Shown one piece after another: positions 1-64,000 of a stretch of DNA of 64,000 nt. Each line of letters begins with the position of its first letter. Position 1 is the first letter of the stretch. Made by a program: the position numbers and the translations under genes. A model generated the notes under the pieces. That model saw only the letters and a program-made list of their open reading frames with translations. It did not search any database and was not told where the DNA came from. The DNA comes from Allostella vacuolata. Its GTDB lineage: Bacteria; Pseudomonadota; Alphaproteobacteria; ATCC43930; Allostellaceae. The DNA is taken from NCBI GenBank assembly GCA_006739055.1, contig AP019702.1, positions 5,295,388 through 5,359,387 on the forward strand. The letters run 5' to 3'.

Positions 1-670
1 CGGCGATGATCGCCGCCCACAGGGCCATGGTCCAGGGGTTGGCGCGCACGGCCGCGACGCTGGTCGCGATCGCGGTGAAGACGTTGACGTCGCGGTCGAG
101 CAGCATCGGGATCGAGACCGCCGAGAAGACGAAGGTCACGACCGCCAGCACGCCGCCGATCGCCGAGCCCACCACCAGCAGCGGCAGGCCGCGCGACGAC
201 AGCAGCACGTCCCCCACCAGCCGGTTCCAGTCGCCCCCTGAATCACCGACGAAAAGGGTGAAGAGCAGGATCGCGATCCGCACCCAGGCCAGGTGGATGA
301 GCAGCAGCACCAGCCCCATCAGGCCGATCTGCGAGGCATTGGCCCGGAAGGCGCCCGCCGCCGCGCGCAGGGTCGGCGGCTGCCCGGCCGCCACCCGCCG
401 GCTGGTCTCGTAGAGCCCGGCGGCCAGGACCGGGGCCACCAGCAGGAAGCCCGCGGCGAGCGGCAGGGCCAGGGCGAAGTGCCCCGCCGCCAGGAGCCCC
501 AGCAGCAGGATGGCGCTGGCCGCCACCACCGCCCCGCCATAGGCGAGGCTGACGGTGCCCGCCGCCCGGAGATCGTGCCAGCCCGCGGCCAGCCACGCCC
601 AGGGCCGGTCGACCGGCACCCGCCTCACGCGGGGCGATGGTGTGGTGAAGACCGGAATGGCTTCGGTCAT
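1..670 (-). CDS. DUF2189-family integral membrane protein (3' end beyond the window)
   Basis: The frame is open from the ATG at 670 to the left edge, so only the first 223 codons are visible. After a short polar start ([21 protein letters not shown]) it has a '[17 protein letters not shown]' segment and then several hydrophobic helices, including '[19 protein letters not shown]' and '[14 protein letters not shown]'-like stretches. The layout and the motif '[20 protein letters not shown]' match the DUF2189 (COG5473) family. That family is common in alphaproteobacteria and has no proven biochemical role. A good ribosome site, GGGGAAGGGGA, precedes the ATG. The gene diverges from ccoN and shares with it the intergenic FNR/FixK-type box, so co-regulation with the low-oxygen oxidase is possible. 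The family call is from recognition of the fold pattern. Function is unknown. Confidence 0.75.
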
Positions 671-758
671 GGTCTGCGTCCCCTTCCCCAGGCGCCGATC
701 GGCCGCGACCTTCCGCCGCGCCGCCATAGACCGTTGCCGCACCGGGCCGCCGCCGTCG

Positions 759-772
759 TTGACGTACATCAA
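759..772. promoter_or_regulatory. FNR/FixK/Anr-type anaerobox upstream of ccoN
   Basis: The sequence TTGACGTACATCAA matches the FNR/FixK consensus TTGAT-N4-ATCAA at 9 of 10 defined positions. Its centre at 765.5 lies about 41 bases before a plausible transcription start near 806, with CACAAT at 794-799 as a possible -10. This is the usual class II activator geometry. cbb3 oxidase operons are classically controlled by FNR, FixK or Anr in proteobacteria. The near-palindrome could also act on the divergent DUF2189 gene. Confidence 0.7.
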
Positions 773-838
773 TGCCGCGCCGGCCGCACCGCCCACAATG
801 CCCCCTGTCTCGGCCCGAGACGGAGGGGAGTTCCAGGT

Positions 839-2323
839 ATGAGCGCGATCGCGGCAGTGGATGGTCCGGGGGTGCCGGCCCTGACCGAGGTTCGGGTACG
901 CCCGGCATTCGAGCCGGTGGAGGATGTCGTCCGCGCGTTCGTCGTGGCGACCATGTTCTGGGGGATCGCCGCCTTCATGGTGGGCGTCGTCATCGCCCTG
1001 CAGCTCGCCTTCCCGATCCTCAACCTCGACCTGGAATGGACCACGTTCGGCCGGCTCCGGCCACTGCACACGTCGGCCGCCATCTTCGCCTTCGGCGGCA
1101 GCGCGCTATTGGGTACCTCGATCCACGTCGTGCAGCGCACCTGCCGGGCGCGCCTCTTCGGCGGCGACCTGATGGGCTGGTTCATCTTCTGGGGCTACCA
1201 GCTGTTCATCGTGCTGGCGGCGACCGGCTACCTGATGGGGATCACCCAGTCCAAGGAATATGCCGAGCCGGAATGGTACGTCGACCTGTGGCTGACCATC
1301 GTCTGGGTCGTCTACCTGGTCGCCTTCCTCGGCACGATCATGCGTCGCGAGGAGCCGCACATCTACGTGGCGAACTGGTTCTACCTCGCCTTCATCGTCA
1401 CCATCGCCATGCTGCACATCGTCAACAACCTGGCGATGCCGGTCTCGCTGTTCGGCTCGAAGAGCTACATCCTCTTCGCCGGCGTCCAGGACGCGATGAT
1501 CCAGTGGTGGTACGGCCACAATGCCGTCGGCTTCTTCCTGACCGCGGGCTTCCTCGGGATGATGTACTACTTCATCCCGAAGCAGGCGGACCGCCCGGTC
1601 TATTCCTACCGGCTGTCGATCGTCCACTTCTGGTCGCTGATCTTCCTCTACATCTGGGCCGGCCCCCACCACCTGCACTACACGGCCCTGCCCGACTGGA
1701 CGCAGACGCTCGGCATGACCTTCTCCGTCATGCTGTGGATGCCGTCCTGGGGCGGCATGATCAACGGGCTGATGACCCTGTCCGGCGCCTGGGACAAGCT
1801 GCGGACCGACCCCGCGCTGCGCTTCTCGGTGACCGCCGTCGCCTTCTACGGGATGAGCACGTTCGAGGGCCCGGTCATGTCGATCAAGCCCGTCAACGCC
1901 CTCAGCCACTACACCGACTGGACCATCGGGCACGTCCATTCCGGCGCGCTCGGCTGGGTCGCCTTCATCGTCTTCGGCGCCGTCTACTACCTGGTGCCGG
2001 TCCTGTGGAAGCGCCCCGCCCTGTGGTCGACCAGGCTGGTGTCCTGGCACTTCTGGATCGCGACCATCGGCATCGTCCTCTACATCACCGCGATGTGGGT
2101 GTCGGGCATCATGCAGGGCCTGATGTGGCGGGCCTACGACGAGCTGGGCTTCCTGCAGTACGCCTTCGTCGAGACCGTCGCCGCCATGCACCCCTTCTAC
2201 CTGATCCGGGCGCTGGGCGGGGTCTGCTTCCTGCTGGGCGGCCTGATCATGGTCTACAACCTATGGATGACGACGCGCATGCCCGTGGAGGCCGGCGTGC
2301 CGGCCGGCCAGCCGGCGCGCTGA
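839..2323 (+). CDS. ccoN: cbb3-type cytochrome c oxidase subunit I
   Basis: The 494-residue protein is the catalytic haem-copper subunit of cbb3 oxidase, which reduces O2 to water at the inner membrane. The metal-ligand segments of the family are visible: '[14 protein letters not shown]' (low-spin haem histidine, about residue 77), '[11 protein letters not shown]' (CuB histidine), '[17 protein letters not shown]' (the adjacent His pair), and '[14 protein letters not shown]' (late haem-ligand histidines). About twelve hydrophobic helices span the length, as expected. The start was chosen at the ATG at 839 because CGGAGGGGAG precedes it and the conserved region begins soon after. The open frame continues upstream but without homology. 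It is first in ccoNOQP, downstream of the anaerobox, and 13 bases before ccoO. Confidence 0.97.
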
Positions 2324-2336
2324 GGGGAGCCCAGCC

Positions 2337-3062
2337 ATGACCTTCCGTCACGCGACGATCGAGCGAAACGTCCTGCTGCTGATGGTGCTGACGCTGATCA
2401 CGGTGTCGATCGGCGGCCTGGTCCAGATCGTGCCGCTGTTCGCCGTCGAATCGACCATCGAGCGGGTGGACGGGGTCCGCCCCTACTCCCCGCTCGAGCT
2501 GGCCGGACGCAACATCTACATCCGCGAGGGCTGCTACACCTGCCATAGCCAGCAGATCCGCTCCTTCCGCGACGAGGCGGAGCGCTACGGCCACTACAGC
2601 CTGGCGGCCGAGAGCATGTACGACCACCCGTTCCAGTGGGGGTCGAAGCGGACCGGGCCCGACCTCGCCCGGGTCGGCGGCAAGTATTCCAACGAGTGGC
2701 ACGTCGCCCATCTGATGGACCCGCGCGGGGTGGTGCCGGAATCGATCATGCCGCCCTACTCCTTCCTGCAGGACCGGCCGCTGCGCGGCCGCGACATCGC
2801 CCAGCACCTGAAGGCCAACCGGGCCGTCGGGGTGCCCTACACCGACGAGATGATCGCCAGCGCGCTCGTCGACCTGGGCGCCCAGGCCAACCCCGATGCC
2901 GATGCCAGCGGCCTGCTCGCCCGCTACCCCAAGGCGGTCGTCGGCGACTTCGACGGCAACCCGCGCCTCCTGTCGGAGATGGATGCCCTGGTCGCCTACC
3001 TGCAGATGCTGGGGACCCTGGTGAAGTTCAGCGACTACTCGCTGAAAGACCTGCAGCAGTAA
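2337..3062 (+). CDS. ccoO: cbb3-type cytochrome c oxidase subunit II (mono-haem)
   Basis: This 241-residue membrane-anchored c-type cytochrome passes electrons to CcoN. An N-terminal helix at about residues 12-35 anchors it. The haem-binding motif CYTCH is at 66-70 in the family signature '[14 protein letters not shown]'. Downstream '[18 protein letters not shown]' and 'SIMPPYSFL' (axial methionine) are typical of CcoO. A ribosome site, GAGGGGAGCCC, lies just before the ATG. Length and order match the standard ccoNOQP operon. Confidence 0.97.
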
Positions 3063-3074
3063 AGGCGGCCCGAG

Positions 3075-3227
3075 ATGGACTTCCCCGAACTCATCGCCTT
3101 CCTGCGCTCGCTCTGGGTCGTGTGGTTCATGGCGCTCTTCATCGGCATCGTCGCCTGGGCCATGTGGCCCAGCCGCCGCCGCCGTCTGGAAGAGCACGGC
3201 CAGATCCCGCTGCGCGACGACCGCTGA
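3075..3227 (+). CDS. ccoQ: cbb3-type cytochrome c oxidase subunit IV (small membrane subunit)
   Basis: A 50-residue protein with one transmembrane segment (about residues 14-30, 'WVVWFMALFIGIVAWAMWP'), followed by a basic stretch and a polar tail ending 'IPLRDDR'. It begins 12 bases after ccoO and lies before ccoP, the normal place of CcoQ. CcoQ stabilises the CcoP-CcoNO interaction in characterised systems. The N-terminal 'MDFPELIAFLRSLWVVWF' fits the family. Identification rests on position plus topology, since the protein is very short. Confidence 0.85.
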   Translation: MDFPELIAFLRSLWVVWFMALFIGIVAWAMWPSRRRRLEEHGQIPLRDDR

Positions 3228-3271
3228 TCCGCTCCACCTGAATTCGCCTGCCCGAAAGGCTGCCCCGAGCC

Positions 3272-4132
3272 ATGCCGACCAAGATCGAAAAGGATGCCGT
3301 CACCGGCACCATGACGACCGGCCACGAATGGGACGGTATCCGCGAGTTGAACACGCCCCTGCCCAAGTGGTGGCTGTGGGTCTTCTACGCCTGCATCGCC
3401 TGGTCGCTTGGATACTTCGTCCTCTACCCGACCCTGCCCGGCGTGGGCGGCTGGCTCGGCTGGTCGCAGCGCGCCGAGTTGGCCGACCGGATGGCGGCCG
3501 AGCGGGCCCGCGTGCAGCCGATGCTGGATCGCATCCGGACGACAGCGGTGGCCGACATCCCGCGCTCGGGCGACCTGCATGGCTTCGCGATCGCCGGCGG
3601 GCGTGCCGCCTTTGCCGACAATTGCGCGCCCTGCCACGGCGCCGGCGCCGCCGGGGCCAAGGGCGGCTTCCCGTCGCTGGTCGACGACGAATGGATCTGG
3701 GGCGGCGACCTCGACGCCATCGGCCGCACGATCGCCTTCGGGGTGCGCAGCGCCCACGCCGATACCCGCCAGTCGCAGATGCCCCGGTTCGGCCTGGACG
3801 GCATGCTGACCCCGGCGCAGATCAGCGACACGGCCGAGTATGTCCTGACCCTGTCGGGCCGCGCCGCGGTGCCGGCGGCGGCCGAGCGCGGCCGTACCAT
3901 CTTCGCCGACCAGTGCGTGGCGTGCCACGGCGAGGCCGGGCGCGGCAATCTGGAACTGGGCGCCCCCAGCCTGGCCGACCGCATCTGGCTCTATGGCGGC
4001 GACAAGGCCTCCATCGAGCGCAGCATCGCCTCGGCCCGCGGCGGCGTCATGCCGGCATGGTCCGGCCGGCTCGACGAGGCGACCATCCGCATGCTGACCC
4101 TCTACGTCCATTCCCTGGGCGGCGGTCGCTGA
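3272..4132 (+). CDS. ccoP: cbb3-type cytochrome c oxidase subunit III (di-haem)
   Basis: The 286-residue di-haem cytochrome c subunit feeds electrons from periplasmic cytochrome c into the oxidase. The N-terminal part has the family segment 'HEWDGIRELNTPLPKWW' and one membrane helix at about residues 33-55. Two c-type haem motifs follow, CAPCH at 118-122 and CVACH at 215-219. The methionines in 'SQMPRFG' and 'GVMPAW' are the likely axial ligands. The length and the two tandem cytochrome c domains are typical of CcoP. Confidence 0.97.
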   Translation: MPTKIEKDAVTGTMTTGHEWDGIRELNTPLPKWWLWVFYACIAWSLGYFVLYPTLPGVGGWLGWSQRAELADRMAAERARVQPMLDRIRTTAVADIPRSGDLHGFAIAGGRAAFADNCAPCHGAGAAGAKGGFPSLVDDEWIWGGDLDAIGRTIAFGVRSAHADTRQSQMPRFGLDGMLTPAQISDTAEYVLTLSGRAAVPAAAERGRTIFADQCVACHGEAGRGNLELGAPSLADRIWLYGGDKASIERSIASARGGVMPAWSGRLDEATIRMLTLYVHSLGGGR

Positions 4133-4147
4133 GCGGGATGCCTGGCC

Positions 4148-5644
4148 ATGTCCCCCGCGCTGCATACGCCCCGGCCCGCGCCTCCCGCTGAACCGGGTGC
4201 CGGGCGGGGCGACGCCGTTGTCTCGGTGGCGGCGCAACGCGCCGAAGAGCCGCTCTACGCCCATCGCATCAAGGTCTACCCCAAGTCCGTCTCCGGCCGC
4301 TTCCGGCAGATCAAGTGGGCGCTGCTGGGGCTCTTCCTGGCGATCTACTATCTCGTGCCGTGGCTGCGCTGGGACCGCGGGCCGGGTGCGCCCGACCAGG
4401 CGGTCCTGATCGACCTGCCGGGCCGGCGCGCCTATTTCCTGTGGATCGAGATCTGGCCGCAGGAGGTCTACTACCTGACCGGCCTGCTGGTGCTGGCGGC
4501 ACTGGCACTGTTCCTGGCGACCAGCCTGCTCGGCCGGGTGTGGTGCGGCTATGCCTGCCCGCAGACCGTCTGGACCGACCTCTACATGCTGGTCGAACGC
4601 CTGGTGGAGGGGGATCGCAACGCCCGGATGCGTCTCGACAAGATGCCCTGGAGCGTGGCCAAGCTCGCCCGCAAGGCCGCCAAGCATGCGATCTGGCTCG
4701 GGATCGCGCTGGCGACCGGCGGCGCCTGGATCCTCTACTTCGTCGATGCACCGCGCACCATCGGCCCGATCCTTCAGGGCGCGGCCGATCCGGGCATCTA
4801 CTTCTTCATCGGCCTGTTCACGGTGACGACCTACCTGCTGGCGGGCTGGGCCCGCGAGCAGGTCTGCACCTACATGTGCCCCTGGCCGCGCTTCCAGAGC
4901 GCGATGCTGGACGAGCACAGCGTCATCGTCACCTACCAGGCCTGGCGCGGCGAGCCGCGCGGCAAGCACAAGCAGGGCACCGGCTGGGAGGGGCGGGGCG
5001 ACTGCATCGACTGCACCCAGTGCGTGGCCGTGTGCCCGACCGGCATCGACATCCGCGACGGCCAGCAGCTCGAATGCATCGGCTGCGGCCTGTGCGTCGA
5101 TGCCTGCGACGGCGTGATGGACAAGGTCGGCCGGCCGCCGCGACTCATCACCTGGGACACGCTGGCGAACCAGGAGGCGAAGGCCGCCGGCAGGACCCAG
5201 CCGATCCGCTGGCTCCGGCCGCGCATCCTCATCTACCTCGTCATGATCGGGCTGGTCGGCGCCGTGATGGTGGCGGCGCTGGCCATGCGGCCGACGGTCG
5301 AACTGTCGATCCTGCGCGACCGGAGCCCGCTGTGGATTCCGCTGGCCGACGGCGGCCTGCGCAACGCCTACACGATCAAGATCCTCAACAAGACCTGGAA
5401 CCGGCAGGATTATCGCCTGGCGATCGAGGGCCTGCCGGCCGCGCGCCTGGCGGTCTCCGGCGCCGACGACGAGCAGCTGGTGGTTTCCGCCCAGCCGGAT
5501 GCGGTCGCGACCTACCGCGTCTTCGTCACCGTCCCGGCCGGCGCGACCCTGCCGGAATCGACCCCGATCACGCTGGCCGCCACCCATCTCGCCTCCGGCG
5601 AGGTGGCGCGGCACGGCTCCGTCTTCCTCGCGCCCAGGCCCTGA
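4148..5644 (+). CDS. ccoG: cbb3 oxidase accessory polyferredoxin CcoG (RdxA/FixG)
   Basis: The 498-residue CcoG/RdxA/FixG family protein is an accessory factor of cbb3 oxidase biogenesis, with a proposed role in cupric-ion reduction. Membrane helices occur near residues 57-75, 106-128, 180-198 and 215-233. Conserved cysteine pairs are visible in 'VWCGYACPQTVW' (133/137) and 'CTYMCPWPRFQ' (240/244). Two [4Fe-4S] ferredoxin motifs follow, C286/289/292/296 and C310/313/316/320. A further helix at about 343-363 leads to a C-terminal periplasmic Ig-like FixG_C domain. It starts 15 bases after ccoP and is followed 3 bases later by ccoH. Confidence 0.96.
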   Translation: MSPALHTPRPAPPAEPGAGRGDAVVSVAAQRAEEPLYAHRIKVYPKSVSGRFRQIKWALLGLFLAIYYLVPWLRWDRGPGAPDQAVLIDLPGRRAYFLWIEIWPQEVYYLTGLLVLAALALFLATSLLGRVWCGYACPQTVWTDLYMLVERLVEGDRNARMRLDKMPWSVAKLARKAAKHAIWLGIALATGGAWILYFVDAPRTIGPILQGAADPGIYFFIGLFTVTTYLLAGWAREQVCTYMCPWPRFQSAMLDEHSVIVTYQAWRGEPRGKHKQGTGWEGRGDCIDCTQCVAVCPTGIDIRDGQQLECIGCGLCVDACDGVMDKVGRPPRLITWDTLANQEAKAAGRTQPIRWLRPRILIYLVMIGLVGAVMVAALAMRPTVELSILRDRSPLWIPLADGGLRNAYTIKILNKTWNRQDYRLAIEGLPAARLAVSGADDEQLVVSAQPDAVATYRVFVTVPAGATLPESTPITLAATHLASGEVARHGSVFLAPRP

Positions 5645-5647
5645 CCC

Positions 5648-6169
5648 ATGTCCTTCGTTCCAACCGCCGCCCACCGGCCCGGCGCCCCCGGCGCCGGTTC
5701 CCCGCGCCGCAGCGCCTGGATCCCCTGGATCTTCGTCGGGGGAATGCTTCTGGTCGTGGCCGTCAACGCGGTCATGGTCCGGCTGGCGATCGGCACCTTC
5801 AGCGGCGTCACGGTCGAGCGGCCCTATGAGCGCGGCATCGCCTACAACGCCGTGCTGGCCGCGCAGGAGCGGCAGGATCGCCTCGGCTGGACGGCAAAGG
5901 CGGAGTTGCGGACGGTCGACGGTCGCCGGGAAATCGTCCTGCTGCTGGCCGACCGCGAAGGCCGGGCGCTGTCGCCCGCGTCCCTGGCCGCCCATCTCGA
6001 GCGCCCGCTCGAGCCGGGGTCGCGCCGCGACCTGTCCATCGACCCGACGGGTGACGGACGCTATGCCGCCCCCATCGACGGGCTGCAGCCGGGGCAATGG
6101 GACGTGACCATCGACGCCCGCGGCCCCGACGGCCGGCTGCATGTGCGCCAGAGGCTGATCGCACCGTGA
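5648..6169 (+). CDS. ccoH: FixH/CcoH family cbb3 assembly protein
   Basis: A 173-residue protein with an N-terminal membrane anchor at about residues 28-50 ('WIPWIFVGGMLLVVAVNAVM') and a periplasmic domain. That domain holds the FixH-type pattern 'GIAYNAVLAAQERQDRLGW' and a late 'PGQWDVTIDARGPDG'. CcoH/FixH is needed for assembly or stability of cbb3 oxidase. It lies between ccoG and ccoI as in other proteobacteria. Its TGA stop overlaps a GTG (GTGA, 6166-6169) that looks like the ancestral start of ccoI. Confidence 0.92.
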   Translation: MSFVPTAAHRPGAPGAGSPRRSAWIPWIFVGGMLLVVAVNAVMVRLAIGTFSGVTVERPYERGIAYNAVLAAQERQDRLGWTAKAELRTVDGRREIVLLLADREGRALSPASLAAHLERPLEPGSRRDLSIDPTGDGRYAAPIDGLQPGQWDVTIDARGPDGRLHVRQRLIAP

Positions 6170-6418
6170 TCGCCCCTCCCGCCGCCTCGCCGCGTCCCCA
6201 CCCCGGCGCCGCCGCCGACCGCCGATCCCTGCCGCCACTGCGGCGCCCCGCTGCCCTCGGGTGCGGTCGGCGGTTTCTGCTGCGCCGGCTGTGCTGCCGC
6301 GCGTGCCGCCATCGAAGGGCTGGGGCTGGACCGGTTCTATGACCGCTTCGTCCAGGATGCAGCCCTGCGGCCGCTCCGGCCGGACCCGTCCGCCCGGGTC
6401 GACGCCGCGGCCTATGCA
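6166..6418 (+). other. N-terminal cysteine-cluster region of ccoI, separated from any in-frame start codon
   Basis: Read in the frame of ccoI, bases 6221-6418 encode 'DPCRHCGAPLPSG', 'FCCAGCAAARAAIEGLGL' and 'DRFYDRF'. This is the cysteine-rich amino terminus normally found in CcoI/FixI ATPases. Between the ccoH stop and 6418 that frame contains no ATG, GTG or TTG. The expected start, a GTG at 6166 overlapping the ccoH stop as GTGA, is one base out of frame. Possible explanations are a sequencing indel in the C/G-rich stretch at about 6173-6217, a genuine +1 frameshift, or initiation at an unusual codon. See the separate finding. Confidence 0.6.
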
Positions 6419-8599
6419 GTGGCCGACGGCGATCGCGCCCATGTGCATCTGATGGTCGACGGGCTGCACTGCGCGGCCTGCGTCTGGTTGATCGAGAGCA
6501 CGCTCGCGCGCGACCCGCGGGTGGTGCGGGCGCGGGTCAACATGACGACCCGCCGCCTGGTGGTGGAATGGCAGGGCGGGCCGGCCCTGGCGGACGAGAT
6601 CCTGCAGCCGCTGGTGCGCCTCGGCTTCGGGCTCGCCCCGTTCGATCCGGCCCGCCTGCAGGATGCCGCGGCGGCGGCCGAGCGCCGGCTCCTGCAATGC
6701 CTGGCCGTCGCCGGCTTCGCCGCCGGCAATGTCATGCTGATCTCGGTCTCGGTCTGGTCCGGCCTGATCGGAACGGATGCCGGGGGCGGGATGGGGGTTG
6801 CCACCCGCGACCTGCTGCACTGGCTGTCGGCCGCGATCGCCCTGCCGGCGATCGCCTATGCCGGCCGGCCCTTCTACGAGGGGGCATGGCGGGCGCTCCG
6901 CGCCGGGCGGTCCTCGATGGACGTGCCGATCGCGGTCGGGGTGACGCTGGCCGCCGCCGCCAGCCTCTACGAGACGATCCATTCCGGCCGCCACGCCTAT
7001 TTCGACTCCGCCGTCACCCTGCTCTTCTTCCTGCTCGTCGGCCGCTACCTCGACCACCGCGCCCGCGGCCGGGCCCGGTCGACGGCCGAGCACCTGCTGG
7101 GCCTGCGGGCGCGCAGCGTCACCGTCATCGACCCGTCCGGCAGCGTCGAGCGCCGGACGCCGGAACAGGTCCGGCCGGGCGAACGGGTGCTGGTCGCCGC
7201 GGGCGAGCGGATCGGCGTCGACGGCCGGGTGGTGCTCGGCCTTTCGGACGTCGACGCGAGCCTGGTCAGCGGCGAATCGACCCCGGCCGCGGTGCGGCCC
7301 GGCAGCGCGGTGTTCGCCGGCACGGTCAACCTGACGGCGCCGCTTACCCTCATCACCGGGGCATCGGGCGAAGGCACCCTGCTGGCGGAGATCGTGCGCC
7401 TGATGGAGGTGGCCGAGCAGGGCCGGGCGCGGCTGGTGGCGCTGGCCGACCGCGTTGCCCGCCTCTATGCGCCGGTCGTCCATCTCGCGGCGCTGGCGAC
7501 CTTCCTCGGCTGGTGGCTGGCCGGCGGCATCGGCTGGCAGCCGGCGATGATGCACGCCGTGGCCGTGCTCATCATCACCTGCCCCTGCGCGCTGGGGCTG
7601 GCCGTTCCGGTCGTGCAGGTCATCGCGAGCGGGCGGCTGATGCGGCGCGGCGTGCTGCTGAAGTCGGCGACGGCGCTGGAGCGGCTGACGCTGGCGGACA
7701 CCGTCATCTTCGACAAGACCGGCACCCTGACGCTCGGCCGCCCGGCCCTGCTGCCCGGCCCGGACCATGGCCCGGCCGACCTCGAGGCGGCGGCCGGGCT
7801 GGCCGCCTGGAGCCGGCACCCGCTGGCGCAGGCCCTGGTCGCGGCCCTGGGCCGGCCGGTGGCGGCCGCCGAGGGGGTGGTCGAGCATCCGGGCCTCGGC
7901 CTGTCGCGGGCCGTCCCCGGCGGCGAGTGGCGCCTCGGCAGCCGGCGCTTCTGCGGCATCGCCGAATCGGGCACGGCGGTCGACCCGGAGCTCTTCCTGG
8001 TGCGGCCGGACCGGGCACCGGTCCGCTTCGCCTTTCGCGACACGCTGCGCGCGGACGCCGCCGACACCGTCCGGCGCCTGCGGGCGGCCGGCCTGCGGGT
8101 CCTGGTCCTGTCCGGCGACCGCCCGGCGGCGGTGGCCCAGGCGGCCGGTGCGGCCGGGATCGCGGAGTGGCAGGGCGGCCTCGACCCGGCGGCCAAGACG
8201 GCGGCGATCGCCCGCCTGGCGGCCGAGGGCCGGCGCGTGCTGATGGTCGGCGACGGGCTCAACGACGCGCCGGCGCTGGCCGCCGCGTTCGTCTCGATGT
8301 CGCCGGCCACGGCGGCCGACATCAGCCAGACGGCGGCAGACCTCGTCTTCCAGGGAGCGAGCCTCGGTGCGGTCGCGGACGCGCTGGATGCCGCCCGCAC
8401 GGCCGCGCGCCGCGTGCGGCAGAACCTCGTGCTCGCCATCGCCTACAACCTGGGCGCGGTGCCCCTGGCGATGGCCGGCCATGTGACACCGCTGGTCGCG
8501 GCGATCGCCATGTCCTCGTCGTCGATCCTCGTCATCGCCAACGCGCTGCGCCGGACCGGCGACCGTGCCGCGACCCGCCCGACCCGGAGCCCGCCATGA
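6419..8599 (+). CDS. ccoI: cbb3-type copper-translocating P-type ATPase (FixI/CcoI)
   Basis: A P1B-type ATPase that exports copper for cbb3 oxidase maturation. From the GTG at 6419 there are 726 codons. The frame shows a heavy-metal-associated domain with 'GLHCAACVWL' (residues 15-24), then membrane helices and the copper-channel motif 'TCPCALGL'. It also shows the phosphorylation motif 'DKTGTLT', the HP motif in 'WSRHPLAQAL', and the hinge 'MVGDGLNDAPAL'. The protein is probably longer at its amino terminus, because a cysteine-rich segment is encoded directly upstream without a start codon (described separately). The true start is therefore uncertain, but the family is not. Its stop overlaps the ccoS start by 4 bases. 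Confidence 0.93.
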   Translation: MADGDRAHVHLMVDGLHCAACVWLIESTLARDPRVVRARVNMTTRRLVVEWQGGPALADEILQPLVRLGFGLAPFDPARLQDAAAAAERRLLQCLAVAGFAAGNVMLISVSVWSGLIGTDAGGGMGVATRDLLHWLSAAIALPAIAYAGRPFYEGAWRALRAGRSSMDVPIAVGVTLAAAASLYETIHSGRHAYFDSAVTLLFFLLVGRYLDHRARGRARSTAEHLLGLRARSVTVIDPSGSVERRTPEQVRPGERVLVAAGERIGVDGRVVLGLSDVDASLVSGESTPAAVRPGSAVFAGTVNLTAPLTLITGASGEGTLLAEIVRLMEVAEQGRARLVALADRVARLYAPVVHLAALATFLGWWLAGGIGWQPAMMHAVAVLIITCPCALGLAVPVVQVIASGRLMRRGVLLKSATALERLTLADTVIFDKTGTLTLGRPALLPGPDHGPADLEAAAGLAAWSRHPLAQALVAALGRPVAAAEGVVEHPGLGLSRAVPGGEWRLGSRRFCGIAESGTAVDPELFLVRPDRAPVRFAFRDTLRADAADTVRRLRAAGLRVLVLSGDRPAAVAQAAGAAGIAEWQGGLDPAAKTAAIARLAAEGRRVLMVGDGLNDAPALAAAFVSMSPATAADISQTAADLVFQGASLGAVADALDAARTAARRVRQNLVLAIAYNLGAVPLAMAGHVTPLVAAIAMSSSSILVIANALRRTGDRAATRPTRSPP

Positions 8600-8817
8600 A
8601 CAGCCTGCTCCTGCTCGTACCGATCGCGCTCGGGCTCGGCGCGGCGGGCCTCGCCGCCTTCCTCTGGGCGCTGCGCAGCGGCCAGTTCGACGACCTCGAC
8701 GGCGCCGGCAGCCGCATCCTGTTCGACGACGATCGGACTCCTGCCGTCATCCACCCTCCAGTCACCCCGGGAGAACCGCCATGTCCGCCACCGCATCCTT
8801 CGTCATCGGCACGCTGA
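8596..8817 (+). CDS. ccoS: cbb3-type cytochrome oxidase assembly protein CcoS
   Basis: A 73-residue protein with one N-terminal helix (about residues 3-25, 'SLLLLVPIALGLGAAGLAAF'), followed by the diagnostic CcoS segment 'LRSGQFDDLDGAGSRILFDD'. CcoS is required for insertion of haem and copper cofactors into cbb3 oxidase. The ATG overlaps the ccoI stop as ATGA, indicating translational coupling. Its last 37 bases overlap the following small membrane-protein gene in another frame, so its proline-rich tail after about residue 50 may be poorly conserved. Confidence 0.9.
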   Translation: MNSLLLLVPIALGLGAAGLAAFLWALRSGQFDDLDGAGSRILFDDDRTPAVIHPPVTPGEPPCPPPHPSSSAR

Positions 8818-8972
8818 TCGGCCTGCTCGGCCTGCTCGGCCTGCTCGTCGCCGCCCGCGCCGAAGACCCGCAGATGTACGCCGTCGGCCTGGTCTTCGCG
8901 GTCTTCGCCGTCGCCTTCGACAGCTGGCTGCTGAAGCGCTGGTTCGACCAGGCGGAGCGGCACGGGGCCTGA
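8781..8972 (+). CDS. small two-helix membrane protein at the end of the cco cluster
   Basis: A 63-residue protein that I do not recognise by family. It has an N-terminal hydrophobic helix ('SFVIGTLIGLLGLLGLLVAA', about residues 6-25) and a second one ('MYAVGLVFAVFAVAFDSWLL', about 32-51). It ends with a polar tail, 'KRWFDQAERHGA'. The sequence CGGGAGAACC precedes the ATG and provides a convincing ribosome site. The start lies inside the 3' end of ccoS (37-base overlap, other frame), which implies co-transcription with the oxidase assembly genes. A role in the oxidase or its membrane environment is only an inference from position. Confidence 0.65.
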   Translation: MSATASFVIGTLIGLLGLLGLLVAARAEDPQMYAVGLVFAVFAVAFDSWLLKRWFDQAERHGA

Positions 8973-8975
8973 CCT

Positions 8976-8997
8976 GGCGCCCGGGCGGCGCCCGGGC
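8976..8997. repeat. two tandem copies of an 11-bp GC-only unit downstream of the cco cluster
   Basis: GGCGCCCGGGC occurs twice without a gap. Each copy contains the palindrome GCCCGGGC, so the stretch can fold in several registers. It sits just after the last cco-linked stop codon and could slow or end transcription. No T-run follows it, so I do not call it a terminator. Confidence 0.4.
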
Positions 8998-9089
8998 GGC
9001 AGCGAGCGCGTCGAGCCGGGTTGCCGCGGCGGGGCCGGCGCCCTATCGTCCGGGCCGACCCCGTCCCCCGCATCCCGGAGCGACCGCCG

Positions 9090-10157
9090 ATGACGACGCA
9101 GCCCGTCGACTTTCGCAGCGACAACACCGCATCCGTGGCGCAGCCGATCATGGAGGCGATCGTCGCCGCCAACCGCGGCACGGCGCCCTCCTATGGCAAC
9201 GACGAGATGTCGAAGGCCGTCGACCGCCGCCTGTCCGACCTGTTCGAGACCGAGGTGCGGGTGTTTCCGGTCGCGACCGGCACCGCCGCCAACGCGATCG
9301 CCCTGTCGGCGATGACGCGGCCCTGGGGCGGCATCTACTGCCACGAGACGGCGCACATCCAGACCTCCGAGTGCGGCGCGTTCGAGGCCCAGTCGGGCGG
9401 CGCCAAGCTGCAGCTGCTGCCGGGCGCGCAGTACCGCATCACCGCCGACCAGCTGGCCAAGGCGATCTCGGAGGCGGGCGTCGGCCAGCCGCACAAGCCG
9501 CAGCCGGCCGGCGTCTCGGTCACCCAGGCGACCGACTTCGGCACCGTCTACCGGCTCGACGAGCTGGCGGCGATCGGCGAGGTGGCGCGCGCCAACCGCC
9601 TCAAGATGCACATGGACGGGGCGCGCTTCGCCAACGCGCTCGACACGCTGGGCTGCACCCCGGCCGAGATGACCTGGAAGATCGGCGTCGACGTGCTGTC
9701 GTTCGGCGCCACCAAGAACGGCTGCATGTCGTGCGACGCGATCGTCGCCTTCGACCCGGCGATCGCCCACGAACTGGTCTTCCGCCTGCGCCGCGCCGGC
9801 CATGTCTGGTCGAAGATGCGCTTCGCCTCGGCCCAGCTGCTGGCCTATGTCGAGGACGGGCTCTACCTGCAGCTGGCCGCGCGCGCCAACGCGCTCGCCA
9901 AGCGGATGGCCGACGGCCTGTCGGCCCTGCCCGGCGTCAAGATGCATGTCCCGGTGGAGGCGAACGAACTGTTCGTCGAGATGCCGGAGGCGGTCATCAC
10001 CCGCCTGGAGGCCGAGCGCTTCCTCTTCGCCCGGCGCGGCCCGAAGCTGATCCGCCTGGTCTGCCGCCACGACGGCACCGACGGCGAGGTCGACCAGCTG
10101 ATCGCCGCCACCCGCCGCCTGCTGCCGCTCGCCGCCAACGTCACCGCCCTGCCCTGA
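9090..10157 (+). CDS. ltaE: low-specificity L-threonine aldolase
   Basis: A PLP-dependent fold-type I enzyme of 355 residues, predicted to cleave L-threonine or L-allo-threonine to glycine and acetaldehyde. The start gives 'VDFRSDNTASVAQPIMEA', the typical N-terminal 'RSDNTAG'-like motif. Next comes 'SYGNDEMSKAV' (the 'YGDD' region), then 'HETAHIQTSECGA'. The PLP-binding lysine is K209 in 'FGATKNGCMSCDA', as in beta-eliminating lyases of this family. It stands alone, 117 bases after the cco cluster, so an independent promoter is likely. Beta-eliminating lyase relatives with other substrates cannot be excluded. Confidence 0.93.
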   Translation: MTTQPVDFRSDNTASVAQPIMEAIVAANRGTAPSYGNDEMSKAVDRRLSDLFETEVRVFPVATGTAANAIALSAMTRPWGGIYCHETAHIQTSECGAFEAQSGGAKLQLLPGAQYRITADQLAKAISEAGVGQPHKPQPAGVSVTQATDFGTVYRLDELAAIGEVARANRLKMHMDGARFANALDTLGCTPAEMTWKIGVDVLSFGATKNGCMSCDAIVAFDPAIAHELVFRLRRAGHVWSKMRFASAQLLAYVEDGLYLQLAARANALAKRMADGLSALPGVKMHVPVEANELFVEMPEAVITRLEAERFLFARRGPKLIRLVCRHDGTDGEVDQLIAATRRLLPLAANVTALP

Positions 10158-10173
10158 CGGGCAGAGCCGGCGC

Positions 10174-10248
10174 TGGTGCCGGGTGCAGGATTCGAACCCG
10201 CGACCTTCGGTTTACAAAACCGCTGCACTACCCCTGTGCTAACCCGGC
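10174..10248 (-). tRNA. tRNA-Thr (anticodon TGT)
   Basis: Read on the minus strand it folds as a complete cloverleaf. It has acceptor GCCGGGT/ACCCGGC, a D-arm with AGGGGTA loop, anticodon loop TTTGTAA (anticodon TGT, decoding ACA), and a T-arm with TTCGAAT loop. Discriminator A and an encoded CCA follow. The outermost anticodon-stem pair appears to be G-A mismatched. It lies convergent to and 16 bases after ltaE. Confidence 0.96.
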
Positions 10249-10368
10249 TGGCCGGCGTTCCGTCCCGTTTTCTACGCGACGGAGGGCGAGCATGTCCAAC
10301 GCCGTTGGCGGGCCGGCGCCCGAAGCAATGATCCTTGCTGCGACGGATGGCGCTTCGCCCGCCCGTGC

Positions 10369-11007
10369 TCAGAAAAGCTCCCGCATGCCGCCCGGCGTCT
10401 CGATCTGCGCCCGATACCGAAGGTCCGGGCCGGGCATGATCGCCGGAGGCCGGTCGATATCCAGGTCGCGGTAAAGGCTCGCGATCCTGGCCGCGTCCGG
10501 GTGTTCGAGCGAGAATGACCGCAGGCGCGCCCCCCGGTCCGCCATCGTCGCCATCGACCTCGGCTTGCCGCGCCGGTCGATGATCGAGGGGGCCGCGCCG
10601 TCGAGGGGAAGCGCGCCGTCGTCTGGAATGGCGAACTCGAAGGAAGGGGTATCCCAGGGCAGGGATACCTTCCTGCCGAAGACGGCCTCCCGGCCCGAGA
10701 GAACGCGGTCGATGCCGTCGGTCCGTGCGACCCAGCCGCGCAGGCGGCGGCCGGCATCCCAGTCGGCGCGGACGGCCTTCTGGTCGTCGAGACCGAACCA
10801 GCGGGCGCGACGCGGCGGCGCGACGCCGGGGTCCAGGGCCACGATCTCCAGGTAGACCGCGTGGCCCAGCTGCAGCAGGCGGTTGTGGGTGCCCATGTAG
10901 CCGTGGCGCTGCCCGAACGGCACGTCGATGCGGATGCAGGCACGGACATGGGCAACGCCCTCCTCAAGCGACGGGGCGATGACGGTGAGATGGTCGAGCT
11001 TCAGCAT
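10369..11007 (-). CDS. VOC/glyoxalase-like domain protein
   Basis: A 212-residue protein beginning 'MLKLDHLTVIAPSLEEGVAHV', the typical first strand of vicinal-oxygen-chelate folds. It continues with 'GTHNRLLQLGHAVYLEIVALDPG', the pattern of the glyoxalase-like_3 subgroup. The histidine in 'LDHLTV' and the glutamate in 'YLEIVAL' are candidate metal ligands. The start was placed at 11007 because the conserved fold begins there, although the frame is open further upstream. The gene is divergent from serC. Substrate unknown; the family includes dioxygenases, isomerases and resistance proteins. Confidence 0.82.
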   Translation of the reverse strand: MLKLDHLTVIAPSLEEGVAHVRACIRIDVPFGQRHGYMGTHNRLLQLGHAVYLEIVALDPGVAPPRRARWFGLDDQKAVRADWDAGRRLRGWVARTDGIDRVLSGREAVFGRKVSLPWDTPSFEFAIPDDGALPLDGAAPSIIDRRGKPRSMATMADRGARLRSFSLEHPDAARIASLYRDLDIDRPPAIMPGPDLRYRAQIETPGGMRELF

Positions 11008-11152
11008 GGCCGATCCCGATCGTCGCATGGATTCGCCAGCCGGGCGATCCCGCGACAAGATCGCCGTTGACGCCACCCTTCCGCCCCTGTAGCCACCGCG
11101 GCGGGACACGCCCCCCCACCGGGGCGCTGCCATTCTGAAAGGGATAGGCGAG

Positions 11153-12313
11153 ATGACGATGCCCGCAGTGCGCCCTGCGAACCCGTGCTTTTCTTCCGGC
11201 CCCTGCGCCAAGCGCCCCGGCTGGACCCCTGACGACCTCCGCGACGCATTCCTCGGCCGCTCGCACCGGGCCCGGACCGGCAAGGCCAAGCTCAAGGAAG
11301 TGATCGACCGCAGCCGCGCCGTGCTGCGCCTGCCGGCCGACTGGCGGCTCGGCATCGTGCCCGCGTCCGACACCGGCGCGGTCGAGATGGCGCTGTGGTC
11401 GCTGCTCGGCCCCCGCGGCGTCGACGTCGTCGTCTGGGAGAATTTCGGCGAGACCTGGGAAGCCGACATCGTCAAGCAGCTGCGGCTGACCGATGTCCGC
11501 GCCTTCCGCGCGCCCTACGGCGCCCTGCCCGACCTGACCCAGGTCGACACCGACCGCGACGTGATCCTGACCTGGAACGGCACCAGCTCGGGCGTGTGCC
11601 TGCCCGACGCCGACTGGATCAAGGCCGACCGCGCCGGCCTGGTGATCTGCGACGCGACCTCGGCCGCCTATGCCATGGACCTGCCCTGGGACAAGCTCGA
11701 CGTCGTCACCTGGTCCTGGCAGAAGGCGCTGGGCGGGGAGGCCGCGCACGGCATGCTGGCGCTGTCGCCGCGCGCGGTCGAACGGCTGGAGCAGCACAAG
11801 CCCGCCTGGCCGATGCCCAAGGTCTTCCGCCTCACCTCCGGCGGGAAGATCAACGAGGGCATCTTCCAGGGCGAGACCATCAACACGCCGTCGATGCTGT
11901 GCGTCGAGGACGCCATCGACTCGCTGAAATGGGCCGAGGCGGTGGGCGGCCTGGACGCGCTGGTCGGCCGCTCGAAGGCGAACTTCGCGGCCCTCGCGGC
12001 CTGGGTCGAGCGCACGCCGTGGGTCGATTTCCTGGCGACCGACCCGGCGTCGCGCTCCTGGACGTCGGTGTGCCTCGCCATCGTCGACCCCTGGTTCGCG
12101 GCCCAACCGGCCGCGGCCCAGCAGGCGACGGTCAAGGACCTGGCCCGGCGACTGGAGCAGGCCGGCGTCGCCTATGACATCGCCGGCCACCGCGCCGCCC
12201 CCCCGGGCCTGCGCATCTGGTGCGGCGCGACGGTCGAGACCGCCGACATCCGGGCGCTCTGCCCGTGGCTCGACTGGGCCTGGGCCGACCTGACCCGCGC
12301 CGCGGCGGCCTGA
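11153..12313 (+). CDS. serC: phosphoserine transaminase
   Basis: A 386-residue PLP enzyme converting 3-phosphohydroxypyruvate and glutamate to phosphoserine, the second step of serine synthesis. 'NPCFSSGPCAKRPGW' and 'LRLPADWRLGIVPASDTGAVEMALW' match the alphaproteobacterial/archaeal-type SerC group. The PLP lysine is K191 in 'WSWQKALGGEAAHGM'. A ribosome site GGGATAGGCGAG precedes the ATG, and a second ATG lies two codons later. serA follows 83 bases downstream, so the two steps are probably co-transcribed. The same enzyme may also serve pyridoxal phosphate synthesis. Confidence 0.96.
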   Translation: MTMPAVRPANPCFSSGPCAKRPGWTPDDLRDAFLGRSHRARTGKAKLKEVIDRSRAVLRLPADWRLGIVPASDTGAVEMALWSLLGPRGVDVVVWENFGETWEADIVKQLRLTDVRAFRAPYGALPDLTQVDTDRDVILTWNGTSSGVCLPDADWIKADRAGLVICDATSAAYAMDLPWDKLDVVTWSWQKALGGEAAHGMLALSPRAVERLEQHKPAWPMPKVFRLTSGGKINEGIFQGETINTPSMLCVEDAIDSLKWAEAVGGLDALVGRSKANFAALAAWVERTPWVDFLATDPASRSWTSVCLAIVDPWFAAQPAAAQQATVKDLARRLEQAGVAYDIAGHRAAPPGLRIWCGATVETADIRALCPWLDWAWADLTRAAAA

Positions 12314-12396
12314 ACCCTTCCTGCTCCGACCTGCCGCCGGCCTTCGAAAGGTCGGCGGCCCCTCGGCATTTCCCATACGAAAGACGGACGACCACC

Positions 12397-13974
12397 ATGC
12401 CCAAGGTGCTGATCGCCGATTCCCTGTCGCCGCGCGCCATCGAGATCTTCCGCGCCCGCGGCATCGAGGTCGACGTGCATACCGGTCTGAAGCCGGCCGA
12501 GCTGCGCGCCATCGTCGGCGCCTATGACGGCATCGCCGTCCGCTCGGCGACCAAGGTGACGAAGGAGGTCCTGGCCGTCGCCGACCGCCTGAAGATCGTC
12601 GGCCGGGCCGGCATCGGCGTCGACAACATCGATGTCGGCGCCGCCACCGCCCGCGGCGTGGTGGTGATGAACACGCCCTTCGGCAACTCCATCACCACGG
12701 CCGAGCACGCCATCGCCCTGCTGCTGTCGCTCGCCCGCCAGATCCCCGCCGCCGACCGCTCCACCCAGGCCGGACGGTGGGAGAAGAACCGGTTCATGGG
12801 CGTCGAGGTCACGGCCAAGACGCTGGGCGTCATCGGCTGCGGCAACATCGGCTCGATCGTCGCCGACCGCGCGCTCGGCCTGAAGATGAAGGTCATCGCC
12901 TACGACCCGTTCCTGTCCGAGGACCGTGCCCGCACGCTCGGCGTGGAGAAGGTCGACCTCAAGACCCTGTTCGCCCGGGCCGACTTCATCACCCTGCATA
13001 CGCCCCTGACCGAGGCCACCCGCAACATCATCGACGCCACCTCGATCGCCCGCATGCGGCGCGGGGTGCGGATCGTCAACTGCGCGCGGGGCGGGCTGAT
13101 CGACGAGGCGGCCCTGCTGGCCGGCCTGGAATCGGGCCATGTGGCGGGCGCGGCGATCGACGTGTTCGCGGTCGAGCCGGCGACCACGAGCCCGCTCTTC
13201 GGCCGCGACGACGTCATCGTCACCCCGCATCTCGGCGCCTCCACCGGCGAAGCGCAGGAGAACGTGGCCCTGCAGGTGGCCGAGCAGATGTCGGACTTCC
13301 TGCTGACCGGCGCGGTCGTCAACGCCATCAACATGCCCTCGGTCTCGGCCGAGGAGGCGGCGACCCTGCGCCCCTACATGGTGCTCGGGACCCAGCTCGG
13401 CAGCTTCGCCGGGCAGCTCACCGAGGAGGCGATCGACGCCGTCGAGATCGACTTCGAGGGCGAGGCCGCCGGCATCAACACCAAGCCGGTGACGGCGGCG
13501 ATGCTGACCGGCCTGCTGGCGCCGCTGCTGGAAAGCGTCAACATGGTGTCGGCCCCGGTCATCGCGCGCGAGCGCAACATGCAGGTGACCGAGGTTACGG
13601 GCGCCCAGACGCCCGACTACCAGACGCTGGTCCGGGTGTCGGTCACCTGCGCCGGGCGCACGCGGACCGTGGCCGGGTCCCTGTTCGGCGGCGCCAAGCC
13701 GCGCATCGTCGAGGTCCAGGGCATGACCTTCGAGGCGGAGCTGGACGGGCCGATGCTGTTCGTGCGCAACCGCGACAAGCCCGGCTTCATCGGCGCCCTG
13801 GGCCGCACGCTGGGCGACGTCGGGGTCAACATCGCCAGCTTCCATCTCGGCCGCACCGCGCCCGGCGAGGACGCCATCTGCCTGGTCCAGGTCGATCAGC
13901 CGATCGACGAGCCGCTGCTGGCCCAGGTCCGCGCCCTGCCGCAGGTGGTCCAGGCGAAGACCATGCGGTTCTAG
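12397..13974 (+). CDS. serA: D-3-phosphoglycerate dehydrogenase (long, ACT-domain form)
   Basis: The 525-residue enzyme oxidises 3-phosphoglycerate with NAD+, the first step of serine synthesis. It has the catalytic D-isomer dehydrogenase fold with the nucleotide-binding motif 'LGVIGCGNIGSIVADRA'. Active-site segments are 'NCARGGLIDEAALL' (arginine) and 'VTPHLGASTGEAQ' (histidine). A middle ASB-type domain at about residues 320-450 precedes a C-terminal ACT domain at about 453-525. The ACT domain is the usual site of serine feedback inhibition. The start at 12397 is fixed by 'MPKVLIADSLSP', the expected family start. It follows serC. Confidence 0.97.
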   Translation: MPKVLIADSLSPRAIEIFRARGIEVDVHTGLKPAELRAIVGAYDGIAVRSATKVTKEVLAVADRLKIVGRAGIGVDNIDVGAATARGVVVMNTPFGNSITTAEHAIALLLSLARQIPAADRSTQAGRWEKNRFMGVEVTAKTLGVIGCGNIGSIVADRALGLKMKVIAYDPFLSEDRARTLGVEKVDLKTLFARADFITLHTPLTEATRNIIDATSIARMRRGVRIVNCARGGLIDEAALLAGLESGHVAGAAIDVFAVEPATTSPLFGRDDVIVTPHLGASTGEAQENVALQVAEQMSDFLLTGAVVNAINMPSVSAEEAATLRPYMVLGTQLGSFAGQLTEEAIDAVEIDFEGEAAGINTKPVTAAMLTGLLAPLLESVNMVSAPVIARERNMQVTEVTGAQTPDYQTLVRVSVTCAGRTRTVAGSLFGGAKPRIVEVQGMTFEAELDGPMLFVRNRDKPGFIGALGRTLGDVGVNIASFHLGRTAPGEDAICLVQVDQPIDEPLLAQVRALPQVVQAKTMRF

Positions 13975-14120
13975 TGATCGGCCGCCGCCGGCCATACCCG
14001 TCAGCGAAAATCCTATGCACACAGGGAAGCGGCGCAGAAGCGCTCCTCGATTGCCGCTATAAGGGCATAATCGACCGCGGATTTCCCGCCGCGGCGACAG
14101 CACGGGGGAGCAGGCGCTGA

Positions 14121-15944
14121 ATGGTGCAGATCAAGGTCGCGGTTCGGGAGGCCCACGGCCCCAGCCTGGAGGACGAAGCGACGGTCATCGTCCTCCATCT
14201 GACCGGCCTCGGCCACGCCGGCCAGCGGATGGATCCGGCCTGGCGTGGCCGCTGGCGCACGGCAGCGGCCAAGCTCGGCGTTGCGCTGGAGCCTTCCGAC
14301 GAGGCCCTTCATCCGGCCGCGGCCGCCGCCATGACGACCGAGGCGCTGGCCGCCTGGGCATCGAACCGCCCCCGCCGGCCGATCCGTGCCGGCGCGATGC
14401 CGGACGACTACGTCCTGCCGGACATGCCCCGCCAGCTGGCGCTGGAGGCATCCCGGCTCGCGATCGCCACGGTAGACCTGACCGAACGGAATCTCCTGAC
14501 GGCGGCGGCGGCCGACCGGATGCGGGCCGCCGCACGGCAGTTGCGCATGATCGCCGAGGAGGCGGCCCGCCGTCAGCTGGAGCACCCGGTCGCCGACATT
14601 CTCCGGCAGGCGGCCGTGCGGCTGGGGGTGCCCTGGCGCTGGTCCACGCTCTATCCGGGCATGACCATGATCGGCGAAGGCCGCCGACGCACCCTGTTCG
14701 ACACGTCCATGCCGCTGGACGCCCCCCGGATGGGGGCCTCGCTGGCGACCAACAAGATCACGGCCAAACGATACCTGGCGGCGTTCGGCCTGCCGGTGCT
14801 GCCCGACCGCGTGATCCGGCACGCCGCCGATGCGCTGCCGGCCGCGCAGGCGATCGGCTATCCGGTCGCGGTGAAGCCTGTCGACGCGAGCGGCGGGCAC
14901 GGCGTCACGCTCGATATTCGCGCCCCCGACCGGATACGCGCCGCATTCGAGCGTGCGGTCGCCGAGGGCACGGCAGTCATGATCGAACCCTACCTGCCGG
15001 TGCCCGACTTCCGGGCGATCCTGGTCGGCAATTCGCTCGAAGCGGTACTGCAGCGCTGCCCGGCCCATGTGACGGGCAACGGGCGATCCAGCGTGGCGGA
15101 GCTGCTGGCGGACCACAATGCCGCCGTGGCCGAGGGGCGCGCCGCCATTCCATCCGCCAACCCGGTCGTCGTCGATGCCGATGTCGAACTGACGCTGGCG
15201 AATGCCGGCCTGTCCCTCGGGAGCGTGCCGGAGACCGGACGGATGGTCGCGGTCCGGTCGATCCCGATGCGCTCCCATGGCGGATATGTGCGCGACCTGA
15301 CGGACCAGGTGCACCCCGCGAACGCGGCCATGTTCCGCCGATTGATGGACGTGGTCGGCGTACCGCTGGCGGCCATCGACTTCCGGGCCGAGGCGGTCGA
15401 GCGGCCCTGGCACGAGCAGCGCTTCGCCATACTCGAATACAATGTCCGGCCGAACCTGAGTAGCTTCGCCGGCCACCCGCTCATCGATGCGCTCGTCCGG
15501 CACGCGGCCCCCGACCCGGACGCGGCACGGCTGCCGACCGTCCTCGTCGTCGACCCGTTGCCCGCCGACGGCCCGGCGGAGTTGCGCCGACGGATGGCGC
15601 AACATCGGATCGCCGGGGCCGTCTTCGCGCCGGATGGGCTGCAACTGGGCGGCATGCCAATCCCCGACGTGCCGACCCTCGGCGAGGCGCATGCCCGGAT
15701 GGTGCAGGACCCGACCCTGGCGCTGGGCGTGCATTGGCTCCCGCCTGACCGGCTGGTCCAGTTCGGGCTCGGCGTCCGGACCATCGATATCGCGGTCCTT
15801 CCCGCCGACATCGGCGGATCGCTCGACGCCAGAGCGGTCGATCTGGTCCGCCGGCATGCCCGCCGGACCATCCCGCTGCCCGGCGGCGATGCCGCGACGC
15901 GGGCCCGCGTCATCCTGGACGAGATCGCGCCGCTCGCCCGGTGA
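14121..15944 (+). CDS. orphan cyanophycin-synthetase-like ATP-grasp ligase without the Mur-ligase half
   Basis: A 607-residue protein. Residues about 1-190 resemble the N-terminal domain of cyanophycin synthetase (CphA). An ATP-grasp domain spans about 200-460. It includes 'LATNKITAKRYLAAFGLPVL', lysine 252 in 'VAVKPVDASGGHGVTLDI', 'PAHVTGNGRSSVAELLADHN', 'DLTDQVHPANA' and the metal-binding 'EYNVRP' (E439, N441). CphA then has a Mur-ligase domain of about 400 residues. Here only about 140 residues of unrecognised sequence follow. A ribosome site, GGGGAGCAGG, precedes the ATG. The gene stands alone after serA and converges on pheT, with a terminator between. It probably forms an amide bond using ATP, but the substrate is unknown. 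Confidence 0.75.
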   Translation: MVQIKVAVREAHGPSLEDEATVIVLHLTGLGHAGQRMDPAWRGRWRTAAAKLGVALEPSDEALHPAAAAAMTTEALAAWASNRPRRPIRAGAMPDDYVLPDMPRQLALEASRLAIATVDLTERNLLTAAAADRMRAAARQLRMIAEEAARRQLEHPVADILRQAAVRLGVPWRWSTLYPGMTMIGEGRRRTLFDTSMPLDAPRMGASLATNKITAKRYLAAFGLPVLPDRVIRHAADALPAAQAIGYPVAVKPVDASGGHGVTLDIRAPDRIRAAFERAVAEGTAVMIEPYLPVPDFRAILVGNSLEAVLQRCPAHVTGNGRSSVAELLADHNAAVAEGRAAIPSANPVVVDADVELTLANAGLSLGSVPETGRMVAVRSIPMRSHGGYVRDLTDQVHPANAAMFRRLMDVVGVPLAAIDFRAEAVERPWHEQRFAILEYNVRPNLSSFAGHPLIDALVRHAAPDPDAARLPTVLVVDPLPADGPAELRRRMAQHRIAGAVFAPDGLQLGGMPIPDVPTLGEAHARMVQDPTLALGVHWLPPDRLVQFGLGVRTIDIAVLPADIGGSLDARAVDLVRRHARRTIPLPGGDAATRARVILDEIAPLAR

Positions 15945-15948
15945 TCAG

Positions 15949-15977
15949 CCCCCCGGACCGTCATCCGGTCCGGGGGG
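15949..15977. terminator. bidirectional hairpin between the ATP-grasp gene and pheT
   Basis: CCCCCCGGACCG (15949-15960) pairs perfectly with CGGTCCGGGGGG (15966-15977) around a five-base loop, giving a 12-bp GC-rich stem between two convergent genes. No clear T-run follows on either side, so it may act as a bidirectional but imperfect terminator. Confidence 0.6.
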
Positions 15978-15990
15978 CGACGCTTCTCGC

Positions 15991-18393
15991 CTACGACCGC
16001 AGCACGCCGCCGGTCGCCTTCGCCACCTGGGCGACGATGCGGCCGGCGATGGCGTCGATCTGCTCTTCCGTCAGGGTCGCCGTGGCCGGCTGCAGGGTCA
16101 CCTCGATCGCGATCGACTTGCGCCCCTCGGCCACGCCCGGCCCGCGATAGACGTCGAACACCCGGACCCCGGCCAGCAGCTTGCGCTCCGCCGCCTTGAC
16201 CGCGCGGGTCACCGCTTCCGCCGCCACCGCCTCGTCCACCAGGAAGGCGAAGTCGCGCGTGACCGGCTGGAACGGCGACAGGACGAGCGCCGGGCGGGCA
16301 TGCCCGCCCTTGCCGCGGGGCAGCGGCACGGCGTCGACCAGCACCTCGAACCCGACCATCGGCCCCTTGACCGCCATCGCCTGGAGGACGGCCGGATGCA
16401 GCTCGCCGAACCGGGCCAGCGCCACGGTGCCGAGCCGCAGCACGCCGGAGCGGCCGGGATGGTACCAGGCCGGCGCATCGACCGTCGTCTGCAGGTTGTC
16501 GACCGGCCCGCCCAGGCCGGCCAGCGCCGCCAGGGCATCGGCCTTGGCGTCGAAGGCATCGACCGGCCGGGCCGGGCCCGCCCAGCTGCGCGGCCCCGCC
16601 TGGCCGCTGCGGATGCCGGCCGCCACCAGCGACTGCCCTTCCGGGGTGTCGTCGGCATATTGCGGCCCGATCTCGAACAGTGCGCCGTCCGGGAAGCCGC
16701 GGGCGGCATTGCGCCCGGCGGCCGCGATCAGGTTGGGCAGCACCGACGGGCGCATCACGTCGAGGTCGGAGCTGATCGGGTTGACCAGCCGCAGCGCATC
16801 CTGGACGGCGCCGAAATGTACGGCGTCGGTCCCCGGCATGAAGGAAAAGGTCACCGCCTCGACCAGGCCGCGGGCAGCGAGCGCCCGCCTGGCATGGCCG
16901 ACGCGGCGCTGGGACGGCGACAGGGCGGGCCTGGTCACCGCATGCTCGCGCGGCAGCGGCACCACCGGGATCGCGTCGTAGCCATGGACGCGCAGCACCT
17001 CTTCCACCAGATCCGCCTCGCCCTCGATGTCCGCCCGCCAGGAGGGGATCTCCACCTCCATCGCGTCGGCCGCCCGGTGCACGGTCGCGCCCAGGGCCTC
17101 CAGGATGCCGCGCGCCTCCTCGGGCGGGACGGGCAGGCCGCCCAGCGTCGCCACGCGGCTGTCGCTCAGCCGGATGGACCGGCGATGGGCCGGCTCGGCG
17201 CCCGCCACCACCACCGCGCTCGCCTCGCCGCCGCAGAGCTCGATGATCATCCGCGTCGCCGCCTCGATGCCGGCGACGGCCGATGCCGGGTCGACGCCGC
17301 GCTCGAAGCGGTAGCGGGCATCGGTCTGGAGCGAGAGCTTGCGGCCGGTGGAGGCCGTGCGCACCGGATCGAACAGCGCCGACTCGACGAACACGTTGAC
17401 GGTATCGGCGGTGCAGCCGGTGCTTTCCCCGCCGATGACGCCGCCCAGGCCGACCACGCCGTCGGCATCGGCGATCGCCGTCATCTCGCCGTCCAGCTCG
17501 TAGACCTTGCCGTTCAGCGCCTGCAGGGACTCGCCCGGCTGGCACAGCCGCACGACGATGTCGCCGGCCACCGCGTCCGCGTCGAAGACATGCAGCGGCC
17601 GGGCGACGTCGAGGGTGAAGAAGTTGGTGATGTCGACCAGGGCCGAGATCGGCCGCAGCCCGACCGCGAGCAGCCGGCGCTGCAGCCATTCGGGGCTGGG
17701 CCCGTTGCGCACGCCGCGGATGTAGCGCCCGGCATAGAGCGGACAGGCGGCGGCAGCGTCGGCCGGCAGTTCGAGCCCGACGCCGATCGGGCTGTCGAAG
17801 ACGGCCGGCACAGTGACCGGGTCGCGCGGCTTGAGCCGGCCGACCCCGGCCGCCGCCAGGTCGCGCGCCAGCCCGCGGATGCCGAGGCAGTCGGCCCGGT
17901 TGGGGGTGATCTTCACGTCGAGGACCGGATCGTCCAACCCCATCACCCGGGCGAACGGCTCGCCGACCGGCGCATCGGCGGGCAGGTCGATGATGCCCTC
18001 GTGGTCGTCCGACAGCCCCATCTCGTAGGCCGAGCAGAGCATGCCGTTGGAGGCCTCGCCGCGGATCTGGCCGGCCTTGAGCAGCAGTCCGGTGCGCGGG
18101 ATCACGGTGCCGGCACGGGCGAAGACGCCCTTCATCCCGGCCCGGGCGTTGGGCGCGCCGCACACCACCTGGACCCGCTCGGCCCCGGTGTCGACGACGC
18201 ACACGCGCAGCCGGTCGGCGTTCGGGTGCTGCACCGCCGACACGACATGGGCGACCGTGAAGGGCGCCAGGCGCGCGGCCGGATCGTCGATCCCGTCCAC
18301 CTCGTGGCCCAGCATGGTGAGGCGGGCGACGATGGTGGGAAGGTCGGCTTCGGTCTCGAGATGGTCCCGCAGCCAGGACAGGGTGATCTTCAT
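15991..18393 (-). CDS. pheT: phenylalanyl-tRNA synthetase beta subunit
   Basis: The 800-residue beta chain of the (alpha-beta)2 phenylalanyl-tRNA synthetase. It opens with '[35 protein letters not shown]', the standard family start. A tRNA-binding OB domain at about residues 40-150 follows ('[22 protein letters not shown]'). Next come the B3/4 editing domain, the B5 domain, the catalytic-like core and a C-terminal ferredoxin-fold anticodon-binding domain ('[17 protein letters not shown]'). Its ATG overlaps the pheS stop as ATGA, so the two subunits are translationally coupled. Confidence 0.97.
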
Positions 18394-19466
18394 CGGGACA
18401 GGCCCCCGGAGAGCGTCGGCACGTCGAGCGGCACGAAGCCGTAATGGCGCAGCCAGCGCAGGTCGGATTCATAGAAGGTGCGCAGGTCGGGGATGCCGTA
18501 TTTCAGCATCGCGATGCGCTCGATCCCCATGCCGAAGGCGAAGCCCTGGTACTCGGTCGGGTCGACCCCGGCATTGGCCAGCACCTTGGGATGGACCATG
18601 CCGCAGCCCAGGATCTCCAGCCAGTCGGCGCCATGGCCGATCTTCAGCTGGCCGCCTTCGCGCGAGCAGCCGATATCGACCTCCGCAGACGGCTCCGTGA
18701 AGGGGAAGTAGCTCGGCCGGAAGCGCACCGGCAGGTCGTCGATGTCGAAGAAGGCGCGGCAGAACTCGATCAGGCAGCCCTTGAGGTGCCCCATGTGGCT
18801 CGTGCGGTCGACCACCAGCCCCTCGACCTGGTGGAACATCGGCGAGTGGGTGGCGTCGTCGTCGCAGCGGAAGGTCCGCCCCGGCACGATGATGCGGATC
18901 GGCGGCTTGTCGCGCATCATGGTGCGGATCTGCACCGGCGAGGTGTGGGTGCGCAGCACCAGCCGCGTACCGTCGGCGCGCGGCGGCAGGTAGAAGGTGT
19001 CGTGCTCCTGGCGCGCCGGATGCTCGGGCGGGATGTTGAGGGCCGTGAAGTTGTAGAAATCCTCCTCGATATGCGGCCCCTCGGCGACCGTGAAGCCCAT
19101 GTCGGCGAAGATCGCGGTCAGCTCGTCGATGGTCTGGCTGATCGGGTGGACCCGGCCCTCGCCTTCCGGCCGCGGCGGCAGGGTGACGTCGATCCGGTCG
19201 GCCGCCAGGCGGCGTTGCAGCGCATCGGTCTGCAGCTGGCCGCGTCGTGCCTCCAGCGCGGCCGAGACCTCGTCCTTCAGCGCGTTGAACTGCTGCCCGG
19301 CGAGCCGGCGGGCATCCGGGGCGAGGCTGCCCAGGGTCTTCATGCGCTCGGTGATCTCGCCCTTGCGGCCGAGTGCGGCCAGGCGGACCGCCTCCAGGGC
19401 ATCGAGGTCTCCCGCATCGGCGACCGCCAGCATCAGGCGGTCGCGCAGCGGCTCCAGCTCGGTCAT
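18390..19466 (-). CDS. pheS: phenylalanyl-tRNA synthetase alpha subunit
   Basis: The 358-residue catalytic alpha subunit. An N-terminal coiled coil ('[20 protein letters not shown]' onward) leads to the class II core. Motif 2 is around '[11 protein letters not shown]' and '[23 protein letters not shown]', and motif 3 is '[22 protein letters not shown]'. The start at 19466 ([12 protein letters not shown]) has GGGGAAAG before it. An in-frame ATG 13 codons upstream lacks family similarity. A strong intrinsic terminator lies 50 bases upstream, between rplT and pheS, so expression probably depends on read-through or on its own promoter. Confidence 0.97.
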
Positions 19467-19516
19467 CGGTGGCTTTCCCCAATCTGTCCCGGGCGCGAGG
19501 GCCATGGGACGAAGCC

Positions 19517-19545
19517 AAAGAAAAAGGGGCCGTTTCCGGCCCCTT
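19517..19545 (-). terminator. intrinsic terminator or attenuator between rplT and pheS
   Basis: On the minus strand AAGGGGCCG pairs with CGGCCCCTT around a GAAA tetraloop and is followed directly by TTTCTTT, a textbook intrinsic terminator. It sits after rplT and 50 bases before pheS. A second, larger hairpin occupies 19556-19586 just upstream (GGCCCG/CGGGCC with an inner CACGGA/TCCGTG stem). Terminators before pheST are known as attenuators in enterobacteria. Whether this one is regulated is not shown by the sequence. Confidence 0.85.
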
Positions 19546-19606
19546 GGTGCTGGCTGGCCCGACCACGGAAGATCCGTGCCCGGGCCCGCGAGGTCGACCG
19601 CGGGGC

Positions 19607-19642
19607 TTACGAGACGCCCGTAAATCGACCCTGGTACAGCAT
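19607..19642 (-). other. possible 11-codon leader ORF upstream of pheS
   Basis: An ATG at 19642 preceded by GGGACGGGGAACC opens an 11-codon frame, [11 protein letters not shown]. It ends before the double hairpin that precedes pheS. It carries only one Phe and one Tyr codon, which is weak support for phenylalanine-sensing attenuation. It could be chance in a GC-rich spacer. Confidence 0.2.
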
Positions 19643-19664
19643 GGTTCCCCGTCCCGACCGCCGG

Positions 19665-20045
19665 TCAGGCGGCCTGGGCCGGCGCTTCCTGGGCAAGCGC
19701 GGCCTGCGCCTGCTCGGCCAGCGCCTTGAAGGCTTCCGGCTCGCGGGCGGCGAGATCGGCCAGCACCTTGCGGTCGACCTCGATCCCGGCCTTCTTGATG
19801 CCGTTCATGAACTGCGAATAGGTCAGGCCCAGCTCGCGGGCGCCGGCATTGATGCGCTGGATCCACAGGCCGCGGAAATCGCGCTTCTTGCGGCGCCGGT
19901 CGCGATAGGCGTACTGGAGCCCCTTCTCGACCTTCTCGATGGCGATCCGGAAGCTGGACTTGGCCCGGCCACGGTAACCCGTGGCCATGTCGAGGACCTT
20001 CTTGTGCCGGGCGTGCGCCGTGACGCCCCTCTTGACGCGTGCCAT
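19665..20045 (-). CDS. rplT: 50S ribosomal protein L20
   Basis: A 126-residue basic protein beginning '[21 protein letters not shown]', the L20 signature. It continues '[21 protein letters not shown]' and '[21 protein letters not shown]'. L20 binds 23S rRNA early in assembly and autoregulates its operon in characterised bacteria. The alanine-rich tail after about residue 110 is an extension common in alphaproteobacteria. It follows rpmI by six bases. Confidence 0.98.
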
Positions 20046-20051
20046 GGTCTG

Positions 20052-20255
20052 TTACCCCCGAGCGTACGGCATGTACTTCAGCACCTGACGCGCATCGCCC
20101 TCGGCGAGGATCATGGTGCCGCGCGCCTTGCGCTTCATCTTCTGGGGCTTGCTCACCAGGCGGTGCCGCTTGTGGGCGACGTTGGCCACCACCTTGCCGG
20201 TGCCGGTTACGCGGAAGCGCTTCTTCGCCCCGCTCTTCGTCTTCATCTTGGGCAT
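20052..20255 (-). CDS. rpmI: 50S ribosomal protein L35
   Basis: The 67-residue protein starts '[22 protein letters not shown]' and holds '[17 protein letters not shown]'-type basic segments, the complete L35 pattern. The start at 20255 was chosen because the family begins there, although the frame is open further upstream. It lies in the conserved infC-rpmI-rplT order, after a 191-base gap from infC. That gap shows no gene and could hold leader sequence. Confidence 0.97.
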
Positions 20256-20446
20256 TTCGGTCCTTCTCGATTGGTCACGCGCCGCAGCGAAGGCATGCCC
20301 GTTTGCACGCACGGATGCGCACCAGCCCGGCCGCCGGCGGGAGCCGGGCTTATAGCGACGCATCCGGCGGATGGCAAGGGCAGCCTTGGGGACGAACCCC
20401 GGAGGGGACCAATCCAGGCGCCCTTCGCGCCATCATCCCGACGCCG

Positions 20447-20983
20447 TCACTTGGGCGACATCACCATGACCATCTGCCGGCCTTCCAGGCGCGGCATCTG
20501 CTCGACCTTGGCGACCTCTTCCAGGTCGTCGCGCACCCGGATCAGCACCTGGAGGCCAAGGTCCTGGTGCGCCATCTCGCGCCCGCGGAATCGCAAGGTG
20601 ACCTTCACCTTGTCGCCTTCCTCGATGAATTTCTGCATGCTGCGCATCTTGACGTCGTAGTCGTGGTCGTCGATGCCCGGGCGCAGCTTGATCTCCTTGA
20701 CCTCGATGATCTTCTGCTTCTTGCGGGCTTCGTTCTTTTTCTTCTGTTCCTCGTACTTGAACTTGCCGAAGTCGAGGATCTTGCAAACGGGTGGATCGGC
20801 GTTCGGCGCCACTTCCACGAGGTCGAGCCCTGCCTCTTCCGCCATGGTAATCGCTTCGGCGGTCGTCACCACGCCGACCATCTCTCCACGTTCGTCCACG
20901 AGGCGAACGCGCGGCACGCGGATCTCGGCGTTGACGCGCGGCCCATCGCGGGACGGCGTCGGCTCGAATGGGGGTCTGGCTAT
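20447..20983 (-). CDS. infC: translation initiation factor IF-3
   Basis: IF-3 binds the 30S subunit and proofreads start-codon selection. The protein shows '[24 protein letters not shown]' in the N domain, a lysine-rich linker ('[16 protein letters not shown]'), and the C domain with '[23 protein letters not shown]' and '[16 protein letters not shown]'. The best start is an ATA at 20983, seven bases after AGGAG, giving 178 residues, the normal length. An in-frame ATG at 21037 is upstream of that ribosome site and outside the conserved protein. Rare start codons (AUU, AUC, AUA) are a hallmark of infC and underlie its autoregulation. Confidence 0.93.
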
Positions 20984-21058
20984 GAATCGTCTCCTATGGT
21001 CATGACAATGCGGACGGGCCCTGAGCGCCCGCCGCATACGTCAATCTAACGATGACGG

Positions 21059-22024
21059 TCAGCCTTGCAAGAGGGTCGATGCGCGCGCCGCGCCGAGAGC
21101 GGCCGCAACCGGCGCGATTCCCAGCCGTGACAGGTCGGATTCGCGCAGCACGCGCACCCGGGCACCGCGAGGCGCGCAGAGGTCCGGGTCGGACGCGCGC
21201 GAAAAGAGCACCACCGTCGGCGCCCCGGCCACGGCCAGCAGGTGCACCGGCCCGGTGTCGTTGCCGACGACGCCGGCCGACGCCCGACCCAGGCGCACAA
21301 GGTCGGAAAGGGAGGTGGCACCAGTCAGGTCGACCGCTTCGGGCACCGAGGCCCGGACCAGGTCGGCCAGGGGACGCTCCCCCCGGCTGCCGAGGATGAC
21401 GGGCCGCAACCCGTCGGCGACGAGCCGCCCCGCCAGTTCTGTAAAGCGGGCGACGGGCCAGCGTTTCTCCGGCCGGTGGGCGGACCCGCCCGGCACCAGC
21501 AGGACGAAGGGCCGGGGCGGCGTCCCCGGCGGCAGCGCCCCGTCCGGCACCCAGTCCAGGCTGGGCGGGGGAACATCCGCGATGCCGGCCATGGCCAGCT
21601 GCTCGCTCTGGCGATCGAGCGTGTGCATCCGGTCGCGGCCGGGATTGGCGTGGGGATGGGAGGCACCGGGAGCGATGCCCGACCATTGCGGCCGGCGGCG
21701 CCCGAACAGCCGCAGGTAGGCCCCCGACCGGCGCGAGGTCTGCAGGTCGTAGACGCGGGCGAACCCCGCCCGCCGCAGGCGGCAGGCCAGCCGCAGGATC
21801 CCCGGCATGTTCCACAGGGGCGGCCGGCGATCGATCCAGGTCTCGTCGATCCAGGGGCAGCCCGCGAGGAAGTCCGCGAACGGCGCGGTCGTCAGCAGCG
21901 TGATCGCCGCCCCGGGGTGGTGCCGGCGGATCGCCTGCAGCGGGCCCGTCGCCTGGATCACGTCGCCCAGGGCGCCATGCTTGATGACGAGAACCCGCTC
22001 CGGGCCCCGGAGCGGGGCGATCAA
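21059..22024 (-). CDS. glycosyltransferase family 9 (heptosyltransferase-like)
   Basis: A 321-residue GT-B protein resembling lipopolysaccharide heptosyltransferases (ADP-heptose:LPS heptosyltransferase type). The N-terminal 'VLVIKHGALGDVIQATGPLQAIR' is the family signature, and 'VGNDTGPVHLLAVAGAPTVVLF' carries the conserved donor-binding Asp/Thr/Gly/Pro/His. The only suitable start is a TTG at 22024 whose TTGA overlaps the stop of the upstream glycosyltransferase. The two are therefore coupled. It most likely acts at the cytoplasmic face on lipid A core or another surface glycan. The exact donor is not determinable. Confidence 0.88.
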   Translation of the reverse strand: MIAPLRGPERVLVIKHGALGDVIQATGPLQAIRRHHPGAAITLLTTAPFADFLAGCPWIDETWIDRRPPLWNMPGILRLACRLRRAGFARVYDLQTSRRSGAYLRLFGRRRPQWSGIAPGASHPHANPGRDRMHTLDRQSEQLAMAGIADVPPPSLDWVPDGALPPGTPPRPFVLLVPGGSAHRPEKRWPVARFTELAGRLVADGLRPVILGSRGERPLADLVRASVPEAVDLTGATSLSDLVRLGRASAGVVGNDTGPVHLLAVAGAPTVVLFSRASDPDLCAPRGARVRVLRESDLSRLGIAPVAAALGAARASTLLQG

Positions 22025-23250
22025 GCCGCGATGCTGCGCTCGCCGGCAGCCCCGATGCCCAGCACCTCGGAATAGACGGCCAGCGTCTCCGCGCACATCT
22101 GCGACAGGTCGAAGTTGGCCCGGACATGGGCGATCGCCCGCTCGCCCAGGTACTTGCGCTCCGCCATGGTGAGGTCGAGGGCGTCGGCGATCGCGGCCGC
22201 GAGCGCCGGCGCGTCGCCCGGCGGCACCAGCAGGCCGGTCTCGCCGGTTATCACGGTCTCGCGCGCGCCGCCATGGTCGGTGGCGATGACCGGGCGGCCC
22301 ATCGCCTGGGCCTCGACCGGCACCCGCCCGAAGGCCTCGGGCTCGGTCGAGGGGGCGACGACCACGTCGGCCAGCATGTAGGCGGCCGGCATGTCGCGGC
22401 AGTTGGGCACCATCTGCACCCGGCCGCCCAGCCCCTTCTCCAGGATCCGCGCCTCCAGTTCCGCCCGGTACGCATCGCGTTCCTCGGTCGCCCCGACCAG
22501 CACGCAGACCAGTTCGCGGTCGCCGAGGAGCGCGATGGCATCGATCAGCACCTCGTGCCCCTTCCAGCGGCTGAAGCGGCCGGGCAGCATGACGATCGGA
22601 ACGCCGTCGGGCAGGCGCCACTGGCTCGCCACCTGGATCATCCGCTCGCCGGTCACGGCGTAGGGATCGAAGCGGCGGAAGTCGATGCCGCGCGGAATGA
22701 TCCGGATGCGCTCCGGCGGCACGCCGTAGATGCCATAGGCATGCTCGGCGATGAAGTGCGAGATGGCGATCACCCGCTCGCCGCGCGCCATGATCGCGTT
22801 GTAGCGCCGCTTGGCCCAGTTGCCGTTGCTGTGGGTGCCGTGGAAGGTGGTCATGAAGTGCCGGCCGGTCGACCGCGACGCCAGCCACCCGGCCCAGGCC
22901 GGGGCGCGGCTGCGGGCATGGACGATATCGACGTCGTAGCGGTCGATCACCTCGGCCAGGCGCTTGGCGTTCCCATGGATGGTCAGCGGATTCTTGCGAT
23001 CGAGCGGCAGCGTGACGTGCACCGCGCCCGCCCGCTCCAGCTCCGCCACCATCGGCCCGCCGGCCGACGCCACCACCGCCTTCCAGCCGGCCGCCTGCAG
23101 GGCGACGGCGACGTCGATCGTGCCGCGCTCGACGCCACCCACATGCAAGGCCGGCAGCAACTGCAGGACCGTGCGTCGTTCGGGACCGGAGGCGACGCCG
23201 AGGGCGGCGGTCAGCCTGGGCTCCATGCTATCTTGGGATAAGGAATTCAC
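22021..23250 (-). CDS. glycosyltransferase family 4 protein
   Basis: A GT4 (GT-B) retaining glycosyltransferase of about 400 residues. The acceptor half begins 'TVLQLLPALHVGGVERGTIDVA'. The donor half has 'IPIVMLPGRFSRWKGHEVLIDAI'-like sequence and the nucleotide-sugar motif 'PSTEPEAFGRVPVEAQAMGRPVIATDHGG' around residue 310. The start is either GTG at 23250 or ATG at 23226, and neither has a strong ribosome site. It is the first gene of a two-gene glycan unit and diverges from a hydrolase 23 bases away. A role in cell-surface polysaccharide or LPS core is inferred from the paired GT9 gene. Confidence 0.9.
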   Translation of the reverse strand: MNSLSQDSMEPRLTAALGVASGPERRTVLQLLPALHVGGVERGTIDVAVALQAAGWKAVVASAGGPMVAELERAGAVHVTLPLDRKNPLTIHGNAKRLAEVIDRYDVDIVHARSRAPAWAGWLASRSTGRHFMTTFHGTHSNGNWAKRRYNAIMARGERVIAISHFIAEHAYGIYGVPPERIRIIPRGIDFRRFDPYAVTGERMIQVASQWRLPDGVPIVMLPGRFSRWKGHEVLIDAIALLGDRELVCVLVGATEERDAYRAELEARILEKGLGGRVQMVPNCRDMPAAYMLADVVVAPSTEPEAFGRVPVEAQAMGRPVIATDHGGARETVITGETGLLVPPGDAPALAAAIADALDLTMAERKYLGERAIAHVRANFDLSQMCAETLAVYSEVLGIGAAGERSIAA

Positions 23251-23273
23251 GACTCGCGAGATTACCCCAGAGG

Positions 23274-24071
23274 ATGGACGAAGGCTTCATCGAACACGCG
23301 GGCGAGCGGCTTGCCTATGTCCGCACGCCTGCCCGCGCCCCGGGCCCGGGCGTGGTGTTCCTCGGCGGCTTCATGTCGGACATGACCGGGACCAAGGCGC
23401 TGGCACTCGAGGCCGCCTGCCGCGCGGCGGGGCGGGCCTTCCTGCGGTTCGACTATCGCGGTCATGGCGCATCCTCCGGCCGGTTCGTCGACGGCACCAT
23501 CGGCGCCTGGGCCGCGGATGCCGTCTGCGCCCTCGACCGCCTGACCGAGGGCCCGCAGATCCTGATCGGATCGAGCATGGGCGGCTGGCTGATGCTGCTC
23601 GCGGCATTGGCCCGGCCCGATCGGGTGGCCGGCCTGGTCGGCCTGGCCGCGGCGCCCGACTTCACCGAGGACCTGATGTGGGACGAGTTCCCCGAGCCGG
23701 TGCGCCGCGCCCTGCTGACGGACGGCGTGTGGCACGAGCCCTCGGAGTATGGCGACGCGCCCTACCCGATCACCCTGCGGCTGATCGAGGAGGGGCGCCT
23801 GCGGCTGGTCCTGCGCCGGCCCTTGCCGATCGCCTGCCCGGTGCGGCTGATCCACGGCATGCGCGACCGCGACGTGCCCTGGACGGTGTCGCAGCGCCTG
23901 CTGGAGCATGTCGCGTGCGACGATGCCGCGCTGACCCTGGTCAAGGATGGCGACCACCGCCTGTCGCGGCCGCAGGACCTGGGCCGGCTGATCGCGACCC
24001 TCGACGCGCTGGCAGTTCAGTTGGCCGCCGCCCCGGCACCGGAGGCGATCGCCGCCAGCCCTTCGCGATAG
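23274..24071 (+). CDS. alpha/beta hydrolase (ABHD10/thioesterase-like)
   Basis: A 265-residue alpha/beta-hydrolase. The oxyanion region is 'VVFLGGFMSDMTGTKALALEAAC' with 'FLRFDYRGHGASSGRF'. The nucleophile is the serine of 'GSSMGGWLML'. The likely acid is the aspartate in 'HGMRDRDVPW' and the base the histidine in 'DGDHRLSR'. The 'GGF.SDMTGTKA' pattern is shared with ABHD10-type carboxylesterases and de-palmitoylases. Its last 55 bases overlap the convergent epimerase-like gene. The ribosome site is poor (CAGAGG abuts the ATG). Confidence 0.87.
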   Translation: MDEGFIEHAGERLAYVRTPARAPGPGVVFLGGFMSDMTGTKALALEAACRAAGRAFLRFDYRGHGASSGRFVDGTIGAWAADAVCALDRLTEGPQILIGSSMGGWLMLLAALARPDRVAGLVGLAAAPDFTEDLMWDEFPEPVRRALLTDGVWHEPSEYGDAPYPITLRLIEEGRLRLVLRRPLPIACPVRLIHGMRDRDVPWTVSQRLLEHVACDDAALTLVKDGDHRLSRPQDLGRLIATLDALAVQLAAAPAPEAIAASPSR

Positions 24072-24901
24072 GTCGGGTAGGCGAGGCGCACGCCGAGTTC
24101 ACGCTTGATGCGGCCGTTGGCGATGCGCCGGTTGTCGGCATAGAAGCTGCGCGCCATCGGGGAAAGGGACGCTTCGGCCCGCGCATAGGACTCGGCCGGC
24201 GGCGCGGGCAGGCCGAGCAGGGCGGCCGCGTGCTCCACCACCTCGTCCGGCGGCGCGGGCCGGTCGTCGGCGACGTTGTAGACCGCGCCCGGCTCGGGGC
24301 GCTCCATCGATGCCGCCAGCACCTGGACGATGTCGTCCAGGTGGACGCGGGAGAAGAACTGGCCCGGCTTGACGATCCGCCGGGCCGTCCCTGCGTGCAG
24401 CTGGTCGATGGCGCTGCGCCCCGGACCATAGATGCCGGCGACCCGGAAGACATGGACCGGCGCGCCGCGATGGCGCCACAGGTCGCGCCAGGCCTCTTCC
24501 GCCAGGAGGCGATGGCGCCCGCGCGCACCCGACGGATCGGCCGGTGAATCCTCGTCGACCCAGCCGCCGTCGCGATTGCCATAGACCCCGGTGGACGAGA
24601 CGTACCCGACCCAGCGCAGGTCCGGCAGGGCGAGGATCGCGCCGGCGAGGGCGGCCAGCACCGGGTCGCGGGCGCCTTCCGGGGCGATCGTCGTCAGCAG
24701 GTGGGTGGTGCCGTCGAGCACGGCCGGATCGAGAGGGCGGTCGGCGGAGAAGCGGTGCACGGCCATGCCGGCCGGCAGGTCGCGCTCGATCGTGCGCGTG
24801 GTCCCGGCGGCCGGCCAGCCGGCCGCATGCATGGCCCGCGCGACAGCCGCGCCGACATAGCCGAGGCCGAAGCAGAAGAGGCGGGGGGAGGATCGGATCA
24901 T
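24017..24901 (-). CDS. NAD(P)-dependent epimerase/dehydratase-like SDR protein
   Basis: A 294-residue extended-SDR protein similar to the YeeZ group. The dinucleotide motif is the variant 'CFGLGYVGAAVARAMHAAGW'. The active-site region 'VGYVSSTGVYGNRDGGWVDEDSP' holds the Ser/Thr and a Tyr-x-x-x pattern weaker than in classical SDRs. A middle segment reads 'VFRVAGIYGPGRSAIDQL'. The start at 24901 gives the fold immediately. The 3' end overlaps the convergent hydrolase by 55 bases. Substrate unknown; it may be a non-catalytic NAD-binding relative. Confidence 0.85.
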   Translation of the reverse strand: MIRSSPRLFCFGLGYVGAAVARAMHAAGWPAAGTTRTIERDLPAGMAVHRFSADRPLDPAVLDGTTHLLTTIAPEGARDPVLAALAGAILALPDLRWVGYVSSTGVYGNRDGGWVDEDSPADPSGARGRHRLLAEEAWRDLWRHRGAPVHVFRVAGIYGPGRSAIDQLHAGTARRIVKPGQFFSRVHLDDIVQVLAASMERPEPGAVYNVADDRPAPPDEVVEHAAALLGLPAPPAESYARAEASLSPMARSFYADNRRIANGRIKRELGVRLAYPTYREGLAAIASGAGAAAN

Positions 24902-24989
24902 GCCGCATCCTGCGGCGCGATTGCGGCGGGGATTTGGCTGTCGCCGGGTTAACTTGCGTTCCTGCCGCGGCCGGCAGACTCTGCCCGCC

Positions 24990-25808
24990 ATGGTGATTCC
25001 CCCCCTGTCCGCGGCGCTGCTCGCGGCGGCGTTGCTCCCGGCCTTGGTCGCGCCCGCGTCGGCCCAGCGTCCGGCTTCCCGTCCTGCCCCAGCCGCCCAG
25101 GATCGCAACGAGGAGTACGCCCGCTGCATGCGCCAGGCGCGCACCCAGGCGACCGAGGCCTTCGAGACCGCGACCGCCTGGGAAGGCCGGGGCGGCGGGC
25201 TGCAGGCTCGGCATTGCGCGGCGGTGGCGTTGCTGACCCTGGGCCAGCCGGCGGAAGCCGCGAGCCGGCTCGAGAAGCTCGGCACCACCGGCCATGGCGA
25301 CGCCATCCGCGTCCGCGTCGAGCTGCTGTCGCAGGCGGCCCAGGCATGGCTGGCCGCGCGGATGCCGGAGCGCGCCCATGCGGTGCTGACCCACGCGGTC
25401 AAGATAGCCCCCGACGACGCCGACCTGTGGATCGACCGCAGCATCGTCCTGGCTTCGGTCAAGAATTACTGGGAGGCGATCGACGACCTCAACCGCGCGA
25501 TCGACCTGGCGCCGCGCCGCGCCGACCCGCTGGTGCTGCGCGGCAGCGCCTATCGCTGGGTCGGCAGCCTGGAACTGGCCCAGGAGGATCTGGCGCGCGC
25601 GCTCTCGATCGACCCGCGCTCGACCGACGCCCTGCTGGAACGCGGCATCGTGCGCCGCCTGCGCAACGATCCGGACGGCGCCCGCACCGACTGGATGGCG
25701 GTGCTGCGGCTGGCGCCGGACGGTGCCGCCGCCGATGCCGCCCGCGCCAATCTCGAGAAGCTCGACGTCAAGGTCGAACCGGGGATCGGCCAGCCGCCGC
25801 GGCGATAG
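24990..25808 (+). CDS. exported tetratricopeptide-repeat protein
   Basis: The 272-residue protein starts with a signal peptide, 'MVIPPLSAALLAAALLPALV', with a probable cleavage after 'PASA' near residue 28. The mature part contains TPR-type helix pairs, clearest at about 140-245, such as 'VKNYWEAIDDLNRAIDLAPR' and 'LELAQEDLARALSIDP'. Two cysteines (in 'YARCMRQ' and 'ARHCAAV') could form a disulphide in the periplasm. TPR proteins are protein-interaction scaffolds, and no specific partner is indicated. It converges with the GST gene 15 bases away. Confidence 0.85.
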   Translation: MVIPPLSAALLAAALLPALVAPASAQRPASRPAPAAQDRNEEYARCMRQARTQATEAFETATAWEGRGGGLQARHCAAVALLTLGQPAEAASRLEKLGTTGHGDAIRVRVELLSQAAQAWLAARMPERAHAVLTHAVKIAPDDADLWIDRSIVLASVKNYWEAIDDLNRAIDLAPRRADPLVLRGSAYRWVGSLELAQEDLARALSIDPRSTDALLERGIVRRLRNDPDGARTDWMAVLRLAPDGAAADAARANLEKLDVKVEPGIGQPPRR

Positions 25809-25823
25809 CGGCCGGGCGCCGCC

Positions 25824-26492
25824 TCAGAAGTCGAGGTCGGCGTAGTGGGCGGGCGGCGGCGCCCCCGGCACATGGTCGGCCAGGATCGGCCGGAAGCTGG
25901 GGCGGGACTTGATCCGCGCATACCAGTCCTTGGCCGGCTCGCACTCGCCCCAGGGCACGTCGCCCAGATAGTCGACGGTGGACAGGTGGGCGGCGGCCGT
26001 GATGTCGGCGAGCGAGAAATCGTCCCCGCCCAGCCAGCGCCGGCGTTCCGCCAGTTCGCCGATATAGTCGAGATGATGTCGGATCGACCCCAGCCCGAGT
26101 CGGATCAGGGCGGAGTTGGGCGTGTCGCGCCGGGTCATCCGCTTGATCATCTTCTCGCCGACCAGGGTGTCGGTCACTTCGCGCGAGAACTTGCCGTCGA
26201 ACCAGCCGACCAGCCGCCGCACCTCCGCCCGCCCGCGCACGTCGCGCGGCATCAGCGGGCGCTGGGCGTAGGCCTCGTCCAGGAACTCGCAGATCGCCTG
26301 CCCGTCGCACAGCACCAGGCCATTGCTCTCCACCAGCACCGGCACCTCGCCGGCGGGATTGAGCGCCATCAGCTCCGGCCGCCGCTCCCACGGCTTCTCG
26401 AGCACGAGGTCGAACGGAAGGTCCTTCTCGCGCAGTGCGATCCGCACCTTGCGCGAGGCAGCCGAGAGCCAGAAATGGTGAAGAGTCCACAT
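25824..26492 (-). CDS. glutathione S-transferase family protein
   Basis: A 222-residue protein with the N-terminal thioredoxin-like domain 'MWTLHHFWLSAASRKVRIALREKDLPFDLV', cis-proline 'NPAGEVPVLVESNG', and 'LCDGQAICEFLDEAY' (glutathione-binding). An all-helical C-terminal domain ends 'WYARIKSRPSFRPILADHV'. A serine in 'LSAASRKVR' sits where the catalytic residue usually lies. Start 26492 was preferred since the fold begins there. The gene diverges from the amidase with 109 bases between. Substrate unknown. Confidence 0.92.
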   Translation of the reverse strand: MWTLHHFWLSAASRKVRIALREKDLPFDLVLEKPWERRPELMALNPAGEVPVLVESNGLVLCDGQAICEFLDEAYAQRPLMPRDVRGRAEVRRLVGWFDGKFSREVTDTLVGEKMIKRMTRRDTPNSALIRLGLGSIRHHLDYIGELAERRRWLGGDDFSLADITAAAHLSTVDYLGDVPWGECEPAKDWYARIKSRPSFRPILADHVPGAPPPAHYADLDF

Positions 26493-26601
26493 CGTGGGCG
26501 CGATCCTAGTCAAAGCCGGCGGCGCAATCAAAGTCGGCCTCGTCCCGGGCCCATGCTAGCCTCGCCGGCCGGACCATGAGCGACGAGGGAGAGGGCGGGC
26601 G

Positions 26602-28032
26602 ATGGCATTCAAGGAATACGACCAGTACGACGCGCTGGGCCTGGCGGCCCTGGTCCGCGACCGCAAGGTGTCGGCCGCCGAGGTGCTGGAAGCGGCGATC
26701 GCCCGGATCGAGGCCCTCGACGGCAAGCTGAACGCCGTCGTCCATCGCCAGTTCGACCGCGCCCGGCGCGAGGTCTCGCTCGGCCTGCCGCAGGGGCCGT
26801 TCCATGGCGTGCCGTTCCTGCTGAAGGACCTCTACGCGCTGGACGCCGGCGAGCCGAGCGGCAACGGCAGCCGGCTCTATGACGGTTTCCTGGCCGACCA
26901 CAATTCCGAGATCGTCACCCGCTTCCGCAATTCCGGGCTGGCCGTGCTGGGTCGCAGCAACTCACCCGAATTCGGCCTGGTGCCGACCACCGAGCCCCGC
27001 CGCTTCGGCCCGACCCGCAACCCATGGAACCTGGATCGCTCCGCCGGAGGGTCGAGCGGCGGCGGGGCCGCCGCCGTTGCCGCGCGGATGGTGCCGATCG
27101 CGCACGCGACCGATGGCGGCGGATCGATCCGCATTCCGGCATCGGCCTGCGGCCTAGTCGGGCTGAAGCCGACCCGGGCGCGTTGCCCGATGGGCCCGGA
27201 CGTCGGCGAGGGGTGGAACGGGCTGTCGGCCGGGCTGGTGGTCAGCCGCAGCGTCCGCGACACCGCCGCCGCCCTCGACGCGGTCGAGGGGCCGGCGGTG
27301 GGCGACCCCTATGCCTGCCCGCCCAAGGCCCGACCCTTCCTGGCCGAGGTCGGCGCCGCCCCCGGCCGCCTGCGCATCGCGCTGTCGACCGCGGCACCGG
27401 CCGGGGTGACCGTCGATCCCGACTGCCTCGCCGCCGTGCACGACCAGGCGCGGCTCTGCGCCGAGCTGGGCCACGTGGTGGAGGAAGCCGAGCCGCCGAT
27501 CGACCATGAGGCGCTGTGGGAGGCGTTCGCCGTCATCGTCGCCTCCAACGTCGCCAGCACCGTCAACTTCCGCGAGGCGGCGCTCGGCCGCCGCGCCCGG
27601 CCGGACGAGCTGGAGCAGGCGACCTGGGCCTTCTGCGAAATGGGGCGGAGCAAGGTGAGCGGAGCCGACTATGCCCGCGCCGTCCTCATCATCCATTCCC
27701 TGGGCCGGCGCCTCGGCAGCTTCCTGGAGCGGTACGACGTGATGCTGACCCCCACGCTCGGCAAGCCGCCCGTCCGGCTGGGGGAGATCGACATGATGGA
27801 CATGGACCAGGAGCGCTACCGCGATCATCTGCGCGCCTATATCCCCTTCACCCCGGTCGAGAACGCGGCCGGGCTGCCGGCCATCTCGCTGCCGCTCGCC
27901 TGGAACGCCGAAGGGCTGCCGATCGGCGTCCATTTCGTCGGCCGCTATGGCGACGAGGCGACCCTGCTGCGCCTGGCGGGCCAGCTGGAGCAGGCCCGGC
28001 CCTGGGAAGGCCGGCGGCCGCCGATCTCCTGA
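26602..28032 (+). CDS. amidase (amidase-signature family)
   Basis: A 476-residue amidase-signature enzyme. The Ser-cisSer-Lys triad is visible: lysine in '[13 protein letters not shown]' (about residue 76), cis-serine in '[15 protein letters not shown]', and nucleophilic serine in '[16 protein letters not shown]'. The family hydrolyses amides including fatty amides, mandelamide-type or carbamate substrates. The motif does not reveal which. GatA is unlikely, as no gatB or gatC is adjacent. The 3' end overlaps the convergent asd gene by 88 bases. Confidence 0.93.
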
Positions 28033-29117
28033 CCGGCGGCCGCGGCCGGCTGCGGCAGCAGCCGTTCGGCGATCTGGACGGCGTTCAGCGCCGCCCCCTT
28101 CAGCAGCTGGTCGCCCGCCACGAACAGCATGAGCGAGCGGCCCGACGGGTCGCTCGCGTCGTGGCGGATGCGGCCCACCAGCACGTCGCCCTGGCCCGAC
28201 GCCTCGCGCGGCATCGGGAAGCGGTTGCCCGCGACATCATCGACCAGCCTGACGCCGGGCGCCGCCGCCAGGGCCGCCCGGGCCTCGTCCAGGCCGACGG
28301 GCCGCTCGAACTCCACGGTCATCGCGATCGAATGGGCGCGCAGCACCGGCACCCGGACGCAGGTGATGCCGATCCGCAGGTCCGGCTCGCCCAGGATCTT
28401 GCGCAGTTCCTGCATCACCTTCGCCTCCTCGCCGTTGCTGCCGGTCGCGGGGTCGACGGCGGTGTCGTGGCTGAAGAGGTTGAACGCGTAGGGATGGGCC
28501 AGGACGGTGTTGGCATAGTGCCGGCCCTCCAGGTAGGCGGCCGTCGAGGCGCGCAGCTCCTCCATCGCCGCCGCACCCGCCCCGGAGGCGGCCTGGTAGG
28601 TGGATGCCATCACCCGTCGGACCGGGCTCAGCCGGTGCAGCGGCCATAGCGGCACGGCGGCAATGATGGCCACGCAGTTCGGGTTGGCGATGATGCCGCG
28701 ATGGCCCTCGGACGCGCCGGCATTCACCTCCGGCACCACCAGCGGCACGCCCGCATCCATGCGGAAGGCCGAGGAGTTGTCCACCACCACGGCACCCGCC
28801 GCCGCCGCGATCGGCGCGAAGTGCCGGGAGATGCCGCTGCCGGCCGAGAACAGGGCGAGATCGATCCCGGCGAAGCTGCCTTCGTCCAGCGGCTCGACCG
28901 CCAGGGTCTGGTCGCGGAAGAGCACCGTCCGGCCGGCCGAGCGGGGCGAGGCCAGCAGGCGCAGGCGGGACAGCGGGAAGCCGCGATCCTCCAGGCAGGC
29001 GATCAGCTCGACGCCGACGGCGCCGGTGGCGCCGACGATGGCGACGGCAGGGCTGGCGGGAAGGCGCCGGTGGCTCGACCCTTCGGCCGCCGCGGCGAAA
29101 TGCTGGTCCGGACTCAT
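27945..29117 (-). CDS. asd: aspartate-semialdehyde dehydrogenase
   Basis: The 390-residue enzyme reduces aspartyl phosphate to aspartate semialdehyde in the lysine/threonine/methionine/diaminopimelate pathway. It has the NADP-binding 'VAIVGATGAVGVELIACLEDRGFP', the catalytic cysteine in 'IIANPNCVAII' and 'STYQAASGAGAAAMEEL', closer to the plant/cyanobacterial subgroup than to the usual 'NPNCST' form. The start at 29117 lies nine bases after AGAGG; an ATG at 29126 is adjacent to it and less suitable. Residues after about 355 (past 'LNAVQIAERLLPQ') are an unusual Arg/Ser/Ala tail overlapping the amidase gene. A promoter, leader ORF and hairpins lie upstream. Confidence 0.93.
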   Translation of the reverse strand: MSPDQHFAAAAEGSSHRRLPASPAVAIVGATGAVGVELIACLEDRGFPLSRLRLLASPRSAGRTVLFRDQTLAVEPLDEGSFAGIDLALFSAGSGISRHFAPIAAAAGAVVVDNSSAFRMDAGVPLVVPEVNAGASEGHRGIIANPNCVAIIAAVPLWPLHRLSPVRRVMASTYQAASGAGAAAMEELRASTAAYLEGRHYANTVLAHPYAFNLFSHDTAVDPATGSNGEEAKVMQELRKILGEPDLRIGITCVRVPVLRAHSIAMTVEFERPVGLDEARAALAAAPGVRLVDDVAGNRFPMPREASGQGDVLVGRIRHDASDPSGRSLMLFVAGDQLLKGAALNAVQIAERLLPQPAAAAGQEIGGRRPSQGRACSSWPARRSRVASSP

Positions 29118-29171
29118 GCTCCTCATCCTCTCGTTCGGGCATGGAGCCGGCGGAGGGAGGGCCCGGAAACA

Positions 29172-29268
29172 CCGAAGGGCCCCACCATTCCGGCGGGGCC
29201 CTTCGGTTTCCTGCTATGTCGCCTTACGTCAGCGCACGCGCAACCGAAGCCGCCCCGCGGAGGGCTTC
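29172..29268 (-). promoter_or_regulatory. probable transcription attenuator in the asd leader
   Basis: In transcription order (minus strand), arm 1 is GAAGCC (29268-29263) and arm 2 is GGCTTCGGTT (29252-29242 region). Arm 3 is AACCGAAGGGCCCC (29208-29195) and arm 4 is GGGGCCCTTCGG (29183-29172). Arms 1 and 2 pair over 6 bp. Arms 2 and 3 pair over 8 bp (CTTCGGTT/AACCGAAG). Arms 3 and 4 form a 12-bp stem ahead of a short TGTTT run. The pairings are mutually exclusive, as in amino-acid attenuators. Arm 1 overlaps codons 13-14 of the leader ORF. The weak T-run is the main doubt. Confidence 0.55.
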
Positions 29269-29306
29269 ATGGTGGTGGCGGTGCGCTTGAGCGTCTGGGC
29301 GAACAT
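29229..29306 (-). CDS. putative 25-residue leader peptide of asd
   Basis: The frame starts at the ATG at 29306, only about ten bases after the -10 element, so the mRNA would be leaderless or nearly so. Codons 5-14 read TLKRTATTMK, rich in Thr, Lys and Met, which are end products of the aspartate pathway that asd serves. The stop at 29229-29231 lies between arm 2 and arm 3 of the hairpin system. The remainder is basic ('GRLRLRVR'). Function as a regulatory leader is inferred from composition, position and structure. No homologue is recognised. Confidence 0.5.
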   Translation of the reverse strand: MFAQTLKRTATTMKPSAGRLRLRVR

Positions 29307-29315
29307 GCGGGCCGG

Positions 29316-29345
29316 AAGATAGGAACCCGCTCGGCCCGCTGTCAA
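29316..29345 (-). promoter_or_regulatory. sigma-70-type promoter for the asd leader
   Basis: On the minus strand a perfect TTGACA (29345-29340) and TATCTT (29321-29316) are separated by 18 bases. Transcription would begin at about 29309-29306, at or just before the ATG of the leader ORF. It is the best consensus promoter I found in the window. Confidence 0.65.
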
Positions 29346-29438
29346 TGCGCAAAGGGCTGCGATGCGCAGAGGGCGGGCTTGCACGCGGCCGGCAAGGCGC
29401 GCCTATGATGACGGGCCAATGACAATCGGAGGAACCCC

Positions 29439-29627
29439 ATGACCTACCGAATCCATGCAGCCGACGCGACGGGGGCCGTCGGCCTCGAACGCGCCAACGC
29501 CGTCGCCGCCCTGAAGAAGGCCCGCGAGCTCGAGGCCGCCAGCTACCGCAACGTGCGGGTCATCGACCCCGAGGGCCACGAGCACGACGTCGAGGAGTTC
29601 GCCCAGTCGGTAGCCAAGCCGTCCTAG
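29439..29627 (+). CDS. small soluble protein of unknown function
   Basis: A 62-residue protein, 'MTYRIHAADATGAVGLERAN' onward, with a predicted helix 'AVAALKKARELEAASYRNV' followed by a beta-like 'VRVIDPEGHEHDVEEFAQ'. A strong ribosome site, GGAGGAACCCC, precedes the ATG. This makes it a credible gene despite its size. I do not recognise a named family. Similar short 'RV.D..G....V.EF' proteins occur in alphaproteobacteria as hypothetical proteins. It is followed 17 bases later by the phosphatase gene and may be co-transcribed. Confidence 0.7.
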   Translation: MTYRIHAADATGAVGLERANAVAALKKARELEAASYRNVRVIDPEGHEHDVEEFAQSVAKPS

Positions 29628-29644
29628 GGCCACTGCCCCGCGGC

Positions 29645-30313
29645 ATGGTCAAGGGACCGACTCGACGCGCCCTGCTGGCGGCGGCGATCGGCCTGGGTCT
29701 CGCGGCGGGCCAGCCGTTGCAGGCGGCCGGGCGCCTCCGGGCGCTCGGCGCCGATGAGCCGGCCGGCGCGGCCCTGATCGAGCGGCTGCGCCAGGGCGGG
29801 CTCGTCCTCTTCTTCCGCCATGCCGATACAAGAGGGATGCCCTGCGACCGGACCTTCCGGCTCGGCGACCGGGACGGCCAGCGCAACCTGTCGGAGGCCG
29901 GGCGGGAGCAGGCGCGCCGGATCGGCCAGGCCATGCGGCAGATGCGGATACCCTTTGCCCGGCCAGTTCTGGCCGGGCCGGTGTTCCGGGCGCGCGACAC
30001 GGCCGAAATCGCATTCGGCGTCGACCGGGTGGCGGTGACCGACGCGCTGCTGGCCGACGATTATGCGGGCGGCCGCCTGGAGGAGGTGCTGGACGGGCAT
30101 CGGCGGCTGTTCGCCGAGGCGCCGCCGCCCGGCACCAACCGGGTCCTGGTCGGCCACCGCACGCCGGCGATCATGGTCCTGGGCCCCGCCGTCGGCGGCG
30201 ATGCCCTGCCGGAAGGGGCCGCGATCGTCCTGGAGCCGGCCGGCGACCGGCCGGGGATACTGGGCATCCTGGCGGCCGCCCCCGTCGCCGGGGGCGGCTT
30301 CCATGGGTGTTGA
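29645..30313 (+). CDS. exported histidine phosphatase family protein
   Basis: A 222-residue protein with a twin-arginine-like N terminus ('TRRALLAAAIGLGLAAGQPLQA') and a histidine-phosphatase fold. 'GGLVLFFRHADTRG' is the variant RHG motif, with the catalytic histidine kept and Gly replaced by Ala. 'NLSEAGREQARRIGQAM' is the helix after it, and 'VLVGHRTPAIMVLG' holds the second catalytic histidine. 'GPVFRARDTAEIAFG' supplies the expected arginine. It probably acts in the periplasm on an unknown phosphate ester. The ribosome site is weak. A 17-bp tandem repeat starts within the last codons. Confidence 0.85.
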   Translation: MVKGPTRRALLAAAIGLGLAAGQPLQAAGRLRALGADEPAGAALIERLRQGGLVLFFRHADTRGMPCDRTFRLGDRDGQRNLSEAGREQARRIGQAMRQMRIPFARPVLAGPVFRARDTAEIAFGVDRVAVTDALLADDYAGGRLEEVLDGHRRLFAEAPPPGTNRVLVGHRTPAIMVLGPAVGGDALPEGAAIVLEPAGDRPGILGILAAAPVAGGGFHGC

Positions 30314-30356
30314 GCAGCCGGGGGTGTTGAACAGCCGGGGGCGTTGAGCAGCCGGC
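30306..30356. repeat. three tandem copies of a 17-bp unit
   Basis: Units GGTGTTGAGCAGCCGGG (30306-30322), GGTGTTGAACAGCCGGG (30323-30339) and GGCGTTGAGCAGCCGGC (30340-30356) are contiguous. They lie between the phosphatase stop codon and the end of gltB (convergent genes), starting inside the former. The repeat can vary by slippage and may have replaced a terminator. No spacer structure, so not CRISPR. Confidence 0.85.
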
Positions 30357-30362
30357 AGCCGA

Positions 30363-33300
30363 TCAGTCGCCGACGGCCAGGGCCTCCGGGCGCTGGAACG
30401 GATGCGGCAGCATGGCCACCACCTCCTTCGGCACGACCTGCCAGAAGTGGCCGACCTCGGCCTCCCAGTCGTTCAGGAGCTGGGCCGCGAAGCGGGACTG
30501 CGTCTCGCGGACATGCTCGGCCACCAGGTCGCGCAGCGCTTCGTCCCAGTAGGGCATCTCGACCCGTCCCCATAGCAGGGTGTCGGGGTTGACGGTGACG
30601 GGGAAGCGGCCGGCCCGATCGTAGACGAAGGCCATGCCCCCGGTCATGCCGGCCCCGAAATTGTCGCCGACCGGGCCCAGCACGACGCAGGTGCCGGCCG
30701 TCATGTACTCGCAGCCGTTCGACCCGCAGCCCTCGACCACCGCCACCGCGCCGGAGTTGCGCACCGCGAAGCGCTCGCCCGCCTGCCCCGCCGCGAACAG
30801 CCGCCCGGCGGTGGCGCCGTAGAGCACCGTGTTGCCGATGATGGTGTTCTCGTTGGTGACGAGCGGGCTCGCCGTCATCGGCCGCAGCACGATCGTGCCG
30901 CCCGACAGCCCCTTGCCGACATAGTCGTTGGCGTCGCCGAACACCTCCAGCTTCAGCCCCTGCACCGCGAAGGCGCCGAGCGACTGCCCGGCCGAGCCGC
31001 GCAGGCGCACGGTGATGTGCCCCGGCTGCAGCCCGGTCATGCCGAAGCGCCGCGTCACCATCGACGACAGGCGGGTACCGACCGCGCGCTGCGTGTTGCG
31101 GGTGTTGTAGGTGAGCTGCATCTTCTCGCCGGCATCGAACAGCGCCTGCGCGTCGCGCAGCATCTGGGCGTCGAGCGTGTCCGGCACCTCGTTGCGGCCC
31201 TCCAGCGTGCAGTAGCGCGCGTTGCCGCCCGGATCGGGCTCGACCAGGATCGGGTTGAGGTCGAGGTCGTCGAGGTCGGCGCTGCCGCGGCTGACCTGGG
31301 CCAGCAGTTCGGTGCGGCCGATCACCTCTTCCAGCGAGCGGGCACCGAGGCTGGCCAGGATCTCGCGCACTTCCTCGGCGACGAAGCTGAACAGGTTGAC
31401 GACCTTCTCGGGCGTGCCCTCGAACTTGGCGCGCAGCGCCTCGTCCTGCGAGCAGATCCCGACCGGGCAGGTGTTGGAATGGCACTGCCGCACCAGGATG
31501 CAGCCCATCGCCACCAGCGAGGCGGTGCCGAGGCCATACTCTTCCGCCCCCAGGATCGCCGCCATGACCACGTCGCGGCCGGTCTTGATGCCGCCGTCGA
31601 CGCGCAGCCGCACCCGGTGGCGCAGCCGGTTCAGGACCAGGACCTGATGGGCCTCGGTCAGGCCCATCTCCCACGGCATGCCCGCATACTTGATGCTGGA
31701 TTGCGGGCTGGCGCCGGTGCCGCCGGAATGGCCGGAGATGAGGATCACGTCGGCCTTGGCCTTGGCGACGCCGGCCGCGATGGTGCCGATGCCGGAGCGC
31801 GAGACCAGCTTCACGCAGACCTTGGCGTCGGGGTTGATCTGCTTCAGGTCGTAGATGAGCTGCGCCAGGTCCTCGATCGAATAGATGTCGTGGTGCGGCG
31901 GCGGCGAGATCAGGCTGACGCCGGCCGTCGAATGCCGCAGCCGGGCGATCATCGACGACACCTTGAAGCCGGGCAGCTGGCCGCCCTCGCCGGGCTTGGC
32001 GCCTTGCGCGACCTTGATCTCGATCTCGCGGCAATTGTTGAGATACTCGGCGGTGACGCCGAAGCGGCCGGACGCGATCTGCTTGATCGCCGAGGAGGCG
32101 TTGTCGCCGTTGGCGCGCGGCTTGTAGCGCGCCGGGTCCTCGCCGCCCTCGCCCGAATCGGACTTGGCGCCGATCCGGTTCATGGCGATCGACAGCGTCT
32201 CGTGCGCCTCGGGGCTGAGGGCGCCGAGGGAGATGCCCGGCGCGACCAGCCGCTTGCGGATCTCGGTGATCGAGGCGACCTCGTCGACCGAGACCGCCGG
32301 CCGCCGGGACCGGAAGTCCAGCAGGTCGCGCAGCGTCACCGGCGCCATCCGCCGCACGCCCTCGGTGTAGCGCCGGTAGGTGGCGTAGGAATCGTTGGCG
32401 CAGGCCTGCTGCAGGGTGTGGATCAGCGTGCCGTCGAAGGCGTGGGCGTCGCCATTGCCGCGCACCCGGTAGAAGCCGCCGACCGGCAGGGCGACGAAGT
32501 CCTCGTCGAACGCCCGGGCGTGGATCCGCAGCGCCCGGTGCTGCAGGCCGGTCAGGCCGATGCCGGAGATGCGCGAGGTCATGCCCGGGAAGTACTCGCC
32601 GACCAGGGTGCGCGACAGGCCGACCGCCTCGAAGTTGTAGCCGCCACGGTAGGAGCTGATGACCGAGATGCCCATCTTGGACATGATCTTCAGCAGGCCC
32701 TGGTCGACCGCCTCCTTGTAGCGGCGCAGGCACGCCTCCAGCGGCGCGTCGCCGAGCAGGCCGCGGCGATGGCGCTCGGCGATCGTCTCCTGCGCCAGAT
32801 AGGCGTTGACGGTGGTGGCGCCGACGCCGATCAGCACCGCAAAGTAGTGCACGTCCAGGCACTCGGCCGAGCGGACGTTGATCGAGGTAAAGGTGCGCAG
32901 CTGCTGGCGCACGAGGTAGGAATGCACGGCACCCGCGGCCAGGATCATCGGCACCGGCGCCCGGCCGACCCCGACTGCCTTGTCCGACAGCACGACGTGG
33001 CTGCAGCCGCCCCGCACCGCATCCTCCGCCTCCTGGCGGATGCGGCCGATGGCGTCGCGCAGGGCGTGCTCGCCCGCGACGTCGAAGGTGCAGTCGATCT
33101 CGACTGCCGTGTCGCCCATGTGGGCGCGCATGGCGTCGAACTCCGCGTTCAGCAGCACCGGCGAATCGAGCTGCAGCAGGCGCAGCTGGGTCTCGTCCTG
33201 GTCCAGGACGTTGCCGAGGTTGCCGAGCCGGGTGGTCAGCGTCATCACCCGCCGCTCGCGCAGCGAATCGATCGGCGGGTTGGTGACCTGGCTGAAGTTC

Positions 33301-34907
33301 TGCCGGAAGAAATGGTGCAGGCCGCGATAGCGCTCGGACAGGACGGCCAGCGCGGCGTCGTCGCCCATCGAGCCGACCGCCTCCTTGCCCTCCTCGGCCA
33401 TCGGCTGGAGCAGCAGCTCGACATCCTCCAGCGACCACCCGACCGCGACCTGACGGCGGCGCAGCTCCTCGCGGTCGAACTCCACCGTCTCGACCGTGCC
33501 CTTGCGGATCAGCTGGTCGATGACCGTGATGTTCTTGACCCAGGAGGAGAAGGGCAGCGAGGCCGCCAGCGTCTCCTTGATCTCGCGGTCGCGGTAGAGC
33601 CGGCCTTCCTGCAGGTCGACGGCGATCATCTGGCCGGGGCCGACCCGGCCCTTGGCGACGACGGTGGCCTCGTCCACCCGGACCATGCCGGTCTCCGAGC
33701 CGACGACCAGCAGCCCGTCGCCGGTGACCGTGTAGCGCATCGGGCGCAGGCCGTTGCGGTCCATCCCGCCGATCACCCAGCGCCCGTCGGTGGCGGCGAG
33801 CGCGGCCGGCCCGTCCCACGGCTCCATCACCGAGTTGCAGTAGCTGTACATGTCCTGGAGCGCGGTCGGCATGCCCTTGTGGCCGACCCAGGCCTCCGGC
33901 ACCAGGAGCGTCTTCACCATGGGCGCGCTGCGCCCGCCGCGCACCAGCACCTCGAAGACGTTGTCGAGCGCGGCCGAGTCCGAGCCGCCCGACTGGATGA
34001 CCGGCTTCACGTCGTGCATGAAATCGCCGAAGGCCTCGGCGCTCATGCGCGTCTCGTGGCTCTTCATCCAGTTGATGTTGCCGCGCAGGGTGTTGATCTC
34101 GCCATTGTGGGCCAGCATCCGGAAGGGCTGGGCCAGTGGCCAGGTCGGGAAGGTATTGGTCGAGTAGCGCTGGTGGTAGATGGCGAAGCTCGACACGAAG
34201 CGCTCGTCGAGCAGGTCCGGGTAGAAGGACGTCAGCTGCTCGGCCAGGAACATGCCCTTGTAGATGATCGACCGGCCGCTCAGCGAGCAGATGTAGAAGT
34301 CCTTGATCTGGTCGGCGATCACCCGCTTCTCGATGCGCCGGCGGATGACGTAGAGATCGCGCTCGAACTGGTCGGGGGCCGACCGGCAGGCGTTGGCGAT
34401 CATGATCTGCTCGATCTCGGGCCGGGTCGCGTTCGCCTTGTCGCCGATGATGTCGATGTTCACCGGCACCTGGCGCCAGCCATAGATCGAGTAGCCGAAG
34501 TTCAGGATCTCGGTCTCGACGATCGACCGGCAGCGCTCCTGCCCGTCGAGGTCGGTGCGCGGCAGGAACACCATGCCGACGGCGAGCCCGCCCGCGCCCG
34601 GCTCGTGGCCGGTGCGGCGGATATGCTCCAGGAAGAAATCGTGCGGGATCTGCACGTGGATACCGGCGCCGTCGCCGGTCTTGCCGTCGGCATCGACCGC
34701 GCCGCGGTGCCAGATCGACTTCAGGGCGCCGATCGCCGCCTCGACGACCGAGCGCCGCGGCTTGCCGTCGATGGCGCAGATCAGGCCGACGCCGCAGGCG
34801 TCATGCTCCTCGGCCGGGTCGTACATGCCGTCGCGCGCGAGGCGCACGGCCTCGCGGCGATAGTACTGGACGAACTCGGCGCCGGATTGCTGGTCGAAGC
34901 TGGTCAT
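30363..34907 (-). CDS. gltB: glutamate synthase (NADPH) large subunit
   Basis: The 1514-residue large subunit converts glutamine and 2-oxoglutarate to glutamate with GltD. The start gives a 37-residue propeptide before the catalytic cysteine C38 in 'EEHDACGVGLICAIDGK', which becomes the mature N terminus in the family. The glutaminase domain reaches about residue 430. It is followed by the central and FMN-binding synthase domains with the [3Fe-4S] cysteines in 'RQCHSNTCPVGICSQD'. The C-terminal GXGXG beta-helix domain includes 'GDNFGAGMTGGMAFVYD'. Its ATG overlaps the stop of the DUF29 gene upstream, an unusual arrangement. Confidence 0.97.
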   Translation of the reverse strand: MTSFDQQSGAEFVQYYRREAVRLARDGMYDPAEEHDACGVGLICAIDGKPRRSVVEAAIGALKSIWHRGAVDADGKTGDGAGIHVQIPHDFFLEHIRRTGHEPGAGGLAVGMVFLPRTDLDGQERCRSIVETEILNFGYSIYGWRQVPVNIDIIGDKANATRPEIEQIMIANACRSAPDQFERDLYVIRRRIEKRVIADQIKDFYICSLSGRSIIYKGMFLAEQLTSFYPDLLDERFVSSFAIYHQRYSTNTFPTWPLAQPFRMLAHNGEINTLRGNINWMKSHETRMSAEAFGDFMHDVKPVIQSGGSDSAALDNVFEVLVRGGRSAPMVKTLLVPEAWVGHKGMPTALQDMYSYCNSVMEPWDGPAALAATDGRWVIGGMDRNGLRPMRYTVTGDGLLVVGSETGMVRVDEATVVAKGRVGPGQMIAVDLQEGRLYRDREIKETLAASLPFSSWVKNITVIDQLIRKGTVETVEFDREELRRRQVAVGWSLEDVELLLQPMAEEGKEAVGSMGDDAALAVLSERYRGLHHFFRQNFSQVTNPPIDSLRERRVMTLTTRLGNLGNVLDQDETQLRLLQLDSPVLLNAEFDAMRAHMGDTAVEIDCTFDVAGEHALRDAIGRIRQEAEDAVRGGCSHVVLSDKAVGVGRAPVPMILAAGAVHSYLVRQQLRTFTSINVRSAECLDVHYFAVLIGVGATTVNAYLAQETIAERHRRGLLGDAPLEACLRRYKEAVDQGLLKIMSKMGISVISSYRGGYNFEAVGLSRTLVGEYFPGMTSRISGIGLTGLQHRALRIHARAFDEDFVALPVGGFYRVRGNGDAHAFDGTLIHTLQQACANDSYATYRRYTEGVRRMAPVTLRDLLDFRSRRPAVSVDEVASITEIRKRLVAPGISLGALSPEAHETLSIAMNRIGAKSDSGEGGEDPARYKPRANGDNASSAIKQIASGRFGVTAEYLNNCREIEIKVAQGAKPGEGGQLPGFKVSSMIARLRHSTAGVSLISPPPHHDIYSIEDLAQLIYDLKQINPDAKVCVKLVSRSGIGTIAAGVAKAKADVILISGHSGGTGASPQSSIKYAGMPWEMGLTEAHQVLVLNRLRHRVRLRVDGGIKTGRDVVMAAILGAEEYGLGTASLVAMGCILVRQCHSNTCPVGICSQDEALRAKFEGTPEKVVNLFSFVAEEVREILASLGARSLEEVIGRTELLAQVSRGSADLDDLDLNPILVEPDPGGNARYCTLEGRNEVPDTLDAQMLRDAQALFDAGEKMQLTYNTRNTQRAVGTRLSSMVTRRFGMTGLQPGHITVRLRGSAGQSLGAFAVQGLKLEVFGDANDYVGKGLSGGTIVLRPMTASPLVTNENTIIGNTVLYGATAGRLFAAGQAGERFAVRNSGAVAVVEGCGSNGCEYMTAGTCVVLGPVGDNFGAGMTGGMAFVYDRAGRFPVTVNPDTLLWGRVEMPYWDEALRDLVAEHVRETQSRFAAQLLNDWEAEVGHFWQVVPKEVVAMLPHPFQRPEALAVGD

Positions 34908-36004
34908 GCCCGGTCCTCCGGAAGATAGTCGTCGTCGAGCAACTGCGGGATCGTGTAGGGACACTGTGCCGGAAAGTCGGTGGCCGACCGGCCCGTCTGC
35001 ACAGTGGCCAGTCGCTTGGCCCGCTCAAACTCTTCTTGGATCATTTCCGGGATTTCTCGGGCCATGCTCGGGCTTTCCTGAATGAGATCCTTGATTTCCT
35101 CGCGTGCGTTGATGATCGAAGAGAGCCAGCTGCGAGTTCGGCGTTCGGGTTGGATCTGGTACTTCAGCAGATGGACCAGAAGATTCCGGAGGTGGCTTGC
35201 CACCGCCCGCCGATCGCGTCTGCCCATGCTTTCGATCTCTTCGGCGAGATTGTGGAAATCCAATGCATTGGTGCGGTTCTCGCGCAGGGCTCGCGCCTGC
35301 GCCCTGCACCAGGCCGAAAAATCGATCAGGTAGTCTTCCGACAGGTCGACAACCTCCGGCATCGAGCCAAGAAGGTCGATGGTGAGCTCCTCGCCAAGGA
35401 TCAGGTGAATTGCCGAGAAGCCAGATTCTCGACCAGCAAGACGATGCCGGAGAAGTCGTCGGACCGCATCGTGCTCACGATCGATAAAGATCCCGCCCTC
35501 AGAGGTTTCGTAGATCAACAAATCGCAGGTCGGAACGATCGCGCGATAGCGCTCGAACTTGCCTGACTTCCGATCAATCGCCGCGATGATGTCGTCAACG
35601 ACCATCCGAAGGGGCTGATCGTCCACGTACCCGTCCTCGGACGGGTAGAGGTCTACGTCATTACCGGTCGCGGCTGACCAGCTGTTCCAGGCATGCCAAT
35701 CGCGAGAACCCGCGGAAGTCACTTCCACACCATGCGATCGCGCGCCCTCCAGCCGCCATATGAAATCGGGCCCAACGGCCGACGTGCCCGCGCCCAGCAC
35801 GGTCATCGGCATGGGCAGGCGACCACTGCGCGCCAACCCGACCAGCAGCCGGCGCAAGCAGAAATCCTCCCTGGCCTGCTGCGGTCGGCCAGTGGCCGGC
35901 ACGAACTGGCCAAGCACGCCGATCGCGTCCTCGATGCGATCCGACTTACGAAATCGCAGACGCTCCTGATACCCTTCGACCGTCGCGGGCGAAGCGAGGG
36001 CCAT
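34904..36004 (-). CDS. DUF29 fusion protein lodged between gltD and gltB
   Basis: A 366-residue protein. Residues about 222-366 are a clear DUF29 domain ('FSAWCRAQARALRENRTNALDF', 'NLAEEIESMGRRDRRAVASHL', 'YQIQPERRTRSW', 'CPYTIPQLLDDDYLPE'). The first 220 residues are unrecognised. They hold 'GPDFIW' at 78-83 and 'GVEVTSAG' at 92-99, spaced like a PD-(D/E)xK nuclease core but with Thr instead of Lys. A strong ribosome site (ACAGGAGGT) precedes the ATG. The stop overlaps the gltB start (ATGA). Its base composition is lower in GC than its flanks: 35401-35460 is 55 percent GC against 75 percent at 34801-34860. This suggests acquisition followed by full integration into the operon. Function unknown. 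Confidence 0.85.
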   Translation of the reverse strand: MALASPATVEGYQERLRFRKSDRIEDAIGVLGQFVPATGRPQQAREDFCLRRLLVGLARSGRLPMPMTVLGAGTSAVGPDFIWRLEGARSHGVEVTSAGSRDWHAWNSWSAATGNDVDLYPSEDGYVDDQPLRMVVDDIIAAIDRKSGKFERYRAIVPTCDLLIYETSEGGIFIDREHDAVRRLLRHRLAGRESGFSAIHLILGEELTIDLLGSMPEVVDLSEDYLIDFSAWCRAQARALRENRTNALDFHNLAEEIESMGRRDRRAVASHLRNLLVHLLKYQIQPERRTRSWLSSIINAREEIKDLIQESPSMAREIPEMIQEEFERAKRLATVQTGRSATDFPAQCPYTIPQLLDDDYLPEDRA

Positions 36005-36016
36005 CGGTACCTCCTG

Positions 36017-37456
36017 TCAGGATGCCTGGGCCAGGGCCAGCCCGGCCTTGGCCCGCAGGTAGCGGTGCATCTGGTCGGCCGCGTCGCGGCCGTCGCGGAT
36101 CGCCCAGACGACGAGGGAGGCGCCGCGGACGATGTCGCCGGCGGCGAATACCCCGTCCAGGCTGGTCATCATCGTGCGGTGGTCGACCTTGACCGTGCCC
36201 CAGCGGGTCACCGCCAGCTCGGGCGCGCCGAACATGGCCGGCATGTCCTCGGGGTCGAAGCCGAGCGCCTTGATGACGAGGTCGGCCTTGAGCGTGAAGG
36301 ACGAGCCGTCGATCGCCTGGGGGGTCTGGCGGCCGGTCGAATCCGGCATGCCGAGATGGATGCGGTGGGCCCGCACGCCCTTGACCGCGGCAGCGCCGGT
36401 GAAGGCGTCGGGAGCCGCCTGCCAGACGAACTCCACGCCCTCCTCTTCGGCATGGTTCACCTCGCGCTGCGAGCCCGGCATGTTGCGCCGGTCGCGGCGG
36501 TAGAGGCACTTGACCGACTTCGCGCCCTGGCGCACGGCCGTGCGCACGCAGTCCATCGCCGTGTCGCCGCCGCCGACGACGACGACATGCTTGCCGGCCG
36601 CATCCAGCGATCCGTCGTCGAAGGCCGGCACGGCATCCCCGAAGCCCTTGCGGTTGCTGGCGGTCAGGTAGTCGAGCGCCGCCACCACGCCGGGCAGGCC
36701 GACGCCCGGCATCTGCATGTCGCGCGCCCTGTAGACGCCGGTCGCGATCAGCACCGCATCGTGGCGGGCGCGAAGGTCGGACATGGCCAGGTCGCGCCCG
36801 ATCTCGACCCCCAGGTGGAAGCGCACGCCCGCCGCCTCCAGCAGCGCCGCGCGCCGGGTGACGATGTGCTTCTCGAGCTTGAAGCCGGGAATGCCGTAGA
36901 CGAGCAGGCCGCCCGCGCGATCGTAGCGGTCATAGACATGCACCTGGTAGCCGCGCCGCCGCAGCAGGTCGGCCGCGGCCAGCCCGCCCGGGCCGGCGCC
37001 GACGATGGCGACCGACTGCGCCAGCTCGCGCCGCGGTGCGCCCGGGCGCACCCAGCCGCGCTCGAAAGCGGTGTCCGTGATGTACTTCTCGACCGAGCCG
37101 ATGGTGACGGACTCGAACCCCTTCTCGATGACGCAGTTGCCCTCGCACAGGCGATCCTGGGGGCAGATGCGGCCGCAGATCTCGGGAAAGGTGTTGGTCG
37201 CGCTGGAGACCTCGTAGGCCTCCTCCAGCCGGCCTTCGGCGGTCAGCTTCAGCCAGTCCGGGATGTTGTTCTGCAGCGGGCAGTGGATCTGGCAATAGGG
37301 GATGCCGCACTGCGAGCAGCGGCTCGCCTGCACCTGCGCGCGATCGGCCGCATACTGCGCATAGATCTCGTCGAAATCCCGGCGGCGCCCGTCGGCCGGA
37401 CGCTTGGCCGGCATTTCCTTGGCAACCGACACGAACCGCAGCAGCTTTTCCGCCAT
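36017..37456 (-). CDS. gltD: glutamate synthase (NADPH) small subunit
   Basis: The 479-residue FAD- and iron-sulphur-containing subunit passes electrons from NADPH to GltB. N-terminal cysteine motifs 'CSQCGIPYCQIHCPLQ' and 'CGRICPQDRLCEGNCV' bind two [4Fe-4S] clusters. The FAD site is 'VAIVGAGPGGLAAADLLRRRG' and the NADPH site is 'VVVVGGGDTAMDCVRTA'. The start at 37456 follows GGGGAGGGGCCT. It is the first gene of the glt unit, separated from gltB by the DUF29 gene rather than adjacent to it. Confidence 0.97.
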   Translation of the reverse strand: MAEKLLRFVSVAKEMPAKRPADGRRRDFDEIYAQYAADRAQVQASRCSQCGIPYCQIHCPLQNNIPDWLKLTAEGRLEEAYEVSSATNTFPEICGRICPQDRLCEGNCVIEKGFESVTIGSVEKYITDTAFERGWVRPGAPRRELAQSVAIVGAGPGGLAAADLLRRRGYQVHVYDRYDRAGGLLVYGIPGFKLEKHIVTRRAALLEAAGVRFHLGVEIGRDLAMSDLRARHDAVLIATGVYRARDMQMPGVGLPGVVAALDYLTASNRKGFGDAVPAFDDGSLDAAGKHVVVVGGGDTAMDCVRTAVRQGAKSVKCLYRRDRRNMPGSQREVNHAEEEGVEFVWQAAPDAFTGAAAVKGVRAHRIHLGMPDSTGRQTPQAIDGSSFTLKADLVIKALGFDPEDMPAMFGAPELAVTRWGTVKVDHRTMMTSLDGVFAAGDIVRGASLVVWAIRDGRDAADQMHRYLRAKAGLALAQAS

Positions 37457-37670
37457 AGGCCCCTCCCCAGATCGAGGCACAGCTGCCCGACAGGGGCAGG
37501 ACGCCCTCTCTTACGGCAAGCTTTGGAGGAGCGCGAGCGAAAAAAGCGCACCATGGTCAATGAACGTGACCTTTATTGCCTAGATATTCAGCAAATGGCC
37601 CTGCCGCGCCCTACAGTCTCAAGCACAAACCCCATATTGGTACCATATCGGTACAATTTGCCAAAATCCG
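37457..37670. other. gltD upstream region (no gene), AT-rich for this genome
   Basis: This 214-base gap has a visibly lower GC content than the surroundings around 37540-37670. It contains TTGGTACC and CGGTACAA, two GGTAC elements 11 bases apart near 37637-37655, plus a run of A/T at about 37540-37575. It must hold the gltD promoter. I could not settle on one -35/-10 pair, nor find a convincing sigma-54 (GG-N10-GC with TGGCAC) element. Confidence 0.4.
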
Positions 37671-38609
37671 TCAGCGATAGTTGCGCTGCGGGAAGAGGTT
37701 CCCCTTGCGGTAGCGGTCCAGGTAGGTGGGCAGCACCACCTCGGCCGAGGTCGGCTGCACCCCCAGCTCCTCCAGCCCCGGCCCGTCGCCCACGACGTTG
37801 TCGCGCTCCAGCATCCGCACCTGATCGCGGGTGAGCGGCGGCACGGGCAGCTTCTCCAGGAACCAGGCCTTGGCGCGGGCCAGGCCGAACGGCACCGGCA
37901 CCAGGCAGCGACGGCGGCCGATCTGCCGCAGCATCAGCCGCATCAGGTCGGCGAAGCTGTAGACCGTGGGGCCGCCCAACTCGTAGGTGCGGCCGGCGGT
38001 GGCGGGATCGGCCAGGGCGTGGGCGACCGCCTCGGCCACGTCGCCGACATAGACCGGCTGGAACTTCGTCTGCCCGCCGCCGATCAGCGGCAGGGCCGGC
38101 AGCAGCTTCGCCATCGCCGCGAAGCGGTTGAAGAAATCGTCCTCGGGCCCGAACACGATGCTGGGGCGCAGGATCGTCGCCTCTGGGAATGCCGCGCGCA
38201 CGGCCTCCTCCGCCTGCCCCTTGGTCCGGCCATAGTCCGACGGCGAGGCCGGATCGGCACCGATCGCGGACACGTGCACGAAGCGCCGGACCCCCGCCGC
38301 CTTGGCGAGGCGGGCGATCCGCTCGGCCCCGCCGCGATGCACGGCATCGAAGCTCTGCCGGCCATGCTCGTAGAGGATCCCGACCAGGTTCACGACCACG
38401 TCGCTGCCGGCGACCGCCGCCGCGACCGCTGCCTCGTCGGTGACCGGCGCCCGCACCGGGGTCACCTGGCCGACATTGCCCATCGGCTTCAGGAACAGGG
38501 CCGCGTCCGGATGCCGCACCGCGGCCACCACCTGCACGCCATCCGCTGCCAAGCGACGCACGACATAGCGCCCGATGAAGCCCGACGCGCCGAAGACTGT
38601 GGCTCGCAT
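37671..38609 (-). CDS. NDUFA9-like NAD(P)-binding protein (complex I-associated SDR family)
   Basis: A 312-residue atypical SDR beginning 'MRATVFGASGFIGRYVVRRLAADG', an excellent Rossmann motif. It continues 'FVHVSAIGADPASPSDYGRTKGQAEEAVR' (Tyr-x-x-x-Lys) and 'FQPVYVGDVAEAVAHAL', the pattern of bacterial homologues of mitochondrial complex I subunit NDUFA9. In bacteria the role is not settled. Proposed functions include quinone-related or structural roles. It is divergent from tRNA-Leu and upstream of gltD on the same strand. Confidence 0.9.
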   Translation of the reverse strand: MRATVFGASGFIGRYVVRRLAADGVQVVAAVRHPDAALFLKPMGNVGQVTPVRAPVTDEAAVAAAVAGSDVVVNLVGILYEHGRQSFDAVHRGGAERIARLAKAAGVRRFVHVSAIGADPASPSDYGRTKGQAEEAVRAAFPEATILRPSIVFGPEDDFFNRFAAMAKLLPALPLIGGGQTKFQPVYVGDVAEAVAHALADPATAGRTYELGGPTVYSFADLMRLMLRQIGRRRCLVPVPFGLARAKAWFLEKLPVPPLTRDQVRMLERDNVVGDGPGLEELGVQPTSAEVVLPTYLDRYRKGNLFPQRNYR

Positions 38610-38792
38610 CTACCGTCCCTTTCGACCCTCGCGTCCCGCAGGACGCCCCATTTCCCCGCTTATATATCCCACGGGGCGGCCCGCACCACCCGATCGGGCG
38701 GCCGGTGGCTGCAGGGACCGCGCCGGATCGCCGCATGGGTCGCCGGGCCCGTGGAGCCGGGCCCGTGGAGGACGACGGCCGAAAGAGGATGA

Positions 38793-38822
38793 TTGACACC
38801 ACCCCGTCATCGGCGGTAACCA
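38793..38822 (+). promoter_or_regulatory. possible promoter of tRNA-Leu
   Basis: A perfect TTGACA at 38793-38798 is followed 18 bases later by TAACCA (38817-38822). A start near 38829 would leave a short 5' leader before the tRNA at 38837. The -10 element is a poor match, so confidence is modest. Confidence 0.4.
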
Positions 38823-38836
38823 CTCCGCCGCCCCGA

Positions 38837-38923
38837 GCCCAGGTGGCGGAATTGGTAGACGCGCAGGTTTCAGGTACCTGTGACCGAAAGGTCGTGGAAG
38901 TTCGAGTCTTCTCCTGGGCACCA
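38837..38923 (+). tRNA. tRNA-Leu (anticodon CAG)
   Basis: An 87-base class II tRNA with acceptor GCCCAGG/CCTGGGC and D-loop AATTGGTAGAC. The anticodon stem CAGGT/ACCTG flanks loop TTCAGGT (anticodon CAG, decoding CTG). It has a long variable arm (GACCGAAAGGTC), T-loop TTCGAGT and an encoded CCA. CTG is the dominant leucine codon in this genome. Confidence 0.97.
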
Positions 38924-38985
38924 TTCCCCCGCAACTCCGTGCGGGGGCGCCGCGGCTTCCTCCATTCATCGACAGGAGCAGGCCG

Positions 38986-39597
38986 GTGACGATCACCCTT
39001 CATCGCGGCGACCTGCCCTCCGGTATCGACTTCGGCACCTGCGTCGCCATCGACACCGAGACGATGGGCCTCAACCCGCATCGCGACCGGCTCTGCCTCG
39101 TGCAGCTCTCGGCCGGCGACGGGTCCGCCCATCTGGTCCAGCTGCCCAAGGGCGAGTACGCCGCCCCGAACCTGAAGGCGCTGCTGGGCGACCGCGGCGT
39201 CACCAAGCTGTTCCATTTCGCCCGGTTCGACGTGGCGGCCCTGCACCGCTACCTGGGCGTGGTCGCGGCCCCCGTCTACTGCACCAAGATCGCCTCGCGC
39301 CTGACCCGGACCTTCACCGACCGGCACGGGCTGAAGGATCTCTGCCGCGAGATGCTGGGCGTCGACCTGTCCAAGCAGCAGCAGTCTTCGGACTGGGGGG
39401 CGGCGCGGCTGACCGACGAGCAGCAGCGCTACGCCGCCTCGGACGTGCTGCATCTGCACGCGCTGAAGGCGCGCTTCGACGAGATGCTGGCGCGCGAGGG
39501 GCGGACCGAACTCGCGGCCGCCTGCTTCCGTTTCCTGCCCACGCGCGCACTGCTCGACCTGGCCGGCTGGAGCGAGGAAGACATCTTCGCCCACTGA
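38986..39597 (+). CDS. rnd: RNase D-like 3'-5' exonuclease
   Basis: A 203-residue DEDD-family exonuclease consisting of the catalytic domain alone. Motifs are Exo I 'CVAIDTETMGLNP', Exo II 'LFHFARFDVAALHRYL' and Exo III 'YAASDVLHLHALKARF' (tyrosine-type, DEDDy). The HRDC domains of full-length RNase D are absent, as in the short alphaproteobacterial form that lies before kdsD. It probably trims tRNA or other RNA 3' ends. It starts after AGGAGCAGGCCGGTG-like sequence and 62 bases beyond tRNA-Leu. Confidence 0.9.
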   Translation: MTITLHRGDLPSGIDFGTCVAIDTETMGLNPHRDRLCLVQLSAGDGSAHLVQLPKGEYAAPNLKALLGDRGVTKLFHFARFDVAALHRYLGVVAAPVYCTKIASRLTRTFTDRHGLKDLCREMLGVDLSKQQQSSDWGAARLTDEQQRYAASDVLHLHALKARFDEMLAREGRTELAAACFRFLPTRALLDLAGWSEEDIFAH

Positions 39598-39637
39598 CGG
39601 TTGCGGGTCGACCGCGCTCCTGCCGCGAGCGGTCGCG

Positions 39638-39666
39638 TTGACCTTTGCGGGGGTGGAGCGCATATT
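39638..39666 (+). promoter_or_regulatory. sigma-70-type promoter for the kdsD-lpt operon
   Basis: TTGACC (39638-39643) and CATATT (39661-39666) are separated by exactly 17 bases. They lie in the gap between the RNase D-like gene and kdsD. The spacing is ideal and both hexamers are close to consensus. Transcription would begin near 39673, about 75 bases before the kdsD start. Confidence 0.6.
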
Positions 39667-39746
39667 TCGCAAAGCAGCATGACAGACGCTACTTTGCTGA
39701 ATTTCGGCCGCTTTCCGGCGGCCCCCACGCTGGCAATCGGACGATC

Positions 39747-40730
39747 GTGACCGCTCTCGCCGAGAAACACGCCCCTTCTGCCGACCTGCAATCGGCCAGG
39801 CGAACCTTGCGCCTGGAGATTGCCGGGATCGAGGCGCTGTCGGCCGGGCTGGGCGATGCGTTCGTGGCTGCGCTCGACGTGTTCGCGGCCGTGCGGGGCC
39901 GGACGGTCGTGACCGGCATGGGCAAGAGCGGCCACGTCGCCCGCAAGATCGCCGCCACGCTGGCGTCCACCGGCACGCCGGCCCTGTTCATCCACCCGGC
40001 CGAGGCGAGCCACGGCGACCTCGGCATGATCGCCCAGGGCGATGCGGTGCTGGCCCTCTCCAATTCCGGCGAGACCGCGGAGCTCGCGGACATCGTCGCC
40101 TATGCCCGCCGCTTCGCGATCCCGCTGGTGGCGATGACCCGTCGGCGCCGCAGCACCCTGGCCGACGCCGCCGACGTGGCGCTGATCCTGCCCGACGTCG
40201 AGGAGGCCTGCCCGCTCGGCCTCGCGCCCACCACCTCCACGACCCAGATGCTGGCGCTGGGCGACGCCATCGCCGTCGCCCTGCTGGAACGGCAGGGCTT
40301 CTCCGATGCAGACTTCCGGGTTCTCCATCCGGGCGGCAAGCTGGGCCGGCGCCTGATGCGCGTCGGCGACCTGATGCATCGCGACGAGGCGGTCCCGCTT
40401 TGCGGGCCGGACATGGTGATGGCCGACGCGGTGCTGGAGATGACGGCCAAGACCTTCGGCGTGGTGGGCGTGGTCGATGCCGGCGGACGGCTCGTGGGCG
40501 TGATCACCGACGGCGACCTGCGCCGCAACATGGGACCCGACTTCCTGACCCGGCCGGCCGGCCAGGTCATGACCCGCACGCCGCGCACGACCGGCGCCGA
40601 GACGCTGGCCGCCGAAGCGCTGGGCGTCATGAACACCAGCAAGATCCACTGCCTGTTCGTGGTCGATGGCGACCGCCGGCCGGTCGGCATCCTGCGCATC
40701 CACGACATCCTGCGGGCCGGGGTGGCCTGA
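39747..40730 (+). CDS. kdsD: arabinose-5-phosphate isomerase (KpsF/GutQ family)
   Basis: The 327-residue enzyme interconverts ribulose-5-phosphate and arabinose-5-phosphate, the first step of Kdo synthesis for lipopolysaccharide. An SIS domain (about residues 40-180) has 'VVTGMGKSGHVARKIAATL', 'GTPALFIHPAEASHGDLGMI' and 'LALSNSGETAEL'. Two CBS domains follow (about 205-327; 'VGDLMHRDEAVPL', 'GRLVGVITDGDLRRNM', 'IHCLFVVDGDRRPVGILRIHDI'). The start is taken as GTG at 39747, where family similarity begins. The frame continues upstream through the predicted promoter and is not conserved there. Confidence 0.95.
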   Translation: MTALAEKHAPSADLQSARRTLRLEIAGIEALSAGLGDAFVAALDVFAAVRGRTVVTGMGKSGHVARKIAATLASTGTPALFIHPAEASHGDLGMIAQGDAVLALSNSGETAELADIVAYARRFAIPLVAMTRRRRSTLADAADVALILPDVEEACPLGLAPTTSTTQMLALGDAIAVALLERQGFSDADFRVLHPGGKLGRRLMRVGDLMHRDEAVPLCGPDMVMADAVLEMTAKTFGVVGVVDAGGRLVGVITDGDLRRNMGPDFLTRPAGQVMTRTPRTTGAETLAAEALGVMNTSKIHCLFVVDGDRRPVGILRIHDILRAGVA

Positions 40731-40735
40731 CCTCC

Positions 40736-41449
40736 ATGGACCCCGTCGCCTCGACGCCGCGCCCGGCCGCCGCCGCCCATGTCCCGCCCCCCAGGGCGGC
40801 GCCGGCGGCGCGCAACCTCGCCTGGTCGCCGGCCCAGCCGCGGCGCCATGACCTGCGCTACAGCCGCCTCGTCTCGCTGCTGCGCTACCTGCTGCCGATC
40901 CTGGCGGTGGCCCTGCTGGCCCTGGTGGCCATCTGGCCGCAGATCCATCGCGGCGTGGAAGGCTTCCGGCTGCAGAGCATGCGGCTCGATCCCGACGAGG
41001 TGTCGACGCTGCGCATGACCAACGCCCGCTACCAGGGCGTGGACGAGCGCAACCGCCCCTATGTGCTGACCGCGGAAGGGGCGGTGCAGAATCCTCGGGA
41101 CAAGAACTTCGTCGCCCTGGAGGCGCCGCGCGCCGACCTCAAGCTCGAGAACGGAACCGGCGTGTCGATAGCGGCGGAATCCGGCGTATACAATGGGGCG
41201 GCCAAGATGCTCGACCTGATGGGCGCGGTGCGCGTCCGGCGCGATGACGGCTATGTCTTCGAGACCGAGGTGGCGCGCATCGACCTCAAGACCGGGCAGG
41301 TCGAGGGGCACGACCCGGTGCGCGGCCATGGCCCCGGCGGCACCATCGAGGCGGAGGGTTTCCGCGTTCTGCAGAAGGGCGAGGTGGTGGAATTCCAAGG
41401 CAAGTCGCGTCTGCTGCTGCCCCGGAACGCGGTGGTACCCAAGCCATGA
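40736..41449 (+). CDS. lptC: LPS export ABC transporter periplasmic protein LptC
   Basis: A 237-residue bitopic protein. A cytoplasmic proline-rich N terminus precedes one membrane helix (about residues 49-68, 'LLRYLLPILAVALLALVAIW'). A periplasmic beta-jellyroll follows, including 'MTNARYQGVDERNRPYVLTAEGA' and 'GVYNGAAKMLDLMGAVRVRRDDG'. LptC links the LptB2FG transporter to LptA in LPS transport. It starts 5 bases after kdsD and overlaps lptA by four bases (ATGA). Confidence 0.92.
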   Translation: MDPVASTPRPAAAAHVPPPRAAPAARNLAWSPAQPRRHDLRYSRLVSLLRYLLPILAVALLALVAIWPQIHRGVEGFRLQSMRLDPDEVSTLRMTNARYQGVDERNRPYVLTAEGAVQNPRDKNFVALEAPRADLKLENGTGVSIAAESGVYNGAAKMLDLMGAVRVRRDDGYVFETEVARIDLKTGQVEGHDPVRGHGPGGTIEAEGFRVLQKGEVVEFQGKSRLLLPRNAVVPKP

Positions 41450-42414
41450 GCCGTCGGACCCCGTCCCTCGCGGCAGCCGCGCTCGTCGCGACCCTGGCGC
41501 TCCTGGCCCCGCCCGCGGTCGCGCAGATGGGCATGTTCGGCGGCGACGGCGGCGACAAGCCGGTCGAGATCCTCGCCGACGAGGGCATCGAGTGGCAGCA
41601 GAACACCAAGGCCTACATCGCCCGCGGCAACGCGAAGGCGATCCGTGGCGATACCACGGTCGCGGCCGACACGCTGACCGCCTATTACCGCGAGAACGCC
41701 ACCGGCGGGACCGAGATCTTCCGCGTCGTCGCCGACGGGAAGGTGCGGATCACGTCCGCCCAGGGCGCGGTGCAGGGCGACCGCGGCGTCTATGAGGTCG
41801 ACCGTGCGGTCTTCGTCATGACCGGTGGCGACATCCGCCTGACCTCCGGCACCGATGTGGTCACGGCGCGCGACAGCCTGGAATTCTGGGAGCAGCGCCA
41901 GCTCGCGGTCGCCCGCGGCGCGGCCTCGGCGGCGCGCGCCGACAAGCGCATCCAGGCCGACACCCTGACCGCGACCCTGGGCGATGGCCCGAAGGGCGGC
42001 CGCGAGGTGCGCCGGGTCGATGCGTTCGGCAACGTCAACGTCGCCACGGCGTCGGAGAATGCCCGCGCCGAAACCGGCGTCTACAACCTGGAGCGCGGCA
42101 TCGCCACGCTGCGCGGCAAGGTGCGCATCACCCGCGGCCAGAACCAGCTGAACGGCGAGTATGCCGTGGTCGACCTCAACAGCGGCGTCAGCCGGATGCT
42201 GCCGGCACCATCCCAGGATGGGCAGCCCAGCCGCGTGACCGGGCTTTTCGTGCCGAACCGCGAAGGCGCGGCCGCGCCGGCCGGAGCGCCCGCCAGCGGG
42301 GCCGCCCCGGCAGCCGGCACGCCGGCGCCGGGCGCTGCGGCCGCGCCGATCCTGCCCGCGCGCAAGCCGAACGCGCCCGCCGCCAACGCCCCGCCGGCAA
42401 AGGCCCGGCCATGA
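41446..42414 (+). CDS. lptA: LPS transport periplasmic protein LptA (OstA-like)
   Basis: A 322-residue periplasmic protein with a signal peptide ('[20 protein letters not shown]', cleavage near residue 26). The beta-jellyroll repeat pattern is clear: '[20 protein letters not shown]', '[17 protein letters not shown]', '[18 protein letters not shown]'. The C-terminal 60 residues are Ala/Pro-rich low-complexity sequence, which makes it longer than enterobacterial LptA. It bridges the periplasm for LPS transport. It is in the lptC-lptA-lptB overlap series. Confidence 0.93.
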
Positions 42415-43187
42415 CCCCCGCCCGCGCGCCCGCCGAGCGCGAGAACCTGCGGCTGGTCGCCGACAACCCGGGCCTGCTCGCCCGCAATCTCGGCAAGCAG
42501 TTCAAGAAGCGCCCCGTCCTGCGCGACGTCAGCATCGCGGTCCGGCGCGGCGAGGCGGTGGGGCTGCTGGGGCCGAACGGCGCCGGCAAGACCACCTGCT
42601 TCTACATCATCACCGGCCTGATCGCGCCCGACGTCGGCACCATCACGCTGGACGGGCAGGACATCACCGACCTGCCCATGTACCGCCGCGCCCGGCTCGG
42701 CATCGGCTACCTGCCCCAGGAAGCGTCGATCTTCCGCGGCCTGACGGTCGAGCAGAACATCCGCGCCGTGCTGGAAGTGGCCGAACCCGTGCGCGACGCG
42801 CGCGAGGCGATGCTGGACGAGCTGCTGGCCGAGTTCTCCATCACCCACCTGCGGCGCGCGCCGGCCCTGGCACTGTCCGGCGGCGAGCGCCGGCGCGTCG
42901 AGATCGCCCGGGCGCTGGCGACCCGGCCGCACTTCATCCTGCTCGACGAACCGCTGGCCGGCATCGATCCGATCGCGCTGGGCGACATCCGCGCCCTGGT
43001 ATCGCACCTGAAGGATCGCGGCATCGGCGTGCTCATCACCGACCACAATGTGCGCGAGACGCTGGAGATCGTCGATCGCGCCTACATTCTCCATGAGGGC
43101 CGCGTCCTCATGGAAGGGCCACCCTCCGCCATCGTCGCCCATGCCGATGTCCGACGGGTGTACCTCGGAGAACGGTTCAGCCTCTAG
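42411..43187 (+). CDS. lptB: LPS export ABC transporter ATP-binding protein
   Basis: The 258-residue ATPase powers LPS extraction from the inner membrane. Walker A is '[19 protein letters not shown]', the Q-loop is in '[13 protein letters not shown]', and the signature '[20 protein letters not shown]' is followed by Walker B '[16 protein letters not shown]' and '[18 protein letters not shown]'. '[11 protein letters not shown]' and 'GIDPIAL' are typical of LptB rather than LivG/LivF. It overlaps lptA by four bases and rpoN by one (TAGTG). Confidence 0.97.
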
Positions 43188-44683
43188 TGGCCCGGTCGAT
43201 GCTGCTCGCCCCGCGACTGGAGCTGCGCCAGACCCAGTCCCTGGTCATGACGCCGCAGCTGCAGCAGGCGATCAAGCTGCTGCAGATGTCGAACATGGAG
43301 CTGGCGGCCTTCGTCGAGGACGAGCTGGAGCGTAACCCGCTGCTGGAACGCGAGGAGTCGGCGCCGCCGGTCGGCGAAGCGCCGGAGCGTCCCGAACCCG
43401 CCGCGGAGGCCGAAGGCCCGTTCGGCGAGGAGTTCGACGAGTACTGGCACCCCGACGAATCGACCAACGGGCCGGCCGACGGCGGCGATGGCGCGATGGG
43501 TGCGGGCGGCGACGGAGCGGACAGCCTGCGCTGGAACAAGGTCTCAGGCGGCAGCTTCGAGGACGGCTCCGGCGATCCGCTCGACCAGCTGCACCGCGCC
43601 GAGACCCTGCGCGAACACCTGCTGACCCAGCTGATGATCGAGGTCGCCGACCCGGCCGACCGGCTGATCGGCCTGCATCTCGTCGACGGGGTCGCCCCGA
43701 CCGGCTACCTGGAGGCCGAACCGGAGGCGATCGCCATCCTGCTCGGCTGCCCGGTCGACCGGGTGCTGGACGTCCTGCACCGGGTGCAGCGCTTCGATCC
43801 GCCGGGCGTGTTCGCCCGCTCGCTGGCGGAATGCCTGGCCCTGCAGCTGGAGGATCGCGGGCGCCTGACGGCGGCCATGCGCACGATGCTGGATCACCTG
43901 GACATGCTGGCCCGGCGCGACCGGATCGCACTCTGCCGGCTCTGCCTGGTGGATGGCGACACGCTGGTCGCCATGATGGCCGAGGTCCGCTCGCTGGATC
44001 CCAAACCTGGCCTCGTCTTCGACGCGGAGCCGGCGCAGCCGATCGTGCCCGACATCATGATGCGCGCGCAGAGCGACGGCAGCTGGGCAGTCGAGCTCAA
44101 TCCCGACACCCTGCCCCAGGTGCTGGTCAACCACCGCTACTTCACCTCGGTCAGCCGCAGCAGCCGCGACAAGGGCGACCGGGGCTATCTGGCCGAGCGG
44201 CTGCAGTCGGCCAACTGGCTGGTCCGCTCGATGCACCAGCGGGCGACCACCATCCTGCGCGTCGCGGCCGAGATCGTCCGCCAGCAGCATGGGTTCTTCA
44301 TGCATGGGGTGTCGCAGCTGCGGCCGCTGGTCCTGCGCGACATCGCCGCGGCCGTCTCGCTGCACGAAAGCACGATCAGCCGGGTGACCAGCAACAAGTA
44401 CATCGCCACCCCGCGCGGGATCTTCGAGCTGAAGTACTTCTTCACGGCGTCGATCCAGTCGGTGGACGGCGGCGCCGCCCACTCCGCCGAGGCGGTCCGC
44501 CACCGCATCCGCAGCCTGATCGACGGCGAGGCCGCCGACCGCGTGCTGTCCGACGACCAGATCGTCAGCGAACTGCAGCGCGACGGCGTCGACATCGCCC
44601 GCCGGACGGTCGCCAAGTATCGCGAGGCGATGCGGATTCCGTCTTCCGTGGAGCGCCGGCGCGCGAAGTGGGCGCCCACCTAG
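43187..44683 (+). CDS. rpoN: RNA polymerase sigma-54 factor
   Basis: A 498-residue sigma-54, which directs transcription of nitrogen and other enhancer-dependent genes. Region I is glutamine-rich ('LELRQTQSLVMTPQLQQAIK', from about residue 10), followed by the acidic region II (about 50-120). The core-binding domain and the helix-turn-helix 'AAVSLHESTISRVTSNKYIATPRG' come next. The RpoN box 'ARRTVAKYREAMRIPSS' is near the C terminus. The start is GTG at 43187, sharing one base with the lptB stop. Location after lptB is standard. Confidence 0.97.
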   Translation: MARSMLLAPRLELRQTQSLVMTPQLQQAIKLLQMSNMELAAFVEDELERNPLLEREESAPPVGEAPERPEPAAEAEGPFGEEFDEYWHPDESTNGPADGGDGAMGAGGDGADSLRWNKVSGGSFEDGSGDPLDQLHRAETLREHLLTQLMIEVADPADRLIGLHLVDGVAPTGYLEAEPEAIAILLGCPVDRVLDVLHRVQRFDPPGVFARSLAECLALQLEDRGRLTAAMRTMLDHLDMLARRDRIALCRLCLVDGDTLVAMMAEVRSLDPKPGLVFDAEPAQPIVPDIMMRAQSDGSWAVELNPDTLPQVLVNHRYFTSVSRSSRDKGDRGYLAERLQSANWLVRSMHQRATTILRVAAEIVRQQHGFFMHGVSQLRPLVLRDIAAAVSLHESTISRVTSNKYIATPRGIFELKYFFTASIQSVDGGAAHSAEAVRHRIRSLIDGEAADRVLSDDQIVSELQRDGVDIARRTVAKYREAMRIPSSVERRRAKWAPT

Positions 44684-45040
44684 CCGGCGGTCGCGACGGC
44701 ACCGATGCACGCCACCTTGACTTGTAGGGGAGCGGACTCGTAGGTTCCCGGCCTCGTCGGGGTTGCCATCGTGCACCCGGCATGCGGCCAGAGGGGAACG
44801 CGCGTGGCCGCGGCGGAACAGAGATCAATCGACGGAAACGAATTCAATCGGTGCTTCGCGGGCCGATACCCGCACATCCGAAACTTCGCACCCACCGGCC
44901 GAGGCACGGGCGCCTCTCCGGGCATCCCGACGGCATCTTTCCGCCCGCCGACGACGGGTCCCTATGACCCGCGGCGCGAAAGTTGCCCCGGTATCGTCCC
45001 GTGTGGGCACGGCGTGGTGCGAACCCTCCCGAGGACATCC
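44684..45040. other. 357-base rpoN-ptsN spacer without a recognisable gene
   Basis: This gap normally holds hpf/raiA (ribosome hibernation factor) in proteobacteria. None of the six frames shows an Hpf-like sequence, and the open frames present are not convincing proteins. A 12-bp palindrome GTGGGCGCCCAC (44668-44679) ends just at the rpoN stop and may help terminate transcription. GGGTC/GACCC near 44955-44970 forms a small hairpin. Base composition is slightly more even here than in neighbouring genes. The ptsN promoter probably lies here. Confidence 0.5.
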
Positions 45041-45508
45041 ATGGATATCGACCACCTACTGACCCCTGACGCGGTGATCGCCCGGTTGAAGGTCGGCAGC
45101 AAGAAGCAGGCGCTTCAGGAACTGGCCAAGAAGGCGTCGCAGATCACCGGCCTGGCCGAACGGCCGATCTTCGAGGTGCTGCTGGAGCGCGAGCGGCTGG
45201 GTACGACCGGGGTCGGGAACGGGATCGCCATCCCGCATGGCAAGCTGCCGGAGCTGGACCGCATCGTCGGGGTCTTCGCGCGCCTGGACCGGCCGATCGA
45301 CTTCGATGCGATCGACGAGCACCCCGTCGACCTGCTGTTCCTGCTGCTGGCGCCCGAGAGCGCGGGCGCCGACCACCTGAAGGCGCTGGCGCGCGTCTCG
45401 CGCCTGTTCCGTGACCGGGCGATCTGCGAGAAGCTGCGCGGCACCGACCGCGCCGACGCGCTGTTCGCCATCCTCACCAGCCAGGCGGTCGCCCCCCCGC
45501 CGGCCTGA
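45041..45508 (+). CDS. ptsN: nitrogen-regulatory PTS protein EIIA(Ntr)
   Basis: A 155-residue PTS EIIA type-2 protein, the terminal phosphoacceptor of the nitrogen-related PTS, which regulates potassium transport and other processes. The phosphorylated histidine lies in 'GVGNGIAIPHGKLPEL' (about residue 66), followed by 'VDLLFLLLAPESAGADHLKAL'. The start gives 'MDIDHLLTPDAVIARLKVGSKKQALQ', the family start. It follows rpoN as usual, though hpf is missing between them. Confidence 0.95.
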   Translation: MDIDHLLTPDAVIARLKVGSKKQALQELAKKASQITGLAERPIFEVLLERERLGTTGVGNGIAIPHGKLPELDRIVGVFARLDRPIDFDAIDEHPVDLLFLLLAPESAGADHLKALARVSRLFRDRAICEKLRGTDRADALFAILTSQAVAPPPA

Positions 45509-45535
45509 TCTCCAGGCCGGCGTCCGGACGCCGGC
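45499..45535 (+). terminator. GC-rich hairpins at the end of ptsN
   Basis: GCCGGCCTG (45499-45507) pairs with CAGGCCGGC (45513-45521) around a five-base loop, overlapping the ptsN stop. An alternative perfect 20-bp palindrome occupies 45516-45535. No T-run follows, so termination is probable but not certain. It separates ptsN from the convergent DUF1150 gene. Confidence 0.5.
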
Positions 45536-45553
45536 GCACGCCCGGCCGGCGGC

Positions 45554-45769
45554 TCAGTGGACGCTCATCGGCTCCATGTCGTGCTGGCGCACGGCGGCGA
45601 AGGCCACGTCGATGTCCGGTGCCAGGCCCATGCTCGAGCCGTCGGCGGCATGGATCGCGAACCGGACCTCGTCATTGACCACCACCCGCCGGACATAGGC
45701 GAGGCTGGGCAGGCCGAGCTGCGCGAAATCCTGCACCGAAAGCTGCTTCAACTTCTCCGTCGCGTTCAT
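45554..45769 (-). CDS. DUF1150 family protein
   Basis: A 71-residue protein, 'MNATEKLKQLSVQDFAQLGL' then 'SLAYVRRVVVNDEVRFAIHAADG' and 'FAAVRQHDMEPMSVH'. This matches DUF1150, a short family characteristically next to Hsp20 genes in alphaproteobacteria. It lies 43 bases downstream of the Hsp20 gene on the same strand and is probably co-transcribed as part of a heat-shock unit. No biochemical function is established. Confidence 0.85.
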   Translation of the reverse strand: MNATEKLKQLSVQDFAQLGLPSLAYVRRVVVNDEVRFAIHAADGSSMGLAPDIDVAFAAVRQHDMEPMSVH

Positions 45770-45812
45770 CTTTCAATCTCCCTCTGCCGTGCCGCCTCGT
45801 CCCGGGGTGCCC

Positions 45813-46289
45813 TCAGGCCCGCCGGGAAATGTCGACGGCGGCTTCCGTCCGTTCACTTCCTGCACCATTCGCGCCATGCCCGCGGCCGTCGATCCGGATC
45901 GTCCGCACCCGGCTCTCGACCGGCGGACGCTGCAGGTCGACATGCAGCAGGCCATTGTCGAGATGGGCGCCGGTCACCTCGATCCCGTCCGCCAGGACAA
46001 AGCTGCGCTGGAACTGGCGCGCCGCAATGCCCCTGTGAAGGAATACGCGCCCGGGCTCTTCCCGTTGCCTGCCCCGCACCAGGAGCTGGCTGTCCTCGAT
46101 CTGCACGGACAGCTCCTCGGTGGTGAAGCCGGCGACGGCCAGCGAAATCCGCAGCGCGTCCTCGCCGACCTGTTCGATATTATACGGCGGGTAGCCGTCG
46201 CTGGATGCCTTCGACACTCGGTCGAGAACGCGCTCCACATGCTCGAAGCCGAGCAGCAACGGGCTGTTCAGAAGCGATAGACGGGTCAT
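45813..46289 (-). CDS. Hsp20 small heat-shock protein
   Basis: A 158-residue Hsp20-family chaperone (IbpA-like) that holds unfolding proteins. The N-terminal 'PLLLGFEHVERVLDRVSKAS' and 'YPPYNIEQVGEDALRISLAVAGF' lead into the alpha-crystallin domain. 'LVRGRQREEPGRVFLHRGIA' and 'FQRSFVLADGIEVTGAHLDNGLLHVDL' (GLL motif) are diagnostic. A strong ribosome site, AGAGGGGGAGGCAC, precedes the ATG. A candidate sigma-32 promoter is upstream at 46386-46410. Confidence 0.95.
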   Translation of the reverse strand: MTRLSLLNSPLLLGFEHVERVLDRVSKASSDGYPPYNIEQVGEDALRISLAVAGFTTEELSVQIEDSQLLVRGRQREEPGRVFLHRGIAARQFQRSFVLADGIEVTGAHLDNGLLHVDLQRPPVESRVRTIRIDGRGHGANGAGSERTEAAVDISRRA

Positions 46290-46385
46290 GTGCCTCCCCC
46301 TCTAGGTACGAGCGAGCAGGTGGATGGGCCCTTGCGGCACCCCGATCGGACCCGCCCCTGAGGCCGCGTCCGTGCAGGTAGAATT

Positions 46386-46410
46386 GGGATGGAAGGCGGC
46401 CGACATCAAG
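46386..46410 (-). promoter_or_regulatory. candidate heat-shock (sigma-32) promoter for hsp20
   Basis: On the minus strand CTTGATG (46410-46404) and CCATCCC (46392-46386) are 11 bases apart, resembling the heat-shock consensus CTTGAAA-N11-16-CCCATNT. The position, about 100 bases before the Hsp20 ATG, is suitable. The match is partial. Confidence 0.4.
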
Positions 46411-46469
46411 CGGCAAACGCCGCCCTGGTCGTTTCGAAGGCGGAAGGGGCCGGCTGCAGGGTCTCGCCG

Positions 46470-46508
46470 GACATAAAGAGGGCCCGGCGAGCGATCGCCG
46501 GGCCCTCT
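46470..46508 (-). terminator. intrinsic terminator after tRNA-Ala
   Basis: AGAGGGCCCGGCGA and TCGCCGGGCCCTCT form a perfect 14-bp stem with a four-base loop. On the minus strand it is followed by TTTATG. It lies directly downstream of tRNA-Ala and would stop its transcription before the hsp20 promoter. Confidence 0.8.
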
Positions 46509-46514
46509 GGCGGA

Positions 46515-46590
46515 TGGTGGAGCTGAGGGGAATCGAACCCCTGACCTCGTGAATGCCATTCACGCGCTCTCCCAACTGAGCTACAGCCCC
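46515..46590 (-). tRNA. tRNA-Ala (anticodon GGC)
   Basis: A 76-base tRNA read on the minus strand. It has acceptor GGGGCTG/CAGCTCC (with a G-T pair), D-loop AGTTGGGA and anticodon stem CGTGA/TCACG around loop ATGGCAT (anticodon GGC, decoding GCC). T-loop TTCGATT and an encoded CCA follow. GCC is a very frequent alanine codon here. Confidence 0.96.
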
Positions 46591-46710
46591 GCACCTCGTA
46601 TATCGCGTCTCGCATCGGAGCCGGGCTTGGGAACCCAGCTCTCCGGGGCGCCTCTCATAGGGGGTCGAACCGACGCCACGCAAGCGGAAAATCGCGCGGC
46701 ACCGAAGATC

Positions 46711-47040
46711 CTAGCGCTCGTCGTCCTCGTCGACGTTCTCGATCACCTCGGCGACGTCGTCGTCGTCCTCGCCCAGCTCGGAGGTGTCCTCGATCAGTTC
46801 CTCCTCCTCGTCCGCCTTTTCGGCGTCGTCGGCCAGGACCTCGTCGTCGACCACGGCCACGTCCGCCGCCGCCGCGCCGCCCGCGATCACCGCCGTGCGG
46901 CCGCGCCGGCTTTTCAGCAGCGCCTCCGGATCGAACTCCGTGCCGCACTTCGGGCACACGATCGACGGTCGACGCATGTCGTAGTAGCGCGTGCCGCAGC
47001 TATGGCAGATGCGCTTCAGACCCCATTCCGGTTTCGCCAC
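46711..47040 (-). CDS. FYDLN-type acidic zinc-ribbon protein (TIGR02300 family)
   Basis: A 109-residue protein starting at GTG 47040 with 'AKPEWGLKRICHSCGTRYYDMRR'. Two CxxC knuckles ('CHSCG', 'CPKCG') form a zinc ribbon, followed by 'PSIVCPKCGTEFDPEALLKSRR'. The second half is strongly acidic, with long runs of Asp and Glu to the end. This architecture is the FYDLN_acid family, restricted mainly to alphaproteobacteria and of unknown function. The sequence GGAG precedes the GTG. It is divergent from aroA, as in related genomes. Confidence 0.9.
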   Translation of the reverse strand: MAKPEWGLKRICHSCGTRYYDMRRPSIVCPKCGTEFDPEALLKSRRGRTAVIAGGAAAADVAVVDDEVLADDAEKADEEEELIEDTSELGEDDDDVAEVIENVDEDDER

Positions 47041-47272
47041 GTCGATCGCTCCAGAAAATACTGCCGTTATTGCTGTTTGCCCGGCCGAAGGGGCGCCGAT
47101 TGCCACGGAGGCGGCCGCCTGTCAAAGACTTTAAGCCGCCTCGGCCCCTGCCGCCACGCGCCCGGTACCGGGCGCCGGCTCGGGTGTTGCCCGGCGCCGC
47201 TATATGGTAATGACCCGGCGGCCGACAAGGATTTCCTTCCCCATCCCCTTGCCCGACAGGTTCACCCCGCCC

Positions 47273-48652
47273 GTGACCGCCCTCCGATCCGCCGCTGCCG
47301 CCGGCCCGCTCGCCGGCGACCTCGCCGTCCCCGGCGACAAGTCCATCTCGCACCGCGCCCTCATGCTGGGCAGCCTCGCCGTCGGCGAGACCGTCATCGA
47401 GGGCCTGCTCGAGGGCGAGGACGTGCTGCGCACGGCCGCCGCCATGCGGGCGCTGGGCGCCCGGGTGATGCAGCACGCCTGCGGCCGGTGGCAGGTGCAG
47501 GGCGTGGGCGTCGGCGCGCTGGTCGAGCCGGACCAGGTGCTGGACATGGGCAATGCCGGCACCGGCGCCCGGCTGCTGATGGGGGTGGTGGCGGCCCATC
47601 CCATCACCGCCTTCTTCACGGGCGACGCCTCGCTGGTGCGGCGGCCGATGGCCCGCGTGATGAACCCGCTGCGCCAGATGGGCGCGCGCTTCATGGCCCG
47701 GTCGGGCGACCGTCTGCCGCTCGGCCTGGCCGGGGCGCCGACGCCACTGCCGATCACCTACCGCCTGCCGGTCGCCTCGGCCCAGGTCAAGTCGGCCATC
47801 CTGCTGGCCGGGCTCAACACCGCCGGCCGGACCACCGTGGTCGAGCCCGAGCCGACCCGCGACCATACGGAGCTGATGCTGCGCCACTTCGGGGCCGAGG
47901 TCGCCGTCGAGGACGGGCCGGACGGCCGCGTCGTGTCGCTGACCGGCCGGCCGGAACTGACCGGCCGGCCGGTCCTGGTTCCGGGCGACCCCTCGTCGGC
48001 GGCCTTCCCGATCGTGGCGGCGCTGCTGGTCGAGGGGTCGGACGTCCTGGTCCGCAACGTCGGCCTCAATCCGCTGCGCACCGGGCTGCTCACGACCTTG
48101 CACGAGATGGGCGCGGCGATTTCCGTCGAGAACGCGCGGACCGAGGCGGGCGAGCCCGTGGGCGACCTCAGGGTGCGCGGCACCGGCCCGCTTGCCGGCA
48201 TCACCGTGCCCGCCGCCCGCGCCCCCAGCATGATCGACGAATATCCCGTCCTGGCCTGCCTGGCTGCCGCCGCCCGCGGCCGCACGGTCATGCACGGGCT
48301 GGGCGAGTTGCGGGTGAAGGAGAGCGACCGGCTGACCGCGGTCGCCGAAGGCCTGGCGTCGTGCGGTGCCCGGGTGTCGGTGGACGGCGACACCCTGACC
48401 GTCGAGGGCGACGGCCGTCCCCCGCGGGGCGGCGGCCATATCCTGACCCGCCTCGATCATCGCATCGCCATGGCCTTCCTGGTCCTGGGCCTGGCGACCC
48501 GCGACGCGGTGACCATCGATGACGACGAGGCGATCGGCACCAGCTTCCCCGGCTTCGTCGACCTGCTGAACGGCATCGGCGCGCGCATCGGCACGGTCGA
48601 TGGAGAGGGATCGGCCGGGCACGGCGGGACCGAGGGGGCGATCACCGCTTGA
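47273..48652 (+). CDS. aroA: 3-phosphoshikimate 1-carboxyvinyltransferase (EPSP synthase)
   Basis: A 459-residue enzyme of the shikimate pathway, joining phosphoenolpyruvate to shikimate-3-phosphate. Signatures include '[21 protein letters not shown]', '[15 protein letters not shown]', '[24 protein letters not shown]' and '[15 protein letters not shown]'. The sequence has the alanine-containing 'GNAGTGAR' found in class II (glyphosate-insensitive type) EPSP synthases. GTG at 47273 is taken as start because similarity begins there. ATG codons at 47204 and 47210 lie in a probable promoter region (TATATG). The stop overlaps cmk (TTGA). Confidence 0.95.
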
Positions 48653-49272
48653 TCATCGCCATCGACGGGCCGGCGGCCGCCGGCAAGGGCACGCTGGCGC
48701 GCCGGCTCGCCGCCCATTTCGGCTATCCGCACCTGGACACGGGCGCGCTCTACCGTGCCGTCGCCCGCCGCCTGCTCGACGCCGGCCAGGAGCCGACCGA
48801 CGAAGCCGCCGCCGTCGCCGCGGCCCACTCGGTCGGCGCGGCGGAACTGGGCGACCCCCGGCTGCGCGACGAGGCCGTCGGCCGGGCGACCTCGGTCGTG
48901 TCGGCGCTGCCGGCGGTCCGCGCCACCCTGCTCGACTTTCAGCGCCGCTTCGCCCACACCCCGCCCGGCGCCGTGCTCGACGGGCGGGACATCGGAACCG
49001 TCGTCTGCCCCGACGCCGAGGCCAAGCTGTTCGTGACCGCGGGCGCCGAGGAACGGGCCCGGCGGCGCGCGAAGGAGTTGCGGGAACGGGGGGTGCCCGC
49101 TATAGATGCGCGCGTCCTGCAGGACATCAAGGAACGCGACGCGAGGGACAGCAGCCGGGACACGGCCCCGCTGACCCAGGCCGCCGATGCGTATGTGCTG
49201 GACACGACGCAGCTCGACCCCGATGCCGCCTTCGAGGCGGCGTTGGCGTATATCGCCACCCGCGACACCTGA
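48649..49272 (+). CDS. cmk: (d)CMP kinase
   Basis: The 207-residue kinase phosphorylates CMP and dCMP using ATP. The P-loop is '[18 protein letters not shown]', followed by '[18 protein letters not shown]', '[20 protein letters not shown]', and '[23 protein letters not shown]'. It starts with TTG at 48649, which shares bases with the aroA stop, giving tight coupling. The ribosome site is GAGGGGG. The adjacency aroA-cmk-rpsA is widespread in proteobacteria. Confidence 0.96.
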
Positions 49273-49428
49273 TCGCCGGCCGCGGCCCCGACCATCGGGC
49301 GCAGATGCCGACGAAGCCCGCAGGAACGGGTCCACGCCGCCGCACCCGTAGACCGACGGCGGCACCGGCCATCCATCCCCTCTCCCGGACGATGGCCGAT
49401 CATCCTATCGGGAGAGATGAGGACACAC

Positions 49429-51135
49429 ATGGCGGAAGCGGCATTCAAGGAGAGCTTTGCCGATCTCCTGGACGAAAGCCTGGGCCGTAGCGGCGGGCTC
49501 GAAGGCTCGGTCATCAAGGGGACCGTGATCTCCGTCGATGGCGATTTTGCGCTGATCGACGTCGGTCTGAAATCCGAAGGCCGGGTGCCCCTGAAGGAGT
49601 TCTCGGTCGCGGGCCAGCCGCCCGACATCAAGGCCGGCGACCTGGTCGAGGTCTTCCTCGAACGGATGGAAGACAAGAACGGCGAAGCCGTCCTGAGCCG
49701 CGAGAAGGCCCGCCGCGAGGAAGCCTGGTCGCAGCTCGAGAAGTCGTTCCAGGACAATGCCCGCGTCACCGGCGTCATCTTCGGCCGGGTCAAGGGCGGC
49801 TTCACGGTCGACCTGTCGGGCGCCGTGGCCTTCCTGCCGGGCAGCCAGGTCGACATCCGCCCGATGCGCGACGTGACCCCGCTGATGGGCACCCCGCAGC
49901 CCTTCCAGATCCTGAAGATGGATCGTTCGCGCGGGAACATCGTCGTTTCCCGCCGCGCCGTGCTCGAGGAATCGCGCGCGGAGGCCCGTTCGGAGCTGGT
50001 CGCCAGCCTGAAGGAAGGCCAGATCCTGACCGGCGTGGTGAAGAACATCACCGACTACGGCGCCTTCGTCGACCTGGGTGGCGTGGACGGCCTGCTGCAC
50101 GTCACCGACATCGCCTGGCGGCGCATCAACCACCCGTCCGAGGCGCTGACGATCGGCCAGTCGGTCAAGGTGCAGGTGATCCGCTTCAACCCGGAGACCC
50201 AGCGCATCTCGCTCGGCATGAAGCAGCTGGAGGCCGACCCGTGGGAAGGCGTCGAGCTGAAGTACCCGGCCGGCGCCAAGTTCCGCGGACGCGTCACCAA
50301 CATCACCGACTACGGCGCCTTCGTGGAGCTGGAGCCGGGGGTCGAGGGCCTGGTCCACGTCTCCGAGATGAGCTGGACCAAGAAGAACGTCCACCCGGGC
50401 AAGATCGTCTCGACCAGCCAGGAAGTCGAGGTCATGGTCCTCGACGTCGATCCGCAGAAGCGGCGGATCAGCCTCGGCCTGAAGCAGTGCCTGGAGAACC
50501 CCTGGGAGGCCTTCGTCGAGAAGTACCCGTCGGGTACCGAGCTCGAGGGCGAGGTCCGCAACATCACCGAGTTCGGCCTGTTCGTGGGCCTGCCCGGCGA
50601 CATCGACGGCATGGTCCATCTCTCGGACCTCGACTGGAGCCGTCCGGGCGAGACCGCGATCCAGGACTTCCGCAAGGGCGACCAGGTCAAGGTCAAGGTG
50701 CTCGACGTCGACATCGACAAGGAGCGCATCAGCCTCGGCATCAAGCAGCTCGAGAGCGATCCGTTCGAGTCCGCGCTCGGCAAGATGACCAAGGGCCAGG
50801 TCGTGACCTGCACCGTCACGGGCATCCAGGAAGGCGGTCTCGACGTCACCATGTCGGACGGCGTTCCGGGCTTCGTCCGCAAGTCGGAGCTGTCGCGTGA
50901 TCGCAGCGAGCAGCGCCCCGACCGCTTCGCCATCGGCGAGAAGGTCGATGCGAAGGTGACCAACATCGACCGTGCCACCCGCAAGGTGACGCTGTCGATC
51001 AAGGCTCGCGAACTCGACGAGGAGAAGCGCGCGATGGCCGAGTTCGGCTCGTCCGACTCGGGCGCCAGCCTCGGCGACATCCTGGGTGCGGCCATGAACC
51101 GGGCCCGCCAGGACCGCGAGAAGACCGACGACTGA
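49429..51135 (+). CDS. rpsA: 30S ribosomal protein S1
   Basis: The 568-residue S1 protein binds mRNA on the 30S subunit. Six S1 domains are visible as repeats with the pattern 'G.V..I..YGAFVDLGGVDGLLH.SD/TDI'. Examples are around 'GVVKNITDYGAFVDLGGVDG' and 'GRVTNITDYGAFVELEPGVE', and the last is a weaker copy, 'CTVTGIQEGGLDVTMSDGVP'. Start 49429 (MAEAAFKES) has GAGGACACAC before it. An ATG four codons upstream is less well spaced. The 156-base gap from cmk probably contains its own strong promoter. Confidence 0.97.
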   Translation: MAEAAFKESFADLLDESLGRSGGLEGSVIKGTVISVDGDFALIDVGLKSEGRVPLKEFSVAGQPPDIKAGDLVEVFLERMEDKNGEAVLSREKARREEAWSQLEKSFQDNARVTGVIFGRVKGGFTVDLSGAVAFLPGSQVDIRPMRDVTPLMGTPQPFQILKMDRSRGNIVVSRRAVLEESRAEARSELVASLKEGQILTGVVKNITDYGAFVDLGGVDGLLHVTDIAWRRINHPSEALTIGQSVKVQVIRFNPETQRISLGMKQLEADPWEGVELKYPAGAKFRGRVTNITDYGAFVELEPGVEGLVHVSEMSWTKKNVHPGKIVSTSQEVEVMVLDVDPQKRRISLGLKQCLENPWEAFVEKYPSGTELEGEVRNITEFGLFVGLPGDIDGMVHLSDLDWSRPGETAIQDFRKGDQVKVKVLDVDIDKERISLGIKQLESDPFESALGKMTKGQVVTCTVTGIQEGGLDVTMSDGVPGFVRKSELSRDRSEQRPDRFAIGEKVDAKVTNIDRATRKVTLSIKARELDEEKRAMAEFGSSDSGASLGDILGAAMNRARQDREKTDD

Positions 51136-51223
51136 CCGGGATGCGGGCGGCGTTCCCCTCGTGGCGACACGGGGAAGGAGCGCCGCCCGCTCCCTCTACT
51201 TCCTCCTTGCAGAATTTGGCCGG

Positions 51224-52144
51224 ATGCCCGGAACCAGCCCAGATGGCCTGATCGACCGTCGCCGCCTCAAGCGCCGGCTCGGCCTCTGGCGGGCACTCGC
51301 CGTCGTGGCGGTCCTTGCCGCCGGCCTGCTGGCCGTCGATTCCGAGGGCGACCTGCTGGGCCGCCCCTACGTCGCCCGCGTCTGGGTGACCGGTTTCATA
51401 TCCGACGATTCCGACCGCAACGAAGCCATCCGCAAGCTGGCCGAGGATGACCAGGTCCGCGCCGTCATCGTCCGCATCGACAGCCCGGGTGGCGCCGTCG
51501 GCGGCGGCGAGGGCCTGTACCGGGCCCTGGGCGCGCTGGCCGAGAAGAAGCCGACCGTCGCCGTCATCGATTCGCTCGGCACGTCCGCCGCCTACATGGC
51601 GGCGCTGGCCGGCGAGCGCATCTTCGTCCGCGATTCGAGCGTCACCGGCTCGATCGGCGTCATCATGCAGTCGGCCGACATCACCGGGCTGCTGGAGCGG
51701 CTGGGCGTGAAGCCGGAGGCGATCAAGAGCGCCCCCCTGAAGGGCACGCCGAGCCCGCTGGAGCCGCTGACCCCGGCCGCCCGCGACGCCGCCGAAGCCG
51801 TCGTCCGCGACCTCTACGAGCAGTTCGTCGACATGGTGGCGCTGCGCCGGCAGATGGACCGGTCGCGCGCGCTGGAGCTGGCGGATGGCCGCGTCTTCAC
51901 CGGCCGCCAGGCCCGCGACCTCGGCCTGGTCGACGAAAGCGGCGGCGAGCCTGCCGCCCGCGCCTGGCTGGAGAAGGTCAAGAACGTCTCGAAAAAGGTG
52001 CGGGCCATCGACGTCCACCCGGGCGATTCCTCGTCATGGGCCGGTTCGGCGCTCGGCATGCTCGGAAAAGCCCTTTTCTCTGAGAGACTTAGGGTTGACG
52101 CTCCGATGTCGGTTTGGCACCCTGGGCGCGGCGCGGGCGACTGA
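51224..52144 (+). CDS. sppA: signal peptide peptidase SppA (short form)
   Basis: A 306-residue membrane serine protease that degrades signal-peptide remnants. One N-terminal helix (about residues 25-43, '[17 protein letters not shown]') anchors it. The ClpP-like core has '[25 protein letters not shown]', the nucleophile serine in '[14 protein letters not shown]', '[11 protein letters not shown]', and the general-base lysine in '[16 protein letters not shown]'. The single-domain length is typical of the 36K type. It is followed by ihfB. Confidence 0.94.
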
Positions 52145-52203
52145 GGCGGCCGATCGCCAACCCATCCCGCGAGGCGGGTCGGAAGCCCCCAGGAGGTGCT
52201 ACG

Positions 52204-52488
52204 ATGACCAAATCCGAACTTATCCTGCGGTTGGCGGAACTCAACCCGCACCTCTACCAGCGCGACGTCGAGCGGATCGTCACCACCATCTTCGAAGAGG
52301 TGACCGAGGCGCTGGCCCGCGGCGACCGGGTGGAACTGCGGGGCTTCGGGGCGTTTTCCGTCAAAGACCGCGACCCCCGGGTCGGCCGCAACCCGCGCAC
52401 CGGCGAGGCGGTCAAGGTCGAGCGCAAGCGCACGCCCTTCTTCAAGACCGGCAAGCAGCTGCGCGAACGCCTCAACACCAGCGAATAG
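52204..52488 (+). CDS. ihfB: integration host factor beta subunit
   Basis: A 94-residue DNA-bending protein. '[30 protein letters not shown]' and '[28 protein letters not shown]' are IHF-beta signatures, with the beta-arm proline in 'GRNPRTG'. A ribosome site, AGGAGGTGCTACG, precedes the ATG. It works with IhfA, encoded elsewhere. The order rpsA-(sppA)-ihfB-lapA is typical of alphaproteobacteria. Confidence 0.95.
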
Positions 52489-52497
52489 CAGGTCCCC

Positions 52498-52860
52498 GTG
52501 CGCTTCCTCTTCTGGCTCCTGACCCTGCCGCTCCTGGCGGCGATCGCGGCCTTCGCGGTGACCAACCGCGGCCCGGTGTCGCTGGAGCTGTGGCCGTTGC
52601 CGTTCGTCGTCACGGTCCCAGCCTTCCTGGTCATCCTGGTCGCGGTGTCGGTCGGCCTGGCCATCGGCGCGGCGGCGACCTGGATGTCGGCCGGCATCCA
52701 GCGGCGCGAGATGCGCCGGCGCGGCCGCCGCATCGACGCGCTCGAGACCGAGGTCCAGACGCTGCGCCGCCGCATCGCCGAGGGCGATGCGCTGCGGCCG
52801 GCCGCCCCGCTGGGGGCGGCCCGGCACCGCGACCTCGTCGCGTCACCCCACGACCGGTGA
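52498..52860 (+). CDS. LapA-domain membrane protein
   Basis: A 120-residue protein with two membrane helices (about residues 3-22 and 38-62, 'VVTVPAFLVILVAVSVGLAIG'). A basic cytoplasmic coiled-coil segment, 'ALETEVQTLRRRIAEGD', follows. This is the LapA/YciS-type (DUF1049) pattern. In enterobacteria LapA works with LapB in control of LPS synthesis. A similar role here is only plausible. The start is a GTG nine bases after ihfB. Confidence 0.82.
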   Translation: MRFLFWLLTLPLLAAIAAFAVTNRGPVSLELWPLPFVVTVPAFLVILVAVSVGLAIGAAATWMSAGIQRREMRRRGRRIDALETEVQTLRRRIAEGDALRPAAPLGAARHRDLVASPHDR

Positions 52861-52865
52861 GCCCC

Positions 52866-53837
52866 ATGTCCGCCGAACCGGGAGACCGCCGCCCCTCACC
52901 GCCTCGCATGGTCGACGCGACGACGGTCGAGCGCACGCTCGACTTCCCGTCCCTGGTCCAGGCCCTGGACGAGGCGTTCCGCACCGGCCGAGAAGTGCCG
53001 CTGCGCCACCACCATCCGATTCCGCAACCGGCCGGGCGCGACGCCATCCTGCTGCTGATGCCGGCCTGGAGCCGGGGCGGCGCGGTCGGCATCAAGATCG
53101 TCACCGTCTATCCCGACAATGGCCGGCGCGGCCTGCCCGCCGTGATCGGTACCTACCTGCTGCTCGACGGCGCGACCGGGGCGCCGCGCGCGGTGATCGA
53201 CGGCAGCATGCTGACCGTGCGCCGGACCGCGGCGGCCTCGGCGCTCGCGGCCTCGCGGCTGGCGCGGGCGGACGCGCACCGGCTGGTCATGGTCGGCACC
53301 GGCGCGCTTGCCCCGCACCTGGTGCGCGCCCACGCCGCCGTCCGCCCGATCCGCGAGGTCCTGGTCTGGGGCCGGCGCCGGGAGGCGGCAGCCGCGCTCG
53401 CCGCCACGCTGGCCGCCGAAGGCTTCGATGCCCGGCCGGCCGGGGGCCTGGCCGAGGCGGTGCGCGGCGCCGACATCGTCAGCTGCGCCACGCTGGCGAA
53501 CGAACCGCTGGTGCAGGGCGAATGGCTGTCGCCCGGCTGCCACCTTGATCTGGTCGGCGGCTTCACCCCGACCATGCGCGAGGCCGACGACGAGGCCGTG
53601 CGCCGCGCCCGCATCTTCGTCGACACGCGCGAGGGCGCCCTGCACGAGGCGGGCGACCTCGTCCAGCCGATCGCCGCCGGCATCCTGTCCGCCGAGGACG
53701 TCGTGGGCGACCTGTTCGACCTCGCCCGCGGCACGGTGCCCGGACGCGAGCACCCCGACGAGATCACCTATTTCAAGTCGGTCGGCACCGCGCTGGAGGA
53801 CCTGGCCGCGGCCGAACTCGTCGTCCAGCGCCTCTGA
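52866..53837 (+). CDS. ornithine cyclodeaminase/mu-crystallin family protein
   Basis: A 323-residue protein of the OCD/mu-crystallin family. The NAD-binding site is 'RLVMVGTGALAPHLVRAHAAV' with 'LVWGRRREAAAALAATLA'. Upstream 'GGAVGIKIVTVYPDNGRRGLPAV' holds a lysine where the substrate carboxylate binds, followed by 'MLTVRRTAAASALAASRLA'. The late aspartate in 'HLDLVGGFTPTMREAD' is also conserved. Members act as ornithine cyclodeaminase, alanine dehydrogenase or imine reductases. The substrate cannot be decided. It is packed between the lapA-like gene and trpF. Confidence 0.9.
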   Translation: MSAEPGDRRPSPPRMVDATTVERTLDFPSLVQALDEAFRTGREVPLRHHHPIPQPAGRDAILLLMPAWSRGGAVGIKIVTVYPDNGRRGLPAVIGTYLLLDGATGAPRAVIDGSMLTVRRTAAASALAASRLARADAHRLVMVGTGALAPHLVRAHAAVRPIREVLVWGRRREAAAALAATLAAEGFDARPAGGLAEAVRGADIVSCATLANEPLVQGEWLSPGCHLDLVGGFTPTMREADDEAVRRARIFVDTREGALHEAGDLVQPIAAGILSAEDVVGDLFDLARGTVPGREHPDEITYFKSVGTALEDLAAAELVVQRL

Positions 53838-53844
53838 GGCCGCT

Positions 53845-54489
53845 ATGCCCGTCGCCGTGAAGATCTGTGGACTGAACCGCCCGGAAGTGGTGGCTGCCGC
53901 CGTCGACGGTGGTGCCGCCTTCATCGGGTTCGTCTTCTATCCGCGGTCGCCGCGCGCCGTGACGCCGGCCGAGGCCAGGCGCCTGGCCGTCGGCGTGCCG
54001 GCCCACGTCGTCAAGACCGGCCTGCTGGTCGATTTCGACGACGAGGCGATCGCGGCCATCCTGGCGGAGGCGCCGCTCGACCTGCTGCAGCTGCATGGCG
54101 CCGAATCGCCGGAGCGGGTCGCCGCGGTCCGGGCCCGATTCGGATTGCCGGTGATGAAGGTGCTGGCGGTCGCCGAGCCGGGCGACGTGGCGGCCGCCCA
54201 GGCCTATGTCCCGGTCGTCGACCGGCTGATGTTCGACGCCAAGCCGCCGCGGCGGCCCGACGCGCTGCCCGGCGGCAATGGCCTGCCCTTCGACTGGCGG
54301 CTGCTGGCCGGGCGCCGCTGGGATGTGCCGTGGATGCTGTCTGGCGGGCTTACGACGGAAAACCTCGGCGAAGCCGTCCGAATGACCGGCGCCACCGCGG
54401 TCGACGTGTCGTCGGGCGTCGAGGACGCCCCCGGCGTCAAGAGCGTCGCCAAGATCGCGGCCTTCCTCGCGGCCGCCCGGGACTTGTAG
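53845..54489 (+). CDS. trpF: phosphoribosylanthranilate isomerase
   Basis: A 214-residue TIM-barrel isomerase of tryptophan synthesis. It begins 'VAVKICGLNRPEVVAAAVDGGAAFIGFVFYPRSPR', with the catalytic cysteine in 'KICGL'. The catalytic aspartate is in 'DRLMFDAKPP', with phosphate-binding 'GLTTENLGEAV' and 'AVDVSSGVEDAPGVKS'. In many relatives trpB and trpA follow directly. Here the next gene is on the other strand, so the trp genes are split. Confidence 0.96.
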   Translation: MPVAVKICGLNRPEVVAAAVDGGAAFIGFVFYPRSPRAVTPAEARRLAVGVPAHVVKTGLLVDFDDEAIAAILAEAPLDLLQLHGAESPERVAAVRARFGLPVMKVLAVAEPGDVAAAQAYVPVVDRLMFDAKPPRRPDALPGGNGLPFDWRLLAGRRWDVPWMLSGGLTTENLGEAVRMTGATAVDVSSGVEDAPGVKSVAKIAAFLAAARDL

Positions 54490-54498
54490 CGCCGCCCG

Positions 54499-55524
54499 CT
54501 ATGCGGCTGCGGCCCCCGGCACGCCCTGGGTTGTCGAATACTCGAAGTGCAGCACCTCGCCCGGGAACACCCGGCCGCGGATGGCATGGGCCGCCGCCGC
54601 CGCCTCGGCGAAGCCCGACAGGATCAGCTTCAGCTTGCCCGGGTAGCTGGCGATGTCGCCGATGGCGTGCACCCCGGGCAGGCTGGTGGCGCAGGTCGAA
54701 GGCTCGACCGTGATGTGGGCGCGGTCGAGCTCGAGCCCCCATTCGGCGATCGGCCCCAGATTCATCGCCAGGCCGAAGAACGGCAGCAGCACGTCGGCAT
54801 CGAGCCGGCGCAGGGCGCCGTCCAGGGTCGAGACGGTGACGCCGGCCAGCTTTCCGTCCGCGCCGTCGAGGCCGGCCAGCTGGTAGGGCACCACCAGCTC
54901 GATCACCCCCTCCGCCGCCAGCCGGTCGAGGCGGGCGGCGCTTTCCGGCGCCGCGCGGAACTTGGGCCGGCGATGGACGACCATGATCCGGGCCGCGATC
55001 CCGGCCAGCGCCAGCGCCCAGTCGACCGCGGAGTCGCCGCCGCCGGCGATCACCACCCGCTTGCCGCGCAGGTCCTCGCGCCGCTTGACCATGTAGAAGA
55101 CGCTGCGGCCCTCATAGGCCTCGATGCCGTCGAGCGGCGGCCGGTTCGGGCCGAAGGCGCCGACCCCGGCCGCGACGATCACCGCGCGCGCGGTGATGCG
55201 CGTGCCGGCCGAGGTCTCCACATGGAAGCGCTCGCCGTCCGGGACCAGCGCCGTCACCCGCTGGCCCAGGTGATAGACCGGGTCGAAGGGCGCCGCCTGT
55301 TCCGTCAGGCGGTCCACCAGGTCGGCTGCATCGATCCTCGGATGGCCCGGGATGTCGTAGATCGGCTTCTCCGGGTAGAGCGCGGCGCACTGCCCGCCGG
55401 TCATGTCGAGCGCATCCACGACATGGCAGCGCATGCGCAGCATCCCGCACTCGAAGATGGCGAACAAACCGACGGGGCCGGCGCCGATGATGACGACGTC
55501 GGTCTCGTGTGCGGCGCTTGACAT
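54499..55524 (-). CDS. thioredoxin-reductase-like ferredoxin-NADP+ reductase
   Basis: A 341-residue FAD flavoprotein. The FAD motif is 'VVIIGAGPVGLFAIFECGMLRM', followed by 'GGQCAALYPEKPIYDIPG', and the NADPH motif is 'VVIAGGGDSAVDWALALAGIA'. A late FAD motif reads 'LPGVHAIGDIASYPGKLKLILSGFAEA'. The redox-active CxxC of thioredoxin reductase is missing, as in the type 2 ferredoxin-NADP reductases (YumC/Fpr-like). The start at 55524 gives 'MSSAAHETDVVIIG'. It converges with trpF (9-base gap). Confidence 0.92.
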   Translation of the reverse strand: MSSAAHETDVVIIGAGPVGLFAIFECGMLRMRCHVVDALDMTGGQCAALYPEKPIYDIPGHPRIDAADLVDRLTEQAAPFDPVYHLGQRVTALVPDGERFHVETSAGTRITARAVIVAAGVGAFGPNRPPLDGIEAYEGRSVFYMVKRREDLRGKRVVIAGGGDSAVDWALALAGIAARIMVVHRRPKFRAAPESAARLDRLAAEGVIELVVPYQLAGLDGADGKLAGVTVSTLDGALRRLDADVLLPFFGLAMNLGPIAEWGLELDRAHITVEPSTCATSLPGVHAIGDIASYPGKLKLILSGFAEAAAAAHAIRGRVFPGEVLHFEYSTTQGVPGAAAA

Positions 55525-55651
55525 GGCGACTCCCGGCCTGGGATCTACGGAGGGTGCGGTGCTTCGGCAGCGAATTCGCCGTAACATGATGGCGCCGTTC
55601 GCGCTCCGCAACCCTTGCCTTTCGCCGGTTCCGCTGCCTTCTTTGCCATCC

Positions 55652-56146
55652 ATGGCCGAGTCCGTCCCCCCCCAGGCGATCCCGCTGCCGGACCTCTCCG
55701 CGACGCGGCGGCTGGCCGGCGCGCTGGCGCGCCTGGCACGGCCCGGGGATACCATCGCGCTGTCCGGCGACCTCGGCGCCGGCAAGACGGAACTGGCGCG
55801 CGCCTTCATCCGGGCCCGGCTCGGCCGCGCCGACGAAGAGGTGCCGAGCCCGACCTTCACCCTGGTGCAGACCTATGGCGACGGCGAGGAGGAGATCTGG
55901 CACGCCGATCTCTACCGCCTCACCCGCCCCGAAGAAGCGCTGGAACTGGGGCTGGAGGATGCGTTCGGCCATGCCCTGGTCGTGCTGGAGTGGCCGGACC
56001 GGATCGCCCGCCTGCTGCCCCGCGACCGGCTCGACCTCGCCATCGGCTTCACCGGCGCGGACGGCGGGCGCACCGCCACCCTCACCCCCCACGCAAGCTG
56101 GATCGACCGCATGCCCGGGCTAACCCAAGCCGGATCCGAACCATGA
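55652..56146 (+). CDS. tsaE: tRNA t6A threonylcarbamoyltransferase ATPase TsaE
   Basis: A 164-residue P-loop ATPase needed for N6-threonylcarbamoyladenosine at tRNA position 37. Walker A is 'ALSGDLGAGKTELARAFIRA', with family motifs 'PSPTFTLVQTY' and 'EIWHADLYRLTRPEEALELG' and 'VVLEWPDRIARLLP'. The start at 55652 was chosen from family length. The stop overlaps the amgK start as ATGA. Confidence 0.95.
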   Translation: MAESVPPQAIPLPDLSATRRLAGALARLARPGDTIALSGDLGAGKTELARAFIRARLGRADEEVPSPTFTLVQTYGDGEEEIWHADLYRLTRPEEALELGLEDAFGHALVVLEWPDRIARLLPRDRLDLAIGFTGADGGRTATLTPHASWIDRMPGLTQAGSEP

Positions 56147-57198
56147 CCGCCGCCGCTCCCATGAGCGAATCCCGGACGACCCGGATCGATGCGTTCCTGG
56201 CGCGGGCCGGATGGGCCGCGGCCGAGCGCCGGCCGCTCGCCGGCGATGCCTCGTTCCGCCACTATCTGCGCCTCGCGCGCGGCGGCGAGAGCGCCGTGTT
56301 GATGGACGCGCCGCCGCCGATGGAGGATGTCCGCCCATTCCTGCACGTCGCGGGCCTGCTGGCCCGGCTCGGCCTCAGCGTGCCGCGCATCCTGGCCCAT
56401 GACGTCGAGCATGGGCTCGTCCTGGAGGAGGATCTCGGCGACGGCACCTATGCCTGCCTGCTGGACGCCGGCCAGGATGCGGAACGGCTCTACGCCGCGG
56501 CGGTCGACGTGCTGGTGGCGCTGCAGGCGCGGGTCACGGCGGCCGACCGGGCCAGCGTGCCCGCCTACGACACCCCCCGGATGCTCGACGAGGCGACGGT
56601 CGTGCCCGACTGGTTCCTGCCCGCCTGGACCGGCCGACCGACCGCACCCGCCGAGCGCGCCGACTACCTGGCGCGCTGGGCCGCGGTGCTGGACGCGGCC
56701 CCGCTCGGGCCGCCGACCCTGGTGTTGCGCGACCATCATGTGGGCAACCTGATGTGGCTGCCGGACCGGCCGGGCCTCGCCCGCTGCGGCCTGCTCGATT
56801 TCCAGGACGCGGTGGCCGGCCCTGCCGCCTACGATCTCGTCTCGCTGCTGGAGGACGCGCGCCGCGACGTCCCGGCCGATCTTGGAGCACTGATGTACGA
56901 ACGCTATCTCGCCCGCGCCGGCATCGCCGACCGCGACGGCTTCGCCCACGCCTATGCGGTCCTGGGGGCGCAGCGCAACCTGCGCATCGCGGGCGTCTTC
57001 ACCCGGCTCGACCGGCGCGATGGCAAGCCCCACTACCTGCCGCACATGGCCCGCGTGTGGGGGCTGGTCGAGCGCGACGTCCGGCACCCGGCCCTGGCGC
57101 CGATCGCCGAATGGCTCGACCGCCACGTGCCGCCCGCCTGGCGGACGGCGCCGCCGGCCCGCGGCATGGGCCAGATCTCGGCCGGAGGCACGGCATGA
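56143..57198 (+). CDS. amgK: N-acetylmuramate/N-acetylglucosamine kinase (AmgK-like)
   Basis: A 351-residue aminoglycoside-phosphotransferase-fold kinase. 'GDASFRHYLRLARGGESAVLMDAPP' is the nucleotide-binding lobe, with catalytic 'TLVLRDHHVGNLMWLPD' and metal-binding 'LLDFQDAVAGPAAYDLVSLLED'. Linked directly to a MurU-like nucleotidyltransferase, it matches AmgK. In Pseudomonas and relatives AmgK phosphorylates anomeric MurNAc in peptidoglycan recycling that bypasses MurA. Assignment relies on the pair. It overlaps both neighbours by four bases. Confidence 0.88.
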   Translation: MTAAAPMSESRTTRIDAFLARAGWAAAERRPLAGDASFRHYLRLARGGESAVLMDAPPPMEDVRPFLHVAGLLARLGLSVPRILAHDVEHGLVLEEDLGDGTYACLLDAGQDAERLYAAAVDVLVALQARVTAADRASVPAYDTPRMLDEATVVPDWFLPAWTGRPTAPAERADYLARWAAVLDAAPLGPPTLVLRDHHVGNLMWLPDRPGLARCGLLDFQDAVAGPAAYDLVSLLEDARRDVPADLGALMYERYLARAGIADRDGFAHAYAVLGAQRNLRIAGVFTRLDRRDGKPHYLPHMARVWGLVERDVRHPALAPIAEWLDRHVPPAWRTAPPARGMGQISAGGTA

Positions 57199-57917
57199 GC
57201 ACCATCCGACGCGGCATGGTCCTGGCGGCCGGCCTCGGCACGCGCATGCGACCGCTGACCGACAGCCTGCCGAAGGCCCTGGTCGCCGTCGCCGGGGAGA
57301 CCCTGATCGACCGCATCCTCGACCGCATGGCCGAGGCCGGAATCGAGGAGGTGGCGGTCAACCTGCACCACAAGGGCGACCAGCTGGCCGGCCACCTGGC
57401 CGGCCGCACCCGGCCGCGCATCATCGAATCGCGCGAGGAAACGCTGCTGGAGACGGGCGGCGGCGTGCGGCAGGCCCTGCCGCTCCTGGGCGACGGGCCG
57501 TTCTTCGTCATCAACGGCGACATCCTGTGGCGCAACGGCAAGCGCTCGGCGCTGGAACGCCTGGCGGCGGCCTGGGACGGCGACCGCATGGACGGCCTCC
57601 TGCTGCTGCAGCGCACCGTCTCGGCCTTCGGCTATGACGGCCGCGGCGACTTCATGCTGACCCAGGACGGTCTCATCCGCCGGCCGGAGCCGGGCGAGAT
57701 CCCGCCCTATCTCTTCGCCGGACTGCAGATCCTGCACCCGCGCCTGTTCCACGGCGCGCCGGACGGCGCCTTCTCGCTCAACCGCCTCTATGCCCGGGCG
57801 GCCGAGGCGGGCCGGCTGGGCGGCATCGTCCATGACGGTGAATGGTACCATGTCGGCACCCCGCAGGCGCTGGCGGAGGCGGAGGAGGCGCTCGCCACCC
57901 AGCGCATCTGGCTCTAG
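57195..57917 (+). CDS. murU: N-acetylmuramate-1-phosphate uridylyltransferase (MurU-like)
   Basis: The 240-residue nucleotidyltransferase makes UDP-MurNAc from MurNAc-1-phosphate and UTP. The pyrophosphorylase motif is 'MVLAAGLGTRMRPLTDSLPKAL', followed by 'VAVNLHHKGDQLAGHL', 'LLETGGGVRQALPLLGDGPFFVINGDI' and 'YHVGTPQALAEAEEAL'. The short length and the AmgK neighbour favour MurU over glucose- or mannose-1-phosphate transferases. Its ATG overlaps the amgK stop. Confidence 0.88.
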   Translation: MSTIRRGMVLAAGLGTRMRPLTDSLPKALVAVAGETLIDRILDRMAEAGIEEVAVNLHHKGDQLAGHLAGRTRPRIIESREETLLETGGGVRQALPLLGDGPFFVINGDILWRNGKRSALERLAAAWDGDRMDGLLLLQRTVSAFGYDGRGDFMLTQDGLIRRPEPGEIPPYLFAGLQILHPRLFHGAPDGAFSLNRLYARAAEAGRLGGIVHDGEWYHVGTPQALAEAEEALATQRIWL

Positions 57918-57929
57918 CGACCCGGCCCC

Positions 57930-60900
57930 GTGGCGGACCAGCCCACCATCTACTCGATCCCGGCCGGCGTGCCCTTCGTGGACGCGCTGGCCGAGGGGAT
58001 GATGGCCCGGGCAGGCGGCGACCCGCTGCGGCTGGCCCGGATGACCGTGCTGCTGCCGACCCGGCGGGCCGGACGGGCGCTGCGCGAGGCGTTCCTGCGG
58101 CTGGGCGACGGGCGGCCGCTGCTGCTGCCGCGCATGACCCCGCTGGGCGACGTCGATGCCGACGAGCTGGTCCTGGCCCCCGCCGACGAAGGCGGTCCGG
58201 ACGGCGGGCTCGACGGCCCGCTGGCGCTGTCCGGACTGAACCGCCAGCTCCTGCTGGCCCGCCTGGTGCTGGCCTGGGGCGCCAACCAGCCCGACGGTGC
58301 GGCCGGGCCCAGCGGCGCGCCGTCGCCGGCGCAGGCCGCGGCGCTGGCGGGCGAGCTCGGCCGCCTGCTCGACCAGCTGCAGACCGAGGGCATCGACCCC
58401 GCCCGCCTGGCCGAGCTCGGCGGCGATTTCGCCCGCCACTGGGAACGCACCCTGTCGTTCCTCGGCATCCTGACCGGCGCCTGGCCGGCCCTGCTGGCGG
58501 ACCGGCAGCTGGTCGACCCGGCCGACCGCCGCGACCGGCTGCTGCGCCTCCAGGCCGAGCGGTGGCGGCGCCATCCGCCGGACGGCCCGGTGATCGCGGC
58601 CGGCTCCACCGGCTCGATCCCTGCAACCGCCCTGCTGCTGTCGGTGGTCGCCCGGCTGCCGGACGGCGCGCTGGTCCTGCCGGGGCTCGACAATGCCGGC
58701 GATCCGATCCTGTGGCCCGCCATCGCCGCCGACCCGACCCATCCGCAGCATGGCATGGCCCGCCTGCTGGACGGGCTCGGCGTCGCGCCGCACACGGTGC
58801 CGGACTGGCCATGGCCGGCCGGTGCGCGCACCGGCCCGCGCGCGCGCCTGATCGCCGAGGCGCTGCGGCCGGCGGAGGCGACCGAGGTCTGGACCCGGCC
58901 CGACTGGCGCACCGCGGCCCGCCTGGAGCCGGCCGGCGTCGACGCGGCCCTGGCCGGAATCGCCCGCATCGACTGCCCCGGCCCGCACGAGGAAGCCGGG
59001 ACCATCGCGCTGCTGCTGCGCGAGGTGCTGGAGACCCCGGGCCGCACCGCCGCGCTGGTCACCCCCGACCGCACGCTGGCCCGGCGGGTGGCGGCCGAGC
59101 TCGCCCGCTGGGACATCGTCATTGACGATTCGGCGGGAACCCCGCTCGATACCACGGCCCCCGGCGCGTTCCTGCGCCTGCTGGCGGAAGCATTCGCCGA
59201 CCAGGCCGCCCCCGTCCCCCTGCTCGCCCTGCTGAAGCACCCGCTGGCGGCCGGTGGCATGGCCCCCGCCCGCTTCCGTCGGCGCGTGCGGCGGCTGGAG
59301 CGCGCCGTGCTGCGCGGCGCCCGCCCCGCCCCCGGAATCGCCGGCATCGCCGCCGCGCTGGGCGACGGCTCCGACGCGCTGCGCCGGTTCGTGGACGCGC
59401 TCGACCGCGACGTCCGGCCGTTCGCCGCGGCGATCGCCGCCCCGGCCGTCGACCTGAAGACGCTGGTCCGCAGTCACGTCGCCGCGGCCGAGGCACTGGC
59501 CGCGACCGACCGCGAGGCCGGATCCGACCGCCTGTGGCGCGGCGAGGCGGGGGAAGCCGCCGCCCGGTTCGTGGCCGAACTGCTGGACGCGGTCGACGAC
59601 TTCCCGCCCGTTCCGGGCGCCACCTATACCGGGCTGTTCGATGCCCTGTCGGGGGCGGTCGCGGTGCGCCCCGCCTATGGCAGCCATCCCCGCCTGCACA
59701 TCTGGGGGCCGCTGGAGGCCCGTCTGCAGCAGACGGACCGCCTGATCCTGGGGGGTCTCAACGAGGGCACCTGGCCCGGCATCGCCCGCTCCGACCCGTG
59801 GCTGAACCGGCCGATGCGCGCGCGCCTCGGCCTGCCGCCGCCCGAGCGGCGGGTCGGCCTGGCCGCCCACGACTTCGTCCAGGCAGCGTCGGCGAGCGAG
59901 GTCTTCCTGACCCGTGCGGTCAAGGTCGAGGGCACGCCGACCGTCGCCAGCCGCTGGCTGCTGCGCCTGGACACGGTCCTGGAGGCGCTGGGCCGCGCCA
60001 TGCCCACGGCCGGCGCGCCGCGGGTCTGGCAGCAGCGGCTCGACGACCGCGACGCCGGACCGGACGGGGTGCCGGTCCCGCGGCCGCCGCGCCCGATCGC
60101 CCCGCCGCGGCCGAAGCCGCCCGTGGCCCTGCGTCCGCGCCACCTGCGGGTGACGGAGATCGAGACCTGGCTGGCCGATCCCTATGCCATCTATGCCCGC
60201 CACCTGCTGCGGCTACGCCCGCTCGACCCGCTCGACATGGACCCCGGCGCCGCCGAGCGCGGGACGATGATCCATCGCGCCCTCGACCGGTTCATTCACG
60301 ACCATCCGCCACCGGGCCCCCTGCCGCCCGACGCCCTGCCCCGGCTCCTCGACCATGGCCGCGCGGCGCTGGCCGAGCTGCTGCAGCGGCCGATCGTCCG
60401 CGCCTTCTGGTGGCCGCGCTTCGTGCGCATCGCCGAATGGTTCCTGGCCGAGGAAGCGGCGCGGCGCGGCGCAATCACCGCTTCGCGGACCGAATGCGAC
60501 GGGCTGTGGGTGCTGGACGCGCCCGCCGGCCCGTTCCGGCTGTCCGGGCGCGCCGACCGCATCGACCTGCTGGCGACCGGTGAGGCGGCGATCATCGACT
60601 ACAAGACCGGGGTGGTGCCGAGCGCCCGGGCGGTGATGAGCGGCCGCTCGCCGCAATTGCCGCTGGAGGCCGCAATGGCGGCGGCCGGCGCCTTCCCCGG
60701 GATCCCCCAGGGTCCCGTCGCCTCGCTCGCCTACTGGCGGCTGTCGGGCGCCGCACCGGCCGGCGAGGTGAGCGAGATCGCCCGCTCGCGCGAGCAGGTG
60801 GAAGCGCTGGTCGCCGACGCCCGCGACGGGCTGGCGGCGCTGATCGCGCGCTTCGACCAGGCCGAGACCCCGTACCTGGCCCAGCCCCGGCCCGAATGGG

Positions 60901-60977
60901 CGCCGCGCTTCAGCGACTATGCCCACCTGGCCCGGGTCGGCGAATGGGCCGACGGAGCGGCCGAGGACGGGGAATGA
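57930..60977 (+). CDS. addB: double-strand break repair protein AddB
   Basis: A 1015-residue alphaproteobacterial AddB, the partner of AddA in the helicase-nuclease that processes DNA ends. The start 'PTIYSIPAGVPFVDALAEGMMAR' and 'VLLPTRRAGRALREAFL' are family features. The inactive helicase region follows, with 'LHIWGPLEARLQQTDRLILGGLNEGTWP'. The C-terminal RecB-type nuclease has 'FRLSGRADRIDLLATGEAAIIDYKTG', including the catalytic Asp and Lys (about residues 871-893). It starts with GTG 12 bases after murU and overlaps addA by four bases. Confidence 0.95.
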   Translation: MADQPTIYSIPAGVPFVDALAEGMMARAGGDPLRLARMTVLLPTRRAGRALREAFLRLGDGRPLLLPRMTPLGDVDADELVLAPADEGGPDGGLDGPLALSGLNRQLLLARLVLAWGANQPDGAAGPSGAPSPAQAAALAGELGRLLDQLQTEGIDPARLAELGGDFARHWERTLSFLGILTGAWPALLADRQLVDPADRRDRLLRLQAERWRRHPPDGPVIAAGSTGSIPATALLLSVVARLPDGALVLPGLDNAGDPILWPAIAADPTHPQHGMARLLDGLGVAPHTVPDWPWPAGARTGPRARLIAEALRPAEATEVWTRPDWRTAARLEPAGVDAALAGIARIDCPGPHEEAGTIALLLREVLETPGRTAALVTPDRTLARRVAAELARWDIVIDDSAGTPLDTTAPGAFLRLLAEAFADQAAPVPLLALLKHPLAAGGMAPARFRRRVRRLERAVLRGARPAPGIAGIAAALGDGSDALRRFVDALDRDVRPFAAAIAAPAVDLKTLVRSHVAAAEALAATDREAGSDRLWRGEAGEAAARFVAELLDAVDDFPPVPGATYTGLFDALSGAVAVRPAYGSHPRLHIWGPLEARLQQTDRLILGGLNEGTWPGIARSDPWLNRPMRARLGLPPPERRVGLAAHDFVQAASASEVFLTRAVKVEGTPTVASRWLLRLDTVLEALGRAMPTAGAPRVWQQRLDDRDAGPDGVPVPRPPRPIAPPRPKPPVALRPRHLRVTEIETWLADPYAIYARHLLRLRPLDPLDMDPGAAERGTMIHRALDRFIHDHPPPGPLPPDALPRLLDHGRAALAELLQRPIVRAFWWPRFVRIAEWFLAEEAARRGAITASRTECDGLWVLDAPAGPFRLSGRADRIDLLATGEAAIIDYKTGVVPSARAVMSGRSPQLPLEAAMAAAGAFPGIPQGPVASLAYWRLSGAAPAGEVSEIARSREQVEALVADARDGLAALIARFDQAETPYLAQPRPEWAPRFSDYAHLARVGEWADGAAEDGE

Positions 60978-63900
60978 CCAGGCCGGATCCCATCCTGGCC
61001 GCCTCCATCCTGGCCGCCTCCATCCTGGCCGACCCCGTCCTGGCCGAGGCGGCGGCCGCCCAGCGCGCCGCCGCCGACCCCGCCGTCTCGGCCTGGGTCG
61101 GCGCGTCCGCCGGCACCGGCAAGACCACCGTGCTCACCAACCGCATCCTGCGCCTACTGCTGGCGGGGGCGGCACCCGAGCGCCTGCTGTGCCTGACCTT
61201 CACCAAGGCGGCAGCGGCCGAGATGGCGATCCGCCTGCACCGGGTGCTCGGCCGCTGGGCCACCACCGACGACGACGCCCTCGGCCGCAGCCTGTTCGAG
61301 CTCGAGGGGCGGGTCGCCGACGAGACGCGGCGGGATGCGGCACGGCGCCTGTTCGCCCGGGTCCTGGACACCCCGGGCGGGATGCGCATCCAGACCATCC
61401 ACGCCTTCTGCCAGTCGCTGCTGGCGCGCTTCCCCATCGAGGCCGGGGTCCCGCCGCATTTCGACGTGGCGGACGAGGCCACCTCGGGCGAGCTGCTGGC
61501 CGCCGCGCTGAAGGAGACGCTGGCCGCGTCCGCCCGCGAGCCGCAGCTGGCCGATGCGGTGGCGGAGGTCGCCCGCCATGTCCGCGAGGACGCCTTTCTC
61601 GACCTGCTGGCCCAGCTCCTCGGCCGGCGCGGCCGCATCGCCCGCATGCAGGAGCAGGCCGGCGGGCTGGAGCCGCTGCTGGCCCGGATCGCCGCCGCGC
61701 TCGGCGTGCCGGAGGACGCGACCGAGGCGTCGGTCCTGGCGGAGGGCTGCCGCCAGGGGGCATGCGACGAGGGCGCGCTGCGCATGGCCGCCCGCGCGCT
61801 CGCCGCCGGATCCGACAAGGAGGCCGAGCGCGCCCAGTCGATCCAGGCGTGGCTGGACGCCATCGACGACCGACCGGGCGGCCTGCCCGCCTACGGAACG
61901 GCATTCCTGACCAAGGCCGGCGCCATCCTGGCCCGGCTGGTGAACAAGGGCACGGCCGCGGCATACCCGCAGGCCGAAACGGCGCTGCGCGTGGAGGCCC
62001 TGCGCCTGCTGGCCTTGCAGGAACGCGCGCGGGCAGCCGCGGTGCGGACGGCGACGTCGGCCCTGCTGCGGCTCGGCCATGCCATCCTGCTGCGCTACGA
62101 GCGGGCCAAGGCGGCGCGCGCGCTGCTCGACTACGAGGACCTGATCCTGCACACGCGCGCGCTGTTCGACCTGCCCGGGATCGCGCCCTGGGTGCTCTAC
62201 AAGCTGGACGGGGGCATCGACCACGTGCTGGTCGACGAGGCGCAGGACACCAGCCCCGACCAGTGGGCGGTGGTGGCCGCGCTGGCCGAGGAGTTCTTCG
62301 TCGGCCGGTCGGCCCGGGATGCCGGACGCACGCTGTTCGCCGTCGGCGACGTGAAGCAGTCGATCTACAGTTTCCAGGGCGCCGACCCGGATGCTTTCCG
62401 GCGGATGCGCCTGCATTTCCAGGAGCGGGCGGAGGCGGCCGAGGCGACGTGGCGCGCGGTCGAGCTCAAGGTGTCCTTTCGCTCGACCGAGGCGGTGCTG
62501 ACCGCCGTCGACACCGTCTTCGCCGGCGAGGCCGCCCGCGACGGGCTGGCCGACGTGGCGCGCGGCGACCCGCCGGTGATAGAGCACCTGGTGTTCCGCC
62601 GCCGCAAGGCCGGGCGGGTCGAGGTCTGGCCGTTGCTGGCCCCGGCGGAGGCCGGCGACGAGGCCGCCTGGAGCCCGCCGGTCGACCAGCGCTTCGCCGT
62701 GTCGCCGGCCGCCCGCCTGGCGCGGCGCATCGCCCGCCTGGTCCGCGGCTGGCTCGATGCCCGGGCGCCGCTGGAGTCGGAGGGACGGCCGATCCGGCCG
62801 GGCGACATCATGGTGCTGCTGCGCCGGCGCACGGCGTTCGCGGCCCAGATGGTCCGCGCCTTCAAGGATGCGGGCGTGCCGGTGGCCGGCATCGACCGCA
62901 TGGTGCTGCCGCAGCAGATCGCGGTCATGGACCTGGCGGCGCTGGGCCGCTTCGCCCTGCTGCCGGACGACGACCTCAACCTGGCGTCCCTGCTGAAAAG
63001 CCCGCTGCTCGGCCTGGACGAGGACGCGCTCTTCCAGCTCGCATCCGGGCGCGGCCGCCGCTCCCTGTGGTCGACGCTGACCCGCCGCCGCGCGGAGCGG
63101 GCGGACTTCGCCGCCGCCCATGCCTACCTCGCCGGGCGCCTGGCGCGGGCCGACTACGTCACCCCCTTCGCCTTCTTCGCCGAGACGCTGGGGCCGGAAC
63201 AGGGCCGCCGCCGGCTGCTCGACCGGCTGGGGCCCGATGCCGCCGACCCGATCGACGAGTTTCTGTCCCTGACGCTGGCCTACGAGCGCGCCCACGCGCC
63301 CAGCCTGCAGGGCTTCCTGCAATGGCTCGACATCCAGGCGACCGAGGTGCGGCGCGAGGTCGAGGCCGGGACCGACGCCGTCCGGGTGATGACCGTGCAC
63401 GGTGCCAAGGGGCTGGAGGCGCCGATCGTCTTCCTGCCCGACACCGCCCAGATCCCGCGCGACGGCGCCCCCCTGCTGTGGGACGAGGAGCCCGGCCGCG
63501 AACTGATGCTGTGGCCGACCCGGCGCGCCAACGAGGAACGCCTGTGCCGGGCCCTGCGCGAGGCCGGCGAGCGCCGCCGCCTCCAGGAATATCGCCGGCT
63601 GCTCTATGTCGCGATGACCCGGGCGCGCGACCGCCTCTATGTCTGCGGGTGGCGCGGGACCCAGGAGCCGCCGGCCGGCAACTGGCACGGTCTGGTCGAC
63701 GAGGCGATGCGCGCCGGCCTGCTGGGCGAGGAGACGGCCGAGCCGGCGTTCGCCGCCACGGACGAGGACGACACCGTCTGGCGGTTCGACGTGGAGGGCG
63801 ACCCCGTCGTGGCGAAAGAGCGGTCGGGCGCTGCGGTGCCGGCGGCGGCGGACGCGCCCTGGCTGTTCCGGCCGCCGCCGCCCGAGCCGAGCCCGACCCG

Positions 63901-64000
63901 GCCGCTCGCGCCATCCCGCCCGCTCGAGGCCGAGCCGGCCCCACGGTCGCCGGTCGGCAGCGACGACGGCATGCGCTTCCGCCGCGGCCTGCTGCTGCAC
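60974..64000 (+). CDS. addA: double-strand break repair helicase AddA (3' end beyond the window)
   Basis: The first 1009 codons of the UvrD/RecB-type helicase subunit are visible; the C-terminal nuclease lies past the right edge. Walker A is 'GASAGTGKTTVL' at residues 43-54, motif Ia is in 'LTFTKAAAAEM', motif II is 'HVLVDEAQDTSPDQW', motif III is in 'VGDVKQSIYSFQGADP', and motif V/VI are 'VMTVHGAKGLEAPIVFLPD' and 'RLLYVAMTRARDRLYVC'. The amino terminus contains a short tandem duplication (ILAAS repeats, described separately). ATGA overlap with addB shows coupled translation. Confidence 0.96.
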   Translation, partial: MTRPDPILAASILAASILADPVLAEAAAAQRAAADPAVSAWVGASAGTGKTTVLTNRILRLLLAGAAPERLLCLTFTKAAAAEMAIRLHRVLGRWATTDDDALGRSLFELEGRVADETRRDAARRLFARVLDTPGGMRIQTIHAFCQSLLARFPIEAGVPPHFDVADEATSGELLAAALKETLAASAREPQLADAVAEVARHVREDAFLDLLAQLLGRRGRIARMQEQAGGLEPLLARIAAALGVPEDATEASVLAEGCRQGACDEGALRMAARALAAGSDKEAERAQSIQAWLDAIDDRPGGLPAYGTAFLTKAGAILARLVNKGTAAAYPQAETALRVEALRLLALQERARAAAVRTATSALLRLGHAILLRYERAKAARALLDYEDLILHTRALFDLPGIAPWVLYKLDGGIDHVLVDEAQDTSPDQWAVVAALAEEFFVGRSARDAGRTLFAVGDVKQSIYSFQGADPDAFRRMRLHFQERAEAAEATWRAVELKVSFRSTEAVLTAVDTVFAGEAARDGLADVARGDPPVIEHLVFRRRKAGRVEVWPLLAPAEAGDEAAWSPPVDQRFAVSPAARLARRIARLVRGWLDARAPLESEGRPIRPGDIMVLLRRRTAFAAQMVRAFKDAGVPVAGIDRMVLPQQIAVMDLAALGRFALLPDDDLNLASLLKSPLLGLDEDALFQLASGRGRRSLWSTLTRRRAERADFAAAHAYLAGRLARADYVTPFAFFAETLGPEQGRRRLLDRLGPDAADPIDEFLSLTLAYERAHAPSLQGFLQWLDIQATEVRREVEAGTDAVRVMTVHGAKGLEAPIVFLPDTAQIPRDGAPLLWDEEPGRELMLWPTRRANEERLCRALREAGERRRLQEYRRLLYVAMTRARDRLYVCGWRGTQEPPAGNWHGLVDEAMRAGLLGEETAEPAFAATDEDDTVWRFDVEGDPVVAKERSGAAVPAAADAPWLFRPPPPEPSPTRPLAPSRPLEAEPAPRSPVGSDDGMRFRRGLLLH
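60991..61030. repeat. 15-bp in-frame tandem repeat at the start of addA
   Basis: CATCCTGGCCGCCTC occurs at 60991-61005 and 61006-61020. A third partial copy starts at 61021 (CATCCTGGCC) and a diverged one follows it. Being 15 bp long it keeps frame and encodes repeated ILAAS within residues 7-19, ahead of the conserved helicase. It looks like a recent slippage expansion. Confidence 0.85.

Follow-up and report, generated by a model that had tools for sequence, protein, structure and literature searches.

The asd locus and its leader

The 64,000-nucleotide stretch of the Allostella vacuolata genome that was analyzed (the window; its organism, a Stella/Allostella genome, is called Stella below) carries asd, the gene for aspartate-semialdehyde dehydrogenase, on the minus strand at 27945..29117. 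This enzyme stands at the branch point to lysine, threonine, methionine, and isoleucine (and diaminopimelate). The product scored 360.7 bits against TIGR01296 (asd_B; cut-off, 324.2). Its likely start, by comparison with the fetched loci (given as L-numbers) L003, L004, L032, and L033, is the ATG at 29117, which opens the conserved sequence MSPDQHF, and the ATG at 29126 is a possible earlier start. The genome holds a second, canonical asd (G000:C1:4576435-4577460; L210) that is 49% identical and has no leader of the type described here, and none of the eight canonical asd paralogs sampled had one. A tblastn search of the asd protein against plasmids returned one distant Collinsella record only. 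Elsewhere in the window, the Rfam serC leader (RF00517), a known alphaproteobacterial element, was matched with 47.6 bits at 11099-11151 on the plus strand.

All features of the asd leader lie on the minus strand. The 25-codon frame described at the outset upstream of asd was found at 29229..29306 (MFAQTLKRTATTMKPSAGRLRLRVR; ATG at 29306, stop codon TGA at 29231-29229), and the name asdL is proposed for it. The candidate control codons, Lys7-Arg-Thr-Ala-Thr-Thr-Met-Lys14, occupy 29265..29288. A near-consensus promoter, TTGACA-N18-TATCTT, had been noted ahead of this frame; it is in place (−35 at 29340..29345, −10 at 29316..29321) and is the sole sigma-70-like site in the 1.5 kb from 28500 to 30000, where 0.0 were expected from shuffles. 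The leader ATG lies 9 nt past the −10 element, and the transcript is predicted to start at this ATG or 1 to 3 nt before it.

The minus strand of the leader region folded better than 200 of 200 shuffles (z = −4.87), and six arms were assigned to it. Arm 1 (GAAGCC; 29263..29268) overlaps codons 13 to 15 and is predicted to compete in Stella for arm 2 (GCGGGGCGGCTTCGGTT; 29242..29258), which also lies within the leader ORF and has arm 1 or arm 3 as its partner. The segment first taken as arm 2, GGCTTCGGTT, falls inside 29258-29242, the full arm being longer. A conserved unpaired motif (GACATAGC; 29213..29220) separates the leader stop codon from arm 3 (AACCGAAGGGCCCCGC; 29193..29208), of which the segment described earlier, AACCGAAGGGCCCC, begins at 29208. 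Arm 3 can pair with arm 2 or with arm 4 (GTGGGGCCCTTCGGTGTTTCC; 29165..29185, containing the earlier segment GGGGCCCTTCGG), and the 3:4 pairing forms a terminator-like hairpin with a weak T-run. Besides the longer arm 2, two elements had been overlooked, namely arm 5 (GGGCCCTCCCTCC; 29164-29152) and the asd Shine-Dalgarno (SD) sequence GAGAGGA (arm 6; 29132-29126). The SD sequence is conserved in two Stella relatives, L004 and L032. Arm 5 (GGGCCCUCCC) has two possible partners in Stella, arm 4 (GGUGGGGCCC) and the SD region.

Conservation of the leader and a wider family

Leaders were collected upstream of asd orthologs at 61 fetched loci, from which 35 representatives were taken at <80% similarity; the 61 include several MAGs with possibly wrong labels (some titled Marinimicrobia). 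A close relative was Stella sp. ATCC 35155 (family Allostellaceae in the tree), and the other lineages were Acetobacteraceae, Roseomonas, Rhodobacterales (Paracoccaceae), Rhizobiales (Rhizobiaceae), Caulobacterales (Caulobacteraceae), Sphingomonas, Parvibaculaceae, and Steroidobacteraceae. On an asd tree of 115 rows, leader presence required 6 state changes, compared with 29.4 for shuffled labels. The proposal that asd is the target of the leader is supported by the conservation of leader codons and pairings in relatives (below); the downstream gene matches TIGR01296, and the order of leader and gene is the same in the 61 relatives. At four further loci (L047, L055, L077, and L082), the promoter and a GGGGCC-type hairpin sequence are kept before asd and the leader frame is lost.

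The preliminary description had placed transcription start at or next to the leader ATG. The same geometry was found in 34/35 representatives, with 6 to 11 nt between the end of the −10 element and the ATG, and the promoter score was ≥8 in 23/35 compared with 1.9% of shuffles. SD-like 4-mers were found ahead of the leader ATG in 3/35 (absent in 32/35) and ahead of asd in 31/35. The leader ORF is therefore very likely leaderless or nearly so, its 5' end being predicted from the promoter position.

Leader length was about 22 to 30 codons across the 61 loci. Threonine made up 17.6 to 19% of leader residues and lysine about 11% (17.6% and 11.1%, respectively, in the 61 leaders). When the peptides were aligned, Thr or Lys occupied 50 to 91% at seven codon positions and 71 to 91% at six. 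Synonymous exchange was observed at these conserved positions (ACC/ACG/ACT for Thr and AAG/AAA for Lys), and the KRTATTMKP of the window becomes KRTATTKKP, KRTTMTKKP, or KRTTTKKP in Stella relatives. From this conserved enrichment, the regulatory codons appear to be those for products of the controlled pathway. Stalling had been proposed at Thr, Met, and Lys codons; of these, the Thr and Lys codons are conserved, with synonymous change. Methionine was rejected as a general signal because non-initiator Met accounts for 3.8% of residues in the representatives and is not conserved by position.

The pairings were examined with an alignment-free arm-swap test, in which own arms were compared with permuted arms over the 35 representatives (2000 permutations). 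Own arms paired better for 2:3 (z = −7.7; 0/2000) and for 3:4 (z = −7.0; 0/2000), and less markedly so for 4:5 (z = −3.4; 1/2000) and 5:SD (z = −2.7; 11/2000). For seven of eight unrelated arm pairs used as controls there was no own-arm preference. The exception was leader start with arm 5 (z = −2.4), and for this reason the values for 4:5 and 5:SD are deemed modest and supportive rather than conclusive. On the alignment, 92.4% of 3:4 cells were paired, with 22 two-sided changes compared with 4.2 in shuffled data. The 2:3 helix did not exceed shuffles on the plain MAFFT alignment, which was attributed to slippage of the helix register. Taken together, covariation among the representatives supports the mutually exclusive 2:3 and 3:4 pairings. 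Three exclusive pairings had been claimed; the third, 1:2, is present and predicted in Stella, and its covariation over the 35 representatives was not significant (z = −1.5; 147/2000). Comparison of relatives for stems and codons, suggested at the outset as a check, thus returned compensatory change in 2:3 and 3:4 together with conserved Thr and Lys codons.

A covariance model (R1), built from asd leaders only, was used to search 289 genomes from the class and 299 from the phylum. The gene following R1 matches was most commonly asd, then thrS (15), a DapA/NanA-fold gene (8), and isochorismatase-type hydrolases (3). These counts are lower bounds owing to strict filters, and the last three names rest on short queries (for a 70-residue DapA query, NanA scored slightly above DapA). 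Assignment of the downstream gene is unreliable for matches that do not belong to the asd, thrS, or dapA-like groups. The Thr and Lys fractions were 0.19 to 0.25 and 0.10 to 0.11 for asd leaders, 0.22 and 0.025 for thrS leaders, and 0.05 and 0.10 for dapA-type leaders. In this comparison leader codon content is seen to follow the target gene, and no other single argument speaks as strongly for the codons as the sensor.

Thr-rich leaders on the asd-leader scaffold precede threonyl-tRNA synthetase genes at L121, L126, L130, L135, L136, L138, L142 (for example, MSALFVTTTTTTTTTANGGPGGGCTS), L145, L155, L156, L170, L173, and L191; no Rfam family was found for the thrS leaders. Leaders with Lys codons on the same scaffold precede a DapA/NanA-family gene at L140, L179, L181, L192-L195, and L204. 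Some genomes carry several leaders, an example being the genomes of family f143, in which leaders of the asd, thrS, and dapA types occur.

Proposed switch, its output, and alternatives

The conserved codons and covarying pairings in relatives strongly support the ribosome-mediated logic first suggested for this region, and with the promoter position and leader frame established by the same sequence comparison, we regard the region with high confidence as a ribosome-mediated attenuator of asd. The second asd copy, which has no such leader, counts against this reading. In the proposed mechanism, a leaderless transcript would begin at the leader ATG. A shortage of threonyl- or lysyl-tRNA would stall the ribosome on the Thr or Lys codons, where it would cover arm 1; arm 2 could then capture arm 3 ahead of the synthesis of arm 4, and expression of asd would follow (ON). 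When both tRNAs are plentiful, the ribosome would reach the stop codon and cover arms 1 and 2, permitting 3:4 to form and turning asd off (OFF). In an untranslated leader, 1:2 would form, followed again by 3:4, and asd would be off. Expression of asd is thus probably turned on when the cell is short of threonine or lysine.

The predicted folding of the nascent RNA is consistent with this order of events. In Stella RNA folded up to arm 3, the number of arm-3 bases paired to the leader was 3.7 in the absence of translation, 20.0 when the ribosome was stalled at Lys14, and 0 when it had reached the stop codon. The corresponding means over the 35 representatives were 9.2, 12.8, and 0; in other lineages, separation of the untranslated state is therefore less clear. 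When the complete leader was folded at equilibrium (partition functions), 3:4 won in nearly all cases at any ribosome position, stalled and unstalled states were not separated, and the ON fold was less stable than the OFF fold by roughly 1 to 17 kcal/mol. The switch must therefore be kinetic, and the folding data suggest a kinetic order of pairing as in a classical attenuator.

The weak T-run, named as the main objection in the preliminary description, is indeed weak in the window. Among the 35 representatives, the run after 3:4 was rich in 20 (≥5 T) and poor in 11 (≤3 T in the 8 nt after the stem), with Stella intermediate (T8max, 4). The full architecture is retained in lineages with 0 to 3 T following the stem, which have in addition an SD-sequestering hairpin that differs by lineage (CGTCTC/GAGACG, CGTTCC/GGAACG, CGCCTCC/GGAGAGGCG, or CGCTCTCT/AGAGAGCG). 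For T-poor leaders, predicted SD accessibility rose from 0.16 in the OFF state to 0.48 in the ON state (P = 0.002); for T-rich leaders it was unchanged (0.38 versus 0.41; P = 0.73). The distance from stem to ATG was 49.5 nt in T-poor and 39.5 nt in T-rich leaders (P = 0.008). Since two further arms, able to hide or free the asd SD, are found in leaders that lack a T-run, the element is considered to extend to the asd start codon. In the OFF state, termination would occur at 3:4 where the T-run is good; where it is not, arm 5 would probably be released and would then sequester the SD of asd. In the ON state, arm 5 would be held by arm 4. These folding predictions suggest that the output is probably translational in some lineages and terminator based in others. 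Read-through into asd past a terminator, as originally proposed, is accordingly retained as a possible output and is disputed as the sole one because poor-T-run lineages have the SD-sequestering arms.

For Stella itself, the output may be termination, SD sequestration, or both. By its predicted folds it may belong with the poor-T-run lineages whose arms can sequester the asd SD. Predicted SD accessibility rose from 0.45 (OFF) to 0.90 (ON) in the window and from 0.46 to 0.93 in L032; for the Stella relative L004 the prediction ran the opposite way (0.83 OFF, 0.46 ON), and the Stella arm 5:SD hairpin alone was no better than shuffles. A purely transcriptional switch, in which 3:4 would terminate transcription intrinsically even with its weak T-run and arms 5 and 6 would be incidental, is considered slightly less likely than not. 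The very strong 3:4 stem, the T8max of 4, and the many relatives that end 3:4 with good T-runs speak for it, while the architecture retained in lineages with 0 to 3 T and the rise in SD accessibility in the two Stella-type leaders speak against it. The fullest reading combines one leaderless Thr/Lys architecture for asd, with sister versions for thrS (Thr) and dapA-like genes (Lys), evolutionary switching between terminator and translational output, and a six-arm relay (1:2/2:3/3:4/4:5/5:SD) that would hide or expose the asd ribosome-binding site, with Stella being translational or dual in output; the case for this whole is evenly balanced.

Two further explanations were considered. The peptide itself could be the function, with an ordinary terminator or anti-SD hairpin following a constitutively translated small protein gene and no regulation of asd by translation. 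Precedents are the Sinorhizobium meliloti candidate peptide SEP5, which when tagged was seen by Western blot (PMC10117765), and peTrpL, which has trans functions (PMC7298713). The leader peptide, however, is not conserved apart from the Thr/Lys positions and a few residues encoded by the pairing arms, there is covariation between arms within the ORF and arm 3, which lies beyond it, and codon content tracks the downstream gene in the thrS and dapA-like versions, so this explanation is considered improbable. Still harder to credit is a riboswitch or protein-bound leader that senses lysine, threonine, or another ligand directly. The unpaired RCATAR motif between the stop codon and arm 3, found in 13/35 relatives compared with 0.95 expected, could be taken in its favor, but conservation is at the codon level with synonymous change, and a search of Rfam with the asd leader gave no match at the gathering score and none of note in a permissive search.

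Relation to known leaders

Attenuation by a ribosome is a known kind of control, represented in proteobacteria by the thr/trp/his-type transcription attenuators such as E. coli thrL and trpL. The asd leader shares with these the pathway-product codons, the mutually exclusive pairings, and a predicted arm 1 inside the leader; it differs in its asd target, in the use of two amino acids (Thr and Lys), in its leaderless start, and in the several lineages that lack a T-run and have extra SD arms. The new aspects would be the asd target, the dual Thr/Lys sensing, the leaderless start, and the probable lineage-dependent output. The earlier statement that no asd attenuator of this type has been described agrees with our search of the open-access literature, in which none was found, and with the lack of an Rfam family; Naville and Gautheret 2010 (PMC2965389) do not mention asd.

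The S. meliloti trpL/rnTrpL attenuator likewise has a leaderless ORF at the RNA 5' end in an alphaproteobacterium, but with Trp codons and trpE as the target (PMC7298713, PMC10117765). The actinobacterial leuA LEU element and translational T-boxes resemble the asd leader in having a candidate leader peptide and/or SD sequestration before amino acid genes, and differ in their pseudoknot or tRNA-binding architecture, their targets, and their phylum (PMC1262725). The nearest description is that of SEP5, a translated Thr/Lys-rich small ORF (6 Thr and 3 Lys codons) in the 5' untranslated region of an S. meliloti "aspartate dehydrogenase" gene. A role as leader peptide was tentatively put forward for this ORF, which was reported to be conserved only in Sinorhizobium (PMC10117765). 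Compared by description only, it is a similar ORF in a comparable place, for which no RNA structures, mechanism, or family were described (PMC10117765). A Neorhizobium leader (L064; 6 Thr and 2 Lys) is similar in kind. SEP5 probably belongs to the asd-leader family if the gene downstream of it is asd. A widespread, Rfam-absent family on asd, thrS, and dapA-like genes would, if true, make leaderless leader peptides a general device of Alphaproteobacteria and some Gammaproteobacteria, and would provide a natural set in which one sensor is wired to a transcriptional or a translational output.

The asd-leader scaffold was also matched by R1 before DUF1127-like genes (L143, L144, L152, L174, L184, L186, and L190) in related alphaproteobacterial genomes of 7 to 9 Mb, where the leaders have no amino acid run. 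These may be related to the S. meliloti DUF1127 uORF attenuator (PMC12218461), which resembles the asd leader in that attenuation depends on uORF translation in Alphaproteobacteria and is unlike it in having a ribosome-binding site and in its proposed signal, which is the efficiency of translation instead of an amino acid (PMC12218461). Leader-like frames with the hairpin scaffold of the asd leader precede drug-type ABC transporters (L141, L171, L177, and L209) and acetyltransferases (L125, AAC(3)-like; L175; L182; and L196), and these are possible attenuators that sense translation inhibitors. Outside the class, Thr-run leaders were observed before isochorismatase-type cysteine hydrolases (L151, L154, and L166).
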